DNA from: a virus
DNA: 47,904 nt
Reading direction: 5' to 3' (one strand)
Virus record (IMG/VR): IMGVR_UViG_3300045925_000050
Span: 1-47,904 of that record
Under the pieces are notes generated by a model. It saw only the letters and a program-made list of their open reading frames with translations. It was not told the DNA's origin and did no database searches. Numbering within the stretch: position 1 is the first letter of the stretch; each line of letters opens with the position of its first letter. A program made the translations under genes and the position numbers. This document shows positions 1-47,904 of this stretch, piece after piece.

Positions 1-27
1 GCAGAACGGACACGCTTTGCCACGCTT
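1..27. repeat. Terminal direct repeat, left copy (circular join)
   Basis: Bases 1-27 are identical to 47878-47904. A minus-strand reading frame continues across the join without interruption, so the repeat is best read as assembly overlap of a circular or circularly permuted genome and not as a biological long terminal repeat. A true 27-bp terminal redundancy cannot be excluded from sequence alone. Confidence 0.9.
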
Positions 28-342
28 GTGCTCGGCCTGCTCGGGGAACATCGGGTCCCAGGGCTCGGCAGCGGTGAACTCATCGATCACCTTCTGCTCT
101 TGCCCAGGTGCTACGTAGTTGAGTGGTGCAGGAGCCGACGTTCCCGCCGGCCTCGTGTTGATCGGGATCTCCGCGCGCAGCAGTTGGCCGCGCCACAGCG
201 TCTTCACACGAGCTCGGTGCGCACCATGCCGGACTTCGATCTCGACGGGAACGCTGTAGAGCAGCTTGAAGCCAAGCCACTTCCGCAGCCTAGTCGTCGT
301 CGTCGTAATCCTTGTCGCCAAGCCCTTCAGGAAGTGCCTCAC
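1..342 (-). CDS. Hypothetical protein with C-terminal zinc-ribbon half-site (spans the circular join)
   Basis: This is the 5' and central part of a 121-residue protein whose last 8 codons lie at 47877-47854, beyond the join. The chosen start is GTG at 342, preceded by a strong GGAGG-type ribosome site and lying inside the 3' end of the small terminase gene (53-bp overlap). The first 17 or so residues are threonine-rich because they read the Asp-codon tail of the upstream gene out of frame; a later TTG start is possible. The C-terminus carries CPFCGH, a Cys-x2-Cys zinc-binding half-site. The stop overlaps the ATG of the following glycosyltransferase as ATGA. I do not recognise the family. Its place between small terminase and the glycosyltransferase island says only that it is expressed with late genes. 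Confidence 0.7.
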   Translation of the reverse strand, partial: MRHFLKGLATRITTTTTRLRKWLGFKLLYSVPVEIEVRHGAHRARVKTLWRGQLLRAEIPINTRPAGTSAPAPLNYVAPGQEQKVIDEFTAAEPWDPMFPEQAEHKRGKACPFC

Positions 343-1024
343 CCTTGTCCTCCAGTTGGGCGAGCTCCTGAACTTCGATCTTCCGTCGTTGTTGTTTGTC
401 ACGGAGCTTGTAGAGCCTCTCGATCTCGGCTTTCTGTTCGTCGTCGATCTTGTGGACCACCTCGGTCTTGTTGATCGCCTTGTCCACTATACCGATCGAC
501 TGAAGAACTTCGATCTTCTCACGTTCGATTTGCCAGTATGATCGATGATCTCCCGCTGCCACTGCCATCTCCTGCGCGTGTTCGCTCGCAAGCTGGAGCT
601 GGCCTGCGATCGTGTCTAGGCGGATGCCTACGACCTGTTCGCCCAGGCGGCCGGCGTAGATGTTCCAGGTGCGCATCACCTGATCGACGCCGATGCCCAG
701 GTCTCGCGCGATCACCTCGCTCCGGAACCCGTGGTCCCGCAGCGCAGCGATGATCGCGATCTGCTGCACAGGCACCAGCGCAGCGAACCATGCAGCCCGC
801 TCGTCGCGCGGGGTCACCTGCAACGTGCCCCACAAACGCTCCCCGAGATCCTTCAGCGAGTAGCGCGTGGTCACGCCGTCCGGGGCCTTCGGAGGAGTGA
901 CCCCAGCCTCGAACACGAGATCCGCGAGCTGCTGCACGTTGAGGCCGGCGGCCGACGCGGCAGCTTCGAGCTGCGCCCGAGCTGCCGGGTTCGCGATCGT
1001 GGGAGGTTGCTTCTGCTTCGGCAT
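290..1024 (-). CDS. terS: Probable terminase small subunit (helix-turn-helix protein)
   Basis: The product is a 244-residue, largely helical protein. A helix-turn-helix-like stretch lies around residues 98-125 (GFRSEVIARDLGIGVDQVMR), followed by a charged region (EIERLYKLRDKQQRRK) and a tail of four aspartates. This DNA-binding core with an acidic tail fits a small terminase, which recognises phage DNA for packaging and loads the large subunit. No better candidate exists in the genome, and the gene lies upstream of the large terminase on the same strand, separated by the glycosyltransferase island. The ATG overlaps the stop of the HNH gene as TGATG. Small terminases diverge fast, so the call rests on architecture and position; another DNA-binding regulator is the alternative. 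Confidence 0.55.
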   Translation of the reverse strand: MPKQKQPPTIANPAARAQLEAAASAAGLNVQQLADLVFEAGVTPPKAPDGVTTRYSLKDLGERLWGTLQVTPRDERAAWFAALVPVQQIAIIAALRDHGFRSEVIARDLGIGVDQVMRTWNIYAGRLGEQVVGIRLDTIAGQLQLASEHAQEMAVAAGDHRSYWQIEREKIEVLQSIGIVDKAINKTEVVHKIDDEQKAEIERLYKLRDKQQRRKIEVQELAQLEDKGEALPEGLGDKDYDDDD

Positions 1025-1581
1025 CAGAACGGAATGTCCTCGTGTCGGTCTGGACCGTTGTAGCTCGGGCCGAGCTCGCAGTCATCCTCCCACCGCATCC
1101 TGCGCTCGATCGCTTCCTCGCTCCAGTTGGACGCAACGTTCTCGGAGTGCGTCTGCCACGCGAGGTTCGAAGCTCGATTGTCGAGCGAGTTGTGGTTCAG
1201 GTGCGCGCAGTCAGTCTGCTCGGGTCCCGGCACTCCGTGAAATGCCAGACACACGAGCCGATGCACGAAGTGCTTCTCTCGCGCCCCGTTGTGCGTGAGG
1301 CAGACGCGCGCAGCCTTGCGTCCATGCCGCTCCTCAATCCAGGGAGCGAGCAGAGCTCCTCGCTTCTCGACGCGCGCACCGACGAGCTCGGCCAGCCAGA
1401 GCTCTATCGGCGCGACTTGGTAGCGCGGCGAGACCGAGCGGATCCGGCCTTGGTCGGACGCTTCGTAGCCTTCGTAGCCGGGGATCGCTTTCCAGGCTTC
1501 ATCACGTTGACCTGAACCTGCTGGATCGTGCCCCTCACGTCGTGACCGACCCACTTCGGCATCGTGCGCTTGATGGTCCAT
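1024..1581 (-). CDS. HNH homing-type endonuclease with NUMOD4 domain
   Basis: From about base 1494 downward the frame encodes a NUMOD4 DNA-binding motif (WKAIPGYEGYEASDQGRIRS), then the HNH core with HRLVCLAFHG and CAHLNHNSLDNRASNL. These are the hallmarks of free-standing phage homing endonucleases that nick DNA to spread themselves. The conserved region has no ATG, GTG or TTG directly before it. The nearest in-frame ATG is at 1581, which adds about 29 residues that look like out-of-frame reading of the upstream gene, so the true start is uncertain; entry by frameshifting from the upstream gene or a non-standard start is possible. The gene lies out of frame over the last 170 bp of its neighbour (1404-1709), which suggests it landed there. 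The stop overlaps the small terminase ATG. Confidence 0.85.
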   Translation of the reverse strand: MDHQAHDAEVGRSRREGHDPAGSGQRDEAWKAIPGYEGYEASDQGRIRSVSPRYQVAPIELWLAELVGARVEKRGALLAPWIEERHGRKAARVCLTHNGAREKHFVHRLVCLAFHGVPGPEQTDCAHLNHNSLDNRASNLAWQTHSENVASNWSEEAIERRMRWEDDCELGPSYNGPDRHEDIPF

Positions 1582-1709
1582 CGGGCAGCTCGATCGTTCA
1601 TGTCCTTCCGGCGGATCTGACCGAACACGAGAGAGCGGAGCTCCAGGAGCTCGCTGTGGGTAAGAACGGTGTCGCACTCGACAGACAAGATCACGCGGCG
1701 GGTCTTCAT
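1404..1709 (-). CDS. Small phage protein, 3' end overprinted by HNH gene
   Basis: This 101-residue frame starts at an ATG (MKTRRVILSVEC). A TTG at 1745 would add 12 residues. The N-terminal beta-alpha-beta pattern and the closing strand IQQVQVNV resemble small unknown proteins common in tailed phages. The last 30 or so residues are a Lys/Arg/Thr-rich tail that coincides with the out-of-frame NUMOD4 coding sequence of the next gene. The original C-terminus has therefore probably been replaced when the HNH gene arrived. Function unknown. Confidence 0.6.
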   Translation of the reverse strand: MKTRRVILSVECDTVLTHSELLELRSLVFGQIRRKDMNDRAARWTIKRTMPKWVGHDVRGTIQQVQVNVMKPGKRSPATKATKRPTKAGSARSRRATKSRR

Positions 1710-1746
1710 GTCTTCGATCTTCGAGTCGCGATCAGCGATTGTCAAG

Positions 1747-2001
1747 CTACCGAATGCGAATCAAGGGCATGGCCACCCTGGTCAGCTCTTCCCAGTCGAT
1801 CGGCGTCTTGGCCACGACCTTCCTGAGCTGCTTCCAGATCGGGTCGCAGCGGTCGTTCTTGAGCCCCCACAGCACGGCCGCTCGCACGCGAGCATCCTTG
1901 GTGGCAATGCCACGCGCCAGCATGCTGAACGCATGGCAGAGGCACTCTCCGCGCTCCTCGCGCGTGCCTGCTCGCCTCGGTGTGGTGTCGTCGAAGATCA
2001 T
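1747..2001 (-). CDS. Hypothetical protein, 84 aa
   Basis: The ATG overlaps the stop of the Acb2-like gene (ATGA), indicating translational coupling. The product is helical with a central hydrophobic patch and a paired-Cys segment (CLCHAFSML). No family is recognised. It is part of the tight small-gene run that opens the minus-strand block. Confidence 0.65.
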   Translation of the reverse strand: MIFDDTTPRRAGTREERGECLCHAFSMLARGIATKDARVRAAVLWGLKNDRCDPIWKQLRKVVAKTPIDWEELTRVAMPLIRIR

Positions 2002-2282
2002 GGCCGTGGATCATCGCACGCGATGCTCGCGTTCGCCCTCATACGCACCTCTTCGAGAGCGGTCAAGGCCAGGGAGAGCTGACGGCCTGGGTAGCAGAGC
2101 TGGCAGAGCTCATGTGCCAAGGAGTAGCAGAGTGTGCTCACTTCCTCGTGACGGCGGACAGCTTCGGAGTCGCGCGGTGGACGATAGAAGAACCTGCTGT
2201 GCAGTTCTTGATCGGTGGGGACCCCGTGCGGATTGCGCGGGGCTGGTGTGCCTTCCTCGGTGCCTTCGGTTCCGTTACCCAT
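1998..2282 (-). CDS. Acb2-like (DUF7681-type) candidate cyclic-nucleotide sponge
   Basis: This 94-residue protein ends in a pattern I recognise from the phage Acb2/DUF7681 family. An RFFYRPP element at residues 30-36 is followed by a helical segment and the block SLALTALEEVRMRANASIA at residues 70-88, matching the family signature of the type S-L-A-L-T-x-L-E-E-x-x-M-x-A-N-A-x-I-A. Characterised Acb2 proteins are small multimers that bind cyclic oligonucleotide signals and so block CBASS and related host defences. Length fits the family. Residues 1-28 are a Gly/Thr/Pro-rich extension. The gene overlaps its neighbours by 8 bp (ATGGGTAA) and by ATGA. Family membership is from memory of the motif; binding activity is inference. 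Confidence 0.72.
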   Translation of the reverse strand: MGNGTEGTEEGTPAPRNPHGVPTDQELHSRFFYRPPRDSEAVRRHEEVSTLCYSLAHELCQLCYPGRQLSLALTALEEVRMRANASIACDDPRP

Positions 2283-2508
2283 TCTTCAGCTCCTCTTCGA
2301 TCTTCAGTTCATCGATGATCTTGGCGGCCTTGATGCACTGGACGTAGGTGGGCTTCACCTGCTCGATGGTCGCCTTGCCCTTGGCGAGCGCATCCTTCCA
2401 GCACTCCATGAACAACATGAGCCCGAGCTTCTTCTGACCTTCGGTCAGCTTCGCATCGGGCGTCCAGATCTCAGTCGGCGTCGCCGGCTGCTTAGGTTGC
2501 TTTGGCAT
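2275..2508 (-). CDS. Hypothetical protein, 77 aa
   Basis: A short helical protein beginning MPKQPKQPATPTEIW and ending in a charged helix (IIDELKIEEELKNG). It overlaps the previous gene by 17 bp and the next by 8 bp. No family is recognised. It sits directly upstream of the Acb2-like gene. Confidence 0.65.
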   Translation of the reverse strand: MPKQPKQPATPTEIWTPDAKLTEGQKKLGLMLFMECWKDALAKGKATIEQVKPTYVQCIKAAKIIDELKIEEELKNG

Positions 2509-2872
2509 CGATCGTCTTCTTCGGCTTCGCCGCGATGACCACGGTCGGCTTCTGGACCACCGTGAGCGACAGGATCTCGCACGCGCGGAAGATCATCACC
2601 TGCTTGCCAGCGAGCGTGTCTCCCGATTCGTTGCGGATCCACTTCAAGGCATCGGTGGTGTCTTTGAAGGTCGGGATCGTGGGGATGGGCACCAAAGCTC
2701 CCTGTGGGAGCTTTTGCCCAGCCCCAATGATCTCGTAGATGCAGTAGTCGCCGCCCGCAGCTTCGAGCACACGTTTCCGTTGCCCGCGCGCCGGCACTTT
2801 CTTCTTTCCTTCGGAGGGGACGGGGATGGACTCGCCGGTCGGCGCGTCCAACGGTTCGGCTTGCTTGCTCAT
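2492..2872 (-). CDS. Hypothetical protein, 126 aa
   Basis: The start is the ATG overlapping the upstream stop as ATGA (MSKQAEPLDAPTG). An ATG four codons earlier is possible but lacks that coupling. A basic, Pro-rich N-terminal third is followed by a compact alpha/beta region with a hydrophobic strand (KQVMIFRACEILSL). The C-terminus is Lys-rich. Function unknown. Confidence 0.65.
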   Translation of the reverse strand: MSKQAEPLDAPTGESIPVPSEGKKKVPARGQRKRVLEAAGGDYCIYEIIGAGQKLPQGALVPIPTIPTFKDTTDALKWIRNESGDTLAGKQVMIFRACEILSLTVVQKPTVVIAAKPKKTIDAKAT

Positions 2873-3366
2873 TCGGCCGCCCACTGTATCTCCGATTCAT
2901 CGAACTTCAATGCACGAAGTTCGCTCTTCGTCCAGGTCTTCGGATGCTCCTGGCTCCATGGCGCAGAGACCGGGCAGGGCTGTTGCGGCCGTTCCGGGTA
3001 GAGCTCTGTGTCCCATTGCAGTGTGCACCTCTTGCAGAACACGTAGCGTCTCGGCCTTCCAGGCCGCATGTGATTGAAGAGATCATGTCCCTTCGTTGTG
3101 TGCGAGCGGAGAGCCACGCGCGGCTCCAGGTCCACCTCGCAGCTCTTCCGTGGTCGCCCCCTCTTGGGATACTGCTCCAGACGTTCCTTGACCCACTGCT
3201 TGTCAGGGGTGCTCTCTGCCCACCAGTCCGCGAGAAGAGCGATCATCACCTGGAAGCCGATCGCGTTCGGCTTGTAGAGGTGCATCGCTCCGATCTGTTC
3301 CTTCAGCTTCACGATGCGTTCATGAAGTTGGCTGTTGAAGTGGACCCCTGTGGTGGAGACAGCCAT
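2869..3366 (-). CDS. Hypothetical protein with CxxC site, 165 aa
   Basis: The start chosen is the ATG two bases after the upstream stop (TGA-CC-ATG). The open frame extends further upstream, but that part overlaps the preceding gene and looks non-coding. An N-terminal helical segment (HERIVKLKEQIGAMHL) is followed by a basic stretch (KRGRPRKS) and a Cys-x2-Cys site in RYVFCKRCTLQW with another Cys further on, suggesting zinc binding. A nucleic-acid-binding role is possible but unproven. Confidence 0.65.
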   Translation of the reverse strand: MAVSTTGVHFNSQLHERIVKLKEQIGAMHLYKPNAIGFQVMIALLADWWAESTPDKQWVKERLEQYPKRGRPRKSCEVDLEPRVALRSHTTKGHDLFNHMRPGRPRRYVFCKRCTLQWDTELYPERPQQPCPVSAPWSQEHPKTWTKSELRALKFDESEIQWAAE

Positions 3367-3368
3367 GG

Positions 3369-3611
3369 TCACCTCGTCCACGACGGTCGGCCTTTCCCTG
3401 GGTGTAGGCCGAACAGGTCTCGGAGCTCGCTGCCACCCGGCGGCTTCTGCAACCAGTGGTTGAACAGCACGACCAGGAACACCTCTGGCGAGCTCCATCC
3501 CTTCAGGAAGACTCCCAACTCGTCCAGCCGCTCCATCTCGTAGGTCATCTCCTTCCACAAGCTGTCGCTGACCTGGATCGTCCGGAGACCTTCGCGTCGG
3601 GGAGGAAGCAT
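3369..3611 (-). CDS. Hypothetical protein, 80 aa (first gene of the minus-strand block)
   Basis: The first gene after the divergent region. The ATG at 3611 has no clear ribosome site. The product looks like a small alpha/beta protein (IQVSDSLWKEMTYEMERL, then a hydrophobic helix FLVVLFNHWL). The IQVSDSLW opening faintly recalls ribbon-helix-helix proteins, but I would not assign it. It is followed at two bases by the next gene. Confidence 0.55.
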   Translation of the reverse strand: MLPPRREGLRTIQVSDSLWKEMTYEMERLDELGVFLKGWSSPEVFLVVLFNHWLQKPPGGSELRDLFGLHPGKGRPSWTR

Positions 3612-3724
3612 GCCCGAGATCTACCACAATCGGTAGCACAGTGCAATGTTTAGTCCCATTAGCTTACAGCGCCTTCGCGTGCGTGGGTGAGTGCGTGCCG
3701 CGTTTGCGCGCCCCCACTCCCCCT

Positions 3725-3745
3725 ACACACACACACACACACACA
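3725..3745. repeat. (AC)n dinucleotide tract, 21 nt
   Basis: An uninterrupted AC microsatellite of ten and a half units. Such tracts are uncommon in compact phage genomes. It lies downstream of a possible minus-strand -10 and so could be transcribed as a GU-rich leader. Confidence 0.95.
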
Positions 3746-3751
3746 ATAGCA
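3743..3751 (-). promoter_or_regulatory. Possible extended -10 for minus-strand block
   Basis: On the minus strand this reads TGCTATTGT, an extended -10 form (TG-n-TATTGT, four of six matches to TATAAT) in the AT-rich segment about 130 bp upstream of the first minus-strand gene. No good -35 is visible. Weak on its own; position is the main support. Confidence 0.25.
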
Positions 3752-4192
3752 CTGAATACAGACATATAGAATGATTGGACTATGGGATTGATTGCGTTGA
3801 GGGGTATCAGGTTTTCGGGGAAAAGTTGGGAAATCCTCCAGAGGTGAGAGGGTGCCTCATTCACCCCGGCAGCGCTGAGGGACCCGGCCCCGTCCGGGTC
3901 TCGCACCCGCCGCAACACCCGATGTCATCGACACTTGCGCGCGCGATCGCGCGGAGAGAACGGACGCACGCAGCTCGGGGAGACGAGCTCGCAGCATCGC
4001 CTTGCTTCAGCATGCCAGGGGACACGGCACGCCGTATCCCTTCCGAACTGCCGTCCGTCACTTCCGACAACCAGCTCTCCGGCCACTCCACTCTCGCCCC
4101 TCACCTATGCGTTCTCTCTCTGATCCGATCACCATGCCACCACTAGATCCACTGCACCTATCTTGTCCCGCCCGTCACTTAGCCTGAGCTTG

Positions 4193-4201
4193 TGGTATCA
4201 T
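4193..4201 (+). promoter_or_regulatory. Candidate extended -10 promoter for plus-strand block
   Basis: The sequence TGGTATCAT contains TG-n followed by TATCAT (five of six matches to TATAAT), about 65 bp upstream of the first plus-strand ATG. There is no good -35, as is usual for extended -10 promoters. It would start transcription near 4208 and give a leader of about 57 nt carrying a GAGG ribosome site. Confidence 0.4.
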
Positions 4202-4264
4202 CCTAGTCTAGTTCTGTTCGTTCTTTCACTGACACTCACCCTCAACACTCACGAGGCTTCACTT

Positions 4265-4807
4265 ATGGCACGCTCGATAGTTCTCCGCTTCGATGCAACT
4301 TGCTTCGACTGTGGCCGATCACTCTCCGCTGGCACCACGGCCCGATGGTTCGGCCGCGGTCGCGTCTCATGCTGCGGGCAAGCTCCCGCCGCTTCACCCG
4401 CCCCGAGCCCGAGCTCGGAGCTCAGTCTCCCGCCCGGCTTGCGGAACCCGCGGCACTCGCCGGGCGGTATCCCGCTCTCGTCTCTGATCCCGCCCGGTGC
4501 ACCCGCGCGCTACGTCGATGCCGCGACTGGCAAGCCAGTCGCGCCGAGCTCCAACGGCACGGCGTCCGAGCCAGCACCCGACAGCGAGCTCGGTCGCGCC
4601 CTTTCCATTGGCCTGAGCTCGCAGCAAGCCGGCCAGCTTGGCATCGCGTTCCCGATGGTTCGCCTTGTCGTGCGGCTCCACAGTGGCGCACGCTTCATCG
4701 TGCGTGCCGAGCACGTGGTGCACTTGTGCGCGTGCATCTCCGAGAGCATGCGTGACAAGGTGCGCGACGTGATGCGTGCCGCCCCGAGCTCAGGTGCCAC
4801 GGACTAA
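4265..4807 (+). CDS. N-terminal zinc-ribbon protein with Pro/Ser-rich linker, 180 aa
   Basis: The start is the ATG preceded by GAGG at eight bases; the upstream extension of the frame is hydrophobic noise in the leader. Residues 8-35 carry CFDCGRSL, GTTARWFGRGR and CC, a four-cysteine zinc-ribbon arrangement. A Pro/Ser/Ala-rich linker follows, then a C-terminal alpha/beta region (VRLVVRLHSGARFIVRAEHV). The function is unknown. It is the first early gene, just upstream of the DUF932 gene, and may interact with DNA or host factors; that is inference. Confidence 0.75.
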   Translation: MARSIVLRFDATCFDCGRSLSAGTTARWFGRGRVSCCGQAPAASPAPSPSSELSLPPGLRNPRHSPGGIPLSSLIPPGAPARYVDAATGKPVAPSSNGTASEPAPDSELGRALSIGLSSQQAGQLGIAFPMVRLVVRLHSGARFIVRAEHVVHLCACISESMRDKVRDVMRAAPSSGATD

Positions 4808-4898
4808 CGACCGTGGTCCGGGCCTCGTGCACTTCGCACACAAGCCCGCTGACGATGGCCCAGGGGGCCGAAACCACAAAGACACGGACACTCACCCG

Positions 4899-5984
4899 AT
4901 GGCACACTTTTGGGAAAGCGGTTTCGTAGTGCGCGAGCAAGCATGGCACGGCCTCGCCACTGTTCTCGACAAGGCCCCGACGACTGCGGAAGCTCTCCGA
5001 CAGTCGCAACTAGACTGGCACGTCAACTTGACGCCAGTGTTCGCGATGCCGGGCATGGCCCCCGAGCTCGCGGAAAAGAACGGCATCGCAGCCGCTCCGC
5101 TCTCCGATGCGCTCTACTGCGATGAAGCTCGCGCGATGGTCCGCGAGATCCACCAAAAGGACGGAACCCTGCGTTCCGACGTGTTGGGCATGGTCGGCAC
5201 GCGATACTGCCCGCTTCAGAACACCGACGCTTTCCGTTGGTTCGATCCCTTGTGCGCCGATGGCTCAGTGGAGCTCGAAAGCGCGGGCTCAGTGAAGGGC
5301 GGTCGCCACGTTTGGATCCTGGCACGCATCGCCACGAAGCCGCTACAGGTCGGACGCAAGCCGGAAGACGTGGCAACGCCCTACTTGCTGCTGTCGAACT
5401 CGCACGATGGCTCGCGCGCAGTGACGGTCGCGTTCACCCCCATTCGCGTTGTGTGTTGGAACACACTGTCCGCAGCCAACCGACAAGCGGACAAGCGTGG
5501 AGCCAGCTCGCGCAAGGTGCGGCACACTTCGGCCGCAGCCAACACGCTCGCGGGTGTCCGCGAGACGATTAGCCTAGAGGCCCGGAACTTCGAAGCTAAG
5601 GCCCTACTGTGGCGCGAGCTCGCAAAGACAGATCTGGCTCGCCCCTACAGCCAAGAGCTCGCGCGGCAAGTCGCGCGTTACGCTCGCATCGTGTTCGGCT
5701 CGCCGGCCACGGTCGCGAAACACAAGGCAGAAGGCACGCTTGCGGAGCTTCCGGAAGTGCGCGCAGAGTCGCACCTATGGGAGCTCGTGCACAAGGGGCC
5801 AGGGGCCGATTCCGCGGGTGTCTCGCCGTTCGGCCTCTACATGGCTGCGACGCACTACAGCGACCACTTCAACGGACACACTGCCGAGACGCGACTGGCT
5901 TCGACGTGGTTCGGTGCAGGTGCGCAAGTGCGCGAGCGTGCCGAAGCTGAAGCCCTTGAGCTCGCGGGCATGGGGGCGGCATGA
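4899..5984 (+). CDS. DUF932 phage/plasmid-like protein
   Basis: The protein has 361 residues from the ATG at 4899 (MAHFWESGFVVREQAWHGLA). The opening, the block VLGMVGTRYCPLQNTDAFRW, the segment YLLLSNSHDGSRAVTVAFT and IRVVCWNTLSAA are typical of the DUF932 (TIGR03299) family found in phages and plasmids. Family members are widespread in early gene clusters but their biochemical role is not established. About 90 bp separate it from the previous gene, without a strong ribosome site. The next gene starts in an ATGA overlap. Confidence 0.88.
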   Translation: MAHFWESGFVVREQAWHGLATVLDKAPTTAEALRQSQLDWHVNLTPVFAMPGMAPELAEKNGIAAAPLSDALYCDEARAMVREIHQKDGTLRSDVLGMVGTRYCPLQNTDAFRWFDPLCADGSVELESAGSVKGGRHVWILARIATKPLQVGRKPEDVATPYLLLSNSHDGSRAVTVAFTPIRVVCWNTLSAANRQADKRGASSRKVRHTSAAANTLAGVRETISLEARNFEAKALLWRELAKTDLARPYSQELARQVARYARIVFGSPATVAKHKAEGTLAELPEVRAESHLWELVHKGPGADSAGVSPFGLYMAATHYSDHFNGHTAETRLASTWFGAGAQVRERAEAEALELAGMGAA

Positions 5985-6319
5985 GCCGCCCCGACACGCT
6001 TGCGGCTCGCGTGCGTGAGATCATCGATCACCTAGACGCTCGCATCGAAGCCGCTACCTTCCAGGAAGGTGCGGACCGGCAACACTGCGTTGCCGTGGTC
6101 GGGTGTTACCACACTCTGGCCGGACGGTTGGAGCGTGACCTAGACGGCACGCTTTCCTTGTTCAACGAAGTTCGCGAGCTCGCGCGCCGCGTGCGTCAGC
6201 TCAAGCGCATCGTGCGTGACCACGCGATGATGGTAGAACGCGCGGGTGCACTCCTGCGGGCAGCCCGCAGGAGCGAAGTCGCTCGCGTCATCAAACAAGC
6301 GCAAAGGGGGACCCGGTGA
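5981..6319 (+). CDS. Hypothetical helical protein, 112 aa
   Basis: Coupled to the DUF932 gene by ATGA. The predicted product is mainly helical, with a coiled-coil-like stretch (VRELARRVRQLKRIVRDH) and a basic C-terminus. No family is recognised. Confidence 0.7.
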   Translation: MSRPDTLAARVREIIDHLDARIEAATFQEGADRQHCVAVVGCYHTLAGRLERDLDGTLSLFNEVRELARRVRQLKRIVRDHAMMVERAGALLRAARRSEVARVIKQAQRGTR

Positions 6320-6576
6320 GCCGGGTTCTCCCCTTGCCGTTCCACGTGTTCGACCAGCTCAACACGTTGCGAGCTCGCACGAGCTCCGCGGAGAACGCGC
6401 TACACGTGGTCGCGCTCTTCGATGATGGGGCGCACGTGCGAGCCTATCCGCAGGGCATGCCCGCGGTAACGCTCTGGACGAAGGGAGCCGAGCTCCCGTG
6501 TTCGCTCGCACAAGCGTGCGCGACTGTGGTCCGCCGGCTCGCGGAGCACAAGCTCAGGGAGAAGCGCGGCGGGTGA
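6316..6576 (+). CDS. Hypothetical protein, 86 aa
   Basis: The GTG start overlaps the upstream stop (GTGA). A small alpha/beta protein with no recognised family. It is the last gene before a 250-bp gap containing a strong terminator, so it ends the first early operon. Confidence 0.65.
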   Translation: MSRVLPLPFHVFDQLNTLRARTSSAENALHVVALFDDGAHVRAYPQGMPAVTLWTKGAELPCSLAQACATVVRRLAEHKLREKRGG

Positions 6577-6717
6577 CCCCCGCCGGCTGTCCCGCCGCCG
6601 GGGACGCCCATGTTCCACGGGGACCGCGAGAGATCGCGTCGCGAGAGATCCGCTTCCCTTTCGCGGAAACGGTGCTACCCTGCATGCGCACGTATCCGCG
6701 TGTCATAGGTGTGCTGC

Positions 6718-6758
6718 GCCCCGGCTTGTCGTGAGTGTCAAGCCGGGGCTTTTTCTTG
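6718..6758 (+). terminator. Rho-independent terminator
   Basis: A perfect 11-bp stem, GCCCCGGCTTG (6718-6728) with CAAGCCGGGGC (6739-6749), closes a 10-nt loop and is followed by TTTTTCTTG. This is a textbook intrinsic terminator for plus-strand transcripts leaving the first early operon. Confidence 0.93.
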
Positions 6759-6767
6759 TCACGAGGC

Positions 6768-6796
6768 TTGCCGGTCTTCGATCATCTCGGTATGCT
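6768..6796 (+). promoter_or_regulatory. Candidate sigma70-type promoter
   Basis: TTGCCG (6768-6773) and TATGCT (6791-6796) are separated by exactly 17 bp, directly after the terminator and about 30 bp before the next start codon. Matches to consensus are three and four of six. Spacing and position make this the likely promoter of the second early operon. Confidence 0.5.
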
Positions 6797-6827
6797 GATC
6801 GATGTTCAAGCAGGGGACACACTCACC

Positions 6828-6998
6828 ATGAACGCCGTTGCCCGTTACTGCGATCTCTTCAAGAAGAGCGGGAAGACTCCAGCCGCCTTCGCGCGCTTTG
6901 CACTGGCTCACTACTACGAGCTGTGCCACGACGTGCTCAACCTCATCGGCTGCTGGCCCAGTTCCGAGCCCGAGCTCGCTGCACTGCAACGCGCATGA
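6828..6998 (+). CDS. Hypothetical protein, 56 aa
   Basis: Start chosen at the ATG (MNAVARYCDLFKKSG) downstream of a GGGG-type ribosome site, itself downstream of the candidate promoter. The open frame runs back through the terminator, which rules out longer starts. A small helical protein of unknown role. The next gene overlaps by ATGA. Confidence 0.6.
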   Translation: MNAVARYCDLFKKSGKTPAAFARFALAHYYELCHDVLNLIGCWPSSEPELAALQRA

Positions 6999-7303
6999 AT
7001 GCTCTCCCCGATCTGTCGCGCACTGAGGCTGCGATTGCAGCCTACGACGCGCATGACATCACCTACATGGCGGCCTTGGCTGCCGACACTGGCCGACGTT
7101 CCTGCACGATCCTCGATGAATGGTATAAGAAGAGCGATCTTCTCGCGTTCAAGGTTGGAGAAGCCTACGGCCTGGACACGAAGGATCGCAACAACCCGAA
7201 GGACTGTGCTGATCTCATCAGGCCAGGGCCAGCAACACCAACCGATGGTAGTGAGCTGAGCTTTGTGCGTCGCATGGTTGCACTGTGGAAGGCACAGCGA
7301 TGA
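6995..7303 (+). CDS. Hypothetical protein, 102 aa
   Basis: Coupled to the previous gene by ATGA. The product starts MNALPDLSRTEAAIAAYDAH and ends in a helix (SFVRRMVALWKAQR). No recognised family; position just before the helicase suggests an early accessory role only. Confidence 0.65.
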   Translation: MNALPDLSRTEAAIAAYDAHDITYMAALAADTGRRSCTILDEWYKKSDLLAFKVGEAYGLDTKDRNNPKDCADLIRPGPATPTDGSELSFVRRMVALWKAQR

Positions 7304-7479
7304 AGCGCATTCCGGCTTGGGTCAAAGCTGCCGAGTGGATCTTCCAGCAGTGGAATCTCCAGGAGACTGAGCGCAGGCAGAACGGGCAGGGTGCCGTGGA
7401 AATAGGAGTGGAAGCCTTGCGCGATCTTCGCAAAGCCTACCTGAGCTGGTATAGGAAGTGGCTGAAGGATAATCGATGA
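7300..7479 (+). CDS. Hypothetical protein, 59 aa
   Basis: The ATG overlaps the upstream stop (ATGA), giving MKRIPAWVKAAEWIF. A short basic, Trp-rich helical protein. It overlaps the helicase ATG by four bases. Unknown function. Confidence 0.62.
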   Translation: MKRIPAWVKAAEWIFQQWNLQETERRQNGQGAVEIGVEALRDLRKAYLSWYRKWLKDNR

Positions 7480-9299
7480 TCCTCGAAGTTGACTACGACC
7501 CCGACTCAACGCGCTTTCTGATCCGCGTCCCTGGCAAGATGATCGTTCCTGCGATCAACGAATGGCCAGGGTGGAAGCGCAATCCTAGCGGCACCTACTA
7601 CGCTCCAGCCTGGGCTAGCTGCGTCCTGCTGCCAAGCAAGGAACGGGCAACAGAGGTGCGATGGACTGCGAGCGCGAGTCGCAAGCGCGATCTCCTCTTG
7701 GCCAACATGGGCTTCGCGAGAGACTCGCTGACGAAGGGAGCTCAATCGATGAAGCCAACCGGCTGCCCTACGGAGAGGAAGCCACGCCCCTACCAGCTAG
7801 CCGGCGTCGAAGCGATGCGAGCGATGGACTGGCGCGTGCTGCTCGAAGATGAGATGGGCCTTGGGAAGACCAGCACTGCGCTGTGGGCCTTGCACGACAG
7901 CCACGTGGCTCGTTGCATCGTGCTTTGTCCTGTCAGTGCGAAATACAACTGGGAGAACGAGTTCAAGGAGACGCTTGGAGCTCAGTGGCCCAGTGTGTTC
8001 GTGATCGACGGCACGCCGAAGCAACGCGCCAACCAGTTCGCTGAAGTGAAGGAAGCGTGCAACGACAGCAAGGACCCTGCACACGTTGCGATCATCATCA
8101 ACTACGACCTGCTGCGTTACTTGACCACAGAGCAGTGGATCTACCTGAAGAACTTCGTGGGAGCAGGGATGCTGCTGTGTGACGAGTCCCACTACGTGAA
8201 GGATCGCAACGCAGAACGAACCAAGCTCACTCTGGAGCTCAGTTGGGCCGCTCGCTTCGCCACGTGCATCTCAGGGACGCCGATCCGCAACATGGCTGAC
8301 GACCTGTTCACTCAGGTCGAGATCATCAGACCGGGCACGTGGAGCTCCTACTGGGATTTCGCCAAGCGGCACCTGACGATCCAGCTCGTGAAGTTCGGCA
8401 AGCGTGAGGTGAGGAAGATCGTGGGGTCGAAGAACATCGATCAACTCAACGCGATCGTCAACACCTTCGCGATCAAGCGACTCAAGAAGGATGTCGGGGA
8501 TCTCCCTCCGAAGGTCCACACTTACCCCGAGCTGGAGCTCGAAGGCGACATGCTCTCCTTCTACAAGAAGATGAAGGAGTTCGCGAAGATCGAGCTCGCG
8601 AAGCTCATCGATGATGCTGCATGGCCCACGCACGCAGCGCAGATTACCATTTGGGACCCGCGAGCCAAGACCGCAGTGGAGGCTGCGCTGCGCTGCGAGC
8701 AGATCGCGCAGGGCTTTGTCGGTGGGATCCCTGAGCCCTTGATGGAGAAGCTCGGCGACTCGCTGAAGCTAGCGGAGAAGATCAAGGGGCGGCCCAATGA
8801 GCTCATGCTGCCTAGCTCCCCGAAGATCGTGTGGCTCATCGAGACCATCGCTCAGGTGCTCAAGCAAGGCGGGGCTCCGATCATCCTGTCCCGCTTCAAC
8901 GCGCCGATGTTCTGGCTGGAGATGAAGTTCGCAAGCCTGGGCGTGAAGAGCCGCGTGCTGCACGGCGACCTGAGCGCAGCAGAGAAGCACCTGTTTGTCA
9001 CCGACTTCCAAGGCGGCCAGTTCGACGTGCTTCTGTGTCAGGTGAAGATCGCGGAGAGCTGGAACGCGACGCGATGCCAGGATGTGATCTTCCTCACGCG
9101 CGACTGGTCCCCTGCGATGAACTCGCAAGGCGAAGATCGAGCGCATCGCTTCGGGCAGAAGGGCACGGTCAACGTGCAGATCCCGATCGTGCGCAACACG
9201 ATCGAGCGACTGATTCACAAGAAGCTGTTGGCGAAGGGCGTGGACGCAGAGCAGGCTCTTCGAACAGTGACGATCGCTGAACTCATGGAGAACCTCTAA
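7476..9299 (+). CDS. SNF2-family DNA helicase/ATPase
   Basis: The 607-residue protein has the superfamily 2 SNF2 motifs in order: Walker A DEMGLGKT at 125-132, motif II DESH at 236-239, motif III SGTPIRN at 266-272, and the C-terminal motif GEDRAHRFGQ at 552-561, which holds the arginine finger region. An N-terminal 100-residue segment resembles the HARP-like extension seen before some SNF2 cores. Such enzymes translocate on double-stranded DNA using ATP; in phages they are thought to act in replication, recombination or fork remodelling. It sits in the second early operon with ATGA coupling to both neighbours. All main motifs are intact. Confidence 0.95.
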   Translation: MILEVDYDPDSTRFLIRVPGKMIVPAINEWPGWKRNPSGTYYAPAWASCVLLPSKERATEVRWTASASRKRDLLLANMGFARDSLTKGAQSMKPTGCPTERKPRPYQLAGVEAMRAMDWRVLLEDEMGLGKTSTALWALHDSHVARCIVLCPVSAKYNWENEFKETLGAQWPSVFVIDGTPKQRANQFAEVKEACNDSKDPAHVAIIINYDLLRYLTTEQWIYLKNFVGAGMLLCDESHYVKDRNAERTKLTLELSWAARFATCISGTPIRNMADDLFTQVEIIRPGTWSSYWDFAKRHLTIQLVKFGKREVRKIVGSKNIDQLNAIVNTFAIKRLKKDVGDLPPKVHTYPELELEGDMLSFYKKMKEFAKIELAKLIDDAAWPTHAAQITIWDPRAKTAVEAALRCEQIAQGFVGGIPEPLMEKLGDSLKLAEKIKGRPNELMLPSSPKIVWLIETIAQVLKQGGAPIILSRFNAPMFWLEMKFASLGVKSRVLHGDLSAAEKHLFVTDFQGGQFDVLLCQVKIAESWNATRCQDVIFLTRDWSPAMNSQGEDRAHRFGQKGTVNVQIPIVRNTIERLIHKKLLAKGVDAEQALRTVTIAELMENL

Positions 9300-9610
9300 T
9301 GGGCTGGAACTACGCACGTGCCATCCGTCTCGTTCGAGCATCGCTGAACATCACGCAGGCCGAGCTCGGCCGCAGGTGTGGTGTGCACGATAGCGCGGTG
9401 AGTCGCTACGAGTCGCACTCCCGCAACCCGACGATCGAGAAGCTCCCGTTGATCTTCGAAGCCTTGGGCTGCACCCCCCAGGAGATGATCGCACTGGCGG
9501 AAGACTGGGAAGCCACCAGCCCTACCGCTGACGAGCGAGCTCGGCTAATCTGCCGGGTCTTGCTGCGGCCCGACGCTGCTACCCCTGTGAACAACGAAGA
9601 TGGATCTTAG
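9299..9610 (+). CDS. XRE-family helix-turn-helix regulator
   Basis: Residues 6-60 form a Cro/CI-type helix-turn-helix (AIRLVRASLNITQAELGRRC, GVHDSAVSRYES, NPTIEKLPLIFEALGC). The 103-residue length leaves a short tail. It likely binds an operator and controls early transcription. The gene is embedded in the operon (one-base overlap with the helicase) and not beside a divergent promoter, so it is more like an early-gene modulator than a lysogeny repressor. No integrase is present. Confidence 0.9.
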   Translation: MGWNYARAIRLVRASLNITQAELGRRCGVHDSAVSRYESHSRNPTIEKLPLIFEALGCTPQEMIALAEDWEATSPTADERARLICRVLLRPDAATPVNNEDGS

Positions 9611-9938
9611 AGCACGCATCAAGAAGTGGTTCGCGCACGAATACGAGCGTGACCGATTCCGCTGGAGCATGGGAGAGATCAAGGATCACAACGCTTCGAT
9701 GATCGCGACGATCCAGTTCTTCGCGCAGGGCGTGATCGAGCGAGGGGTCACGGATCACGGTTATCTGTTTCAGATGATCGAGCTCCACGAGAAGCTCAAG
9801 AAGATGATGACCGTGGCGCAATCGTTCCCGAACTACGAGAACGACTGGCCCTACAAGTGGGCTCTCATAATGGGCACTCTCGCAGAGGTAGCTCTGGTCG
9901 CCGTGCGGGACATCACTGGGGAGATGGCGAAGGAATGA
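9600..9938 (+). CDS. Hypothetical protein, 112 aa
   Basis: Overlaps the regulator's 3' end by 11 bp. Mostly helical, with a hydrophobic helix near residues 85-103 (WALIMGTLAEVALVAV) that could be a membrane segment or a buried helix. No family recognised. Confidence 0.65.
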   Translation: MDLRARIKKWFAHEYERDRFRWSMGEIKDHNASMIATIQFFAQGVIERGVTDHGYLFQMIELHEKLKKMMTVAQSFPNYENDWPYKWALIMGTLAEVALVAVRDITGEMAKE

Positions 9939-10234
9939 GCCTCAAGAAGAAGCTCACCGATGCGGCGACCGCAGCAGCGATCGAGGCCACGACCAACGAG
10001 CGAGCTCGTTGTCTCTGGTGCATCGATCAAGTAGTCAAGGAACTGGAGTCGAAGCTGCGCACCAAGCTGATGAGTGAGCAGCAGCTCCACATCGCTCGCA
10101 CCAAGTTTCAGATCGCTCAGAGCATGGCAACACACATGCGCCGAGTGATCGCCAGCGGTGTCCGACCGCAGGGCGGTCCTGGAGGGACCAAGGACACCGC
10201 TGGCCTTTTACCTACGGACACAGGCGATGGCTAG
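9935..10234 (+). CDS. Hypothetical helical protein, 99 aa
   Basis: ATGA-coupled start (MSLKKKLTDAATAAAIEA). The central part is a long charged helix (IDQVVKELESKLRTKLMSEQ). A Cys-x2-Cys pair occurs in RCLWCIDQ. Unknown function. Confidence 0.62.
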   Translation: MSLKKKLTDAATAAAIEATTNERARCLWCIDQVVKELESKLRTKLMSEQQLHIARTKFQIAQSMATHMRRVIASGVRPQGGPGGTKDTAGLLPTDTGDG

Positions 10235-10511
10235 CTTCGACGGGGAGACGTTCGACGACTCACGCGATAGCGATCGGCTGCACCGGCAGCTAGCCAGGGT
10301 CTTCGAGCTGATGAGCGACAACAAGTGGCGCACGCTTGGAGACATCGAGGAAGCTCTGAGCATCCCGCAGGCGAGCATCAGCGCACGCTTGCGTGACTTC
10401 CGCAAATCGAAGTTCGGCGGCCACACAGTGGAGCGGCAACACATGGTGCGTGGCCTGTGGCGTTATCGGCTCACGCTACGCGCGAAGAGCGAAGTAAACT
10501 GGACACTCTGA
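10227..10511 (+). CDS. Winged-helix-like DNA-binding protein, 94 aa
   Basis: Start at the ATG overlapping the upstream stop region (MASFDGETFDDSRD). Residues 25-80 have a winged-helix pattern: LARVFELMSDNKWRTLGDIE, then SIPQASISARLRDFRKSKFG as helix-turn-helix, then the wing GHTVERQHMVRGLWRYRL. Small proteins of this form occur in phage early regions. A regulatory or replication-accessory role is inferred. Confidence 0.7.
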   Translation: MASFDGETFDDSRDSDRLHRQLARVFELMSDNKWRTLGDIEEALSIPQASISARLRDFRKSKFGGHTVERQHMVRGLWRYRLTLRAKSEVNWTL

Positions 10512-10765
10512 TGCCTGAAGCACCTTGGACGGACACGACCAGAATCGGCTGGGGCAAGCACAAGGGCAAGCAGCTCAAGGAGATCCCTGCGTCCTACCTG
10601 CTCTGGCTGTTCGAGCAGGCTTGGATCAAGGACTACCCTGGGCTCCATGCCTACCTCAAGAAGAACGAAGATCTCTTGATGCAGGAGAAGAGCGAAGATA
10701 CAACCTTCACGTCGGAGGATGGCTTCGAGTCCTACGATGACTACAAGAACTACCGAGGAAACTGA
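10511..10765 (+). CDS. DUF3820-like small protein, 84 aa
   Basis: The ATG overlaps the previous stop (TGATG). The motif GWGKHKGKQLKEIPASYLLW near residues 11-30 matches the G-K-x-K-G-x-x-L-x-x-I-P-x-S-Y-L pattern of DUF3820-type proteins, also found appended to exonucleases and helicases. The rest is acidic. The function of the stand-alone form is not known; a nucleic-acid-processing link is inference. Confidence 0.72.
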   Translation: MPEAPWTDTTRIGWGKHKGKQLKEIPASYLLWLFEQAWIKDYPGLHAYLKKNEDLLMQEKSEDTTFTSEDGFESYDDYKNYRGN

Positions 10766-10859
10766 ACACCGCGGTGCAGTCACCAGCCATCAAGACCAGG
10801 ATGGCCAAGTATCCCCCTCCCTAGAACCGCAGGGTGGCTGCATCGCATTTCGCACACGC

Positions 10860-10941
10860 GCAGGGCCGTTGTCCGCAATGGACGTAAAGAGCTTGACTCT
10901 CCTTCTTCCCCTTTTCCCGAAGCTCGCCGGCCCTGCTTTTT
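10860..10941 (+). terminator. Structured terminator-like element with long branched loop
   Basis: GCAGGGCC (10860-10867) pairs perfectly with GGCCCTGC (10929-10936), followed at once by T5. The 61-nt interior can form three short hairpins: GTCC/GGAC around GCAAT, AGAG/CTCT around CTTGA, and CTTC/GAAG. It lies in a 183-bp gap (10766-10948) between two early genes. A terminator for upstream transcripts is the simplest reading; a small structured RNA or leader element is the alternative. The same gap holds a 10-bp palindrome, CACCGCGGTG, at 10767-10776. Confidence 0.55.
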
Positions 10942-10948
10942 ATCTTCG

Positions 10949-11197
10949 ATGATCGGTTCTCGTTACTGCTGGTGCTGCGGCATGCCATACCCGTTGTGCT
11001 GCTGTCCTGGCGGGAGTTATCACGTGAACGAAGTCCAGAAGTTCATGCACTGGTGGCACGACGACAAGGAACGCGCCAAGTGCACCCTAGAACAAGCGAT
11101 CGGGGCTTACGTCTCCAGCTTCCCCGGCCGCACTTACACTCTCCTGCTGGAGCTCTTGGAACCAAAATGCGAGTCAACATCTACGCCGAAGAAATGA
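10949..11197 (+). CDS. Cys-rich small protein, 82 aa
   Basis: From the ATG at 10949 the N-terminus has seven cysteines in 15 residues (CWCCGMPYPLCCCPGG), suggesting metal binding. No ribosome site precedes this ATG. An in-frame GTG at 11024 has a good GGGAG ribosome site seven bases upstream and would remove the Cys-rich part, leaving 57 residues. Which start is used decides whether this is a metal-binding protein. The 3' end overlaps the next gene by 31 bp. Confidence 0.6.
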   Translation: MIGSRYCWCCGMPYPLCCCPGGSYHVNEVQKFMHWWHDDKERAKCTLEQAIGAYVSSFPGRTYTLLLELLEPKCESTSTPKK

Positions 11198-11436
11198 CCG
11201 ATCGAGTCGAGATCATCTCGAAGACCACGCCAGAAGGCACGTTCACCGGGGTCCGCTTCTACCTGGAGCTGCCAGTCAGCGTTGACCAACCAGAGCTCCC
11301 GAAGGAGATTCGTGGCCCATTCATTCACCGTCCCGGCGACGACGACAGTGCAGCCGTCACGTTTTGGGGCAAGGCCGAGCTGAAGGTGGCTCTGCGCAAG
11401 GCACTCGATCTTCTCGAAGCCCACGAACAACGATGA
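11167..11436 (+). CDS. Conserved small phage protein, 89 aa
   Basis: Starts MRVNIYAEEMTDRVEI and contains FTGVRFYLEL and DDDSAAVTFWGKAELKVALR. This pattern is familiar from many tailed-phage early regions annotated only as hypothetical. Beta-rich N-terminus with a C-terminal helix. Function unknown. Confidence 0.75.
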   Translation: MRVNIYAEEMTDRVEIISKTTPEGTFTGVRFYLELPVSVDQPELPKEIRGPFIHRPGDDDSAAVTFWGKAELKVALRKALDLLEAHEQR

Positions 11437-11858
11437 ACGAAGCCCTAGCAGTCAAGATCAAGACCTACTACGAGGCTCGTGCAGCCTACGACGCAGCAAA
11501 GAAGATCAGCGACGAGCACGATGCAGTTCGCCGAGCCAAGGAACAGGAGCTGGTGGACTACATGCTCGAACAGAAGATCAAGAGCGTGAAGCTCGAAGAC
11601 GGCACGACGCCAACCCTGGTCAACACGGTCTCGATCCGCGTAGTGCAGGAGAACTTCGAAGAAATCAGGCAGTGGCTCAGGAACACGGTCGGCGACGATG
11701 CCGACTTCCTGGTCACGATCCCGCACAAGCCTGCAATCGTCGAATACGTGAAGCGGCAGATCGAGCAGGAGAAGCTCGATGACGACGACTTCCCTGCCTT
11801 CTTGCAGTGCAGCACCCGGCCGGCGATGCGAGTTACAGGGTGGAAGGGGCGCGAGTGA
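11433..11858 (+). CDS. Conserved phage protein of unknown function, 141 aa
   Basis: ATGA-coupled start. A long N-terminal helix with coiled-coil character (YYEARAAYDAAKKISDEHDA) leads into a small beta domain (KIKSVKLEDGTTPTLVNTVS) and a helix (FEEIRQWLRNTVGDDADF). Proteins of this layout are frequent in phage replication regions, without an established role. The previous and next genes overlap it by four bases each. Confidence 0.75.
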   Translation: MNEALAVKIKTYYEARAAYDAAKKISDEHDAVRRAKEQELVDYMLEQKIKSVKLEDGTTPTLVNTVSIRVVQENFEEIRQWLRNTVGDDADFLVTIPHKPAIVEYVKRQIEQEKLDDDDFPAFLQCSTRPAMRVTGWKGRE

Positions 11859-12052
11859 CCACGCGGCACCTGACGGTCTGCATCGACTTTGAGTCCGGGA
11901 TTCAACTCGCCACGTATCCCGACAAGATGATCCAAGTCCAAGTAGAGGCCGACTTCTACGTTGGCCAGCGTCGCTATCGAGTGGTGGACAAGCTCGACGG
12001 CAACGACGAAGAACCGCTTGTCCTCGTTCTCAAGAAACACGAAGAACCATGA
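11855..12052 (+). CDS. Hypothetical protein, 65 aa
   Basis: GTG start in a GTGA overlap (MTTRHLTVCIDFESG). Beta-rich, small; the strand pattern VQVEADFYVGQRRYRVVDKL suggests a single compact sheet. No family recognised. Confidence 0.62.
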   Translation: MTTRHLTVCIDFESGIQLATYPDKMIQVQVEADFYVGQRRYRVVDKLDGNDEEPLVLVLKKHEEP

Positions 12053-12816
12053 GCGAAGAACAAAAACAAGAACTAGTGATCTGGAAACCCAGCGACTTCA
12101 ACGGCAGCGACCTGCTTCCTGTGACCTACGGGAGCAAGAAGGTGGACAACAGCGGGCGCGAGAACATCGACGCCGCAGACTTGATCTTCCCCACGCTCAA
12201 GATGCTCCAGGGCAGTAGCGACGAGGTGAAGAAGGGCGTCGAAGGAGCTCGGGCCGGGCTCTTCTGGCTGACCGGCGCGGAAGAACCGTTCAAGCCCCCT
12301 CTCCGTGTGCTTCCCGTGGCTCACACGAAGAGCCGCACCCTGTTCCCCAAGGAGAACCGGCCCGAGCACGCGGGCCTCGAAGAGTGTCGCTCCAAGGATG
12401 CAGTGACGGGCACAAGGTATGGCTCCTGCGCGGAGTGCCCCTACAAGGACTGGGACAACGAACACGACCGTCCGCCGGCCTGCTCGGAGTCCAACAACTT
12501 CACGGTCCTGACCCCCTTCGGACCGGCAGTTCTGCGCTTCCAGCGCACCAACTACAAGGCGGGCAAGAAGCTCATCTCGGCCTGGGGAATGAGCCCTGAC
12601 CCGCTGTTTGCTCACCCGCTGGTCTTGTGGGCCAGCAGCCGAACCGACAAGGTGAACGGCCAAGACTCCATCACGCACCTTGTTGAAGTGAAGTGGGTTC
12701 AGCGGGAGACTGTGCCCCCCCAGGTGCAGGAAGCTGCACGGGCTCTCGCAATGCAAGTGGCAGCCGCCCATGAAGCAGGTAAGTTCGGATCGAGTGACGA
12801 CAGCCGCGACGAATAG
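12049..12816 (+). CDS. Possible ssDNA-binding replication protein, 255 aa
   Basis: ATGA-coupled to the upstream gene and placed immediately before the primase-helicase. The layout resembles a phage family often found next to replication genes: DLIFPTLKMLQGSSDEV near residue 44, a beta region, a Cys cluster ECRSKDAVTG and SCAECPYKDW, then TPFGPAVLRFQRTNYKAGKK. Several such proteins are annotated as ssDNA-binding on weak grounds. The cysteines could bind zinc. I am confident of the gene, not of the function. Confidence 0.6.
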   Translation: MSEEQKQELVIWKPSDFNGSDLLPVTYGSKKVDNSGRENIDAADLIFPTLKMLQGSSDEVKKGVEGARAGLFWLTGAEEPFKPPLRVLPVAHTKSRTLFPKENRPEHAGLEECRSKDAVTGTRYGSCAECPYKDWDNEHDRPPACSESNNFTVLTPFGPAVLRFQRTNYKAGKKLISAWGMSPDPLFAHPLVLWASSRTDKVNGQDSITHLVEVKWVQRETVPPQVQEAARALAMQVAAAHEAGKFGSSDDSRDE

Positions 12817-12839
12817 CGAAGAGCGATCATCACAAAACA

Positions 12840-12876
12840 ACGGGCTGCGCCACTGGCTAGGTGGGCAGCCCGTTTG
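12840..12876 (+). terminator. Hairpin, possible terminator or attenuator before the primase gene
   Basis: ACGGGCTGC (12840-12848) pairs with GCAGCCCGT (12865-12873), and inner CCAC/GTGG extends the stem around a short loop. Only three T's follow, so it may be a weak terminator, an attenuator or an mRNA-stability element. It ends about 10 bp before the ribosome site of the primase gene. Confidence 0.6.
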
Positions 12877-12896
12877 CCATTCCGGAGGCTCAGTCC

Positions 12897-15800
12897 GTGG
12901 CAGACAACGCATTCACTTTGGTCAAGGAAGCGATACCTGCTCAGGCAGACGCGATCTTGGCCGAGTTCGGTGTTCGACACAACAGGGAAGGGACAAGACT
13001 CAAAGGAGACTGGACCACCGGCTTCCTCTGCCCGCTCTGCGGCGACAAGTCTGGATCAGCGAGCTTCACTCATCAGCTCTACCTGAAGTGCCACCAGTGT
13101 TCGACCAAGGCCGACGTGTTCGACTGGTTGAGCAAGCACACCGGCAAGAAGCCCTGGGATCTCTGCAAGCAGCTCGCCGAACGTCTGAAGGTCACGCTGC
13201 CCGACGCCAAACGGCCGCCGAAGACCCAGCGAGGCATGCCTCCCAGGATGACGGAGAGCATCCTCCAGGCCGCGATCAGGGACCTGTGGGACCACAAGGA
13301 CGCCGAGCCTTCGCGAGCTCTGCTGGCTGAAAGGAAGCTCGACGACCCGGTTCTCCTCGCCCAGTTAGAGATCGGGTGGATCCGTGGCTGGATCGTGTTC
13401 GCGAGCCGTGACGAGAAGGGCAACCTGCTCGATCGCTACCGGGGCTGGAACCCAGGCAACCCGAAGCTGAAGTGGATGTGGCATGGGACCCCAGGCGGGA
13501 GCGGCGGGCCAGGGATCTGGCCTAGCCCCACTCGCAACCCAGGCGCGAGCTCGGACAAGGTGATGCTGTTGGAGGGGGAGTCCGACGTGCTGACTGCACT
13601 TGTGAGGCTCAAGCTCCACGAGCAAGGCTGGCACGTATGCACGTGGACAGCAGGGGCCACGAGCTGCCCGCAGCCCAAGGACATTCCGCGCGTGATCCAC
13701 GGCAAGCCGGTCTACATCGGCTACGACAACGATGTCTTCCAGGGGCCGGACTACGCGGGCTACTACGTCGAGACGAAGCCCGGCAAGAACCCGGACCACG
13801 CGCGCCAGTCGTTAGAGCAACGACTGCGCAACCTTCTTCAGAAGGTCTCCCCACTGTTCGCGAGTCTCGGCTGTCGGGTCACAGTGATGAAGTGCCCGGT
13901 AGATCCCCGTGAGAAGTTCGGCGGTGACTTTCGCGATTGGGTCGATGCCGGCGGGCGGAACCTCTCGGATTGGGAGACCTTTCCGTTCGATGATCTGCCG
14001 GACTACGGGAAGCTGATTATCGATCTTCCCTTCGGCGAAGTGTTCGGAGTAGTCCACAAGCCCGTCCGGACGCGCGTGCAGGTTGAAGCAATAGCTAGAG
14101 ACGATGTGACGCTCAGTAGCGTCTTCGAGATGAAGTGTGAGATGGGCCAGCATCCTGCGTGCTCCTTGTGTCCTGGAGCTCGGCAGTTTCCTGATCGACT
14201 GATCGACGTGCAATCGTTTCAGCGAGAACTGGCCGTGGGCCTGGAGCAACAAAACGTCTCCGAGAAGATCATCAGGGACGTGATCCAACGGCCGAAGGGC
14301 TGTCCACGGATCGAGGTGGTCCCCGTCGATGTGAACAACGGCTCGGAGTGGCGCGGGATGTTGCCGGGCAAGGTCGAAGACAGCACGCAGCGCAGCCTCC
14401 ACATCTTCAGCCCTGACCCTCCGAGCCTGAGCGGAGAGATGGAGATCGAAGGAGTGGCGTATCCCAACGCCAGAGGCAACGGAGTCGTGTTCCTCGCTGA
14501 TCGAGTGCGCCAGCTCGACAAGGCCGAAGTGGACCTAGCCCCGGTAATGCAGGAGCTCCTACAAACCTGCCCCGCCTTCACCGATGACGTGTCAGCGATC
14601 GATGAGTTCTTCGCTCTTCGAGCTCGGGACCTGAGCTACCACGTCACGAAGATCTACGGCCGCCAAGACATCCACATCGCGCACGACCTGTTGATGCACT
14701 CAGTCCTGCGCGCGAAGCTGTTCGGCGCAGTGCAGCGAGCATGGCTCGACATCTGCGTGTTCGGCGACACGCGCACCGGCAAGTCGTTGACCTTCCGCCG
14801 GCTGCTGGAGTTCCATGCGCTCGGGATCCACCACACGGCCGTGTCCAACATGAGCCGTGCTGGCCTGCTGATGGGAGCTGGGAAGGACGGCTTGCTAAAG
14901 CCCGGTGTGCTGCCTCGCTGCAACGGCAAGATGGTGATGCTCGACGAGTTCCACTTCCTCGTGCAGAACAGCCCGCACGAGCACCCGATGAGCTGGATGC
15001 AGTCAGCTCGGGATGATGGCGTTGCGAGCGGCGTGAAGATCTACGGCAACCGCGACCTTCCTGCGGCCGTGCGTCTGGTCACGATCGCGAACTGGATGCG
15101 CAACAAGCGGCGCAACTTCCAATTCGACTGCGAGCACCTTGGAGCTCTGTATGGCGCACCAGAGACCCTTGCTCGGCTCGATTTCGGGCTCGCGATCAAC
15201 TGCCAGCCGAGCCAGTTCACGCTCGACTCGTGCGAGCAGTTCTGGACGAAGGAGCGCACGCGCGCCCTGATCCTTCGGGCATGGTCGCAGGACGCCACGC
15301 AGGTGTTCATCGATCCAGACGCCGAAGACTACTCCAAGCAGTGCTGCATCGACTGGAAAGACCGTTTCGACGCCGAGCAGCTCCCGCTCTTCACTCCGGA
15401 GGAGAAGAGCTACAGCCTGCTGCGCATCGCGGTAGCCGTGGCTAACTGCGTCTTCAGCCACCCGAAGCACGACCCCTACAGCGTGCACGTGCGCAAGGTT
15501 CACGTGGAGTGGGCTGCCAACTGGCTGCTGCACACGTGGAACGTCTCCGGCTACGACATCTACAGCTACAAGCGGCGCGAGTCGCAGGAAGTGGTCAAGA
15601 TCTTCGAGGCCGAGCGCATGATTACCGTGGAGCTCGGGCTCGAAGATCCAGCCATCGCGATCAGCCGGCTGCAATCGCTGCTGACTCCCTTCGGGCAATC
15701 GGAGGTGGTGAGCCTGACCGGGCGCGAGATCAACCACGCGCACAACTGGCTCTCGCGCATGCTCGCACTGCACGTGTTCGAGCGGGTCAAGGAAGCGAAT

Positions 15801-16031
15801 GCCTACACGGTGCGCTACACGCTGACGCGCGGCGGCATGCAACTGCTCGGGAACCTCATCAAGCTGGCCGAAGGGGACGTGGCCGCCTGGGTTGACCGCT
15901 GGAAGCAGATGAAGGCTTGGAGCGAGGCACTGACCGGCGGCCAGAAGCTCGCCGAGCCCGCAGTAGTCCCGATGAACCAGGAAGGATGGGATCAACTTGG
16001 CAACGCTGACCGATCAGAAGTGCCGTTCTAA
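12897..16031 (+). CDS. Primase fused to MCM-like AAA+ replicative helicase
   Basis: This 1044-residue protein starts at GTG with a GGAGG ribosome site eight bases upstream. In order: a DnaG-type zinc ribbon with C45, C48, C65 and C68; a TOPRIM-like domain with LLEGESD at 224-230 and the acidic DND at 277-279; a middle region with a possible OB fold and Cys cluster (C414, C422, C425); then an AAA+ ATPase with Walker A GDTRTGKS at 623-630, Walker B LDEF at 682-685 and a sensor-1 Asn in TIANW at 729-733. The segment SARDDGVASGVKIYGNRDLP has the layout of the MCM insert region between Walker B and sensor 1. It would prime and unwind DNA at the phage fork, in place of the usual DnaB-type helicase. 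The ATPase could also be a related AAA+ clade. No polymerase gene accompanies it. Confidence 0.85.
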   Translation: MADNAFTLVKEAIPAQADAILAEFGVRHNREGTRLKGDWTTGFLCPLCGDKSGSASFTHQLYLKCHQCSTKADVFDWLSKHTGKKPWDLCKQLAERLKVTLPDAKRPPKTQRGMPPRMTESILQAAIRDLWDHKDAEPSRALLAERKLDDPVLLAQLEIGWIRGWIVFASRDEKGNLLDRYRGWNPGNPKLKWMWHGTPGGSGGPGIWPSPTRNPGASSDKVMLLEGESDVLTALVRLKLHEQGWHVCTWTAGATSCPQPKDIPRVIHGKPVYIGYDNDVFQGPDYAGYYVETKPGKNPDHARQSLEQRLRNLLQKVSPLFASLGCRVTVMKCPVDPREKFGGDFRDWVDAGGRNLSDWETFPFDDLPDYGKLIIDLPFGEVFGVVHKPVRTRVQVEAIARDDVTLSSVFEMKCEMGQHPACSLCPGARQFPDRLIDVQSFQRELAVGLEQQNVSEKIIRDVIQRPKGCPRIEVVPVDVNNGSEWRGMLPGKVEDSTQRSLHIFSPDPPSLSGEMEIEGVAYPNARGNGVVFLADRVRQLDKAEVDLAPVMQELLQTCPAFTDDVSAIDEFFALRARDLSYHVTKIYGRQDIHIAHDLLMHSVLRAKLFGAVQRAWLDICVFGDTRTGKSLTFRRLLEFHALGIHHTAVSNMSRAGLLMGAGKDGLLKPGVLPRCNGKMVMLDEFHFLVQNSPHEHPMSWMQSARDDGVASGVKIYGNRDLPAAVRLVTIANWMRNKRRNFQFDCEHLGALYGAPETLARLDFGLAINCQPSQFTLDSCEQFWTKERTRALILRAWSQDATQVFIDPDAEDYSKQCCIDWKDRFDAEQLPLFTPEEKSYSLLRIAVAVANCVFSHPKHDPYSVHVRKVHVEWAANWLLHTWNVSGYDIYSYKRRESQEVVKIFEAERMITVELGLEDPAIAISRLQSLLTPFGQSEVVSLTGREINHAHNWLSRMLALHVFERVKEANAYTVRYTLTRGGMQLLGNLIKLAEGDVAAWVDRWKQMKAWSEALTGGQKLAEPAVVPMNQEGWDQLGNADRSEVPF

Positions 16032-16275
16032 GGTCAAGGCTCTCTCGGCCAAGATGGAAGAGCTCTACGAGCGAGAGTTCCTTGAACACTCGCCGAGCGA
16101 TGCGTTCTGGCAACGCTACCTCGAAATCGACAAGGAGCTCGGGAAGAAGCTGGCCGTGCGACCGATCGGCAACCTGGAGATCGATGCTGCTTGCAACGCT
16201 GCCCTGAAAGCGTTCAGCTCTGCGATCAACGATGACCAACGCGCTAGAGCTGCTGCTGCGAAAGGCCGGACGTGA
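15997..16275 (+). CDS. Hypothetical helical protein, 92 aa
   Basis: Starts at TTG inside the 3' end of the primase-helicase gene (35-bp overlap), with a purine-rich stretch upstream. Helical, charged (KVKALSAKMEELYEREFLEH). An internal ATG is possible. Unknown function; expression is tied to the replication genes. Confidence 0.6.
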   Translation: MATLTDQKCRSKVKALSAKMEELYEREFLEHSPSDAFWQRYLEIDKELGKKLAVRPIGNLEIDAACNAALKAFSSAINDDQRARAAAAKGRT

Positions 16276-16672
16276 GCTCGCGGACCATCAGGTCTGCCGG
16301 TTCTTCAAGGTGCCAGAGGAGATGCAGCAGACGCCGTGCGACTTCTTCGGCTACACGAAGATCGGCCGCGCGATCCTGATCGAAGCGAAGTGGGTCCACC
16401 GGACCAACCTGCCGATCAACTGCTCGCCTGGACTCCTGCCGCACCAGTGGAACGAGCTCGAAGCAGCCAACAAGGCTGGAGCTCTGTCCCTCATCTGTTG
16501 GGCTCGGGACACCGAATGCGCGGCGTTGAGTTTCGACGTTGCTGCGAAACTCGCGCAAGGTCGTCGTTCAATCGCCTGGGATTCCATCGACAAAAAGTTT
16601 CTTCGCTCGCTGTTCGGCCCTTCAGCGCATTTGGAGCTGCTCGATCACTGGCTCCCGCTCAACGGGTCTTGA
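16232..16672 (+). CDS. RecU-like Holliday junction resolvase (PD-(D/E)xK nuclease)
   Basis: The 146-residue protein carries a PD-(D/E)xK core: PCDFFG with D37, ILIEAK with E51 and K53, and the RecU-like downstream LLPHQWNEL with H71 and Q72. RecU-type enzymes cut four-way junctions during recombination or before packaging. Length is short for bacterial RecU but usual for phage forms. It follows the primase gene by one small overlapping gene, which fits a role in replication-recombination. Confidence 0.8.
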   Translation: MTNALELLLRKAGRELADHQVCRFFKVPEEMQQTPCDFFGYTKIGRAILIEAKWVHRTNLPINCSPGLLPHQWNELEAANKAGALSLICWARDTECAALSFDVAAKLAQGRRSIAWDSIDKKFLRSLFGPSAHLELLDHWLPLNGS

Positions 16673-16697
16673 CAGGTCGGATAAAATAGGATGATCG

Positions 16698-16970
16698 ATG
16701 ATCGAGGATGTTCCTCGCATCGAACTACCTATGAAAGACTCACTACTCAGCAGCAGCGAGCTGGAGCTAGCTCGCCGCCTCCGTCGCATCTCGCGCCCTT
16801 CCAGCGGTCACATGTTCTATGCAGACCCAAGCTATCTCCTGACTGAGAAGCCCAAGACTTGGAGCATGACCGCAGAAGAGTGGAAGGAGCGTGTCCGCGT
16901 TCGCCACGAACATGCCGAGAAGCGCATCCTGCGCTACCTCAAGGCTGTGCAGAAGGCTCTCGACGGCTAG
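16698..16970 (+). CDS. Hypothetical protein, 90 aa (last plus-strand early gene)
   Basis: The ATG is preceded by AGGA at six bases. A helical, basic protein (LARRLRRISRPSSG, then WSMTAEEWKERVRVRHEHAE). Its TAG stop overlaps the stop of a convergent minus-strand gene in the shared CTAG. No family recognised. Confidence 0.68.
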   Translation: MIEDVPRIELPMKDSLLSSSELELARRLRRISRPSSGHMFYADPSYLLTEKPKTWSMTAEEWKERVRVRHEHAEKRILRYLKAVQKALDG

Positions 16971-17089
16971 TGCGTCAGCCACCACACGACCACGCCCACG
17001 GCTCCGCACCACATCAGCAGGGCGAAGAACAGGACTAGGTTGAGCCGCCAGTCTCGAACAGGAACGCCGCGATCACGATCTTCGATCAT
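16967..17089 (-). CDS. Small single-pass membrane protein, 40 aa (lysis candidate)
   Basis: A short frame, MIEDRDRGVPVRDWRLN, followed by a hydrophobic segment (LVLFFALLMWCGAVGVVVWW) and a two-residue-charged end. Its ATG overlaps the stop of the upstream membrane-protein gene as ATGA, the same coupling seen throughout this block, and its stop abuts the convergent gene. Single transmembrane segment, last gene of the late transcript: a holin or spanin-type role is plausible but unproven. Confidence 0.7.
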   Translation of the reverse strand: MIEDRDRGVPVRDWRLNLVLFFALLMWCGAVGVVVWWLTH

Positions 17090-17364
17090 CGCATCATCTT
17101 AGGCACGTTCAGGTCAGGATTGCCAGCCCTGAGCGACTCCACGAAGATCTCGAAGTCCTTCTTGGACATGAACTCGCTGCCTAGACCGTCCAGCTTGCGC
17201 TCCAGCCGGGTCAGCGTTTCGCCCTGAACGTCCTGGTTGCTCAGAATGCGCTGGTAGGCAAGACCGACCCAAAACGCGCCGACCACGAAGGAGCACAGGC
17301 CGGCAACGGCCACGCCAACGGGGATCCAGGTCTTGTCCGGGGTGAGTTTGGTCTCGGATCTCAT
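17086..17364 (-). CDS. Membrane protein with coiled coil (holin candidate), 92 aa
   Basis: A transmembrane segment near residues 14-37 (WIPVGVAVAGLCSFVVGAFW) precedes a charged coiled-coil-like region (ETLTRLERKLDGLGSEFM). The ATG overlaps the stop of the polyvalent-protein gene. A one-segment membrane protein with a cytoplasmic or periplasmic coiled coil, at the end of the late block and paired with a second tiny membrane protein, fits a holin-like pair. No endolysin is recognisable nearby, so this stays a candidate. Confidence 0.75.
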   Translation of the reverse strand: MRSETKLTPDKTWIPVGVAVAGLCSFVVGAFWVGLAYQRILSNQDVQGETLTRLERKLDGLGSEFMSKKDFEIFVESLRAGNPDLNVPKMMR

Positions 17365-20300
17365 CGCTGCTGCCTCGATTTCTCTACGAGTGGACGAGCC
17401 AGTTCGTAGCTTCTCTTTTCGGCTTCTTCACGGGAGATCTCGCCGGCTCTCTGTCGTTTGCGGAGATCCGAGATGTGCCGCTTGGCCGTGTCCACCTGGG
17501 CCTTGAGCCCCTTCTCCCAGCCGGCCAGGGTCTCCTCGTTCTGCTCCAGCCTGACGCTCAGGTCGTAGAGCTTGTCCACGAAGTCCGACTGGCCGTGCTC
17601 GGTCTGCTTGAAGAACCGCACGAACGGGTTGACTGCGATGCCGGGGTGATCCTTGAGACCAGCGAGCTCGTCGATCGCACGCATGCCGGCGATGCCGGCT
17701 CCAGCGGTGTAGCCGCCCGTGAGCTGCTCGATCTGGATCGGCGTGAGCAGGCCGCCGATCGCCTTGGACATGACCTTGGCAGTCTCGGTCGTGTAGAAGG
17801 TCGATTGCTCGCTGCGCGGCATTCCACGCTCGATCCACTCCGGCGTGAGCGGGCGGCCAGTGAAGAAGTTGTGCCCCGTTGCCACTTCGAGGATTGGCTT
17901 CAGGATCGTGGGGATCATGTTGCCGACTTCGAGGTAGGGACCGGCGAGGGAGGCCAAGGCCGACTTCATCTGCGCTGGGTTCTTGCCGAACATGCGGTCT
18001 GCCCAAAGCTGCGGGATGCCGCCGAACAGGACACCTGCCTCGAACGGCGTCGGGATCGAAACGATCTGATCGCCGACCTTGAAGTTCACGTAGCCGAGCT
18101 TCCTCCACTCGGGGAGATCCTGATACCAATCCTCGTCCTTGACCATGGCCCAAATGGCCAGTGTCGGAACCGTGATGTTCGCGATGCCGTTCAGCAAGAT
18201 GCCACGCTGGATGCGAGCCTTCGCTTCATCGCCCTTCGTGTCCACGCCGCCGGCCAGGAGTGCTCCCCACAGCTTCCGCTGACCCTGGAGGCCCGCGTTG
18301 AAGTAGGGGATGAACTGGTTGGCCACGCGCGCCAGGACGCCAGCTCGCGCGAAGTTCACGGTGATCTCGCGGCCAGCTTCGAGCGCACGCAAACGAGCCT
18401 CTTGTTCTGTCCGCCCCTCCGCGATGGCTTCCCGGTAGCCACGTCTGAAAGCATCCATGCGGATGTAGTTCTCCGGGTGCGCGAACCAGTTCTGCACGTT
18501 GTCCGCCCAGGACTTCGTTCGCTGCCACAGGGTCATCTGTTCGCCGATCAGGGACCGCTGACGACCCTCGGTCCAGAACGACGACGACTTGGCCCCGAGC
18601 TCCTCGTAGAGCTCGCGCATCGCTCCGTTGCGGTGATACTCGATCGCCCCCCGGAACAGGGACCACAGGCCGCCGAGCGGCCGGAAATCCCCGTTGCGGT
18701 CGAACAGCGGGGCCGAGAACGCATCGCGGATCATGTTCGCCGCGACGAATGCCGGCTGCACGCCGGTTGCGAAGAACCGGAACAGGTCCCTGGGAGCCTG
18801 AGCCCACTGCAACACGGTCTGCATCGAGCTCGGGAGCTGGGGGAGCTTGTCCACGCCCATCAGGGCTTCGTAGGCCCGTGCGTCCACCTCCATCCATTGC
18901 AGCTTGCCGTTCTGCTCGCGGAGAGCCCGCTGGTCGCCGCCAAGGGCTGTCAGGCGCATGATCTCTTCCTCCGACAGCCTCGGGGTCACGGCAATGATCG
19001 ATCGCTCCCCGGTCGGCACGATCTTCTGGCTGAACAGGGTGATCGTCTGCGGGTCGAGCGCATCGGCTTGCCGTAGGGCGTCGAAGGTCTGCGACAGCGT
19101 GTCCTGGAGCTGGGCCGGGACGTTGGCTCCCTGCTCGATCGCATCCAAGACCCGGTGGAGGGGATGTTCCTTCGGGACGTTCGTGCGGTTCACGACCGAG
19201 GCGAGGCCGCCGGCCTCGTAGCCCATCGCCATCTTGTAGAGCGACTCCATGACCTGATGCTGGTGCGCCTTCGCCACGAGACTGCGCGCCACCTGCTGGA
19301 GCTTCACGAACGGGTCCACCACCTCGGCCTCGATGCCTTCGATGCGCGCGAGTCCGGTGCCGCGCTCGGCGACGCCACGACCTTGGCCGTGCTGCGCTGG
19401 GCCTTCGAGGTGCCGGAAGAACGGGACGTAGATCACATACTTGTCCTTGATCTTCGCGGCATCCTCGTGACTGATGTTGCCGGCCATTGCAACCCAGTCG
19501 ATCAGTGCGTCGGTCCATCGCTTCAGGTTGTGACCGATCTCCACGAAGTCCGGGTGTTGCTCGGTGATCTGCCTGACGGAGTGCGTGAGATCTTCTGGCG
19601 TAAGGCTGATGCTCCGGCCGTGCCGGAAGAGATCCATGTTCCTGATCGCGACCACGTAGTCCTGGAAGTCCTGCTCGCGACCACGCACCGCATCCATGAC
19701 GCTCGCGAGTCCTGGCACGACATCACGCGAGCCTGGGAGCCGGATGCCGCGAAGAACGAAGTGCTCGACGACCTTGTTCACGGTCATACCCAGCGTGTCG
19801 ATCATCCTCGCTGGATCATCCATGATCGTCACGTCCTCGGGCCGGCGACCGATTGCGTTGAGCCAGCGGTCCTGGCTCTGCTTAAGCTGCGCCATGTCGT
19901 CGAGCATCGCCTTGTTCAGAGCGGTGACCGCTCGACGGAAGATGTTCGGTCGTTGCGCCCGCTGCTCTGGTCCGAGTGGCCGCGCTCCGCTGACCTGACT
20001 CTGCCGCAGTCGTCCACGAGCTCCCTGCTGGTTGTAGCGCGAGATGAGACCCTGGATCCGGTAATACTGTTCGCGGAGGTGCTCCTGTCGCGGCTCGGCC
20101 AACCACGACCGCATGAAGCGAGAGAGTGCGGGGACCTGTGCATCGAGTCCGACTTCGCCGAGCAGGTTCCTCGCGTGCCACTCGGCCCAGGTCTCTGCCC
20201 ATCGCAGCCAGCCGGGAAGGTTCTGCGAGTTCGGGTAGTTGGCCAACATCGTGTCCATGTCCCGCCGGATCGCTGCCCCTTCTGGAGAGCGCATCACAGC

Positions 20301-22988
20301 CGCCATCTGGCCGCGAGCTCCGCGACTGAACGCACGACCACCTCCACCGACGATGCGGCGGTGCATCGCGTGCGACCACTCGTGCGAGCCGACCACGATG
20401 TCTCGGCCGCCCTTCACGCGAGCGAGGTTGCCGAAGAGGTTGTAGAAGCCCTCCACGCCGCGCCCGAGCACCTTGCCGAACCGCATCGCCGTCTGAACGA
20501 AGTCGCCACGGTCGCCGCCAAGGCGCGTGGCTGTGCCTGGGATGCGCAATCCCCCGCGCCCCGGCCTGCCGCCCATCGCGGCGAAGATCTCGGCTTGGCT
20601 CGTCCCTTCGACTCCTGGAGTCGGCTCCATCTGCGTCGTCGGGGGCTGCTGGAACGACCCTGGCCCGCTGCGCACGCCGTGCGGTCCTGCTTCTCCAATC
20701 CTCATTTCCGCGCGTGATGGAGCTCCAGATGGCACGCCCGGCACAGCCACCTCACCTCCAGCGGCTTCGCGTAATCGTCGTGATGCATCTGGCTCTTCTT
20801 GTCCCCGCACTGCTCGCAGGGCTTCTTCACCAGCTTTCCGCGACTCAGGTAGACCTTCGCGTAGCTCCGCGCGTTCGCGCGCCGTCTCGCCTCGCCCTTC
20901 AGCGGGTGGTCTCTTCGCCACTTCCGCATCGCCTTCGCGTGGCACTTCAGGCAGTAGCTCTGGTTTCGCCTCGCGTGCAGGTCCCCGCACTTCCAGCATT
21001 TCCGAAGATGTTCCACGTTTGCCTTCCATGGTAACACCTTCCCTGATCTCTCGATACCGTTCCTCGCTGATCCGCCCAGGCTTGACTTCTGTCTCCTTGG
21101 CCTTCGCGAGCTCTTCTTCCACCTCTGCCTTGATGCGCTCACGCTTTGGCAGGAAGCCCTTGGCCACGTAGGGCTTCGCTTCCGGCTTCGCGACTGGAGT
21201 CGGCTCGCCTCGCTGCTCGGGCAGCTTCGCTTGCTCCAAGATCTTCTCCATGTCCGATTCCACGTTCTGCTGCACCTCGCGCCCGCCGAACTCCTCGCGA
21301 TCGAGCTCGCTTTCGAGCTCGCGTTGAGAGCGCAACGCTTCGGCTCGTTCCTCCGGAGGGAGGTTCGGGTCCTTGGCCGCGCGACTCAGTTTGCCGAGCC
21401 GTTCCAGCTTGCCCTTGTCCTTTATCGGCGCTGCGGCCACCTCTTCTTGAGTCGCTTTTCCTTCCGCCATCTTCTCGGCTAGCTGTGCCCTGGCAACCCC
21501 ACGATTGAATGCGGTCATCGCAGATCGATCAGCGTCGGTGAACGTGCGACCCGAGGCCGACTTCACCAGTGCGAACGTCAGCATGTTGCGCAAGAAGATC
21601 TCGGCCGTGCTCTCGTTCGGATTCCTGATGAAGCCCCAGCTCGCCGGCAGAACCTCCGGCATCGCAGTCTCGACGCCGCCGAACCCGAGTCCTTCGAGTG
21701 CTCCCGCGACTGCGCGAGCAGCGAAGCCCGGCATGTGGGCACGGTTCGCAGCGAACCATTCGGTCTTCTTGCCAAGAGCTCCGAGCGTCATCAGCACTGG
21801 CGACATCGCGAGCCCGTGGAGGTAGGCCGCGCCGTAGCCATCGATGCGACCCTGGTTGACGGATTCCAGGGCAGCCCACCCGGCCGCAGTGCCACTCACC
21901 TTGCCCAATGACTCGATGATCTTCAGCGCACGCTTGCTGCTCTCGATGCCCTTCGCTAATCGAAGACCACCGAGTGCCTTCAGCCCCGCCATGGTGAGAG
22001 TGCCGCCACCCTTCACGACCGCTTGCCCGACTGCGCCGAACGCGCCGAACAGCGGTCCCATTCCGAGAAGTTCGCCGCCGCCACGACTCACCGTGTTGAC
22101 GAGTCCACGGAAGCCGGCTCGCGTCGCTTCCTCCCACTGCTGCACGCGCCCGGACTCGGCCACGTCCTTCTCGATGTTCGAGTTCGTCGCGTAGCTCCAC
22201 GCCATCACGAGCCCGTCCATGACCGAGGGGACCTTGCCGGCGTTGAACACACGCTCGCCGCTGTCGTTGTCGATCCAGTTCGTCGGGTAGCTCGGGCCAA
22301 CGTCTGGTCCACCGAGAGCCATGATGCCTCGCCGCCCCAGGTCGTAGATGCCGTGGCTGGCCCAGTTGGCGACGTGCCCGACACCTTCGATTCCCTGCCA
22401 CGCTGCAATCGCCGTCTCCGCGACCGGCCCCATGGAGGGACGCTGTTGCTCGCCGCTCGACATGAACCCGACTTCACCGGGTCCCGACTCACGGTTGAGC
22501 CACTGCGCGTAGTTCGACGTGCGAGGATCACTCCAGAAGTCGAAGCGAGGATCGGCGAGCTTGAGCGCAGGGATCAGCTTGTTCACGACGAGCTGGCGGA
22601 TGTTGGCCACCTCGTTCGGATCCACCATGACAGGCTTCATCTGCTGCATCTGCGCCAAGGCTTCGTTCTCGTCCTTCGGCACCTTGATGACTTGCGACTC
22701 GTTCTGCGTCTTGTAACGCTCGAACACGCCGTCCATGAACGTCCGGACTTCTCCCCAGCCGCTCTGTGGATCAGCGAAGACCGAATTGATCTTCTTGCTG
22801 CGCTCGCGCTCCAGATAGAGCCTGCGCTGGGCTTCCACCTGCCAATACTTCGGCTGACCGAAGGCTGGCGGATCGACCAGCGGATCTCCTCCGTTGAGCT
22901 CGGTGAGTGCCGACCCGTAGGCCGCACGCTTCTGATCGAGCAGGAAATCGGTCTCGGGAAGAAGGCGGCCTGGGTCGGTGCTGCTCAC
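17361..22988 (-). CDS. Large polyvalent (internal virion) protein, 1875 aa
   Basis: The GTG start overlaps the upstream stop (GTGA). Gly/Ala-rich hydrophobic segments occupy about residues 290-440, followed by a long Glu/Arg/Pro-rich, disorder-like linker at about 490-780. A zincin-like HEWSHAMH with H869, E870 and H873 follows. A C-terminal region around residue 1545 (NFARAGVLARVANQFIPYF then NAGLQGQRKLW) matches the LPD38-type domain of phage polyvalent proteins. Such giant proteins are carried in podovirus heads and ejected with the DNA, where they may help the genome across the envelope or act on the host. Residues about 651-763 are read from the same bases as a nested HNH gene. It may also hold a peptidoglycan-degrading part not recognised here. 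Confidence 0.85.
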   Translation of the reverse strand: MSSTDPGRLLPETDFLLDQKRAAYGSALTELNGGDPLVDPPAFGQPKYWQVEAQRRLYLERERSKKINSVFADPQSGWGEVRTFMDGVFERYKTQNESQVIKVPKDENEALAQMQQMKPVMVDPNEVANIRQLVVNKLIPALKLADPRFDFWSDPRTSNYAQWLNRESGPGEVGFMSSGEQQRPSMGPVAETAIAAWQGIEGVGHVANWASHGIYDLGRRGIMALGGPDVGPSYPTNWIDNDSGERVFNAGKVPSVMDGLVMAWSYATNSNIEKDVAESGRVQQWEEATRAGFRGLVNTVSRGGGELLGMGPLFGAFGAVGQAVVKGGGTLTMAGLKALGGLRLAKGIESSKRALKIIESLGKVSGTAAGWAALESVNQGRIDGYGAAYLHGLAMSPVLMTLGALGKKTEWFAANRAHMPGFAARAVAGALEGLGFGGVETAMPEVLPASWGFIRNPNESTAEIFLRNMLTFALVKSASGRTFTDADRSAMTAFNRGVARAQLAEKMAEGKATQEEVAAAPIKDKGKLERLGKLSRAAKDPNLPPEERAEALRSQRELESELDREEFGGREVQQNVESDMEKILEQAKLPEQRGEPTPVAKPEAKPYVAKGFLPKRERIKAEVEEELAKAKETEVKPGRISEERYREIREGVTMEGKRGTSSEMLEVRGPAREAKPELLPEVPREGDAEVAKRPPAEGRGETARERAELREGLPESRKAGEEALRAVRGQEEPDASRRLREAAGGEVAVPGVPSGAPSRAEMRIGEAGPHGVRSGPGSFQQPPTTQMEPTPGVEGTSQAEIFAAMGGRPGRGGLRIPGTATRLGGDRGDFVQTAMRFGKVLGRGVEGFYNLFGNLARVKGGRDIVVGSHEWSHAMHRRIVGGGGRAFSRGARGQMAAVMRSPEGAAIRRDMDTMLANYPNSQNLPGWLRWAETWAEWHARNLLGEVGLDAQVPALSRFMRSWLAEPRQEHLREQYYRIQGLISRYNQQGARGRLRQSQVSGARPLGPEQRAQRPNIFRRAVTALNKAMLDDMAQLKQSQDRWLNAIGRRPEDVTIMDDPARMIDTLGMTVNKVVEHFVLRGIRLPGSRDVVPGLASVMDAVRGREQDFQDYVVAIRNMDLFRHGRSISLTPEDLTHSVRQITEQHPDFVEIGHNLKRWTDALIDWVAMAGNISHEDAAKIKDKYVIYVPFFRHLEGPAQHGQGRGVAERGTGLARIEGIEAEVVDPFVKLQQVARSLVAKAHQHQVMESLYKMAMGYEAGGLASVVNRTNVPKEHPLHRVLDAIEQGANVPAQLQDTLSQTFDALRQADALDPQTITLFSQKIVPTGERSIIAVTPRLSEEEIMRLTALGGDQRALREQNGKLQWMEVDARAYEALMGVDKLPQLPSSMQTVLQWAQAPRDLFRFFATGVQPAFVAANMIRDAFSAPLFDRNGDFRPLGGLWSLFRGAIEYHRNGAMRELYEELGAKSSSFWTEGRQRSLIGEQMTLWQRTKSWADNVQNWFAHPENYIRMDAFRRGYREAIAEGRTEQEARLRALEAGREITVNFARAGVLARVANQFIPYFNAGLQGQRKLWGALLAGGVDTKGDEAKARIQRGILLNGIANITVPTLAIWAMVKDEDWYQDLPEWRKLGYVNFKVGDQIVSIPTPFEAGVLFGGIPQLWADRMFGKNPAQMKSALASLAGPYLEVGNMIPTILKPILEVATGHNFFTGRPLTPEWIERGMPRSEQSTFYTTETAKVMSKAIGGLLTPIQIEQLTGGYTAGAGIAGMRAIDELAGLKDHPGIAVNPFVRFFKQTEHGQSDFVDKLYDLSVRLEQNEETLAGWEKGLKAQVDTAKRHISDLRKRQRAGEISREEAEKRSYELARPLVEKSRQQR
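20702..21037 (-). CDS. HNH endonuclease nested out of frame in the polyvalent-protein gene
   Basis: In another frame of the same strand, inside the 1875-residue ORF, lies a 111-residue HNH protein. From the GTG at 21037: Cys pairs CWKCGD and CLKCH, then C74-x2-C77-G, HHDDYAKPL (H85, H86, D87), VRWLCRACH (C99, C102, H103) and H107. This is the standard phage HNH signature with zinc-binding cysteines. Upstream of the GTG is AGGGAA. The other frame stays open through all 336 bp and becomes the Arg/Glu/Pro-rich linker of the large protein. Either the insertion happened to keep the host frame open, or the two products are made from one mRNA. Confidence 0.85.
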   Translation of the reverse strand: MLPWKANVEHLRKCWKCGDLHARRNQSYCLKCHAKAMRKWRRDHPLKGEARRRANARSYAKVYLSRGKLVKKPCEQCGDKKSQMHHDDYAKPLEVRWLCRACHLELHHARK

Positions 22989-24373
22989 AAACCTGCTCTC
23001 CTGATCTCGTGATACTCCGGACGACGCGGCGGCACGCCGAACTGACCTGTGGGGTCAGCAGCCTGCCCCTTTTGCAGAGCTTCGTTTGGCGTGGCTCCAG
23101 CAGCCCTGGCTCCTCGCACTGCCTCAACGCCGCGTCCGTGCAACGGCCGTTGCTGCGAGTGAGCTGGAGGTGCTGCCGGCTGCTCCTCGGGAGCTCCCGG
23201 CTCACCAGGACCCATCGTCGAAGGAGTCATGCCGCCAGGACCCTTGCCGGCTGGAGTGCGAGCCATGCCCATCAGCACGCGCCCCGCCGCCATCACGTTG
23301 AGGAAGTTCATCTTGTCGCGCGTGTTGCGGATCGAAGTCATCGCAGCGAGAGCCGGGTTGCCCTGCATCTCCATGTTCACGTTCGTCCGCTCGCGCTCGA
23401 ACGCTTGCCACTGAGGGTTGGTCTGGTCGATGTCCAAGAACTTCGTTGATCCCTGGCTGTCCACGATCGAGCTCAGTGCGTCGTAGCCGATGCGAGCTCG
23501 AAGGTGCTGCTTCACGCGCGGCGAGAAGTTCTTGGCCTTGATGTCCGCCATGAGCGTGGCATCCATGCCTTCGATCTCGGTCGCACTCTTCTCCAGGTCG
23601 CTCCAGTCCTCGCCGCTCACGTTCTCGCTCTTCATCAGGCGATCGAACTGCTTCTGGCGATCGTTCGCGGTGCCCGCGAGACGCTTGGCGTCTTCGTCGT
23701 AGGCTTCCTGGTTGTCCTCCATCATGTTCTTCGCGGCGGACTGCGCGAGCTGTTGGCGATACGCCATGGCTCGGATGCGATCCGTGTCCGCCTCGAAGTC
23801 CTTGCGCTTCGCCTCCCGCTCCTGCGCGCTCTTCGCCTCCGGAGTCATCCTCCAACGGCCGCGATGGTCCATCTCCATCTTCTTGCCGCCCTGCTCCTGG
23901 AGGTTCCGCTGCTCGCGTTCTCCGATCGGCCCGAGCGTGCCCTGCTGCTCGCCCTTCGCCATCTCGGCTTCGAGCTGCGAGGCTCTTGAGCCGGGCTCGG
24001 CCTCGGCTCCCTGCTGCGGAAAGGGCTGCTCGGCAGCCGGCACGCCGCGAGCCTGGGGTCCTTGTGGTGCTTCTTCGCCGGCAGGACCGCGCTCGAACCC
24101 AGCCTTGGCCGCTTCGAGCTCGGTCTCGCTCTCTCGCTGCGCCATCTGGCGATCGAACTGCTCACGCTGCATGTTGCGCTGCTCTCCGGCACCGACCACA
24201 TCGGCAGCGAGGCTCGCTGTTCGAAGAGCGTTGTCCATGTTGGCCCGCTTCTGCTCCATGAGCTCGCGGTGCCCGCGCGCCTGGGCTTCGGCTCCAACGG
24301 CCGCAGCCTTCATCATGCGCTCGCCTTGTTCGCCTTCGCCGCCGCCGATCACAGTCTTGCTAGTGCGTGCCAT
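22985..24373 (-). CDS. Internal virion protein candidate (coiled-coil), 462 aa
   Basis: The start is the ATG overlapping the upstream stop in TGATG (MARTSKTVIGGGEGEQGER). The sequence is highly charged and helical, with long heptad-like stretches (EQKRANMDNALRTASLAADV; QREQFDRQMAQRESETELEA). Its C-terminal third is Pro/Gly-rich. Position between another internal-type protein and the polyvalent protein matches the podovirus ejection-protein cluster. It has no enzymatic motif. The role is inferred from layout. Confidence 0.7.
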   Translation of the reverse strand: MARTSKTVIGGGEGEQGERMMKAAAVGAEAQARGHRELMEQKRANMDNALRTASLAADVVGAGEQRNMQREQFDRQMAQRESETELEAAKAGFERGPAGEEAPQGPQARGVPAAEQPFPQQGAEAEPGSRASQLEAEMAKGEQQGTLGPIGEREQRNLQEQGGKKMEMDHRGRWRMTPEAKSAQEREAKRKDFEADTDRIRAMAYRQQLAQSAAKNMMEDNQEAYDEDAKRLAGTANDRQKQFDRLMKSENVSGEDWSDLEKSATEIEGMDATLMADIKAKNFSPRVKQHLRARIGYDALSSIVDSQGSTKFLDIDQTNPQWQAFERERTNVNMEMQGNPALAAMTSIRNTRDKMNFLNVMAAGRVLMGMARTPAGKGPGGMTPSTMGPGEPGAPEEQPAAPPAHSQQRPLHGRGVEAVRGARAAGATPNEALQKGQAADPTGQFGVPPRRPEYHEIRRAGL

Positions 24374-25215
24374 CAGAACCACCCTGTTCCTTCACCGGAG
24401 CCATACATCATGCCCGCACCTGCGGTGATGCCCGCAACGTTGCCGGTGTAGAGCGACGCCACGGTCAGTGCGAGACCGACCACGAAGTTCTGCCGAGCCC
24501 CCTTCTTCGCGGCCTTCTCGGCCCGACGCTGGAGCTCGGTCTCGATATCGAGCTTCTCCTTCTCGATGTAGTAGGAGAAGTCCGCAGCCTCGTATTCCTT
24601 GTTCGCGTAGAGATCAGCGATGTCCTGGTAGTAGCCGGACATCATCGCCGCGAGCGAGCCACGGCCACGCGACTGCACTTGCCCGAGACCGGACTGGAGC
24701 GCAGCCATGCCCTTGGCCTGTTGCTCTTCGTTCTGCCGGCGCGTGAGAGCTTGGCTGATGTAGTTCATCTGCGCCGCAGCCTCGCCGAGCGTGAGCGAGC
24801 CGCCGCTCGCGTCCGCCATCTGCTGCGGGGTCATCAGGAAGTTGCCATACTCGTCCACGATGCGGCCACGACCAATCGGCATGCCGTAGCGTTGCGCGAG
24901 ATTGCGAGCCATCGCGTCGAGCGACGTGGAGCCGATCTCCGCGTCCTGTTCGAGCTCGGCTCCGAGCCCCATCGACTCCGCGTTGCCGAACTGGTGAGCT
25001 CGAACATCGAAGCCGATGCTGGTTCCACCTTGGCCCTGCATGCCAGGGATCCGTGCGTTCTGGACGTTCGTGTAGTAGCTGTTCAGCGAGGCGAGCTGCT
25101 GCTGAAGTCCCGTTGGAGGGAGACCCTGCTGTTGCTGCGTGGCTCCAGGAGCCGGCGGCATCTGCGGAGCCTGCTCGGGCTGGCCAGTGGTCGGTGGAAG
25201 AGTTCGTAGAGGCAT
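24373..25215 (-). CDS. Internal virion protein candidate with C-terminal hydrophobic segment, 280 aa
   Basis: A Pro/Gln-rich N-terminus is followed by a helical middle (AQMNYISQALTRRQNEEQQA), a charged coiled coil (YYIEKEKLDIETELQRRAEK) and a Gly/Ala hydrophobic end (FVVGLALTVASLYTGNVAG). This order is typical of small podovirus internal or ejection proteins that insert in the host envelope. Eight bases separate it from the fibre gene. Confidence 0.68.
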   Translation of the reverse strand: MPLRTLPPTTGQPEQAPQMPPAPGATQQQQGLPPTGLQQQLASLNSYYTNVQNARIPGMQGQGGTSIGFDVRAHQFGNAESMGLGAELEQDAEIGSTSLDAMARNLAQRYGMPIGRGRIVDEYGNFLMTPQQMADASGGSLTLGEAAAQMNYISQALTRRQNEEQQAKGMAALQSGLGQVQSRGRGSLAAMMSGYYQDIADLYANKEYEAADFSYYIEKEKLDIETELQRRAEKAAKKGARQNFVVGLALTVASLYTGNVAGITAGAGMMYGSGEGTGWF

Positions 25216-25222
25216 AGGTCAC

Positions 25223-26290
25223 TCAGTTCGGCCCGGCTTCGAGTGAGCAGAACACGTGGTTGATCCGGTTTTGCACGCCAGAGGCAGCAGACCCGATCTG
25301 GATGGCAATGGTCAGCGGAGTGCCGCCCTGTGGCAAGTTGCTGTTCGGGGTCCCGCTGAACTCGTCACCAGTGGACAGGTTCTTCAGGACCCAATCGAAC
25401 TGGCTGGCACTGGACTCCATCGTGATCGTGAGTTCGAGCAGCGAAGTTGTGTCGATCGAGAGCGTCGTATCTACCTTGGTGCACGTGCCAGCGTTGTCGT
25501 TGTGCATGATCTGCCACGTCGTGTCCGTGTCATCGAACCCGAGGAAGATCACTTCCGTCATCGCAGAAGGGTCGGCAGTTGTGAACGGTTGCGCAGCAAT
25601 GCTGGAGTAGAGACCGACGAAGCAGCGAGCTCCGGCCCCATACTGATCGAGACCGAACTTCCAGCGAAGACGGAAGCCACCGTGTGGAGCTCCGTTCCCT
25701 CGGAGACACTGGAAGGCTGCACTGACGCGACCAAGAGCGTTGGAGTTTAGTGCCGCACCAGCAGTGAAGCTGAAGTGCGGAGTCGCTTGAAGCAAGGTCG
25801 CCGGGTTCGCTGTGATCGCTACGTTGGCTCCAGTCACCGAGACTGGAGTCGGGCCGTAGACGTTCGACGCGAAGAACGGCGGGAACATCAAGACCAAGTT
25901 CGGTGTGAGGAAGTAGCTCGGGAGCACAGGCTGGTCTTGGAGCTCGAAGCCGTCCTCCGAGTTCTTGACCACCACCATCTTGTCGCTCTGCCCGCTGAAC
26001 GACGATGGGAAGAACTCCAGCCCGTCCTCGGCTGCGTTCACCACCACGATCTTCCCTTCGTCGCCTTCGTAGGTATCCGGCGTGTCGGTGAGCTCCAGGA
26101 AGCTGAGAGTAACGTCTGTATTATCGATGATCCCCTGGATGTCGGCGCACAGGGCTTCGCGCATCCTGGACAGGTAGTCCTCCAGGTATTGCTCGTTGAT
26201 CTGGTTCGCACTCGCGTTCTCCTCGCCGAGTGGTTGTGCCGTCGCTTGGTAGCGGAACGGCTCGATGTCACAGATGCGAGCGGTTGTCAC
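25223..26290 (-). CDS. Tail fibre / receptor-binding protein, 355 aa
   Basis: The GTG start overlaps the nozzle gene stop (GTGA). The N-terminal region contains fibre-type repeats: FLELTDTPDTYEGDEGKIVV and VNAAEDGLEF, then FSGQSDKMVVVKNSEDGFEL. Such repeats form the shaft of many phage fibres. The C-terminal 230 residues are beta-rich and form a likely receptor-binding head without recognised enzymatic motif. It is the only clear fibre gene and so the best candidate for host recognition. Confidence 0.85.
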   Translation of the reverse strand: MTTARICDIEPFRYQATAQPLGEENASANQINEQYLEDYLSRMREALCADIQGIIDNTDVTLSFLELTDTPDTYEGDEGKIVVVNAAEDGLEFFPSSFSGQSDKMVVVKNSEDGFELQDQPVLPSYFLTPNLVLMFPPFFASNVYGPTPVSVTGANVAITANPATLLQATPHFSFTAGAALNSNALGRVSAAFQCLRGNGAPHGGFRLRWKFGLDQYGAGARCFVGLYSSIAAQPFTTADPSAMTEVIFLGFDDTDTTWQIMHNDNAGTCTKVDTTLSIDTTSLLELTITMESSASQFDWVLKNLSTGDEFSGTPNSNLPQGGTPLTIAIQIGSAASGVQNRINHVFCSLEAGPN

Positions 26291-29200
26291 TTGCTTGGGC
26301 TTGGCGCGACGCCGAGCAGATGGTTGATGACCCTGATGGGTTCCTCGGGCGCGAAGTTGCGCATGCGGAGCCCCATGTAGAAGTAGATCAGGCGGCCGAC
26401 CGGCTTGATCTGGCGACCCTTCACGTAGTCCATCCTGAACACGCGACCTTCGCCGGTCTCCTCAGTCACCGGGTCCACGACCGTATCGGCCTCTGGATCC
26501 ACGGAGCCGAAGTCAGGCAGCAGATCCACGCGGAGCTGCGACGCGAACTGCTCCACCTCGTGCACGACGATCTCGCGCCAGTTGCGCTTGCTCATGTCGT
26601 CGGTCCCGAGGTTCTGAGGCTTGAACGTCAGATCGAGCTCGATCGCACCGATCATGTATTCGAACTGAACTTGACCCGTCTCATCGAACGGCGTGTCAGG
26701 TCCCCACTGCGGCGTGACGTAGAGGCGGCCGTTGGTCGCTGCGTAGATCTGGCGAACGACCCATGGATCATCGTAGTTCGCTCCCACGCGACGGGTGTAG
26801 ACGCAAGCTCCGGCAAGACCCATCTCCGAGCCTCCGAACGAACCAGAGAGTCCCGCCACTCCAGACAGGTCCGCGAGGCCGGGGATGCCACCTTCGATGA
26901 AGCTCGCACCATCGTCATCGAGAACGGAAGCCCCGGTCTCCGAGTCAATCCCGGCGAAGGACACAGTGCCCCGAACCGTTCCAGTTGCATTGGGGAAGCC
27001 GACTCCATCGCAGTCTCCCAGGTCGTAGATCCAGACGAAGCCGTTGGTGTCGCCGACGTAGACACGCTGGTTGCCGCTCGCGTCCTTGGCCACGACCATC
27101 GAGAGGAACTCCTGGCAGAACTTCAGAAGCGTGATGTTCTTCAGTGCCACGTCCCACACGAGCATCATGTTGCAGCCACGGTTCGTCTGCACCGTGGGCA
27201 GCAGGAGCAGGTAGTTCTCGCGGCTCGGGTCGAACACGCCAACCGCTTCGATCACGCGACCATTGCGGTCACGCCGCACGTAGTTCGCGTTGTCGGGGTC
27301 AGTAAAGATCGTGTTCATGTTCTGCGACTCGGGGATGTGCCCGACGCTACGACCATCGAACAACGCTAATCCACGGTCAGCGAGCCACACCGATCCCGAC
27401 TCCACCTGCGCGAAGGTTCGAGGCCCCACGCAGCCGATGTCGCTGCTGATGCGCGAAGGCACAATCACCTCAACGCCAGGGTTCTCGCGGAACGTGAGCA
27501 CGTAGGTCTTGTTCCGCTTGCAGATGACGAGACGATCGAAGTTCGAGACCGCGCCCATCAGCCGATCGCCGTCGCCGGGCTCGATGTCCAGGAAGTTCGC
27601 CGCCGGCCAATACTCGGGTTCGAGCGGCTCGCTGAAGTAGAGCCGGTTGGGCCGCCCGCAGATCGTGTAGGAGAGCCCGGTGTCGGTCTCGCCTTCGTAG
27701 GTGTCCACGAGCTTGAGTCGCTGGATTGCCGGCGAGTTTCCTTCCTCCGGAGGGAGGATCCGGAGGATCTCGTAGTTGCGGCAGTCATCGCCGACCTTGA
27801 TGAACCTGCCTTCGAGGCAGCGATCCCACGTCACGTCGTCGCTGCCCTCGATGATGTCGCTGCCGTTGGTGACCGAGACCGTTCCGATCGTGGCGAGGTT
27901 CGGGATGTCGCCCATGCCGAACAGCCTGTTTCGGAAGTCCACGACGATCGGCACGCACGGCATCGGCGCGTTCAGGATCGAGATCGACTCGTTGAGGAAG
28001 TCGAGCGAGCTGTCGCTGGCATCATCAACGAAGACCGAGGTGTCGTTGACGTTGAAGCACCCGACCTTCGCCATGATCGGGAAGTCACCACCGTTGATCG
28101 TGCGGTAGATGCAGATCTCGCAGATCTGCGGGTCCGCTGGGATCCTGATCCCAGCGAAGCTCAAGGTCACTTGCGCCGCTGGCGATGCCGTCGTCGTGTC
28201 CACCGTGATGTCTTCCGGGTTGGGATCGCTTTCCTTCCCCGTGCAACAATTCCTGAAAGTGTAGCGGTAGATGTAGGTGCCGAGTTCGAGGCCGCCATCG
28301 GGGGAGGCTGCGGTGTCGCCGACGACTGCTTGCGGGGTCTCTCCTTCGAACGGAACAGGGATGCCAGCATCCTCAATTTCAGCATCATTCCCAGCAGCAG
28401 TCGGATTGAACTTCTTAGGAATCGTGGAGCCATTGGTAATCACCAGGACTGGAGGTTCACCAAGGCCAGCACTGGTTGCAGCACAGCCTTCGGCGTCGAA
28501 GGATCCAAGATCGAAGAGCGGTCCTAGTTCAACGATGTCCGTGTTCGGGACTGAGATCACGTAGACCAGACCCATGCCGCCCGGCTCTTCGTCTGTGCCG
28601 CCGGTCCACAAGAGTCCACCGTAGCGAGACACCAGCTTGCGCTTGCCAGCGAGGTTGATCGGGTTCGCACTCGTGAGCTCGCTGTTGACCAGCTTGATGC
28701 CTTCCTCGGCGATCGGGTTCACGTTGACCCCTGGAGACGACGGCGAATTGAACGGGCTCGTCACCACGTTCTCTTCCAGGTTCGCGTTCAGGATGAGTCG
28801 CTGGCTCGCCTCGTTCGCCTCGCTCACGTGGCGCAGGCCGCCTTGCACGCGAGTCGAGATGAACCTGTAGCTCTCCATGTCCTGGAACCACAGCGGGTCG
28901 ATCAGACCCGAGCTCTTCTCGAAGTCATTGGACGAGGCCGGCGGGCCGCCTGGGATCTCCGTGGCGACCTGTGCGCCGCCTCCACAGTGGAACGAGACAG
29001 TCGTGGTGTTGAACCCCTTCTGCGTGATCTCCCAATAGCCGTAGGGTGCAGGCTGCAACCCAGCGAGATCGTTCCGATGCCTGACCATCAAGGTCATCCC
29101 ATCGGTCAGCAGCGGGCGGATGTCGTCGCTGCGCGCAAGCAAGGAAGGGAATGCCGCACTGCCAAGAACGAAGCTCTGCTCGAAGATCGAGGTTTCGTTG

Positions 29201-30090
29201 TTCGTGTTGTTCTGGACTGCGTTGATCTGGATCGAGTAGCTGCCGATGTTGCCGCCCGTGTTCTTCACCATCGAGACGTAGCGAACTTCGATGTCCCCAT
29301 CGCGCTCGGCTTCGTTCCAGAACAACGGCAAGCACCGGGTGAGACCGAAGCTGCCAGATGGCATCGCACCGAACACGCCGCCCATGGTTGCTGGGATCAG
29401 GACTCGGATGTTGTTCGTGGCTGCCGGGGCCTGCACCACAGCAAACCCGCAAGCCACGATCACCGGGCGGTTGTTGACGTTACCAGTGCCCGAGCCAGTC
29501 CACTCGATTCCATCGCCGCGCTCAACAGCGAGGTGGTAGCCGATGTGGATGTCATCGTTCTCAGCCGCCGCAACCGAGTCCCAGTCCGCGAAGAAGTCCT
29601 GGTCTGCTGCCTCGAAGCGATCGAACTCCTGCCAGACGAGCTGTGATCCGCCACTGTCCGCCGTCGCGAACTGCTCCGAGATGATCGTGTTGTGCCGTGC
29701 GCTGGTAGGATAGAAGCACGCTTCGTTCGCAATGTCTCCAGTAACGAAGATCGCTCCCGCTGCCCCGAGATTGTAGAGCGTTCCTGGGGTAATCTCGGGA
29801 GCATCCAGCGTTCTCGTGGTGGTCGATGTAGACGACGGAGCGACCCGGACACGACACGGGAATCCCCCAGCTCCCCCAGTCTGTTCGTGGCGGAACGCGC
29901 ACCAGAAGATCACTTTTCGAACTTCGCTGTAGCACGATGGAGCAGCGAGCACGTATTGGGCTTGGTCTGTCCACACTGCACCTCCAGCAGCAGTGGCAAC
30001 CCGAGGGTCGCCGGAGAACGTGTAGGGATTGACCCCCAGCGAATCGAAGTCGCTACCAAGCGTGAACGAGCTTGCGTATCTACGAGCCAA
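26287..30090 (-). CDS. Tail nozzle / beta-propeller tail protein, 1267 aa
   Basis: The TTG start has a GAGGGAG ribosome site five to six bases upstream and lies 11 bp inside the preceding gene. The N-terminal 400 residues are beta-rich and may be an appended domain. The C-terminal half has the propeller-like features of podovirus tail nozzle proteins (P22 gp10-like): YIYRYTFRN, CEICIYRTINGGDFPI, RPNRLYFSEPLEPEYWPAAN, LMGAVSNFDRLVICKRNKTY, VWLADRGLALFDGRSV. The nozzle forms the distal tube through which DNA leaves. Its size is well above the usual nozzle. Confidence 0.78.
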   Translation of the reverse strand: MARRYASSFTLGSDFDSLGVNPYTFSGDPRVATAAGGAVWTDQAQYVLAAPSCYSEVRKVIFWCAFRHEQTGGAGGFPCRVRVAPSSTSTTTRTLDAPEITPGTLYNLGAAGAIFVTGDIANEACFYPTSARHNTIISEQFATADSGGSQLVWQEFDRFEAADQDFFADWDSVAAAENDDIHIGYHLAVERGDGIEWTGSGTGNVNNRPVIVACGFAVVQAPAATNNIRVLIPATMGGVFGAMPSGSFGLTRCLPLFWNEAERDGDIEVRYVSMVKNTGGNIGSYSIQINAVQNNTNNETSIFEQSFVLGSAAFPSLLARSDDIRPLLTDGMTLMVRHRNDLAGLQPAPYGYWEITQKGFNTTTVSFHCGGGAQVATEIPGGPPASSNDFEKSSGLIDPLWFQDMESYRFISTRVQGGLRHVSEANEASQRLILNANLEENVVTSPFNSPSSPGVNVNPIAEEGIKLVNSELTSANPINLAGKRKLVSRYGGLLWTGGTDEEPGGMGLVYVISVPNTDIVELGPLFDLGSFDAEGCAATSAGLGEPPVLVITNGSTIPKKFNPTAAGNDAEIEDAGIPVPFEGETPQAVVGDTAASPDGGLELGTYIYRYTFRNCCTGKESDPNPEDITVDTTTASPAAQVTLSFAGIRIPADPQICEICIYRTINGGDFPIMAKVGCFNVNDTSVFVDDASDSSLDFLNESISILNAPMPCVPIVVDFRNRLFGMGDIPNLATIGTVSVTNGSDIIEGSDDVTWDRCLEGRFIKVGDDCRNYEILRILPPEEGNSPAIQRLKLVDTYEGETDTGLSYTICGRPNRLYFSEPLEPEYWPAANFLDIEPGDGDRLMGAVSNFDRLVICKRNKTYVLTFRENPGVEVIVPSRISSDIGCVGPRTFAQVESGSVWLADRGLALFDGRSVGHIPESQNMNTIFTDPDNANYVRRDRNGRVIEAVGVFDPSRENYLLLLPTVQTNRGCNMMLVWDVALKNITLLKFCQEFLSMVVAKDASGNQRVYVGDTNGFVWIYDLGDCDGVGFPNATGTVRGTVSFAGIDSETGASVLDDDGASFIEGGIPGLADLSGVAGLSGSFGGSEMGLAGACVYTRRVGANYDDPWVVRQIYAATNGRLYVTPQWGPDTPFDETGQVQFEYMIGAIELDLTFKPQNLGTDDMSKRNWREIVVHEVEQFASQLRVDLLPDFGSVDPEADTVVDPVTEETGEGRVFRMDYVKGRQIKPVGRLIYFYMGLRMRNFAPEEPIRVINHLLGVAPSPSK

Positions 30091-30985
30091 TGGAGCTCCC
30101 TCGCACGTTGAGGATCTCGGGCTGGTTGGCCAAGACCGCGTTGACGATGCCGACTGCGCTGTTCTGGCCCAGGTTGTTGTCCTGGGCCTCGTTGATCTGC
30201 GTGGTCAGCGTGACCTGATCGCCTCCGGAGGGGATCACCCGGCAGATCACGGTGCGGCTCTCAGCCACGTAGCCAAGGCGCAGGAAGCCGTTCGCGAGCT
30301 CCGAGCCCCCAAGGACGTTGGTCGCCAGCGTCGTCTGGACGCCCGCCTGGACGAGCAGGACGGTGACCGTGTAGTCGGTGCCCGTCAGGTTGACGTTGGC
30401 CTGGAGGTAAGTGTCCCCGGTCCGCTTGATGACCACGGAGACGTTCTGCGAGCCCCCTGCGGCGACCAGGGCATACTGGATCTCGACCTGATAGCTGGTC
30501 AGGGCAGCGGGCTTGAACCACTGCATGAACCGGCTCTCGGGCACGACCGATGCATCGATGTTCGTAGCCAGGAGCGCAGGGGTCAGGGAGCTCAGGAAGG
30601 TGCGGTAGTCCGTCGTGTTGGTCCACCGGGTGGTGTCCACCTCGGACGCAGAGAAGTCGTCGTTGGGCAGGCTGTCCGAGCCCAGGAAGACCGGGATGTC
30701 GAACGGCGTGCGCACGAAGATCCCCTCGGAGTCGGCGACCACGAGATACTCGATGCCGCAGTCATCCGTGTAGCGGAACAGGCCGCACACTGGTCCAGTG
30801 AACCGCTCGTCCAGGCCGCGCACGAAGCCCTTCCTCTTCTCCAGGATGTCGGCCTCGTTGATGATCGCGTTGAACGAGCCGTCTTCGAGCTGCCCGGTGC
30901 CCGGATCGAGCTTGCCGCCGCGTGTGTTCAGGCCGGGCCACGCTTGGCCCTGCGGCCTGAGAGGGAACTCCTGCCACTTGGTCAT
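30080..30985 (-). CDS. Tail protein with nozzle-like N-terminus, 301 aa
   Basis: The start overlaps the adaptor gene stop (TGATG). The first 100 residues (PGLNTRGGKLDPGTGQLEDG, ILEKRKGFVRGL, GLFRYTDDCGIEYLVVADS) match the opening blade of nozzle-type propellers. The rest is a beta-rich domain. The neighbouring 1267-residue protein seems to continue the propeller, so the two may together make one structure. Confidence 0.65.
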   Translation of the reverse strand: MTKWQEFPLRPQGQAWPGLNTRGGKLDPGTGQLEDGSFNAIINEADILEKRKGFVRGLDERFTGPVCGLFRYTDDCGIEYLVVADSEGIFVRTPFDIPVFLGSDSLPNDDFSASEVDTTRWTNTTDYRTFLSSLTPALLATNIDASVVPESRFMQWFKPAALTSYQVEIQYALVAAGGSQNVSVVIKRTGDTYLQANVNLTGTDYTVTVLLVQAGVQTTLATNVLGGSELANGFLRLGYVAESRTVICRVIPSGGDQVTLTTQINEAQDNNLGQNSAVGIVNAVLANQPEILNVRGSSIGS

Positions 30986-32658
30986 CAGAAGGCCAGCAGT
31001 TGGTTGAGCGAGGCTGCCCGCGTGAGCGGGATTTGCCCTGCGAGGTTTCCATTGTAGACATCGGCCGCGCTACGCAGCGTGATCTTGTTCGTCAGGAGAC
31101 GATTGTTGCGTCTTCGAAGATCACGCAGCTTGTTCAGGTAGACCGCTCCCATGTTCGCAGCGTTCTCTTGGTCGGTGTCGAGCAGCAGCGCATGCGCTGC
31201 GGCCCCGTAGATGAGAACATCGATGTCGTTCGCCGGCACGAACGGGAGCTGCGAGTCCGGCTCGGCGGGCCACAGTTGCCTCGCGTAGTAGGCAACGATC
31301 ATGTAGGGGGCCTCTGCTGTCGAAGGTGGCGTTACCTGTTCGAGCAGTGGCGTCGGGAACAGCTTCACTCGCAGGATGTTGTTCGGCCCGTCGTCCTTGC
31401 GATAGAAGACCTGTGGCTGTCCGCCAGCGTTCACCGCTCCTTGCCACATCGTGTGAAGATCGAACGGTGTAACTTCACGCAGCGGACCACCGTTCCAGTT
31501 GCCTGGACGGATGAACTCCAGCTCACCGAAGTTCGCCGGCATCTCGTATTCATCCTGCTGGTCGTTCAGGTAGATCCGCTCCTCGCGCCGGAGCCACTGG
31601 AAGTAGCCTTCCTTGCGGATGATGTCGGCCTCGGCCTCCAACACGAACTGCAAGTAGGTGTCGAACTTCGTCTGCCCGGCCGTGGTCGCGTTGTATTTCG
31701 CGTCCCCATCCTTCTCGACGAGCGTGATGACGCGGTTCACGACGCGCGTGTAGGTCATCTGGCCGCCAGGGGCGACCGAGACCGGCTTGTGCACGTCGGC
31801 GAAGGTCTCGCACGAGAAGAGACCGCAGCGCAGCAGCGAGAGCCCCGTGAGCGAGAACGGGCTCACTCCAGCCGGCTGGTTCGTCAGCATTCCCGAGAGG
31901 AACTCGAAGCCGGGCAGGCCGATCGCTCCCCACAGCGGATCGACTTTATCTGTGTAGGAGAGCTTCGGCTGATTCAAATTGCGGTCGTTTAGGTAGACAT
32001 CGATGAAAACCTCGCTGTCAGTCCTGCGGATCCGCAGTCGCATGTCCTGCCAGAAGCCACGGTAGGGAAGAACGTCGGTCGCCGTGTAGTCGTCGGCGTC
32101 GAAGTCCGGATCGAGGTTCAGGTCGTCTGGATCGAGAACCACCGACGCCAAGACCACCATGCCGTCAACCTCGCTGGAGCTGGGACGATCGAGGTTCGGC
32201 AGCCGTCTTGCCGGCATGTATTTGATGATCTTGAGCGTCGGTGCAGTGCCATCACGAGGCATCGTGACCCGAGCTCCGTAGCCCTGGTCGTAGCAGTTCG
32301 GGTCTTCGTCGGTGCCCAGGTCGTAGAGCAGCGGGTCCTTCGTCATGCGCGCGAGCAGCGTGAACGAGCTCGGCGTGTCCACCGTGGCCGGATCGATCCC
32401 AGTGGCCTCTTCTCCGTCGTGCGCCCAGGTGCCACGGACGACGTAGTTCGGGCCGTCCATGTCCTCACCCGTGTAGAGCACCTGCGTCTTCAACGAAGTG
32501 ACGTTGGGCAGGAGCGGCGAGAAGCCGCTGATGATCTCCTCCGCGTTGACGGGGATCACCGCTTCATCGGAGATCAGCACGCCTCCACACACCACCGTGT
32601 AGTTGCTGCCGATCTCTCCGTCAGCACGAGCGAACTTGTCCTGAAAGCGACTGGTCAT
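30985..32658 (-). CDS. Head-tail adaptor with extra N-terminal beta domain, 557 aa
   Basis: The ATG has GAGG five to six bases upstream. The C-terminal 240 residues follow the podovirus adaptor pattern: FQWLRREERIYLNDQQDEYE, MPANFGELEFI, VFYRKDDGPNNILRVKLFPT, MIVAYYARQLWP, and the helical end IDVLIYGAAAHALLLDTDQE. The adaptor ring joins portal and tail. The N-terminal 300 residues begin DKFARADGEIGSNYTVVCGG, like lectin or laminin-G-type jelly-roll domains, which is not usual for an adaptor. This looks like a fusion of adaptor and decoration or binding module. Confidence 0.72.
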   Translation of the reverse strand: MTSRFQDKFARADGEIGSNYTVVCGGVLISDEAVIPVNAEEIISGFSPLLPNVTSLKTQVLYTGEDMDGPNYVVRGTWAHDGEEATGIDPATVDTPSSFTLLARMTKDPLLYDLGTDEDPNCYDQGYGARVTMPRDGTAPTLKIIKYMPARRLPNLDRPSSSEVDGMVVLASVVLDPDDLNLDPDFDADDYTATDVLPYRGFWQDMRLRIRRTDSEVFIDVYLNDRNLNQPKLSYTDKVDPLWGAIGLPGFEFLSGMLTNQPAGVSPFSLTGLSLLRCGLFSCETFADVHKPVSVAPGGQMTYTRVVNRVITLVEKDGDAKYNATTAGQTKFDTYLQFVLEAEADIIRKEGYFQWLRREERIYLNDQQDEYEMPANFGELEFIRPGNWNGGPLREVTPFDLHTMWQGAVNAGGQPQVFYRKDDGPNNILRVKLFPTPLLEQVTPPSTAEAPYMIVAYYARQLWPAEPDSQLPFVPANDIDVLIYGAAAHALLLDTDQENAANMGAVYLNKLRDLRRRNNRLLTNKITLRSAADVYNGNLAGQIPLTRAASLNQLLAF

Positions 32659-32666
32659 TTGAACCT

Positions 32667-32891
32667 CTATGGATCAGCCGGTCGCATGATCGAACTTCTC
32701 GCATACGAGTAGGCTTGCTGGATCGATCTGATCGAAGATCGAAGAACAGTGTTGTCGTTCCCATTCTGCGCTACGACGTTGGCCGCCTGGATTAACGCAT
32801 CCTTGACGTTCTGGATCTTGGCGGCCTGCTGGGGAGTTGGGACGTTCCCTTCGAAGCCTGCCGCGATCTCTTGTGGGGTTGGAATTGGCAT
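32667..32891 (-). CDS. Hypothetical protein, 74 aa
   Basis: Begins MPIPTPQEIAAGFEGNVPTP and continues as a helix with Ser/Arg-rich end. It lies between the decoration-type protein and the adaptor, each gap under 10 bp. No family recognised; a structural role is possible by position. Confidence 0.62.
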   Translation of the reverse strand: MPIPTPQEIAAGFEGNVPTPQQAAKIQNVKDALIQAANVVAQNGNDNTVLRSSIRSIQQAYSYARSSIMRPADP

Positions 32892-32898
32892 GACTGTT

Positions 32899-33318
32899 TC
32901 ACGTGTAAAAGTAGAACAACGTGATCGCTCCCACGAAGCCAGAAAAGTCGCCGCCCGTGGTCACAACGATCGTATTTCCATTCACGATGATGACCTGAAG
33001 GTCTGCACTGGGAATCGGAACCTGAAAGAGCCCATCATCCAACCAGGACTCCATCTCGATGATCCTGACTGGGGCGTCGAGATCCATGTCTATCACCAAC
33101 GGCGTTGCCGGTGTTGGACCTGAATCAACGATGAACGTCTTTTGAAAGATCTGTTGACCCCCAACGTAGGTGACGTTGGTCTCTACTTCCTCAGTGTCGT
33201 AGTTGACGACCCCAGGCCCAGCCGGCCCCTGCGGACCAACGATCTGCTCTTCAAGGAAGAGCTTGTAGCGTCGGTCCGTGTGTGACGAGAGCCGGAAGTA
33301 GTAGGGGAAGAGCGGCAT
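32899..33318 (-). CDS. Small virion protein with collagen-like motif, 139 aa
   Basis: The ATG overlaps the upstream stop (TGATG). A short collagen-type G-x-y stretch (GPQGPAGPG) at residues 28-36 precedes a beta-rich region (FQKTFIVDSG; VIDMDLDAPVRIIEMESWL) ending in aromatic residues. It may be a capsid decoration or fibre-associated protein; there is no direct evidence. Confidence 0.62.
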   Translation of the reverse strand: MPLFPYYFRLSSHTDRRYKLFLEEQIVGPQGPAGPGVVNYDTEEVETNVTYVGGQQIFQKTFIVDSGPTPATPLVIDMDLDAPVRIIEMESWLDDGLFQVPIPSADLQVIIVNGNTIVVTTGGDFSGFVGAITLFYFYT

Positions 33319-33740
33319 CAGTCAACCTTGCACTCCTTGTGCCGGCTCAGGTTCTTCGGATCCTGCCAGTAGTTCGGATCCTTCGTCTCCTTGATCTTGC
33401 CGTGGTAAAGATGCGCGGGAACCGCATGCGTCTGCTTGAACGTGCCACGCTGGCCTCCAGCATCGCGGATCTCCGTTCTTCGTTGATCGATATGCTGCTT
33501 GAACTGATGCTCGATCTGCTCGGGGCTGCCTCGATCGAATCCGCTCGCAACCCTGCTCCCTTCGGAGATGTCGTTGTGGTCGCGGCACGCTGAGGTGTCG
33601 AGCATGGGCGCGTCCTGCTGCCAGTCGCGTTCCATCTTGGAGCGACACACCTTGCAGCGGACTGTCTTCGGCGGCCCCTTGGCCATGGAGATCTGGATCT
33701 CCGCGCGCAGGCCACACTCGCACTTGAAGCTGTAGATCAT
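33318..33740 (-). CDS. FmdB-type zinc-ribbon protein, 140 aa
   Basis: Start at the ATG preceded by GAGG at seven bases (MIYSFKCECGLRAEIQISMA). The longer open frame upstream is noise. C-x-C-G near residues 7-10 and RCKVCRSKM make a zinc ribbon close to the FmdB family, which appears on many regulatory and phage proteins. The rest is basic and His-rich. Unusual inside a virion gene cluster. Confidence 0.68.
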   Translation of the reverse strand: MIYSFKCECGLRAEIQISMAKGPPKTVRCKVCRSKMERDWQQDAPMLDTSACRDHNDISEGSRVASGFDRGSPEQIEHQFKQHIDQRRTEIRDAGGQRGTFKQTHAVPAHLYHGKIKETKDPNYWQDPKNLSRHKECKVD

Positions 33741-33793
33741 CGTCGTCCTCGAACCACCAGACGCTTGCGACCGCAAGGTCTCTTTCGTCCGCC

Positions 33794-33931
33794 TCAGCCA
33801 AAGCCCTTGGGCACGATGTTCTTGACCACCGTGTAGCCGCAGTTCTGATTCGTGCAGCGGAGCGTTAGGCGAATCGCCGAACGCTCCGCTCTCACGGGAC
33901 TCAGGCACTTGATGCAGGTCCGTTCAGCCAT
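33794..33931 (-). CDS. Small zinc-ribbon protein, 45 aa
   Basis: MAERTCIKCLSPVR and LRCTNQNCGYTVV provide two Cys pairs (C-x2-C and C-x4-C), a minimal zinc ribbon. An ATG five codons earlier is also possible. It lies between the FmdB-type gene and the divergent endonuclease VII gene, whose start is 20 bp away on the other strand. Role unknown. Confidence 0.62.
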   Translation of the reverse strand: MAERTCIKCLSPVRAERSAIRLTLRCTNQNCGYTVVKNIVPKGFG

Positions 33932-33950
33932 GATAAGATCCTCGATCATC

Positions 33951-34433
33951 ATGGCAGCCGCTAGATACGCACCCAACGGTCTCTGCCGCAGAGGCCACCT
34001 CATGTCTGGAGATAACCTCCGCCGATCCGATGACCGTTGGCGTTGCAGAAAATGCCTCTCCATCAACCGAAACAAGAGACGTGAGAACCACCTCCGATGG
34101 GAGAAGCGGAATCCAGAGCAAGCCAAGCATTCCCAGAAGAAGGCTCTGCTGAAGCGACACTACGGAATCACCGTCGAGCTGTTCAACGAAGCCTTTACTC
34201 GACAAGCCGGTCTGTGCCCGATCTGCCGAAAGGCCCTCGGCGGTCCGGTCCGTGGCCCGCTGCATCCTGTCGTGGATCACTGTCATAACACTGGTGTCTT
34301 TCGAGGCATTCTCTGCAACAAGTGCAACAGAGGCATCGGACTGCTAGAGGACGACCCGGCTCGATGCCGGGCCGCCGCTAGCTACTTGCTTCAGGGACAA
34401 CCGGAAACTCCGACGCACAAGCCGTCGATGTAG
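33951..34433 (+). CDS. Endonuclease VII-type homing nuclease (opposite strand insertion)
   Basis: A 160-residue protein with the T4 endonuclease VII signature: C89-P-I-C92, then VDHCHNTGVFRGILCNKCNR with D109, H110, C122, C125 and N126. An N-terminal zinc motif (LCRRGH, WRCRKC) precedes a basic helix. Such genes act as free-standing homing or recombination nucleases. It is the only plus-strand gene within the late block, and its 3' end overlaps the capsid gene end by 43 bp, which marks it as an insertion between capsid and zinc-ribbon genes. Confidence 0.9.
   Translation: MAAARYAPNGLCRRGHLMSGDNLRRSDDRWRCRKCLSINRNKRRENHLRWEKRNPEQAKHSQKKALLKRHYGITVELFNEAFTRQAGLCPICRKALGGPVRGPLHPVVDHCHNTGVFRGILCNKCNRGIGLLEDDPARCRAAASYLLQGQPETPTHKPSM
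34355..34371 (-). terminator. Hairpin after capsid gene
   Basis: CCCGGC and GCCGGG form a 6-bp stem around a 5-nt loop about 20 bp past the capsid stop. No T-run follows on the minus strand, so this may slow decay of the capsid message and not end it. It also lies in the endonuclease VII coding sequence, which alone could explain it. Confidence 0.3.
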
Positions 34434-35419
34434 CCGATGGCGTTGGGCGCGAGCACTTCGAGCGTGCCCTCCCACTCCACCATGCCCTTCGTCGAGCTGC
34501 CGATCTTCGCGAGCTCCACGGCCAGCACAGGACGCAGCACGGCGATGCGGAGCTTGTTCTGCTCCGCGAAGCTGATGCGATCGTTGCGCTGGTAGCGGTG
34601 CAGGTAGATCCGCTGCGTGCCGAAGTCGGACTGGTAGAAGTCCACCGTGTTGATGACGGTCCGGTCGGCGACCGGGATGTTGTAGCGGACCTGCGAGTTC
34701 GGGTTGAGCGTGAGGTTGCTCAACGACCGCTTCTGCGCAGAGTTCGCCCACATCGTGTCCGTCATGGCTCCCTTCTCCCACATGGCTTCCAGGTGGGAAT
34801 TGAGGATGCACTCCGTGATGCAGTCCTCCGGCGAGCTGCCGGTGACCGTGGTCACGGTGCCCATCTCGTCAGGGCCGAGACCGAGCGTCGTCGCGCACGT
34901 CGGATCGCTCGCTGCCGCGAAGGCATAGAAGCCATCCATCTTGCGCGGCAGCACGCCGCCGCTGTTGCCCTGAGCCGTCTGGCTCTGTCGCTCGCTGTGC
35001 ACGAGCGCGAACTCGATGAAGCGTGCGAGCTCCATCGTGGCCTTGCGAAGCTGGTAGACGTATTCGTCCCTGATCCCAGCCGTGTTGATGTCACGCTGCG
35101 TATCCGACACGTCGAACGTGCGACGGATGATGTGCGTGAGGTTGCACAGACGCTTGCGCGGCACGAGAGGATCGAACGTCGCGTCCGAGCCTTCCGGCGT
35201 TGCCTGCACGTCTGCATTGCCAACGTCGGGGTCACCGAAGCTGGCGAGGATGTCCACCAGCCACTCGTGGCTGATGTTGTTGGCGGGCACCTTCTCGAAT
35301 CCCGAAAGGAACAGAGTGTCCATCGGGCTGATGTTGGTGATGATGTCGAGCAAGTCTTCCCGGTTACCCGTTCCGACATCGAACGAGTTCAGGACTGCGG
35401 TGTTCGCTACGAACGGCAT
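34391..35419 (-). CDS. Major capsid protein (SU10/DUF5309-like, HK97 fold)
   Basis: The 342-residue protein contains NREDLLDIITNISPMDTLFL (after a short N-terminus), then HEWLVDILASFG and DEYVYQLRKATMELARFIEF, which match the SU10-type major capsid family (DUF5309). It forms the icosahedral shell. No prohead-protease-cleavage signal is evident. It follows the scaffold gene after a 42-bp gap with a hairpin, as expected for separate control of the most abundant virion protein. Confidence 0.93.
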   Translation of the reverse strand: MPFVANTAVLNSFDVGTGNREDLLDIITNISPMDTLFLSGFEKVPANNISHEWLVDILASFGDPDVGNADVQATPEGSDATFDPLVPRKRLCNLTHIIRRTFDVSDTQRDINTAGIRDEYVYQLRKATMELARFIEFALVHSERQSQTAQGNSGGVLPRKMDGFYAFAAASDPTCATTLGLGPDEMGTVTTVTGSSPEDCITECILNSHLEAMWEKGAMTDTMWANSAQKRSLSNLTLNPNSQVRYNIPVADRTVINTVDFYQSDFGTQRIYLHRYQRNDRISFAEQNKLRIAVLRPVLAVELAKIGSSTKGMVEWEGTLEVLAPNAIGYIDGLCVGVSGCP

Positions 35420-35421
35420 CT

Positions 35422-35452
35422 GGCTGTCTTGGGTTTGGGGTTCCCAACAGCC
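35422..35452 (-). promoter_or_regulatory. Hairpin in capsid leader
   Basis: On the minus strand GGCTGTTGGG (35452-35443) and CCCAAGACAGCC (35433-35422) pair with a two-base bulge, just upstream of the capsid ATG. It may control capsid translation or mRNA processing. No good ribosome site is visible between it and the ATG, so the hairpin overlaps any such site. Confidence 0.45.
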
Positions 35453-35461
35453 CGCCGCGAA

Positions 35462-36466
35462 CTACGCGCCGCCGAGTCGCTTCTTCAAGTGCTCGTCGAT
35501 CAGCTTCAGTCCTTCCTTTTGCTTGGCGGGGTCCGTATCGCGTCGCAGTGCTGCGATGCGTCGGGACTCCTCCACGAGCTCATCTTCGGACCTTGGCTGG
35601 ACGGGCCTCGCGGGAGCGAAGCGGGCAGTGCCTAGCTCACCACCCCCAGGGGGGAGGGTTGGCGGAACTGCTGGCGCGCGAGACGCCGTTCGCACTCCCA
35701 ACTCTTCAGGCTCGGCGATTGCTCGGAATGCTTGTTCGATCGAACAGCGAGGGTTGCTCGCTCTGAATTGCTCGATCAGTGGGGCGTGAGTGTGGTAGTC
35801 GAAAGCCGGATACTTTCGCGCGATCACAGCCATCTCTGACTGAATCGCCGATTGTGACAGGCTCGCGAGGGTTGGCTGGATCCTGCCCAAGATCCGCTGC
35901 TCCATCGCATCCATGCGCTCGGCTATCCGAGCGTCCGCAAGGACTTCAGCTCTCGTCGTCGGATCGAGATGATCGATGTTCGCTTGCAGCATCTCTTGAT
36001 GCTGCTTCTCCAGGGCTGTCAACCGCTGCTGAAACTGCGTTGCAGTCTCGGTAGCGGTCTTGCCCATGGCGAGTGCTTCCGCGAGATCTCGTTCCTTCTG
36101 ACGAAGCTGATCTACCAGCTCCTTGATCCGCTGCTCTGCTCTGGAAGAAGTTGGTTCTGCTGCTGGTGGCGGGGTCGTGTCCGGCGGCGGCTCATCGGCC
36201 TGGATATCCTCGGCGCGTTGGCCAGCTCGACCGACAGGCGGGGGCTGGACAGCCGCCTCGCGGCGACGCTGTTCGAGCTCCAAGGCTTGTCGTGCATAGC
36301 TGCCCTGCGGAGGAAGAGGTGCAGGCGGCCTACCGTTCGAATCGACTACAACAGGTGCCCTGTCGGGCAACTCTCGTCCCTTGCCCTTGAGGCTCTGCCT
36401 CAGAGCAAGAGCCGCACTGTCGGCTCGCGCATCGAAATCTGAAGATTGTTCTCCAGGTTTGGTCAT
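35462..36466 (-). CDS. Scaffolding protein candidate, 334 aa
   Basis: Directly upstream of the capsid gene. The N-terminal region is Pro/Arg-rich and disordered; a coiled coil (AEQRIKELVDQLRQKERDLA; TQFQQRLTALEKQHQEML) is followed by helical segments and a basic C-terminal helix (LIDEHLKKRL), typical of capsid-binding scaffold ends. Scaffolds guide capsid assembly and are then lost. Assignment relies on gene order and architecture, since scaffold sequences diverge quickly. Confidence 0.75.
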   Translation of the reverse strand: MTKPGEQSSDFDARADSAALALRQSLKGKGRELPDRAPVVVDSNGRPPAPLPPQGSYARQALELEQRRREAAVQPPPVGRAGQRAEDIQADEPPPDTTPPPAAEPTSSRAEQRIKELVDQLRQKERDLAEALAMGKTATETATQFQQRLTALEKQHQEMLQANIDHLDPTTRAEVLADARIAERMDAMEQRILGRIQPTLASLSQSAIQSEMAVIARKYPAFDYHTHAPLIEQFRASNPRCSIEQAFRAIAEPEELGVRTASRAPAVPPTLPPGGGELGTARFAPARPVQPRSEDELVEESRRIAALRRDTDPAKQKEGLKLIDEHLKKRLGGA

Positions 36467-36476
36467 TTGATCTCTC

Positions 36477-36926
36477 TCAGGCCACGACCCCTGAACTCAG
36501 TGGACGCTGCTCGCGAGGCAGCAATACAGCGGTCCGGTTTGATGTCTGGATCCGATGGCAGTTAGCACATCGAACCTCACATTTTCGGATTTCGATCTTC
36601 AAGTCCTTCATCGACCGACTCACGGAGTTGGCGATTTTGAACTTCTTGGTGCCACGAACATGATCGAAGTCCAAGGCAGCCGGATGAGCCTTGTAACCGC
36701 AATCAACGCATCCAAGTTTCATCTTCACACGAGCGAGGAATCGTCTTCCTCTTGAGTTTCTAGCTGCACACGCTCTCAAGACCTTCTCTTGGTTGTTCCG
36801 GTAGGACTTCAACCTAGTGAGGTTCGTGCACTTCCTGCACTGCGAAGCTAGCCCATCAGAGTGCCATCGATTCTTTCCGAAGCACTCTGACGGCTGCTCC
36901 ATTCGACACTTCGAGCAGACCTTCAC
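36477..36926 (-). CDS. HNH endonuclease with zinc fingers, 149 aa
   Basis: The GTG start lies seven bases after the upstream stop. An N-terminal zinc motif CSKCRMEQPSECF plus CRKC is followed by the HNH core: C73-x2-C76, LDFDHVRG with D88 and H89, and VRCANCHRI with C120, C123 and H124. Catalytic residues are in place. It lies between a small Cys protein and the scaffold, in frame with transcription but without function in assembly, as expected for a free-standing homing nuclease. Confidence 0.9.
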   Translation of the reverse strand: MKVCSKCRMEQPSECFGKNRWHSDGLASQCRKCTNLTRLKSYRNNQEKVLRACAARNSRGRRFLARVKMKLGCVDCGYKAHPAALDFDHVRGTKKFKIANSVSRSMKDLKIEIRKCEVRCANCHRIQTSNRTAVLLPREQRPLSSGVVA

Positions 36927-36932
36927 TCGTGC

Positions 36933-37148
36933 TCAGGTCTTGATGTTGTCGTCGCCGTAGCCGAGCGACGGATCCTTCCACAAGTTGTTCATCTGCGTAG
37001 CGGGGTGACCGCTGCGCGTCTTCGAACCCATCGCGTCGATGGTCTTCGACATCCCTGCCCCGCGATCGAGCGGAGTTCGCTGTTCGCCGGTCTTCGCTTG
37101 CGCGCCGCCGGCACCTTCGCAGTTGTGACACGTTGCTGAATCGCTCAT
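36933..37148 (-). CDS. Small protein with CxxC motif, 71 aa
   Basis: ATGA-coupled to the upstream gene. CHNCEG near the N-terminus resembles the DnaJ-type C-x2-C-x-G half-site. The rest is polar, Gly-rich and probably disordered. Unknown role. Confidence 0.65.
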   Translation of the reverse strand: MSDSATCHNCEGAGGAQAKTGEQRTPLDRGAGMSKTIDAMGSKTRSGHPATQMNNLWKDPSLGYGDDNIKT

Positions 37149-37558
37149 GGCTTGCTCTCTGGTTCAGGTTGCTTGGGCCTACGACGTTGTGTCTCGGCCA
37201 GTGCAGTCTTGCAGTCCTGGAGCTCCTTTGCAAGAGCCTCAGTCACGGTCGGCTTCGTCAGCAGGGCTAGGACGCTCTCCAGGCCGCGCACCCGACCCCT
37301 GCATTCTCGAAGACCGATGTCCGTAAGTGTGTCGTCGCCAACGAGTTTCTCCCTGGCCAGCGCATGCATCGCCTTGAGTGCGTTCAACACCTCTGTGAAG
37401 CCTGGGGCATGGCGGATCGATTCGGTTCTCGTCGCCACATCCACCTGAGCCTGGAGCTCAAGGCAACGTCGCTGGAGCTTCTCAACCTCGATCCTCTCAC
37501 GTTCACGGACGTTCCAGAACTGGTCCTCGCCCATGATGTCTTCGGCACGCATCTGCAT
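37145..37558 (-). CDS. Hypothetical coiled-coil protein, 137 aa
   Basis: Starts in a TGATG overlap with the portal stop. Helical and charged (IEVEKLQRRCLELQAQVDVA) with a Pro-rich end. Found just after the portal gene; a minor head or assembly role is possible. No family recognised. Confidence 0.65.
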   Translation of the reverse strand: MQMRAEDIMGEDQFWNVRERERIEVEKLQRRCLELQAQVDVATRTESIRHAPGFTEVLNALKAMHALAREKLVGDDTLTDIGLRECRGRVRGLESVLALLTKPTVTEALAKELQDCKTALAETQRRRPKQPEPESKP

Positions 37559-39981
37559 CAGGCTGCTCCTGGGTTCGGAGCTTGGCTCATGCCGTTGCTC
37601 TTCGCCTCACCACCTGGGCCTCCCTCGCCACGCTCGGTCTCATTGTTCCTGACCTTCGGAGACTCAGGGCCTTGGCCGGGTCCCCCGGCTCCTCCGACCG
37701 GCGAAGGCTGTCCGCCGCCGCCTCCACCACCACCCTTGAGCAAGCCCATCTGCGTGCCCACCTGGGCCACCTGCATGAGCATGTTCTCCTGCTGCATCTG
37801 TCGCTGTTCGAGCTTGAAGTAGTGATCGGCAACGTGCGCGCGAGCTCGCGCGGCCGTTCCAGGAGATCGTTGTTCGAGCATCTTGAACCGCTCGGACGCG
37901 ACTTCCTCCATGTGGCTGATGATGTGCCGCATGTCGTTGTCGTCCTTCTTACGCGGCGGCACGTTGCCGTGATACCACAGCTCGTGCTCCTGGCTCGGGG
38001 TCAGCACGTTGATCTCGTCGGGGATCGTGATGATCTCATCGACGTTGCGAAGATCGAAGCCGTGCTCTAGGATCATCGCGAGCAGTCGCGGCGCGTTGAC
38101 CGCTTGCGGTCCATACATCTGGTTGATGATCGGAACTCGATCAAGGATGTTCACGAGCTGCTGAACCTGGGTCATCTTCGTGGTCAGCTTGTGGCTCGCT
38201 ATCGGCAGAACAAGGAATCGTCCAACAACATCCTGCGGCCTGATGTTGTAGCGGTCCTGGTAGCGAAGGCCGACCGGACCCAGTTCACGGACAACCTTGT
38301 CGTAGGACATGAACTGCTGGTTGTTCCATGCCATCTGATCGAGCATTGGAACTTCGATCTCCTGCTCATACGACTCGATCATCGGCACGAGACGGAGGTT
38401 CGCCTCGTCGATCTCGCTCATGTGCTGTGTCGCAGTCTTGCTGTCGCCGAATGGGTCCTTGCCACCCATCGACGGCGACGTGGCCCCCGACGTTTCGCGA
38501 ATGTCCACCGTCAGGACGTTCTCGGCCTTGAGCGCAGCATCGCTGACCTGGGGCACGTGGAGAGGAGCGATCGACTTCTCGATGTCGGGAACTCGGATGC
38601 CGTGGCCGGGCTCGATAATCATCTGGCCGCCGGGGATGTTGGCGTCGTCAGAGATCATCCACATCGGATTCGCTTCGAGCTGCGTCGCAGTCATCAGCAG
38701 GTTGCGCTTCATGTCCTTTTCCATGGACAGGCGCGCGATCATTTCCAGACCGCCGATGCCGTAGAACTCATCTTCAAGACTGATCGGACGCCACGCTTGG
38801 TAGGGCTTCTGCTGATGCCAGAACGGACACTGCGTCACGCGCACGACTAGCTGAAGGCTCTTCGGCTCGACCATGACCACGTTGCACAGGCGGGTCGTGT
38901 AGCTGCCGTTGTCGTTCTTGATGACCAGCGGACCCCACCAGTCGATCACCTCGTAGTGCGGGACGTGAGGAGCCCACGACGCTTCGCGAGGATCGAAGAC
39001 CCCGTAGCTGTAGCTCTTCCTTTCCTTGAACTCGTCACCGAACGACGTGTCCTTGCCGCCTGGGAAGTCCTTGAGCTTCTGGAGATTGATCCAGTGCCGG
39101 AGCTCTCCCATCATCTTGACCTTGTAGTCCGGCCAGCCAGAACGGTCGGCCGCCCACTCGGCGTCCTCGATCGAGCTCGCGTTGGGGCTCGTGAGGAAAT
39201 CGAAGATCGAGACGTTGTTCACCTCGTTACCGTCGAAGATCAACTCCTCTCTCGTGATCTTGTCGAGCTCCAACGTCGTGGCTCCAGGCCAGCTCGGATC
39301 TGGTATCCGCTTGGCTGTCCGGTAGGTCATCTCCCCGAGCTCTTGCCGCCAGTAGGTCTTCTGGATCCCTGTTCCGTAGATCAGCCCATCGCGGATCAGT
39401 CGCGTGGCCTTTGGCTTGAACCTCGTCTTACGAAGCTGGTCTCGGCAGAGGATCTCCTGCATCAAGGCCGAGTCGTCGTGCTCCTCTTGCTCCCCGTAGA
39501 ACTTGAACCATCGATCTGTCGCGAACAGGGTTCGCAAGATCTTCGGTAATAGAGTTTCAACGATCTTGAAGGGCTCGGGGCTGTGCAGCTTCGCGCGCCC
39601 GTAGGTGTAGGTGTCGAGTGACTCTCCTCGGTAGAGCCGGTAGAGGATCAGCCACTTGTTGCGCAGGAACTCCATGACGTTGAACACGTCCTTGAGCCCC
39701 GAGAGCACCGCGTCCTTGGCCTGCTCGACGACGAACTCGTTGTCCGCCAAGTTCGGGTAACCAACGCTCTCCGCGTAGAGCCGAGCTTGCTGTTCGATGT
39801 TCGTGTCCTGCTCGAACGCATCCTCGGTCAGCGTGTAGGGGCCTTCTATCGGCTCGGTCCCCTTACGCGGCTTGTAGGTCCCCATGCCTCGCTGCGCCTG
39901 CCCGCCGATACCCGTGCGAGGGTTCGGCGGCGACGCAGGGGCCATGTTCGTGGAGTTACCGAGTTCGAGTCGGTCGCCCAC
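37558..39981 (-). CDS. Portal protein, 807 aa
   Basis: The GTG start has AGGAAGAG seven bases upstream. The long helical-beta protein carries podovirus portal-type segments: FRNK-like RNKWLILYRLYRGESLDTYT, KIVETLLPKILRTLFATDRW, IRDGLIYGTGIQKTYW and a Gly/Pro-rich C-terminus. The portal is the 12-subunit ring at one vertex through which DNA is packaged and leaves, and it docks the terminase and the adaptor. Size fits podovirus portals with an extended C-terminal barrel. Confidence 0.88.
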   Translation of the reverse strand: MGDRLELGNSTNMAPASPPNPRTGIGGQAQRGMGTYKPRKGTEPIEGPYTLTEDAFEQDTNIEQQARLYAESVGYPNLADNEFVVEQAKDAVLSGLKDVFNVMEFLRNKWLILYRLYRGESLDTYTYGRAKLHSPEPFKIVETLLPKILRTLFATDRWFKFYGEQEEHDDSALMQEILCRDQLRKTRFKPKATRLIRDGLIYGTGIQKTYWRQELGEMTYRTAKRIPDPSWPGATTLELDKITREELIFDGNEVNNVSIFDFLTSPNASSIEDAEWAADRSGWPDYKVKMMGELRHWINLQKLKDFPGGKDTSFGDEFKERKSYSYGVFDPREASWAPHVPHYEVIDWWGPLVIKNDNGSYTTRLCNVVMVEPKSLQLVVRVTQCPFWHQQKPYQAWRPISLEDEFYGIGGLEMIARLSMEKDMKRNLLMTATQLEANPMWMISDDANIPGGQMIIEPGHGIRVPDIEKSIAPLHVPQVSDAALKAENVLTVDIRETSGATSPSMGGKDPFGDSKTATQHMSEIDEANLRLVPMIESYEQEIEVPMLDQMAWNNQQFMSYDKVVRELGPVGLRYQDRYNIRPQDVVGRFLVLPIASHKLTTKMTQVQQLVNILDRVPIINQMYGPQAVNAPRLLAMILEHGFDLRNVDEIITIPDEINVLTPSQEHELWYHGNVPPRKKDDNDMRHIISHMEEVASERFKMLEQRSPGTAARARAHVADHYFKLEQRQMQQENMLMQVAQVGTQMGLLKGGGGGGGGQPSPVGGAGGPGQGPESPKVRNNETERGEGGPGGEAKSNGMSQAPNPGAA

Positions 39982-40930
39982 CGATCACTCTTCCTTTCGG
40001 TTGGACTTTGACTTTGACCCGCACGGGTTGCTTTCCATCTGCGTGAACGGGTTGATCTTGTCGAAGTGATCGAAGTCCGATGACTTGAGGATCATGTCGC
40101 TTTTGCGGGTCTGGTTCGTGTCCGCTTCGGACGGATACCACTGGTCCTTTACCACGACACCTTTCGTCGATTTCTCGTGCATCGGCAGTCTCCAGGACTT
40201 CGTAGACCGGACCGGTCCAGCCGGGCCAGAGCCGAGCTCGGCCCGGCCAACGAGACTCATACCACTTCAGCCAGTCGATGGCACGGGCCGGGTCGTTGTA
40301 GAAGCTGCGTTTGCCTGTTGCCGGGTTCTCCAGCCCGAAGAAGTAGCCGGTGCCGTTCACCAGCGTGAAGCCCAGGCAGTAGATCGGCGAGCATCCCATC
40401 AGGTGCGCCGTCTGGATCATGTAGCACAACGAGTTACCACCCGGATGGTAGGGCTGCCGCATCGAGCTCGGCATGAATGGCGGCGTATGCTGGCGTTGGA
40501 TCCTGCCCTTCCCGTCGCGCGTGACTGCCTTCGGTTGCTGAATGAAGATCTCACTCACTGGCCACTTCCGCCTCCCCACCACGCGCAGCATGTGCGATCC
40601 GGCAACCGAGTAGGGGCCGCCGCCGAAGAGTCGTTTGCTCGCTACGACAACCAGGGAGTCGGGACATCGAGCGAGTCGCTCTCGCTCGGACTTCCAGACG
40701 TTGATGTCAACGACATGCCATACGCTGGGGACCAACGCTCGGAGCGTCCAGTTGCTTCCGATGACGATCTCGCCAGCAGCAGCGACAAGTCCTGTGGACT
40801 CAAGTAGGCCGCCGGCTCCCCCAAGAAGGAATGCTGGCTTGCCCGTTCCAATCCCATCAAGCCAACCCGGATCAGCACTTCCGCCGCGCGGTGCGCATAG
40901 CTGTGCCGCCTTGAAATCAGGTAGGAGCAT
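39956..40930 (-). CDS. DUF115-like (Rossmann) glycan-related protein, 324 aa
   Basis: From about residue 22 the sequence (FLLGGAGGLLES, GEIVIGSNWTLRALVP, WHVVDINVWKSE, GNSLCYMIQTAHLMGCSPIY) follows the DUF115/MptE-like Rossmann pattern seen in motility accessory and phage glycan-related proteins. The first 20 or so residues from the ATG at 40930 overlap the upstream glycosyltransferase frame, and the last 70 residues are read over a small gene and the portal start, so both true ends are unclear. No start codon lies closer to the conserved core than 40930. Confidence 0.55.
   Translation of the reverse strand: MLLPDFKAAQLCAPRGGSADPGWLDGIGTGKPAFLLGGAGGLLESTGLVAAAGEIVIGSNWTLRALVPSVWHVVDINVWKSERERLARCPDSLVVVASKRLFGGGPYSVAGSHMLRVVGRRKWPVSEIFIQQPKAVTRDGKGRIQRQHTPPFMPSSMRQPYHPGGNSLCYMIQTAHLMGCSPIYCLGFTLVNGTGYFFGLENPATGKRSFYNDPARAIDWLKWYESRWPGRARLWPGWTGPVYEVLETADAREIDERCRGKGPVVSVRSGHEPDPQKRHDPQVIGLRSLRQDQPVHADGKQPVRVKVKVQPKGRVIGGRPTRTR
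39985..40182 (-). CDS. Small polar protein, 65 aa
   Basis: Starts MHEKSTKGVVVKDQWYPSEA. GC-rich third codon positions support this frame over the overlapping tail of the DUF115-like frame. Its stop lies at the ribosome site of the portal gene. Lys/Ser-rich C-terminus. Function unknown. Confidence 0.6.
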   Translation of the reverse strand: MHEKSTKGVVVKDQWYPSEADTNQTRKSDMILKSSDFDHFDKINPFTQMESNPCGSKSKSNRKEE

Positions 40931-41991
40931 GCATCACCGATCTTCTCGGCTTCGTCGGGGTGCTTCAAGTAGTAGAGCACGAGCTCTACGAAGTGATCGG
41001 GGTCCTGCGCGCGAGGAGCCATCGGGAACAAGCGTGCGAGCTCGCTTCGGTGGTCATCGCTGACCACGCATGTTCCGCAAGCTGCCATCTCCAGGAATCG
41101 AGGGTTGACGTGCGCCGCAGGCAGGTTCGCATCGTTCCAGAACCCGGTTCCTTCTCTCTTCGGCATCTGCCGGCAGAGTTCGATTCCTTCTGGAACGTGC
41201 ATCGCTCTCGGCCTGCCCATCACCCGCTTCTTGTAGCACTCGTTGGTGATCTCAGGAGCTCGATGCACGTTGAGCCCCACAATGCAGCTCGCGTAGTGCT
41301 TCGGGTGGTCTTGCAGGGCTACCCACTTCGGATCGTTCTTCCCCACGGTCTTGAAGAACCTGATGTCCGCGCCATCCACGAGCCGCTCAATCGGCTTGAG
41401 CCAGTCGAGTCGTGGAATCAGCGTAGCGTTACCCAAGAAGAACGCAGGCACCTGCCGCCCGGCGTAGGGTCGTCGCGCAAAGTGAACCACATCGACGCCG
41501 GGCGGCAAGTAGAAGACGTTGTTGCGGTCCTTCCTCGATCTTCGATGAACCTCAACCGTGCACGGGTCCATCGTGAAGACGTAGCCGAACCTCGGGCTAT
41601 AGCGAGCCGTCTCACCTGACTCGTAGGGCTCGTCGCAGAGATAGACCGCAGTCTTGATCCCATCCTTGCGGAGACGGACCTGGAAGTCCTCGTTGCTCGC
41701 CGCGCGGCCGTGGTGGCACCACACGAGGTGAGGCTTCCACCGGGCAATGTGGTCGGCGATCTGCTTCGCCGTGCCCGGCATGCGCGTGCTCCGGTAAGGC
41801 GAGCTACCAACCGAGACGATCTGCCGCAGCACGCTGATGTCGAAGATCTGAACTTCGCAGCCGATCGCCTCAAAGCCACGCTTCCAGCCAGTCCGGTAGT
41901 CATCGCTGTAGATCAGCCGGCTGTCATCGGCGATGGCTACGCGGAACTTCTCGGTTGGCCCTACTCCGATCTTCCTAGCTACTGGCTGCAA
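40642..41991 (-). CDS. CgeB-like glycosyltransferase (GT-B type)
   Basis: The opening FRVAIADDSRLIYSDDYRTG, the middle (YLCDEPYESGETARYSPRFG, YVFTMDPCTVEVHR) and the conserved end, ARFLEMAACGT-like RFLEMAACGTCVVSDDHRSE with LISRRHSYAHRAAEVLI, are typical of CgeB-like glycosyltransferases. It would transfer a sugar from a nucleotide donor. The start is uncertain: a TTG at 41991 overlaps the previous gene. The last 70 residues after LIRVGLMGLE are probably read over the following gene, since the family ends near the HSY-x-x-R motif. Confidence 0.8.
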   Translation of the reverse strand: MQPVARKIGVGPTEKFRVAIADDSRLIYSDDYRTGWKRGFEAIGCEVQIFDISVLRQIVSVGSSPYRSTRMPGTAKQIADHIARWKPHLVWCHHGRAASNEDFQVRLRKDGIKTAVYLCDEPYESGETARYSPRFGYVFTMDPCTVEVHRRSRKDRNNVFYLPPGVDVVHFARRPYAGRQVPAFFLGNATLIPRLDWLKPIERLVDGADIRFFKTVGKNDPKWVALQDHPKHYASCIVGLNVHRAPEITNECYKKRVMGRPRAMHVPEGIELCRQMPKREGTGFWNDANLPAAHVNPRFLEMAACGTCVVSDDHRSELARLFPMAPRAQDPDHFVELVLYYLKHPDEAEKIGDACSYLISRRHSYAHRAAEVLIRVGLMGLERASQHSFLGEPAAYLSPQDLSLLLARSSSEATGRSERWSPAYGMSLTSTSGSPSESDSLDVPTPWLS

Positions 41992-42595
41992 CCTTCGGCC
42001 TCCAGAGCTCGTGGTCGTGATGTTCGATCTCCGTGTAGCTCACAGCCGGCACATGCCATGCCGAACCACCCTGGGCATGCACAGCCTTCGACCAGAAGAC
42101 GATCGGATCCACCGACCCGAAAGGAGTCATCTTGCGCGCGTAGCTGGTCTGCACCACAGCGAACCGGCATCCCTCCAGCGGAGCTCGATTGTGAGGCCGC
42201 TTCACCGGGTAGTGCGTGGTGCTCTTCGTATCGGGGTAGAAATCCACGATGCCAGTGATCGGGTCACGGTCGAAGATCTGCTTGACCTTGCCGAACCACT
42301 GCCGGTCCAGCAGTCGGGTCTCCGGGCCGACGATCGCAGTGAGCTTCTCCACGCAGTCCAGAAGCCCTTCCGCCAAGATCGGGTTGAGCCCCTTGGCCAC
42401 CCGCTCGTTGGTCAGCCTCCAGGCTGGCTCGAACTCCTGGAGGTAAGCCTGCAATGATCGAAGATCTTCCTCTGCGGCCCCATCCACCAGGACCAAGGCG
42501 CGGAACGGAACGTCCGTGCAGGCCCGCAGCGCATCGAGGCAGTCAGGGACGAGCTGGAGGTTCTGATGGGGCACCGGCACTAGCACGTCGAGCAA
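41975..42595 (-). CDS. GT-A (family 2-type) glycosyltransferase, 206 aa
   Basis: The N-terminus (MLDVLVPVPHQNLQLVPDCL, ALVLVDGAAEEDLR) has the nucleotide-sugar-binding fold of family 2 glycosyltransferases. It also has the acidic GIVDFYPDT and a His-rich acceptor side (YTEIEHHDHELW). Probably a short GT-A enzyme. It overlaps its upstream zinc-ribbon gene by 53 bp. Confidence 0.78.
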   Translation of the reverse strand: MLDVLVPVPHQNLQLVPDCLDALRACTDVPFRALVLVDGAAEEDLRSLQAYLQEFEPAWRLTNERVAKGLNPILAEGLLDCVEKLTAIVGPETRLLDRQWFGKVKQIFDRDPITGIVDFYPDTKSTTHYPVKRPHNRAPLEGCRFAVVQTSYARKMTPFGSVDPIVFWSKAVHAQGGSAWHVPAVSYTEIEHHDHELWRPKVAASS

Positions 42596-42782
42596 GGTTC
42601 ACGTCCTGTTGTTTGGCACCCTCGCGGCCGATGGTGCGTTTCTGGCATCGGATCGAACAGAAGACCACTATCCGGCGGCCCGCGCGCATGCTGGCTCGCA
42701 CAGGCCCGGAAGGCAAGATCACATCACGCTGGCAGCCCCGGCAGGGCACCACGACCGTATCGCCTCCAGCTTCGACGCTCAC
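42543..42782 (-). CDS. Zinc-ribbon protein, 79 aa
   Basis: GTG start in a GTGA overlap with the upstream stop. C-x2-C in VPCRGCQRDVILP and C-x3-C in VVFCSIRCQKR form a four-Cys zinc ribbon. The C-terminus is Arg/Ala/Pro-rich and is partly the out-of-frame start of the glycosyltransferase. Role unknown. Confidence 0.68.
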   Translation of the reverse strand: MSVEAGGDTVVVPCRGCQRDVILPSGPVRASMRAGRRIVVFCSIRCQKRTIGREGAKQQDVNLARRASAGAPSEPPARP

Positions 42783-43228
42783 AGCAGCCACCCTTTGGCC
42801 TTCGGAGGAAGGGGCGGGAGCTCGCTCGCCGGCACGATGATCTTCGTCTGCTCTTCGTCGGACCACTCTGGAGCCCCGAGCTCGGTCTTGGCTGGATCGA
42901 GCACCTTGCGCCCAGCTCGGACGCCACCTTGGTTGGCCACGAGCTCCTTGGACTGGAGTAGCTGCTCCTTCGTTCGCGCGTTGAATCTGTATTCGTCTTC
43001 CGGGGCCGAATTGTAGGAGATCGAAGTCTTCGAGAGCTGCTCGATTCCGTTCTGGACGGCGTTCTGGACTGCGAACATCACCTGCTCGATCCAGTCTGTC
43101 TGTCCGAACTTCGCGATCAGGATTTCCCCGGTAGCCGCTGCTGCTGCGGTGGCCTCCGGAAGAAATTGCCTTCTTGGCTTTGCTGTGTTCCGGGTGACCG
43201 CTGGTCGCTCGCCGATTTGCTTCGCCAT
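42779..43228 (-). CDS. Hypothetical protein, 149 aa
   Basis: Begins MAKQIGERPAVTRNTAKPRR over the end of the large terminase gene (112-bp overlap). A helical middle (WIEQVMFAVQNAVQNGIEQL) and a Pro/Lys-rich end. An ATG at about 43078 would avoid the overlap. Unknown function. Confidence 0.6.
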   Translation of the reverse strand: MAKQIGERPAVTRNTAKPRRQFLPEATAAAAATGEILIAKFGQTDWIEQVMFAVQNAVQNGIEQLSKTSISYNSAPEDEYRFNARTKEQLLQSKELVANQGGVRAGRKVLDPAKTELGAPEWSDEEQTKIIVPASELPPLPPKAKGWLL

Positions 43229-44847
43229 AGTTCGTTGGTCCCTAACTGGTCCCGCCGGACGTGATCGCGTGCCGGGTAACCATACTCAGGATTGAGCTTG
43301 CCGTCGATGATCGTTGGTTGATGTTTGATGACCGTGGCCATTCGCCAGCCGGGCGGGGGTGCTGGAGCGATCCATTTGCCTTCCTTGTCCTTCTTATCGA
43401 GATCGGAGATCGCATCGGGGATGTCGTCGTGGTCGCTGAACGGCCACTCGGTCATCTCCGCGAACATGGGAGCCCACTTGCGGTGCTGCTCCTTGAGGCT
43501 CCTGGCAAACCAGATCGTGCCACCACGGAAGCGTGGCTCGGCTGCCTCGATGCGCATGTCCTTGATCTCCTGGTTGCGGCCCGCCACCTTGATGATCTTC
43601 GGGTGGATGAACGTCTGCCGGCGGATCTCCTCGAAGAGCGAAGACAGGAGTTCCGCGTGCGCGGTGTCCTCCAGCACCATGCCCTTCAGGTTGAGGGGCT
43701 GGTAACGATTCCACAGGTCGCAGGCGATGCGCACAGAATCACTCGGCTTCCATCTCCCAACGTAAAAGTCACGCACGTATGCCGCTCGGTTGCAGTCGAG
43801 CGAGACGATCCAGAACGCTGTGCGGTCCGCCTTGCCCTTCTTCTTCTCTTCCGCGATGAATGCCCAGTCCGTGAAGATGTAGGTCCACACGTGGCTCGGG
43901 ATGTCGCGATCTTCGATGACCCTGAAGTAGCTCGGCTTGAAGATCTTCTCATCGTCGGTAGTAGGCTTGTTCTCGTAGTAGCAGGCGAACTGGCGCGGGG
44001 GCATGATCGCCTTCTGCGCCGCGATGAATGCCTCCGTGAGACGACCGGGGAAGAACAGCGTGTTGTCCGGGTTCCTCCACGAGTGGATCGACACCTCGAA
44101 CAAGTCGCGCATGCTCTTGTTCTTGAGCAGCGTGCAGTAAAGATCCGCGTAGTGGTGCAGCGTGCCGATCATCAAGATGCGGCAGCCTGGATCGAGCTGC
44201 GCCATCATCTCACCGAACCAGTGCCACGTGGTCTGGATGCCTTCGACGGTCTTGGTGTTCTCCTGGGACACCACGTCGTCCATCACGATCAGATCCCAGT
44301 GCGAGCCCGTCCAGACTTCACCGCAGCCAGCCGCGAGCAGCGTCGGCTCCTTCGCGTGCGTGATCGTGCGCAAGGCCGACGTGAACTCGCCGCTGCCTTC
44401 CTTCCAGTCCTTGCCCTTGTGCACCCCGAAGCGTTCTCTGAACCACTCCGAGTTGATGATCTTCATCGCCTGCCGCACGAACTTCTTCGCCTGCTTGCCC
44501 GTCTCGGAGGCGACACAGATGCGGATGTTCGGGTTGCGCGCGATCTCCCAGCACACCAATCCAACATCGAAGACCGCAGACTTGAACGAGCCACGCGGCC
44601 ACAGCACGAGCTTGTAGGTGAAGATCCCTCGATCGCTCTGCGGGTCAGCCTTCCACTTCCACGTCAGGATCTCGTGCGCGCCCTTCCCGTGCGGATACTG
44701 CTGCGCGTCTGGAGCTGCGCCACAGTCGCGCACGAAGTCCAGGAAGCCCTCTTCGGTCTTGTAGTAGGCCGCTTCCTCTTGAAGCCGGTAGCTGCGGAGC
44801 TCCTCCGGCGACAGGTTGGCTAGACTGTCGGGTAGAGCTGCTTCCAT
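43117..44847 (-). CDS. terL: Terminase large subunit
   Basis: From the ATG at 44847 (MEAALPDSLANLSPEELRSY): deviant Walker A WPRGSFKS at 83-90, Walker B DLIVMDD at 185-191, coupling motif LMIGTLHHY at 225-233. The RNase H-like nuclease has TDWAF (D327), LEDTAHAEL (E393, D394) and HDDIPDA at 473-479. It drives DNA into the head by ATP hydrolysis and cuts the concatemer. All catalytic motifs are intact, and 576 residues is a normal size. A longer start at 44904 reads into the upstream glycosyltransferase. The final 37 residues overlap the next gene. Confidence 0.95.
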   Translation of the reverse strand: MEAALPDSLANLSPEELRSYRLQEEAAYYKTEEGFLDFVRDCGAAPDAQQYPHGKGAHEILTWKWKADPQSDRGIFTYKLVLWPRGSFKSAVFDVGLVCWEIARNPNIRICVASETGKQAKKFVRQAMKIINSEWFRERFGVHKGKDWKEGSGEFTSALRTITHAKEPTLLAAGCGEVWTGSHWDLIVMDDVVSQENTKTVEGIQTTWHWFGEMMAQLDPGCRILMIGTLHHYADLYCTLLKNKSMRDLFEVSIHSWRNPDNTLFFPGRLTEAFIAAQKAIMPPRQFACYYENKPTTDDEKIFKPSYFRVIEDRDIPSHVWTYIFTDWAFIAEEKKKGKADRTAFWIVSLDCNRAAYVRDFYVGRWKPSDSVRIACDLWNRYQPLNLKGMVLEDTAHAELLSSLFEEIRRQTFIHPKIIKVAGRNQEIKDMRIEAAEPRFRGGTIWFARSLKEQHRKWAPMFAEMTEWPFSDHDDIPDAISDLDKKDKEGKWIAPAPPPGWRMATVIKHQPTIIDGKLNPEYGYPARDHVRRDQLGTNELWRSKSASDQRSPGTQQSQEGNFFRRPPQQQRLPGKS

Positions 44848-45572
44848 GGGAACCGGAGGTTGGGTCCCTTGTGCTTCTGGACCCACTTGCGCCAGCCCCC
44901 GCAAGCCTTCGCCTGCGCCACCTTCTTCAACCGGATCTTCCGGTTGTGCTTGTTGCTGCGATCGAGGCTGGTGACCATCGCGTCGGGGATGCTAGCAACC
45001 CCGTGGAAATGCGCAAACAGGTCCGGTCGATCCTCGATCTTGTAGTGGGCTCGCAGCACGTCAAGCATCTGCACGTCTGACCAGCCCTTGTGGCCCGCAA
45101 AGTCTTCGTCGTAACCACCTACGGCGAAGAAGTCGTCACGGTGGATCAGGTAGGTGTTGGGGCTGGTCATGTCGAGCTTGCCGCTGCTGACGTGCTTCAG
45201 CCCATACTTCAGCACATGGCCGCGCCGCAGCTTCGCTGCTGCCAGCAGCATGCGTCCCATCGTCGGTCCGTCGAACACCATGTCCGGGTCGATCATCAAG
45301 CAGTGCCCCGAGCTCACGTGCATCCCGAGGTTCCGCGCTCCCATCTGGTTCCACGGAATGTCCTGCTCGACGCGCAGCAGCTTGCAGCCCTTCAGGCCAA
45401 CCGTCATCGCTTCGATCTCGCGCGGATCCACTGGAGGCTTCCCGCAGTCGTCCACTACCACGAGGTTCAAGCGTTCCTGCGTGTCCACCGAGTAGCAGCG
45501 AATGCGGTCCAGTTGGTAGGCCAGCATCGCCGGCTGGCCATACACAGCCATGATGATCGTTAAATCGATCAT
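44820..45572 (-). CDS. Family 2-type glycosyltransferase, 250 aa
   Basis: The ATG overlaps the methyltransferase stop (ATGA). MIDLTIIMAVYGQPAMLAYQ and LNLVVVDDCG are the standard opening; MIDPDMVFDG supplies the D-x-D metal site and FAVGGYDEDF the acceptor loop typical of GT2 enzymes. Basic C-terminus. Acts in the cytoplasm on a glycan or protein acceptor not identifiable from sequence. Confidence 0.9.
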   Translation of the reverse strand: MIDLTIIMAVYGQPAMLAYQLDRIRCYSVDTQERLNLVVVDDCGKPPVDPREIEAMTVGLKGCKLLRVEQDIPWNQMGARNLGMHVSSGHCLMIDPDMVFDGPTMGRMLLAAAKLRRGHVLKYGLKHVSSGKLDMTSPNTYLIHRDDFFAVGGYDEDFAGHKGWSDVQMLDVLRAHYKIEDRPDLFAHFHGVASIPDAMVTSLDRSNKHNRKIRLKKVAQAKACGGWRKWVQKHKGPNLRFPWKQLYPTV

Positions 45573-46102
45573 CGAGGAACCTTCTTGAAGATCATCAACC
45601 ACCTCGCGTGGCGGCACGACGACTTCAGCAGCTCCCAGCCCTTGAACTTGTCGATCACTGCGCTGACGACGTTCTGACGCACTGCGTGCGCGTCGTGACG
45701 ATCAGGGACGGCCACGACCACGAACGACCGGGCCACCTTCTGCGCCTTCTCGATCGTCGCATCGAAGTCGGCGACGTGTTCGAGCACGTCACAGAGCAAG
45801 ACCGCTTCGTAAGCGTCATCGAGCTCGCTGTCGATCGTGCCGTGGCGGATCTGGTTGCCCTTCTTCTGTCCGATCTGGACCGCGATCTGGTCGATGTCCA
45901 AGCCAAAGCAGTGGTAGTTGACCGCTTCGAGCTGCGACATGATGAGCCCCTCGCCACAGCCAACATCGAGGATCCCACTGAATGGGGCCACGAACCGCTC
46001 GATTTCATGCACGAGATCGGTCACGTGATGATGGTAAGGCGATGATCGATCAGCGAAATCCTGGTAGTGGTAGTCACCAGCCATGGCGTATTTCGAAGTC
46101 AT
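45569..46102 (-). CDS. Class I SAM-dependent methyltransferase, 177 aa
   Basis: SAM-binding motif ILDVGCGEG at 44-52, acidic FGLDID after strand 2, and LLCDVLEHVADF at 102-113. The pattern fits small-molecule or sugar methyltransferases (Methyltransf_11/23 type) and lacks the DPPY/NPPY of adenine-N6 DNA methylases and the PC motif of cytosine-C5 enzymes. Lying between glycosyltransferases, it may methylate a sugar or sugar-bearing protein. ATGA overlaps at both ends. Confidence 0.88.
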   Translation of the reverse strand: MTSKYAMAGDYHYQDFADRSSPYHHHVTDLVHEIERFVAPFSGILDVGCGEGLIMSQLEAVNYHCFGLDIDQIAVQIGQKKGNQIRHGTIDSELDDAYEAVLLCDVLEHVADFDATIEKAQKVARSFVVVAVPDRHDAHAVRQNVVSAVIDKFKGWELLKSSCRHARWLMIFKKVPR

Positions 46103-46731
46103 GTTCCATGTCTCCTGAAGCTCAACAGCTTGTTGTTGTAGATGTCCTTGTCGATCGTGTGAACTCGCTTGAGGCTGTGCCGCATCTTCCAGATCACGAA
46201 GGGGAACCAGATTTGGTCTCGGGGCACCTCTCGGCACATGGTCCAGACCATGACCATCGCGAACTTCTGGATCGCGTTCGCGTGCGTCCGGCGCGCAACC
46301 ATGCCCAAAGCCCACAGTCCGAAGTCGCGCGGGAAGCCTGCCAGCATCAGATGGGAGCGAGCCTTCTGCCCTTCGTCGGCTGTGATCTTCCCACGCTTCA
46401 CGCACTCATCGATCTCCGCATAGGCACAGGTGCGCCAGGGGTGCTTGAACAGGGCGATATCGGCCTGATCCAGCCACTTCTCGACCGACTCGCGCCATTG
46501 CATCTTCGGCGTGAACGACCCGTCCAGGTAGACGCTGGCCATTCCGTTGCGCGGCGGCCACACGAGCTTCTGTTCACGGTTCCAGAGCGTTGCCTCACGC
46601 CCCTTGATCCCCACCGGAGGGATTCTCGTCTCCGCGTGCACGTCGTCCTCGGGCACGAGCTTCAGCTTGCCGTTGTCGTAGCCGTCAGTGACAGCCGTAT
46701 AGACGATTATCGATGATGCCTGAGAGATCAT
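46099..46731 (-). CDS. TOD1/DUF616-type glycosyltransferase-like protein, 210 aa
   Basis: Start at the ATG overlapping the HNH stop (ATGA). The segments VYTAVTDGYDNGK, YLDGSFTPK, WLDQADIALFKHPWRTCAYA, EIDECV and RDQIWFPFVI follow the DUF616/TOD1 family, which has a GT-A-like fold. Family members act on glycans. The context of adjoining glycosyltransferase and methyltransferase genes supports a sugar-transfer role. Confidence 0.82.
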   Translation of the reverse strand: MISQASSIIVYTAVTDGYDNGKLKLVPEDDVHAETRIPPVGIKGREATLWNREQKLVWPPRNGMASVYLDGSFTPKMQWRESVEKWLDQADIALFKHPWRTCAYAEIDECVKRGKITADEGQKARSHLMLAGFPRDFGLWALGMVARRTHANAIQKFAMVMVWTMCREVPRDQIWFPFVIWKMRHSLKRVHTIDKDIYNNKLLSFRRHGT

Positions 46732-47123
46732 CTTCGCCAAGTTTTGCCATGCCTAATCTCGCTAATCGAAGCCTTGCTGAGACCGTAGAGCTTGGCCAGC
46801 TCAACTCCTCTCTTACGACTTCTCCTGATTCGATCAGCTACAGCAAAAGAGATCTTGGCCCTCCCCCTATTGATAACCCGTCTACCTCTCGCAATGCAAT
46901 CCTGAACGTTCTTCTTCTGGTCCCCCAGCTCTAGATGATCGATGTTCACGCATGAAGGATTATCGCACTTATGAAGAACGAACATCCCATTTGGAATGTC
47001 TCCGAAGTGCAGTTCGTAGACAGCTCTGTGCGCTAGCATGTTCTTTCTCTTGCCATGCTTCCACACGTGGCATTGCCCATAACCATTCGGCCTGAACGAG
47101 CCTCTCCAAGTGATACAGTTCAC
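46728..47123 (-). CDS. HNH_3-type homing endonuclease with C-terminal HTH
   Basis: GTG start in a GTGA overlap. The HNH core has LAHRAVYEL, VLHKCDNPSCVNIDHLELGD (H51, C53, C58, H63) and N72. A C-terminal helix-turn-helix follows (AVADRIRRSRKRGVELAKLY, LSKASISEIRHG), the usual DNA-recognition part of these free-standing homing nucleases. It is inserted between two glycosyltransferase genes yet is stop-start coupled to both. Confidence 0.93.
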   Translation of the reverse strand: MNCITWRGSFRPNGYGQCHVWKHGKRKNMLAHRAVYELHFGDIPNGMFVLHKCDNPSCVNIDHLELGDQKKNVQDCIARGRRVINRGRAKISFAVADRIRRSRKRGVELAKLYGLSKASISEIRHGKTWRR

Positions 47124-47857
47124 GTGAGTCGGTGCGCTCTGAAGAAGTTTCGGATGCGTTGAAGCACTTCAGGCTGCCCAGGCTTGACACCAAGTTCGTT
47201 TGCGGTCTGTGCTTTGAGGTGCCTGACGAAGCTGCGAGGCACTACCTTGAATGGCTTGCGCGAAACAAGGCTACGTAGGATGCCGCCGCTCACGTCATCA
47301 GAACCGTAGTTCGAGAAGTCCGGATGAAAGAGCGGAAACCCGAACTTCTTCCGGATCTTCTTGATGGTCGCAACCGGCACGAGCCAACAGAACGCACTTA
47401 CCTGCGAGCTACGTATCGGAGCCTCTTCCACTGGCCCTTCTGCGCGAGCGTCAGGGGACGCTGTGATGTCGGTCGTGGGCGACAGCACGAGATTCCCCTC
47501 AACTTCGTTGAGGAGATGCAACAGCCACTTGTGGTCGGGGAACTGAAGATCGTTGTTCAAGACCAGAACGTGCGTGACCGGAGGCTTCACCTTGTCCTTG
47601 ATCGGGTCGAAGATCTCACGCTGGATCGCTAGGTTGATCGCGCGGCCGAAGCCTTCGTTGGTGTCGTTGAACGCATGCCAGTCCACGAGTCCCCGCTTGA
47701 TCGCTACGTCGGCTTTGTTGTTGATCGCGATCGTGGTCACATCATCGATGATCTCATGCTTGCACGCATCGAAGGTTTGCAGCATCTCCTCGGTCATCTT
47801 CACGAGTTTCTTGCTGCCCGCGTATGCCGTGATCGCAAGGATGTGGAGATCGCTCAT
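47120..47857 (-). CDS. Family 2-type glycosyltransferase, 245 aa
   Basis: Start at the ATG overlapping the stop of the join-spanning gene (ATGA). An ATG-less extension to 47890 is not supported. FNDTNEGFGRAINLAIQREI and VLVLNNDLQFP match the glycosyltransferase family 2 layout (an NxGFGxAxN acceptor and an N-N-D metal-site region), with a downstream SAFCWLVPV and a SNYGSDDVSG loop. First gene of the island in transcription order. Confidence 0.85.
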   Translation of the reverse strand: MSDLHILAITAYAGSKKLVKMTEEMLQTFDACKHEIIDDVTTIAINNKADVAIKRGLVDWHAFNDTNEGFGRAINLAIQREIFDPIKDKVKPPVTHVLVLNNDLQFPDHKWLLHLLNEVEGNLVLSPTTDITASPDARAEGPVEEAPIRSSQVSAFCWLVPVATIKKIRKKFGFPLFHPDFSNYGSDDVSGGILRSLVSRKPFKVVPRSFVRHLKAQTANELGVKPGQPEVLQRIRNFFRAHRLT

Positions 47858-47904
47858 GCCATCCACTCTGTGTGCCCGCAGAACGGACACGCTTTGCCAC
47901 GCTT
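47854..47904 (-). CDS. Join-spanning hypothetical protein, C-terminal part
   Basis: The last codons (ending GHTEWMA) of the 121-residue CPFCGH protein described at 1-342. Bases 47878-47904 duplicate 1-27. The TGA overlaps the ATG of the following glycosyltransferase. Confidence 0.75.
   Translation of the reverse strand, partial: KRGKACPFCGHTEWMA
47878..47904. repeat. Terminal direct repeat, right copy (circular join)
   Basis: Exact copy of bases 1-27; see the left copy. The 27-bp length would fit a k-mer overlap left by an assembler. Confidence 0.9.

Follow-up and report, generated by a model that had tools for sequence, protein, structure and literature searches.

Replication forks in bacteria are normally driven by a 5′-3′ DnaB-type helicase together with DnaG, and MCM forks use a 3′-5′ helicase with a different primase. 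Among the mobile elements of bacteria, MCM proteins were first described in bacteriophages, as excerpted passages of PMC5862659 relate, citing McGeoch & Bell 2005 and Samuels 2009 for phage MCM; BcMCM, an AEP-MCM, is characterised in the excerpted text of PMC4538821 as a 3′-5′ helicase with ssDNA-stimulated ATPase activity. Phage MCMs, in the form of the AEP-MCM of Bacillus prophages, are thus already known, and the protein encoded in our window, the whole 47,904-nucleotide stretch of viral DNA analysed here, is a DnaG-MCM variant. What is new is a C-terminal tail resembling the tip of bacterial SSB on the primase-MCM of the window and of its nearest relative, a tail that in a third member, as in many distant relatives, sits on the upstream SSB-like gene. 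We conclude, with a probability of roughly 0.8, that the protein is a primase-MCM with a replicative role in partnership with a host polymerase.

The protein has the order zinc ribbon, TOPRIM primase, OB/zinc domain, AAA+ motor and winged-helix-like end, and its gene and domains are laid out as follows (residues are numbered throughout from a GTG at 12861).

12897..16031, plus strand: primase-MCM helicase gene, 1044 aa from GTG 12897
13029..13100, plus strand: zinc ribbon C57-x2-C60-x16-C77-x2-C80, a C4 variant of the DnaG CHC2 ribbon (PF01807 E 0.0059, below cut-off)
13557..13946, plus strand: TOPRIM part of the DnaG-type primase, from alignments, the primase-half model and the catalytic acids
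14043..14540, plus strand: predicted MCM N-domain with OB-type strands and a four-Cys zinc site (C426, C434, C437, C481), from the model and a VIA alignment that begins at model residue 8
14589..15530, plus strand: MCM AAA+ motor with helix-2 insert (residues 666-686) and pre-sensor-1 hairpin (residues 721-734), from profile, model and structural matches
15600..15872, plus strand: predicted C-terminal winged-helix-like domain, from model secondary structure and beyond the range of the structural matches
16002..16028, plus strand: C-terminal tail NADRSEVPF, like the bacterial SSB tip DDDIPF by sequence resemblance

The open frame runs from 12861 to 16031 on the plus strand and begins with GTG 12861 (1056 aa). 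GTG 12897 is probably the true start, as the sequence-only reading had it, and is preferred over 12861 because GGAGG stands just 5′ of it and the ATG starts of the two nearest relatives, G002 (71%) and G003 (50%; locus L017), align at that position. Searched alone against PHROGs, the protein matched phrog_18685 (2.9e-23), a DNA primase family (1e-7) and a DNA helicase family (6e-6).

On profile comparison and predicted structure, the AAA+ motor is a genuine MCM. A profile of 51 helicase halves (A3) had 70 matches among PDB sequences at E≤10, the best 60 of which were all MCM2-9 or archaeal MCM chains (top 6.5e-13). Pfam MCM (PF00493) was matched by 47 of the 51 halves at E≤0.01, that of the window being among the four without a match, and by 9 of the 11 members of a further set (A1) at E≤1. 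The window protein had no match to Pfam MCM on its own, so its membership of the family rests on its relatives and on the model; searched whole against PDB, it met an MCM at E 1.2. The AlphaFold2 model of the helicase half (pLDDT 83.4, pTM 0.81) carries a hairpin within helix 2 (strands 294-296 and 302-304) and another before sensor 1 (strands 344-349 and 352-357), at the places specific to the helix-2 insert and pre-sensor-1 hairpin of MCM and within stretches that the family profile aligns with MCM. Foldseek returned MCM as the top match of this model (7.5e-19), and VIA-align superposed it on 6mii with a Z of 29.6 over 450 residues at an rmsd of 5.6 Å (model residues 8-527), an alignment that spans N-domain and motor and leaves the winged-helix-like end outside. 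Walker A K641, Walker B D695/E696, sensor-1 N744, Arg finger R772 and sensor-2 R855, assigned by alignment to MCM, are all present; the active-site residues are intact and nearly invariant in an alignment of 65 rows, 62 to 65 of which conserve the four Cys positions of the N-domain zinc site. The features looked for in a member of the MCM family, namely a motor related in sequence, both hairpins, the OB/zinc N-domain and the AAA+ motifs, are all present. That the AAA+ domain recalls MCM and not DnaB had been suggested from the sequence alone, and family profile and predicted fold now agree on it; the profile search against MCM, D5 and SF3 and the structure prediction for MCM inserts, both proposed as checks, came out on the side of MCM.

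No D5, SF3 or DnaB chain was among the 60 PDB profile matches listed, nor was any such fold among the 50 Foldseek and VIA matches listed, lower-ranked folds lying outside these. The motor also contains QLPLF (residues 840-844, also in G002), which resembles a beta-clamp motif; it sits in a conserved loop before the sensor-2 helix, where relatives have PPLV and L017 has TLPLY, and was counted as part of the MCM fold, not as a sign that the protein binds the clamp.

The primase half is DnaG-type by sequence and by predicted fold. Its model (pLDDT 82.2) matches Aquifex DnaG (3.9e-10), B. subtilis DnaG and the T7 gp4 primase, and the TOPRIM acids E238, E240, D242, D289, D291 and D356 are all present, with E240, D289, D291 and D356 found in 65 of 65 alignment rows. 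The PF01807 and TIGR01391 matches of the window protein were both below cut-off; zinc ribbon, TOPRIM fold and catalytic acids, the features of a DnaG-type primase, are all in place. The joining of a DnaG-type zinc ribbon and TOPRIM to an AAA+ domain, read earlier from the letters, was recovered with its active-site residues, the ribbon being C4 rather than CHC2: its second position is His in 47 of 65 rows and Cys in the window. Directly after the catalytic DND of TOPRIM lies an insertion (13734-13796) of at least about 20 extra residues that is found in the window clade only and not in distant relatives.

Nine annotated relatives, from phages and a plasmid, were gathered, together with relatives from IMG/VR, which gave 192 confirmed DnaG-MCM hits, of which 80 were kept; only four relatives were found in 84,980 species genomes. 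The DnaG-MCM form is common in IMG/VR and, with 192 hits there, not rare. This count and the phage MCMs already published (excerpts of PMC5862659) speak against the earlier view that MCM is uncommon in bacterial phages. Public phage genomes already hold DnaG-MCM proteins, annotated 'DNA primase/helicase', and a search of open-access titles and abstracts, itself weak evidence, found no description of a DnaG-MCM fusion, a polymerase-less clade, a moved tail or a phage helicase bearing an SSB tip. Shorter MCM ORFs also occur in the family (L018, 427 aa; L050, 717 aa; L079, 425 aa; L082 and L083, 620 aa each); those of L018 and L079 lie directly after an ORF of some 520 aa, suggesting that separate genes can encode primase and MCM.

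The genomic setting of the primase-MCM gene comprises the following features.

1..27, plus strand: terminal direct repeat, copy 1 of an exact 27-nt repeat
7476..9299, plus strand: SNF2-type helicase, conserved in the clade
11364..11858, plus strand: Pam3 gp33-like protein (PF23984 E 3.2e-8), conserved in the clade
12049..12816, plus strand: SSB-like, Pam3 gp34-like gene upstream of the primase-MCM (PF23977 E 3.1e-15), without the PF tail of its L017/G003 homologue
12842..12878, plus strand: perfect inverted repeat AACGGGCTGC/GCAGCCCGTT (10 bp) in the gap that separates the SSB-like gene from the primase-MCM start
16232..16672, plus strand: Holliday junction resolvase (phrog_843 E 5.3e-14), conserved in the clade
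47878..47904, plus strand: terminal direct repeat, copy 2 of the exact 27-nt repeat

SNF2 helicase, gp33-like, SSB-like, primase-MCM and resolvase genes belong to the early set of the clade, and the inverted repeat AACGGGCTGC/GCAGCCCGTT is possibly an attenuator or operator. The structural genes resemble those of SU10/tf-type podoviruses, whose listed hosts are mostly Gram-negative. Beside the SU10-type structural genes, 17361-22988 on the minus strand encodes a protein of 1875 aa that contains an LPD38 polyvalent-protein domain and may be an internal virion protein that is injected.

The exact 27-nt direct repeat at both ends of the window closes the circle. DNA polymerase was found neither in PHROGs scans of 31 window proteins nor in Pfam scans of 21, and whole-record HMM searches for PolA, DnaE and PolB, whose positive controls registered, were negative in the window, G002 and G003; a PF03175 search with a silent control was left out of the count. 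The sequence-only reading had reported no DNA polymerase in the genome, and for this complete genome its statement holds at the level of PHROGs, Pfam and PolA, DnaE and PolB matches. Both relatives are collinear with the window over the whole genome and overlap at their ends (G002 by 197 bp at 99.5%, G003 by 157 bp at 95%). Since the window and two collinear circular relatives all have none, the absence of a polymerase is a trait of the clade and not an assembly accident. In a tree of helicase halves these three genomes make up a single, long-branched clade (2.95; support 100/100) that adjoins two DnaE-bearing relatives (96/84).

The same searches were applied to 46 records, namely the window, G002 and the 44 of the 80 kept loci that reach at least 39 kb. 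PolA was found in 10 and DnaE in 28, so that 38 carry one or the other, PolB was found in none, and 8 have no match, the window, G002 and G003 being three of these. Polymerase type is clustered on the helicase-half tree, with 6 changes against a shuffled mean of 19.4. Three records without a PolA, DnaE or PolB match (G012, G015 and G031) have no end repeats and are possibly fragments; on the tree, G031 (L062) falls among DnaE-bearing relatives. Outside the window clade, two further records of the DnaG-MCM family, G042 (L081) and G026 (L050), have end repeats and no PolA, DnaE or PolB match.

The tip of E. coli SSB is DDDIPF (PMC5872125). The primase-MCM of the window ends in NADRSEVPF, that of G002 in FAQGDIPF, those of L034 and L086 in ADDDDIPF and that of L081 in PEKPPF. 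PF endings occur in 41 of 774 distinct ORFs of the loci and, as the list reads by eye, fall on 4 primase-MCMs, 36 proteins in the slot just upstream and 1 HNH gene of the window. In a script count that excluded the window and G002, a PF-ending ORF was among the three nearest upstream ORFs in 38 of 73 loci (28 of 73 as [DE]xPF), and the primase-MCM ORF itself ended in PF in 2 of 72. Ten upstream-slot proteins were scanned: four matched Pam3_Gp34, three DUF669 (one weakly, E 0.0044) and three neither. Phage HK620 encodes a DUF669 protein that has been proven to be an SSB, and the partner Sak4 depends on its C-terminal hexapeptide NDYPPF (excerpts of PMC5928155). Proteins of the DUF669 family, whose HK620 member thus carries a C-terminal PF tip, occupy the upstream slot in some relatives; in HK620 the tip is on the SSB, whereas the primase-helicase, and not the SSB-like protein, bears a comparable one in the window and G002. 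The arrangement is reciprocal: in L017 the SSB-like protein ends in GDMPF and the primase-MCM lacks a PF ending, and in the genomes of the window and G002 the tip is found on the primase-MCM, the SSB-like protein terminating before it. A PF tail on the primase-MCM is also found in the PolA-bearing L034 and L086, so the tail does not track polymerase loss strictly. It occurs in 3 of 8 records without a polymerase and 2 of 38 with one (Fisher p 0.03; 0.06 after merging close kin), which makes a link between tail and polymerase absence only suggestive.

The window genome has a second SSB-tip-like tail, HEDIPF, at the C-terminus of an HNH endonuclease (1024-1677, minus strand); the G002 match to this protein stops at residue 188 of 217 and G003 has no match.

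Several other explanations bear on these results. That the motor belongs to D5, SF3 or another AAA+ family and is merely MCM-like would fit the failure of the single window protein to match Pfam MCM and its PDB match of E 1.2, yet the listed best 60 matches of the family profile are MCM chains only, the model has both MCM hairpins and the structural alignment takes in the N-domain as well as the motor, leaving this explanation very improbable indeed. A phage polymerase too divergent for recognition could hide among the many genes without a family match, and most relatives encode PolA or DnaE. In the plus-strand early block, however, unassigned ORFs do not exceed about 215 aa, the large genes without an assignment sit beside the SU10-type capsid, portal and adaptor genes in the structural block of the minus strand, and the HMM searches were negative in three complete genomes of the clade. 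The possibility had been named in advance as one that would overturn the absence of a polymerase; none turned up, and we consider it highly unlikely.

Somewhat less improbable, though still unlikely, is an accessory or restart role, in which a host DnaB/DnaG replisome carries out bulk replication. A phage lacking its own polymerase must already use much host machinery, and genes for recombination (SNF2 helicase and resolvase) are likewise part of the early block; against this, no other primase and no other helicase of hexameric type was found in the genome, and the counterparts of the primase-MCM in relatives adjoin PolA or DnaE genes. For the tail, chance is a possibility to be taken seriously, even if we would not favour it outright: the EVPF/DIPF motif is short, its acidic run is weak in the window (RSEVPF) and it is missing from the primase-helicase of L017, and recruitment of a polymerase could proceed without a dedicated motif. 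The near confinement of PF endings to the primase-MCM and the slot upstream is evidence to the contrary, and the reciprocal absence of the tip from the SSB-like proteins of the window and G002 would be hard to obtain by chance.

We therefore return to the primase-MCM as the replicative primase-helicase of the phage, in which a full MCM follows a DnaG-type primase. The protein would form a hexamer and unwind 3′-to-5′ on the leading-strand template in the fashion of MCM, and the tethered primase would capture and prime the displaced (excluded) lagging strand, giving a fork geometry like that of the eukaryotic fork and unlike that of DnaB or T7 gp4. Synthesis would fall to the host polymerase, Pol III. 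Since no recognisable polymerase occurs in the window and two complete sister genomes, the helicase probably must work with a host polymerase. The sequence-only reading had held that the phage must recruit it; this is an inference, and most relatives encode their own PolA or DnaE. The SSB-tip-like C-terminus might dock the primase-helicase onto host replication proteins that bind SSB, an idea we hold only tentatively from the resemblance of the motifs. Equally speculative is a history in which the lineage lost or never had a polymerase and moved the SSB tip from the SSB-like protein to the DnaG-MCM, wiring a eukaryote-type 3′-5′ motor into bacterial polymerase machinery. We know of no cell that uses such a hybrid replisome.

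A bacterial primase fused to an MCM in a phage without a polymerase offers a natural case in which to ask if a bacterial polymerase is able to run behind MCM. One helicase-primase family occurs with PolA, with DnaE or without a polymerase, and this makes the DnaG-MCM family a ready system for the study of helicase-polymerase coupling.

Among known systems, BcMCM and the other AEP-MCM proteins of Bacillus prophages share with the window protein a phage MCM fused to an N-terminal primase, and two AEP-MCM proteins (L010 and L011) align with the DnaG-MCM family. Their primase is archaeo-eukaryotic (PF01896 in two members of A1), whereas the window protein has a DnaG-type TOPRIM domain in its place and so falls outside the AEP-MCM class; L010 and L011 also lie near a DNA polymerase gene, unlike the window. 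The 'DNA primase/helicase' proteins of Krampusvirus, Wollypog, BSP7, Youna2 and API480 have the same zinc ribbon-TOPRIM-MCM order at 19-23% identity to the window (A1), but all are near a DnaE or PolA gene and lack the PF tail. T7 gp4 and Twinkle likewise place a DnaG-type primase ahead of a hexameric helicase, and their primase part matches that of the window by fold; their motor, however, is of the RecA/DnaB type and runs 5′-to-3′, whereas that of the window is an MCM.
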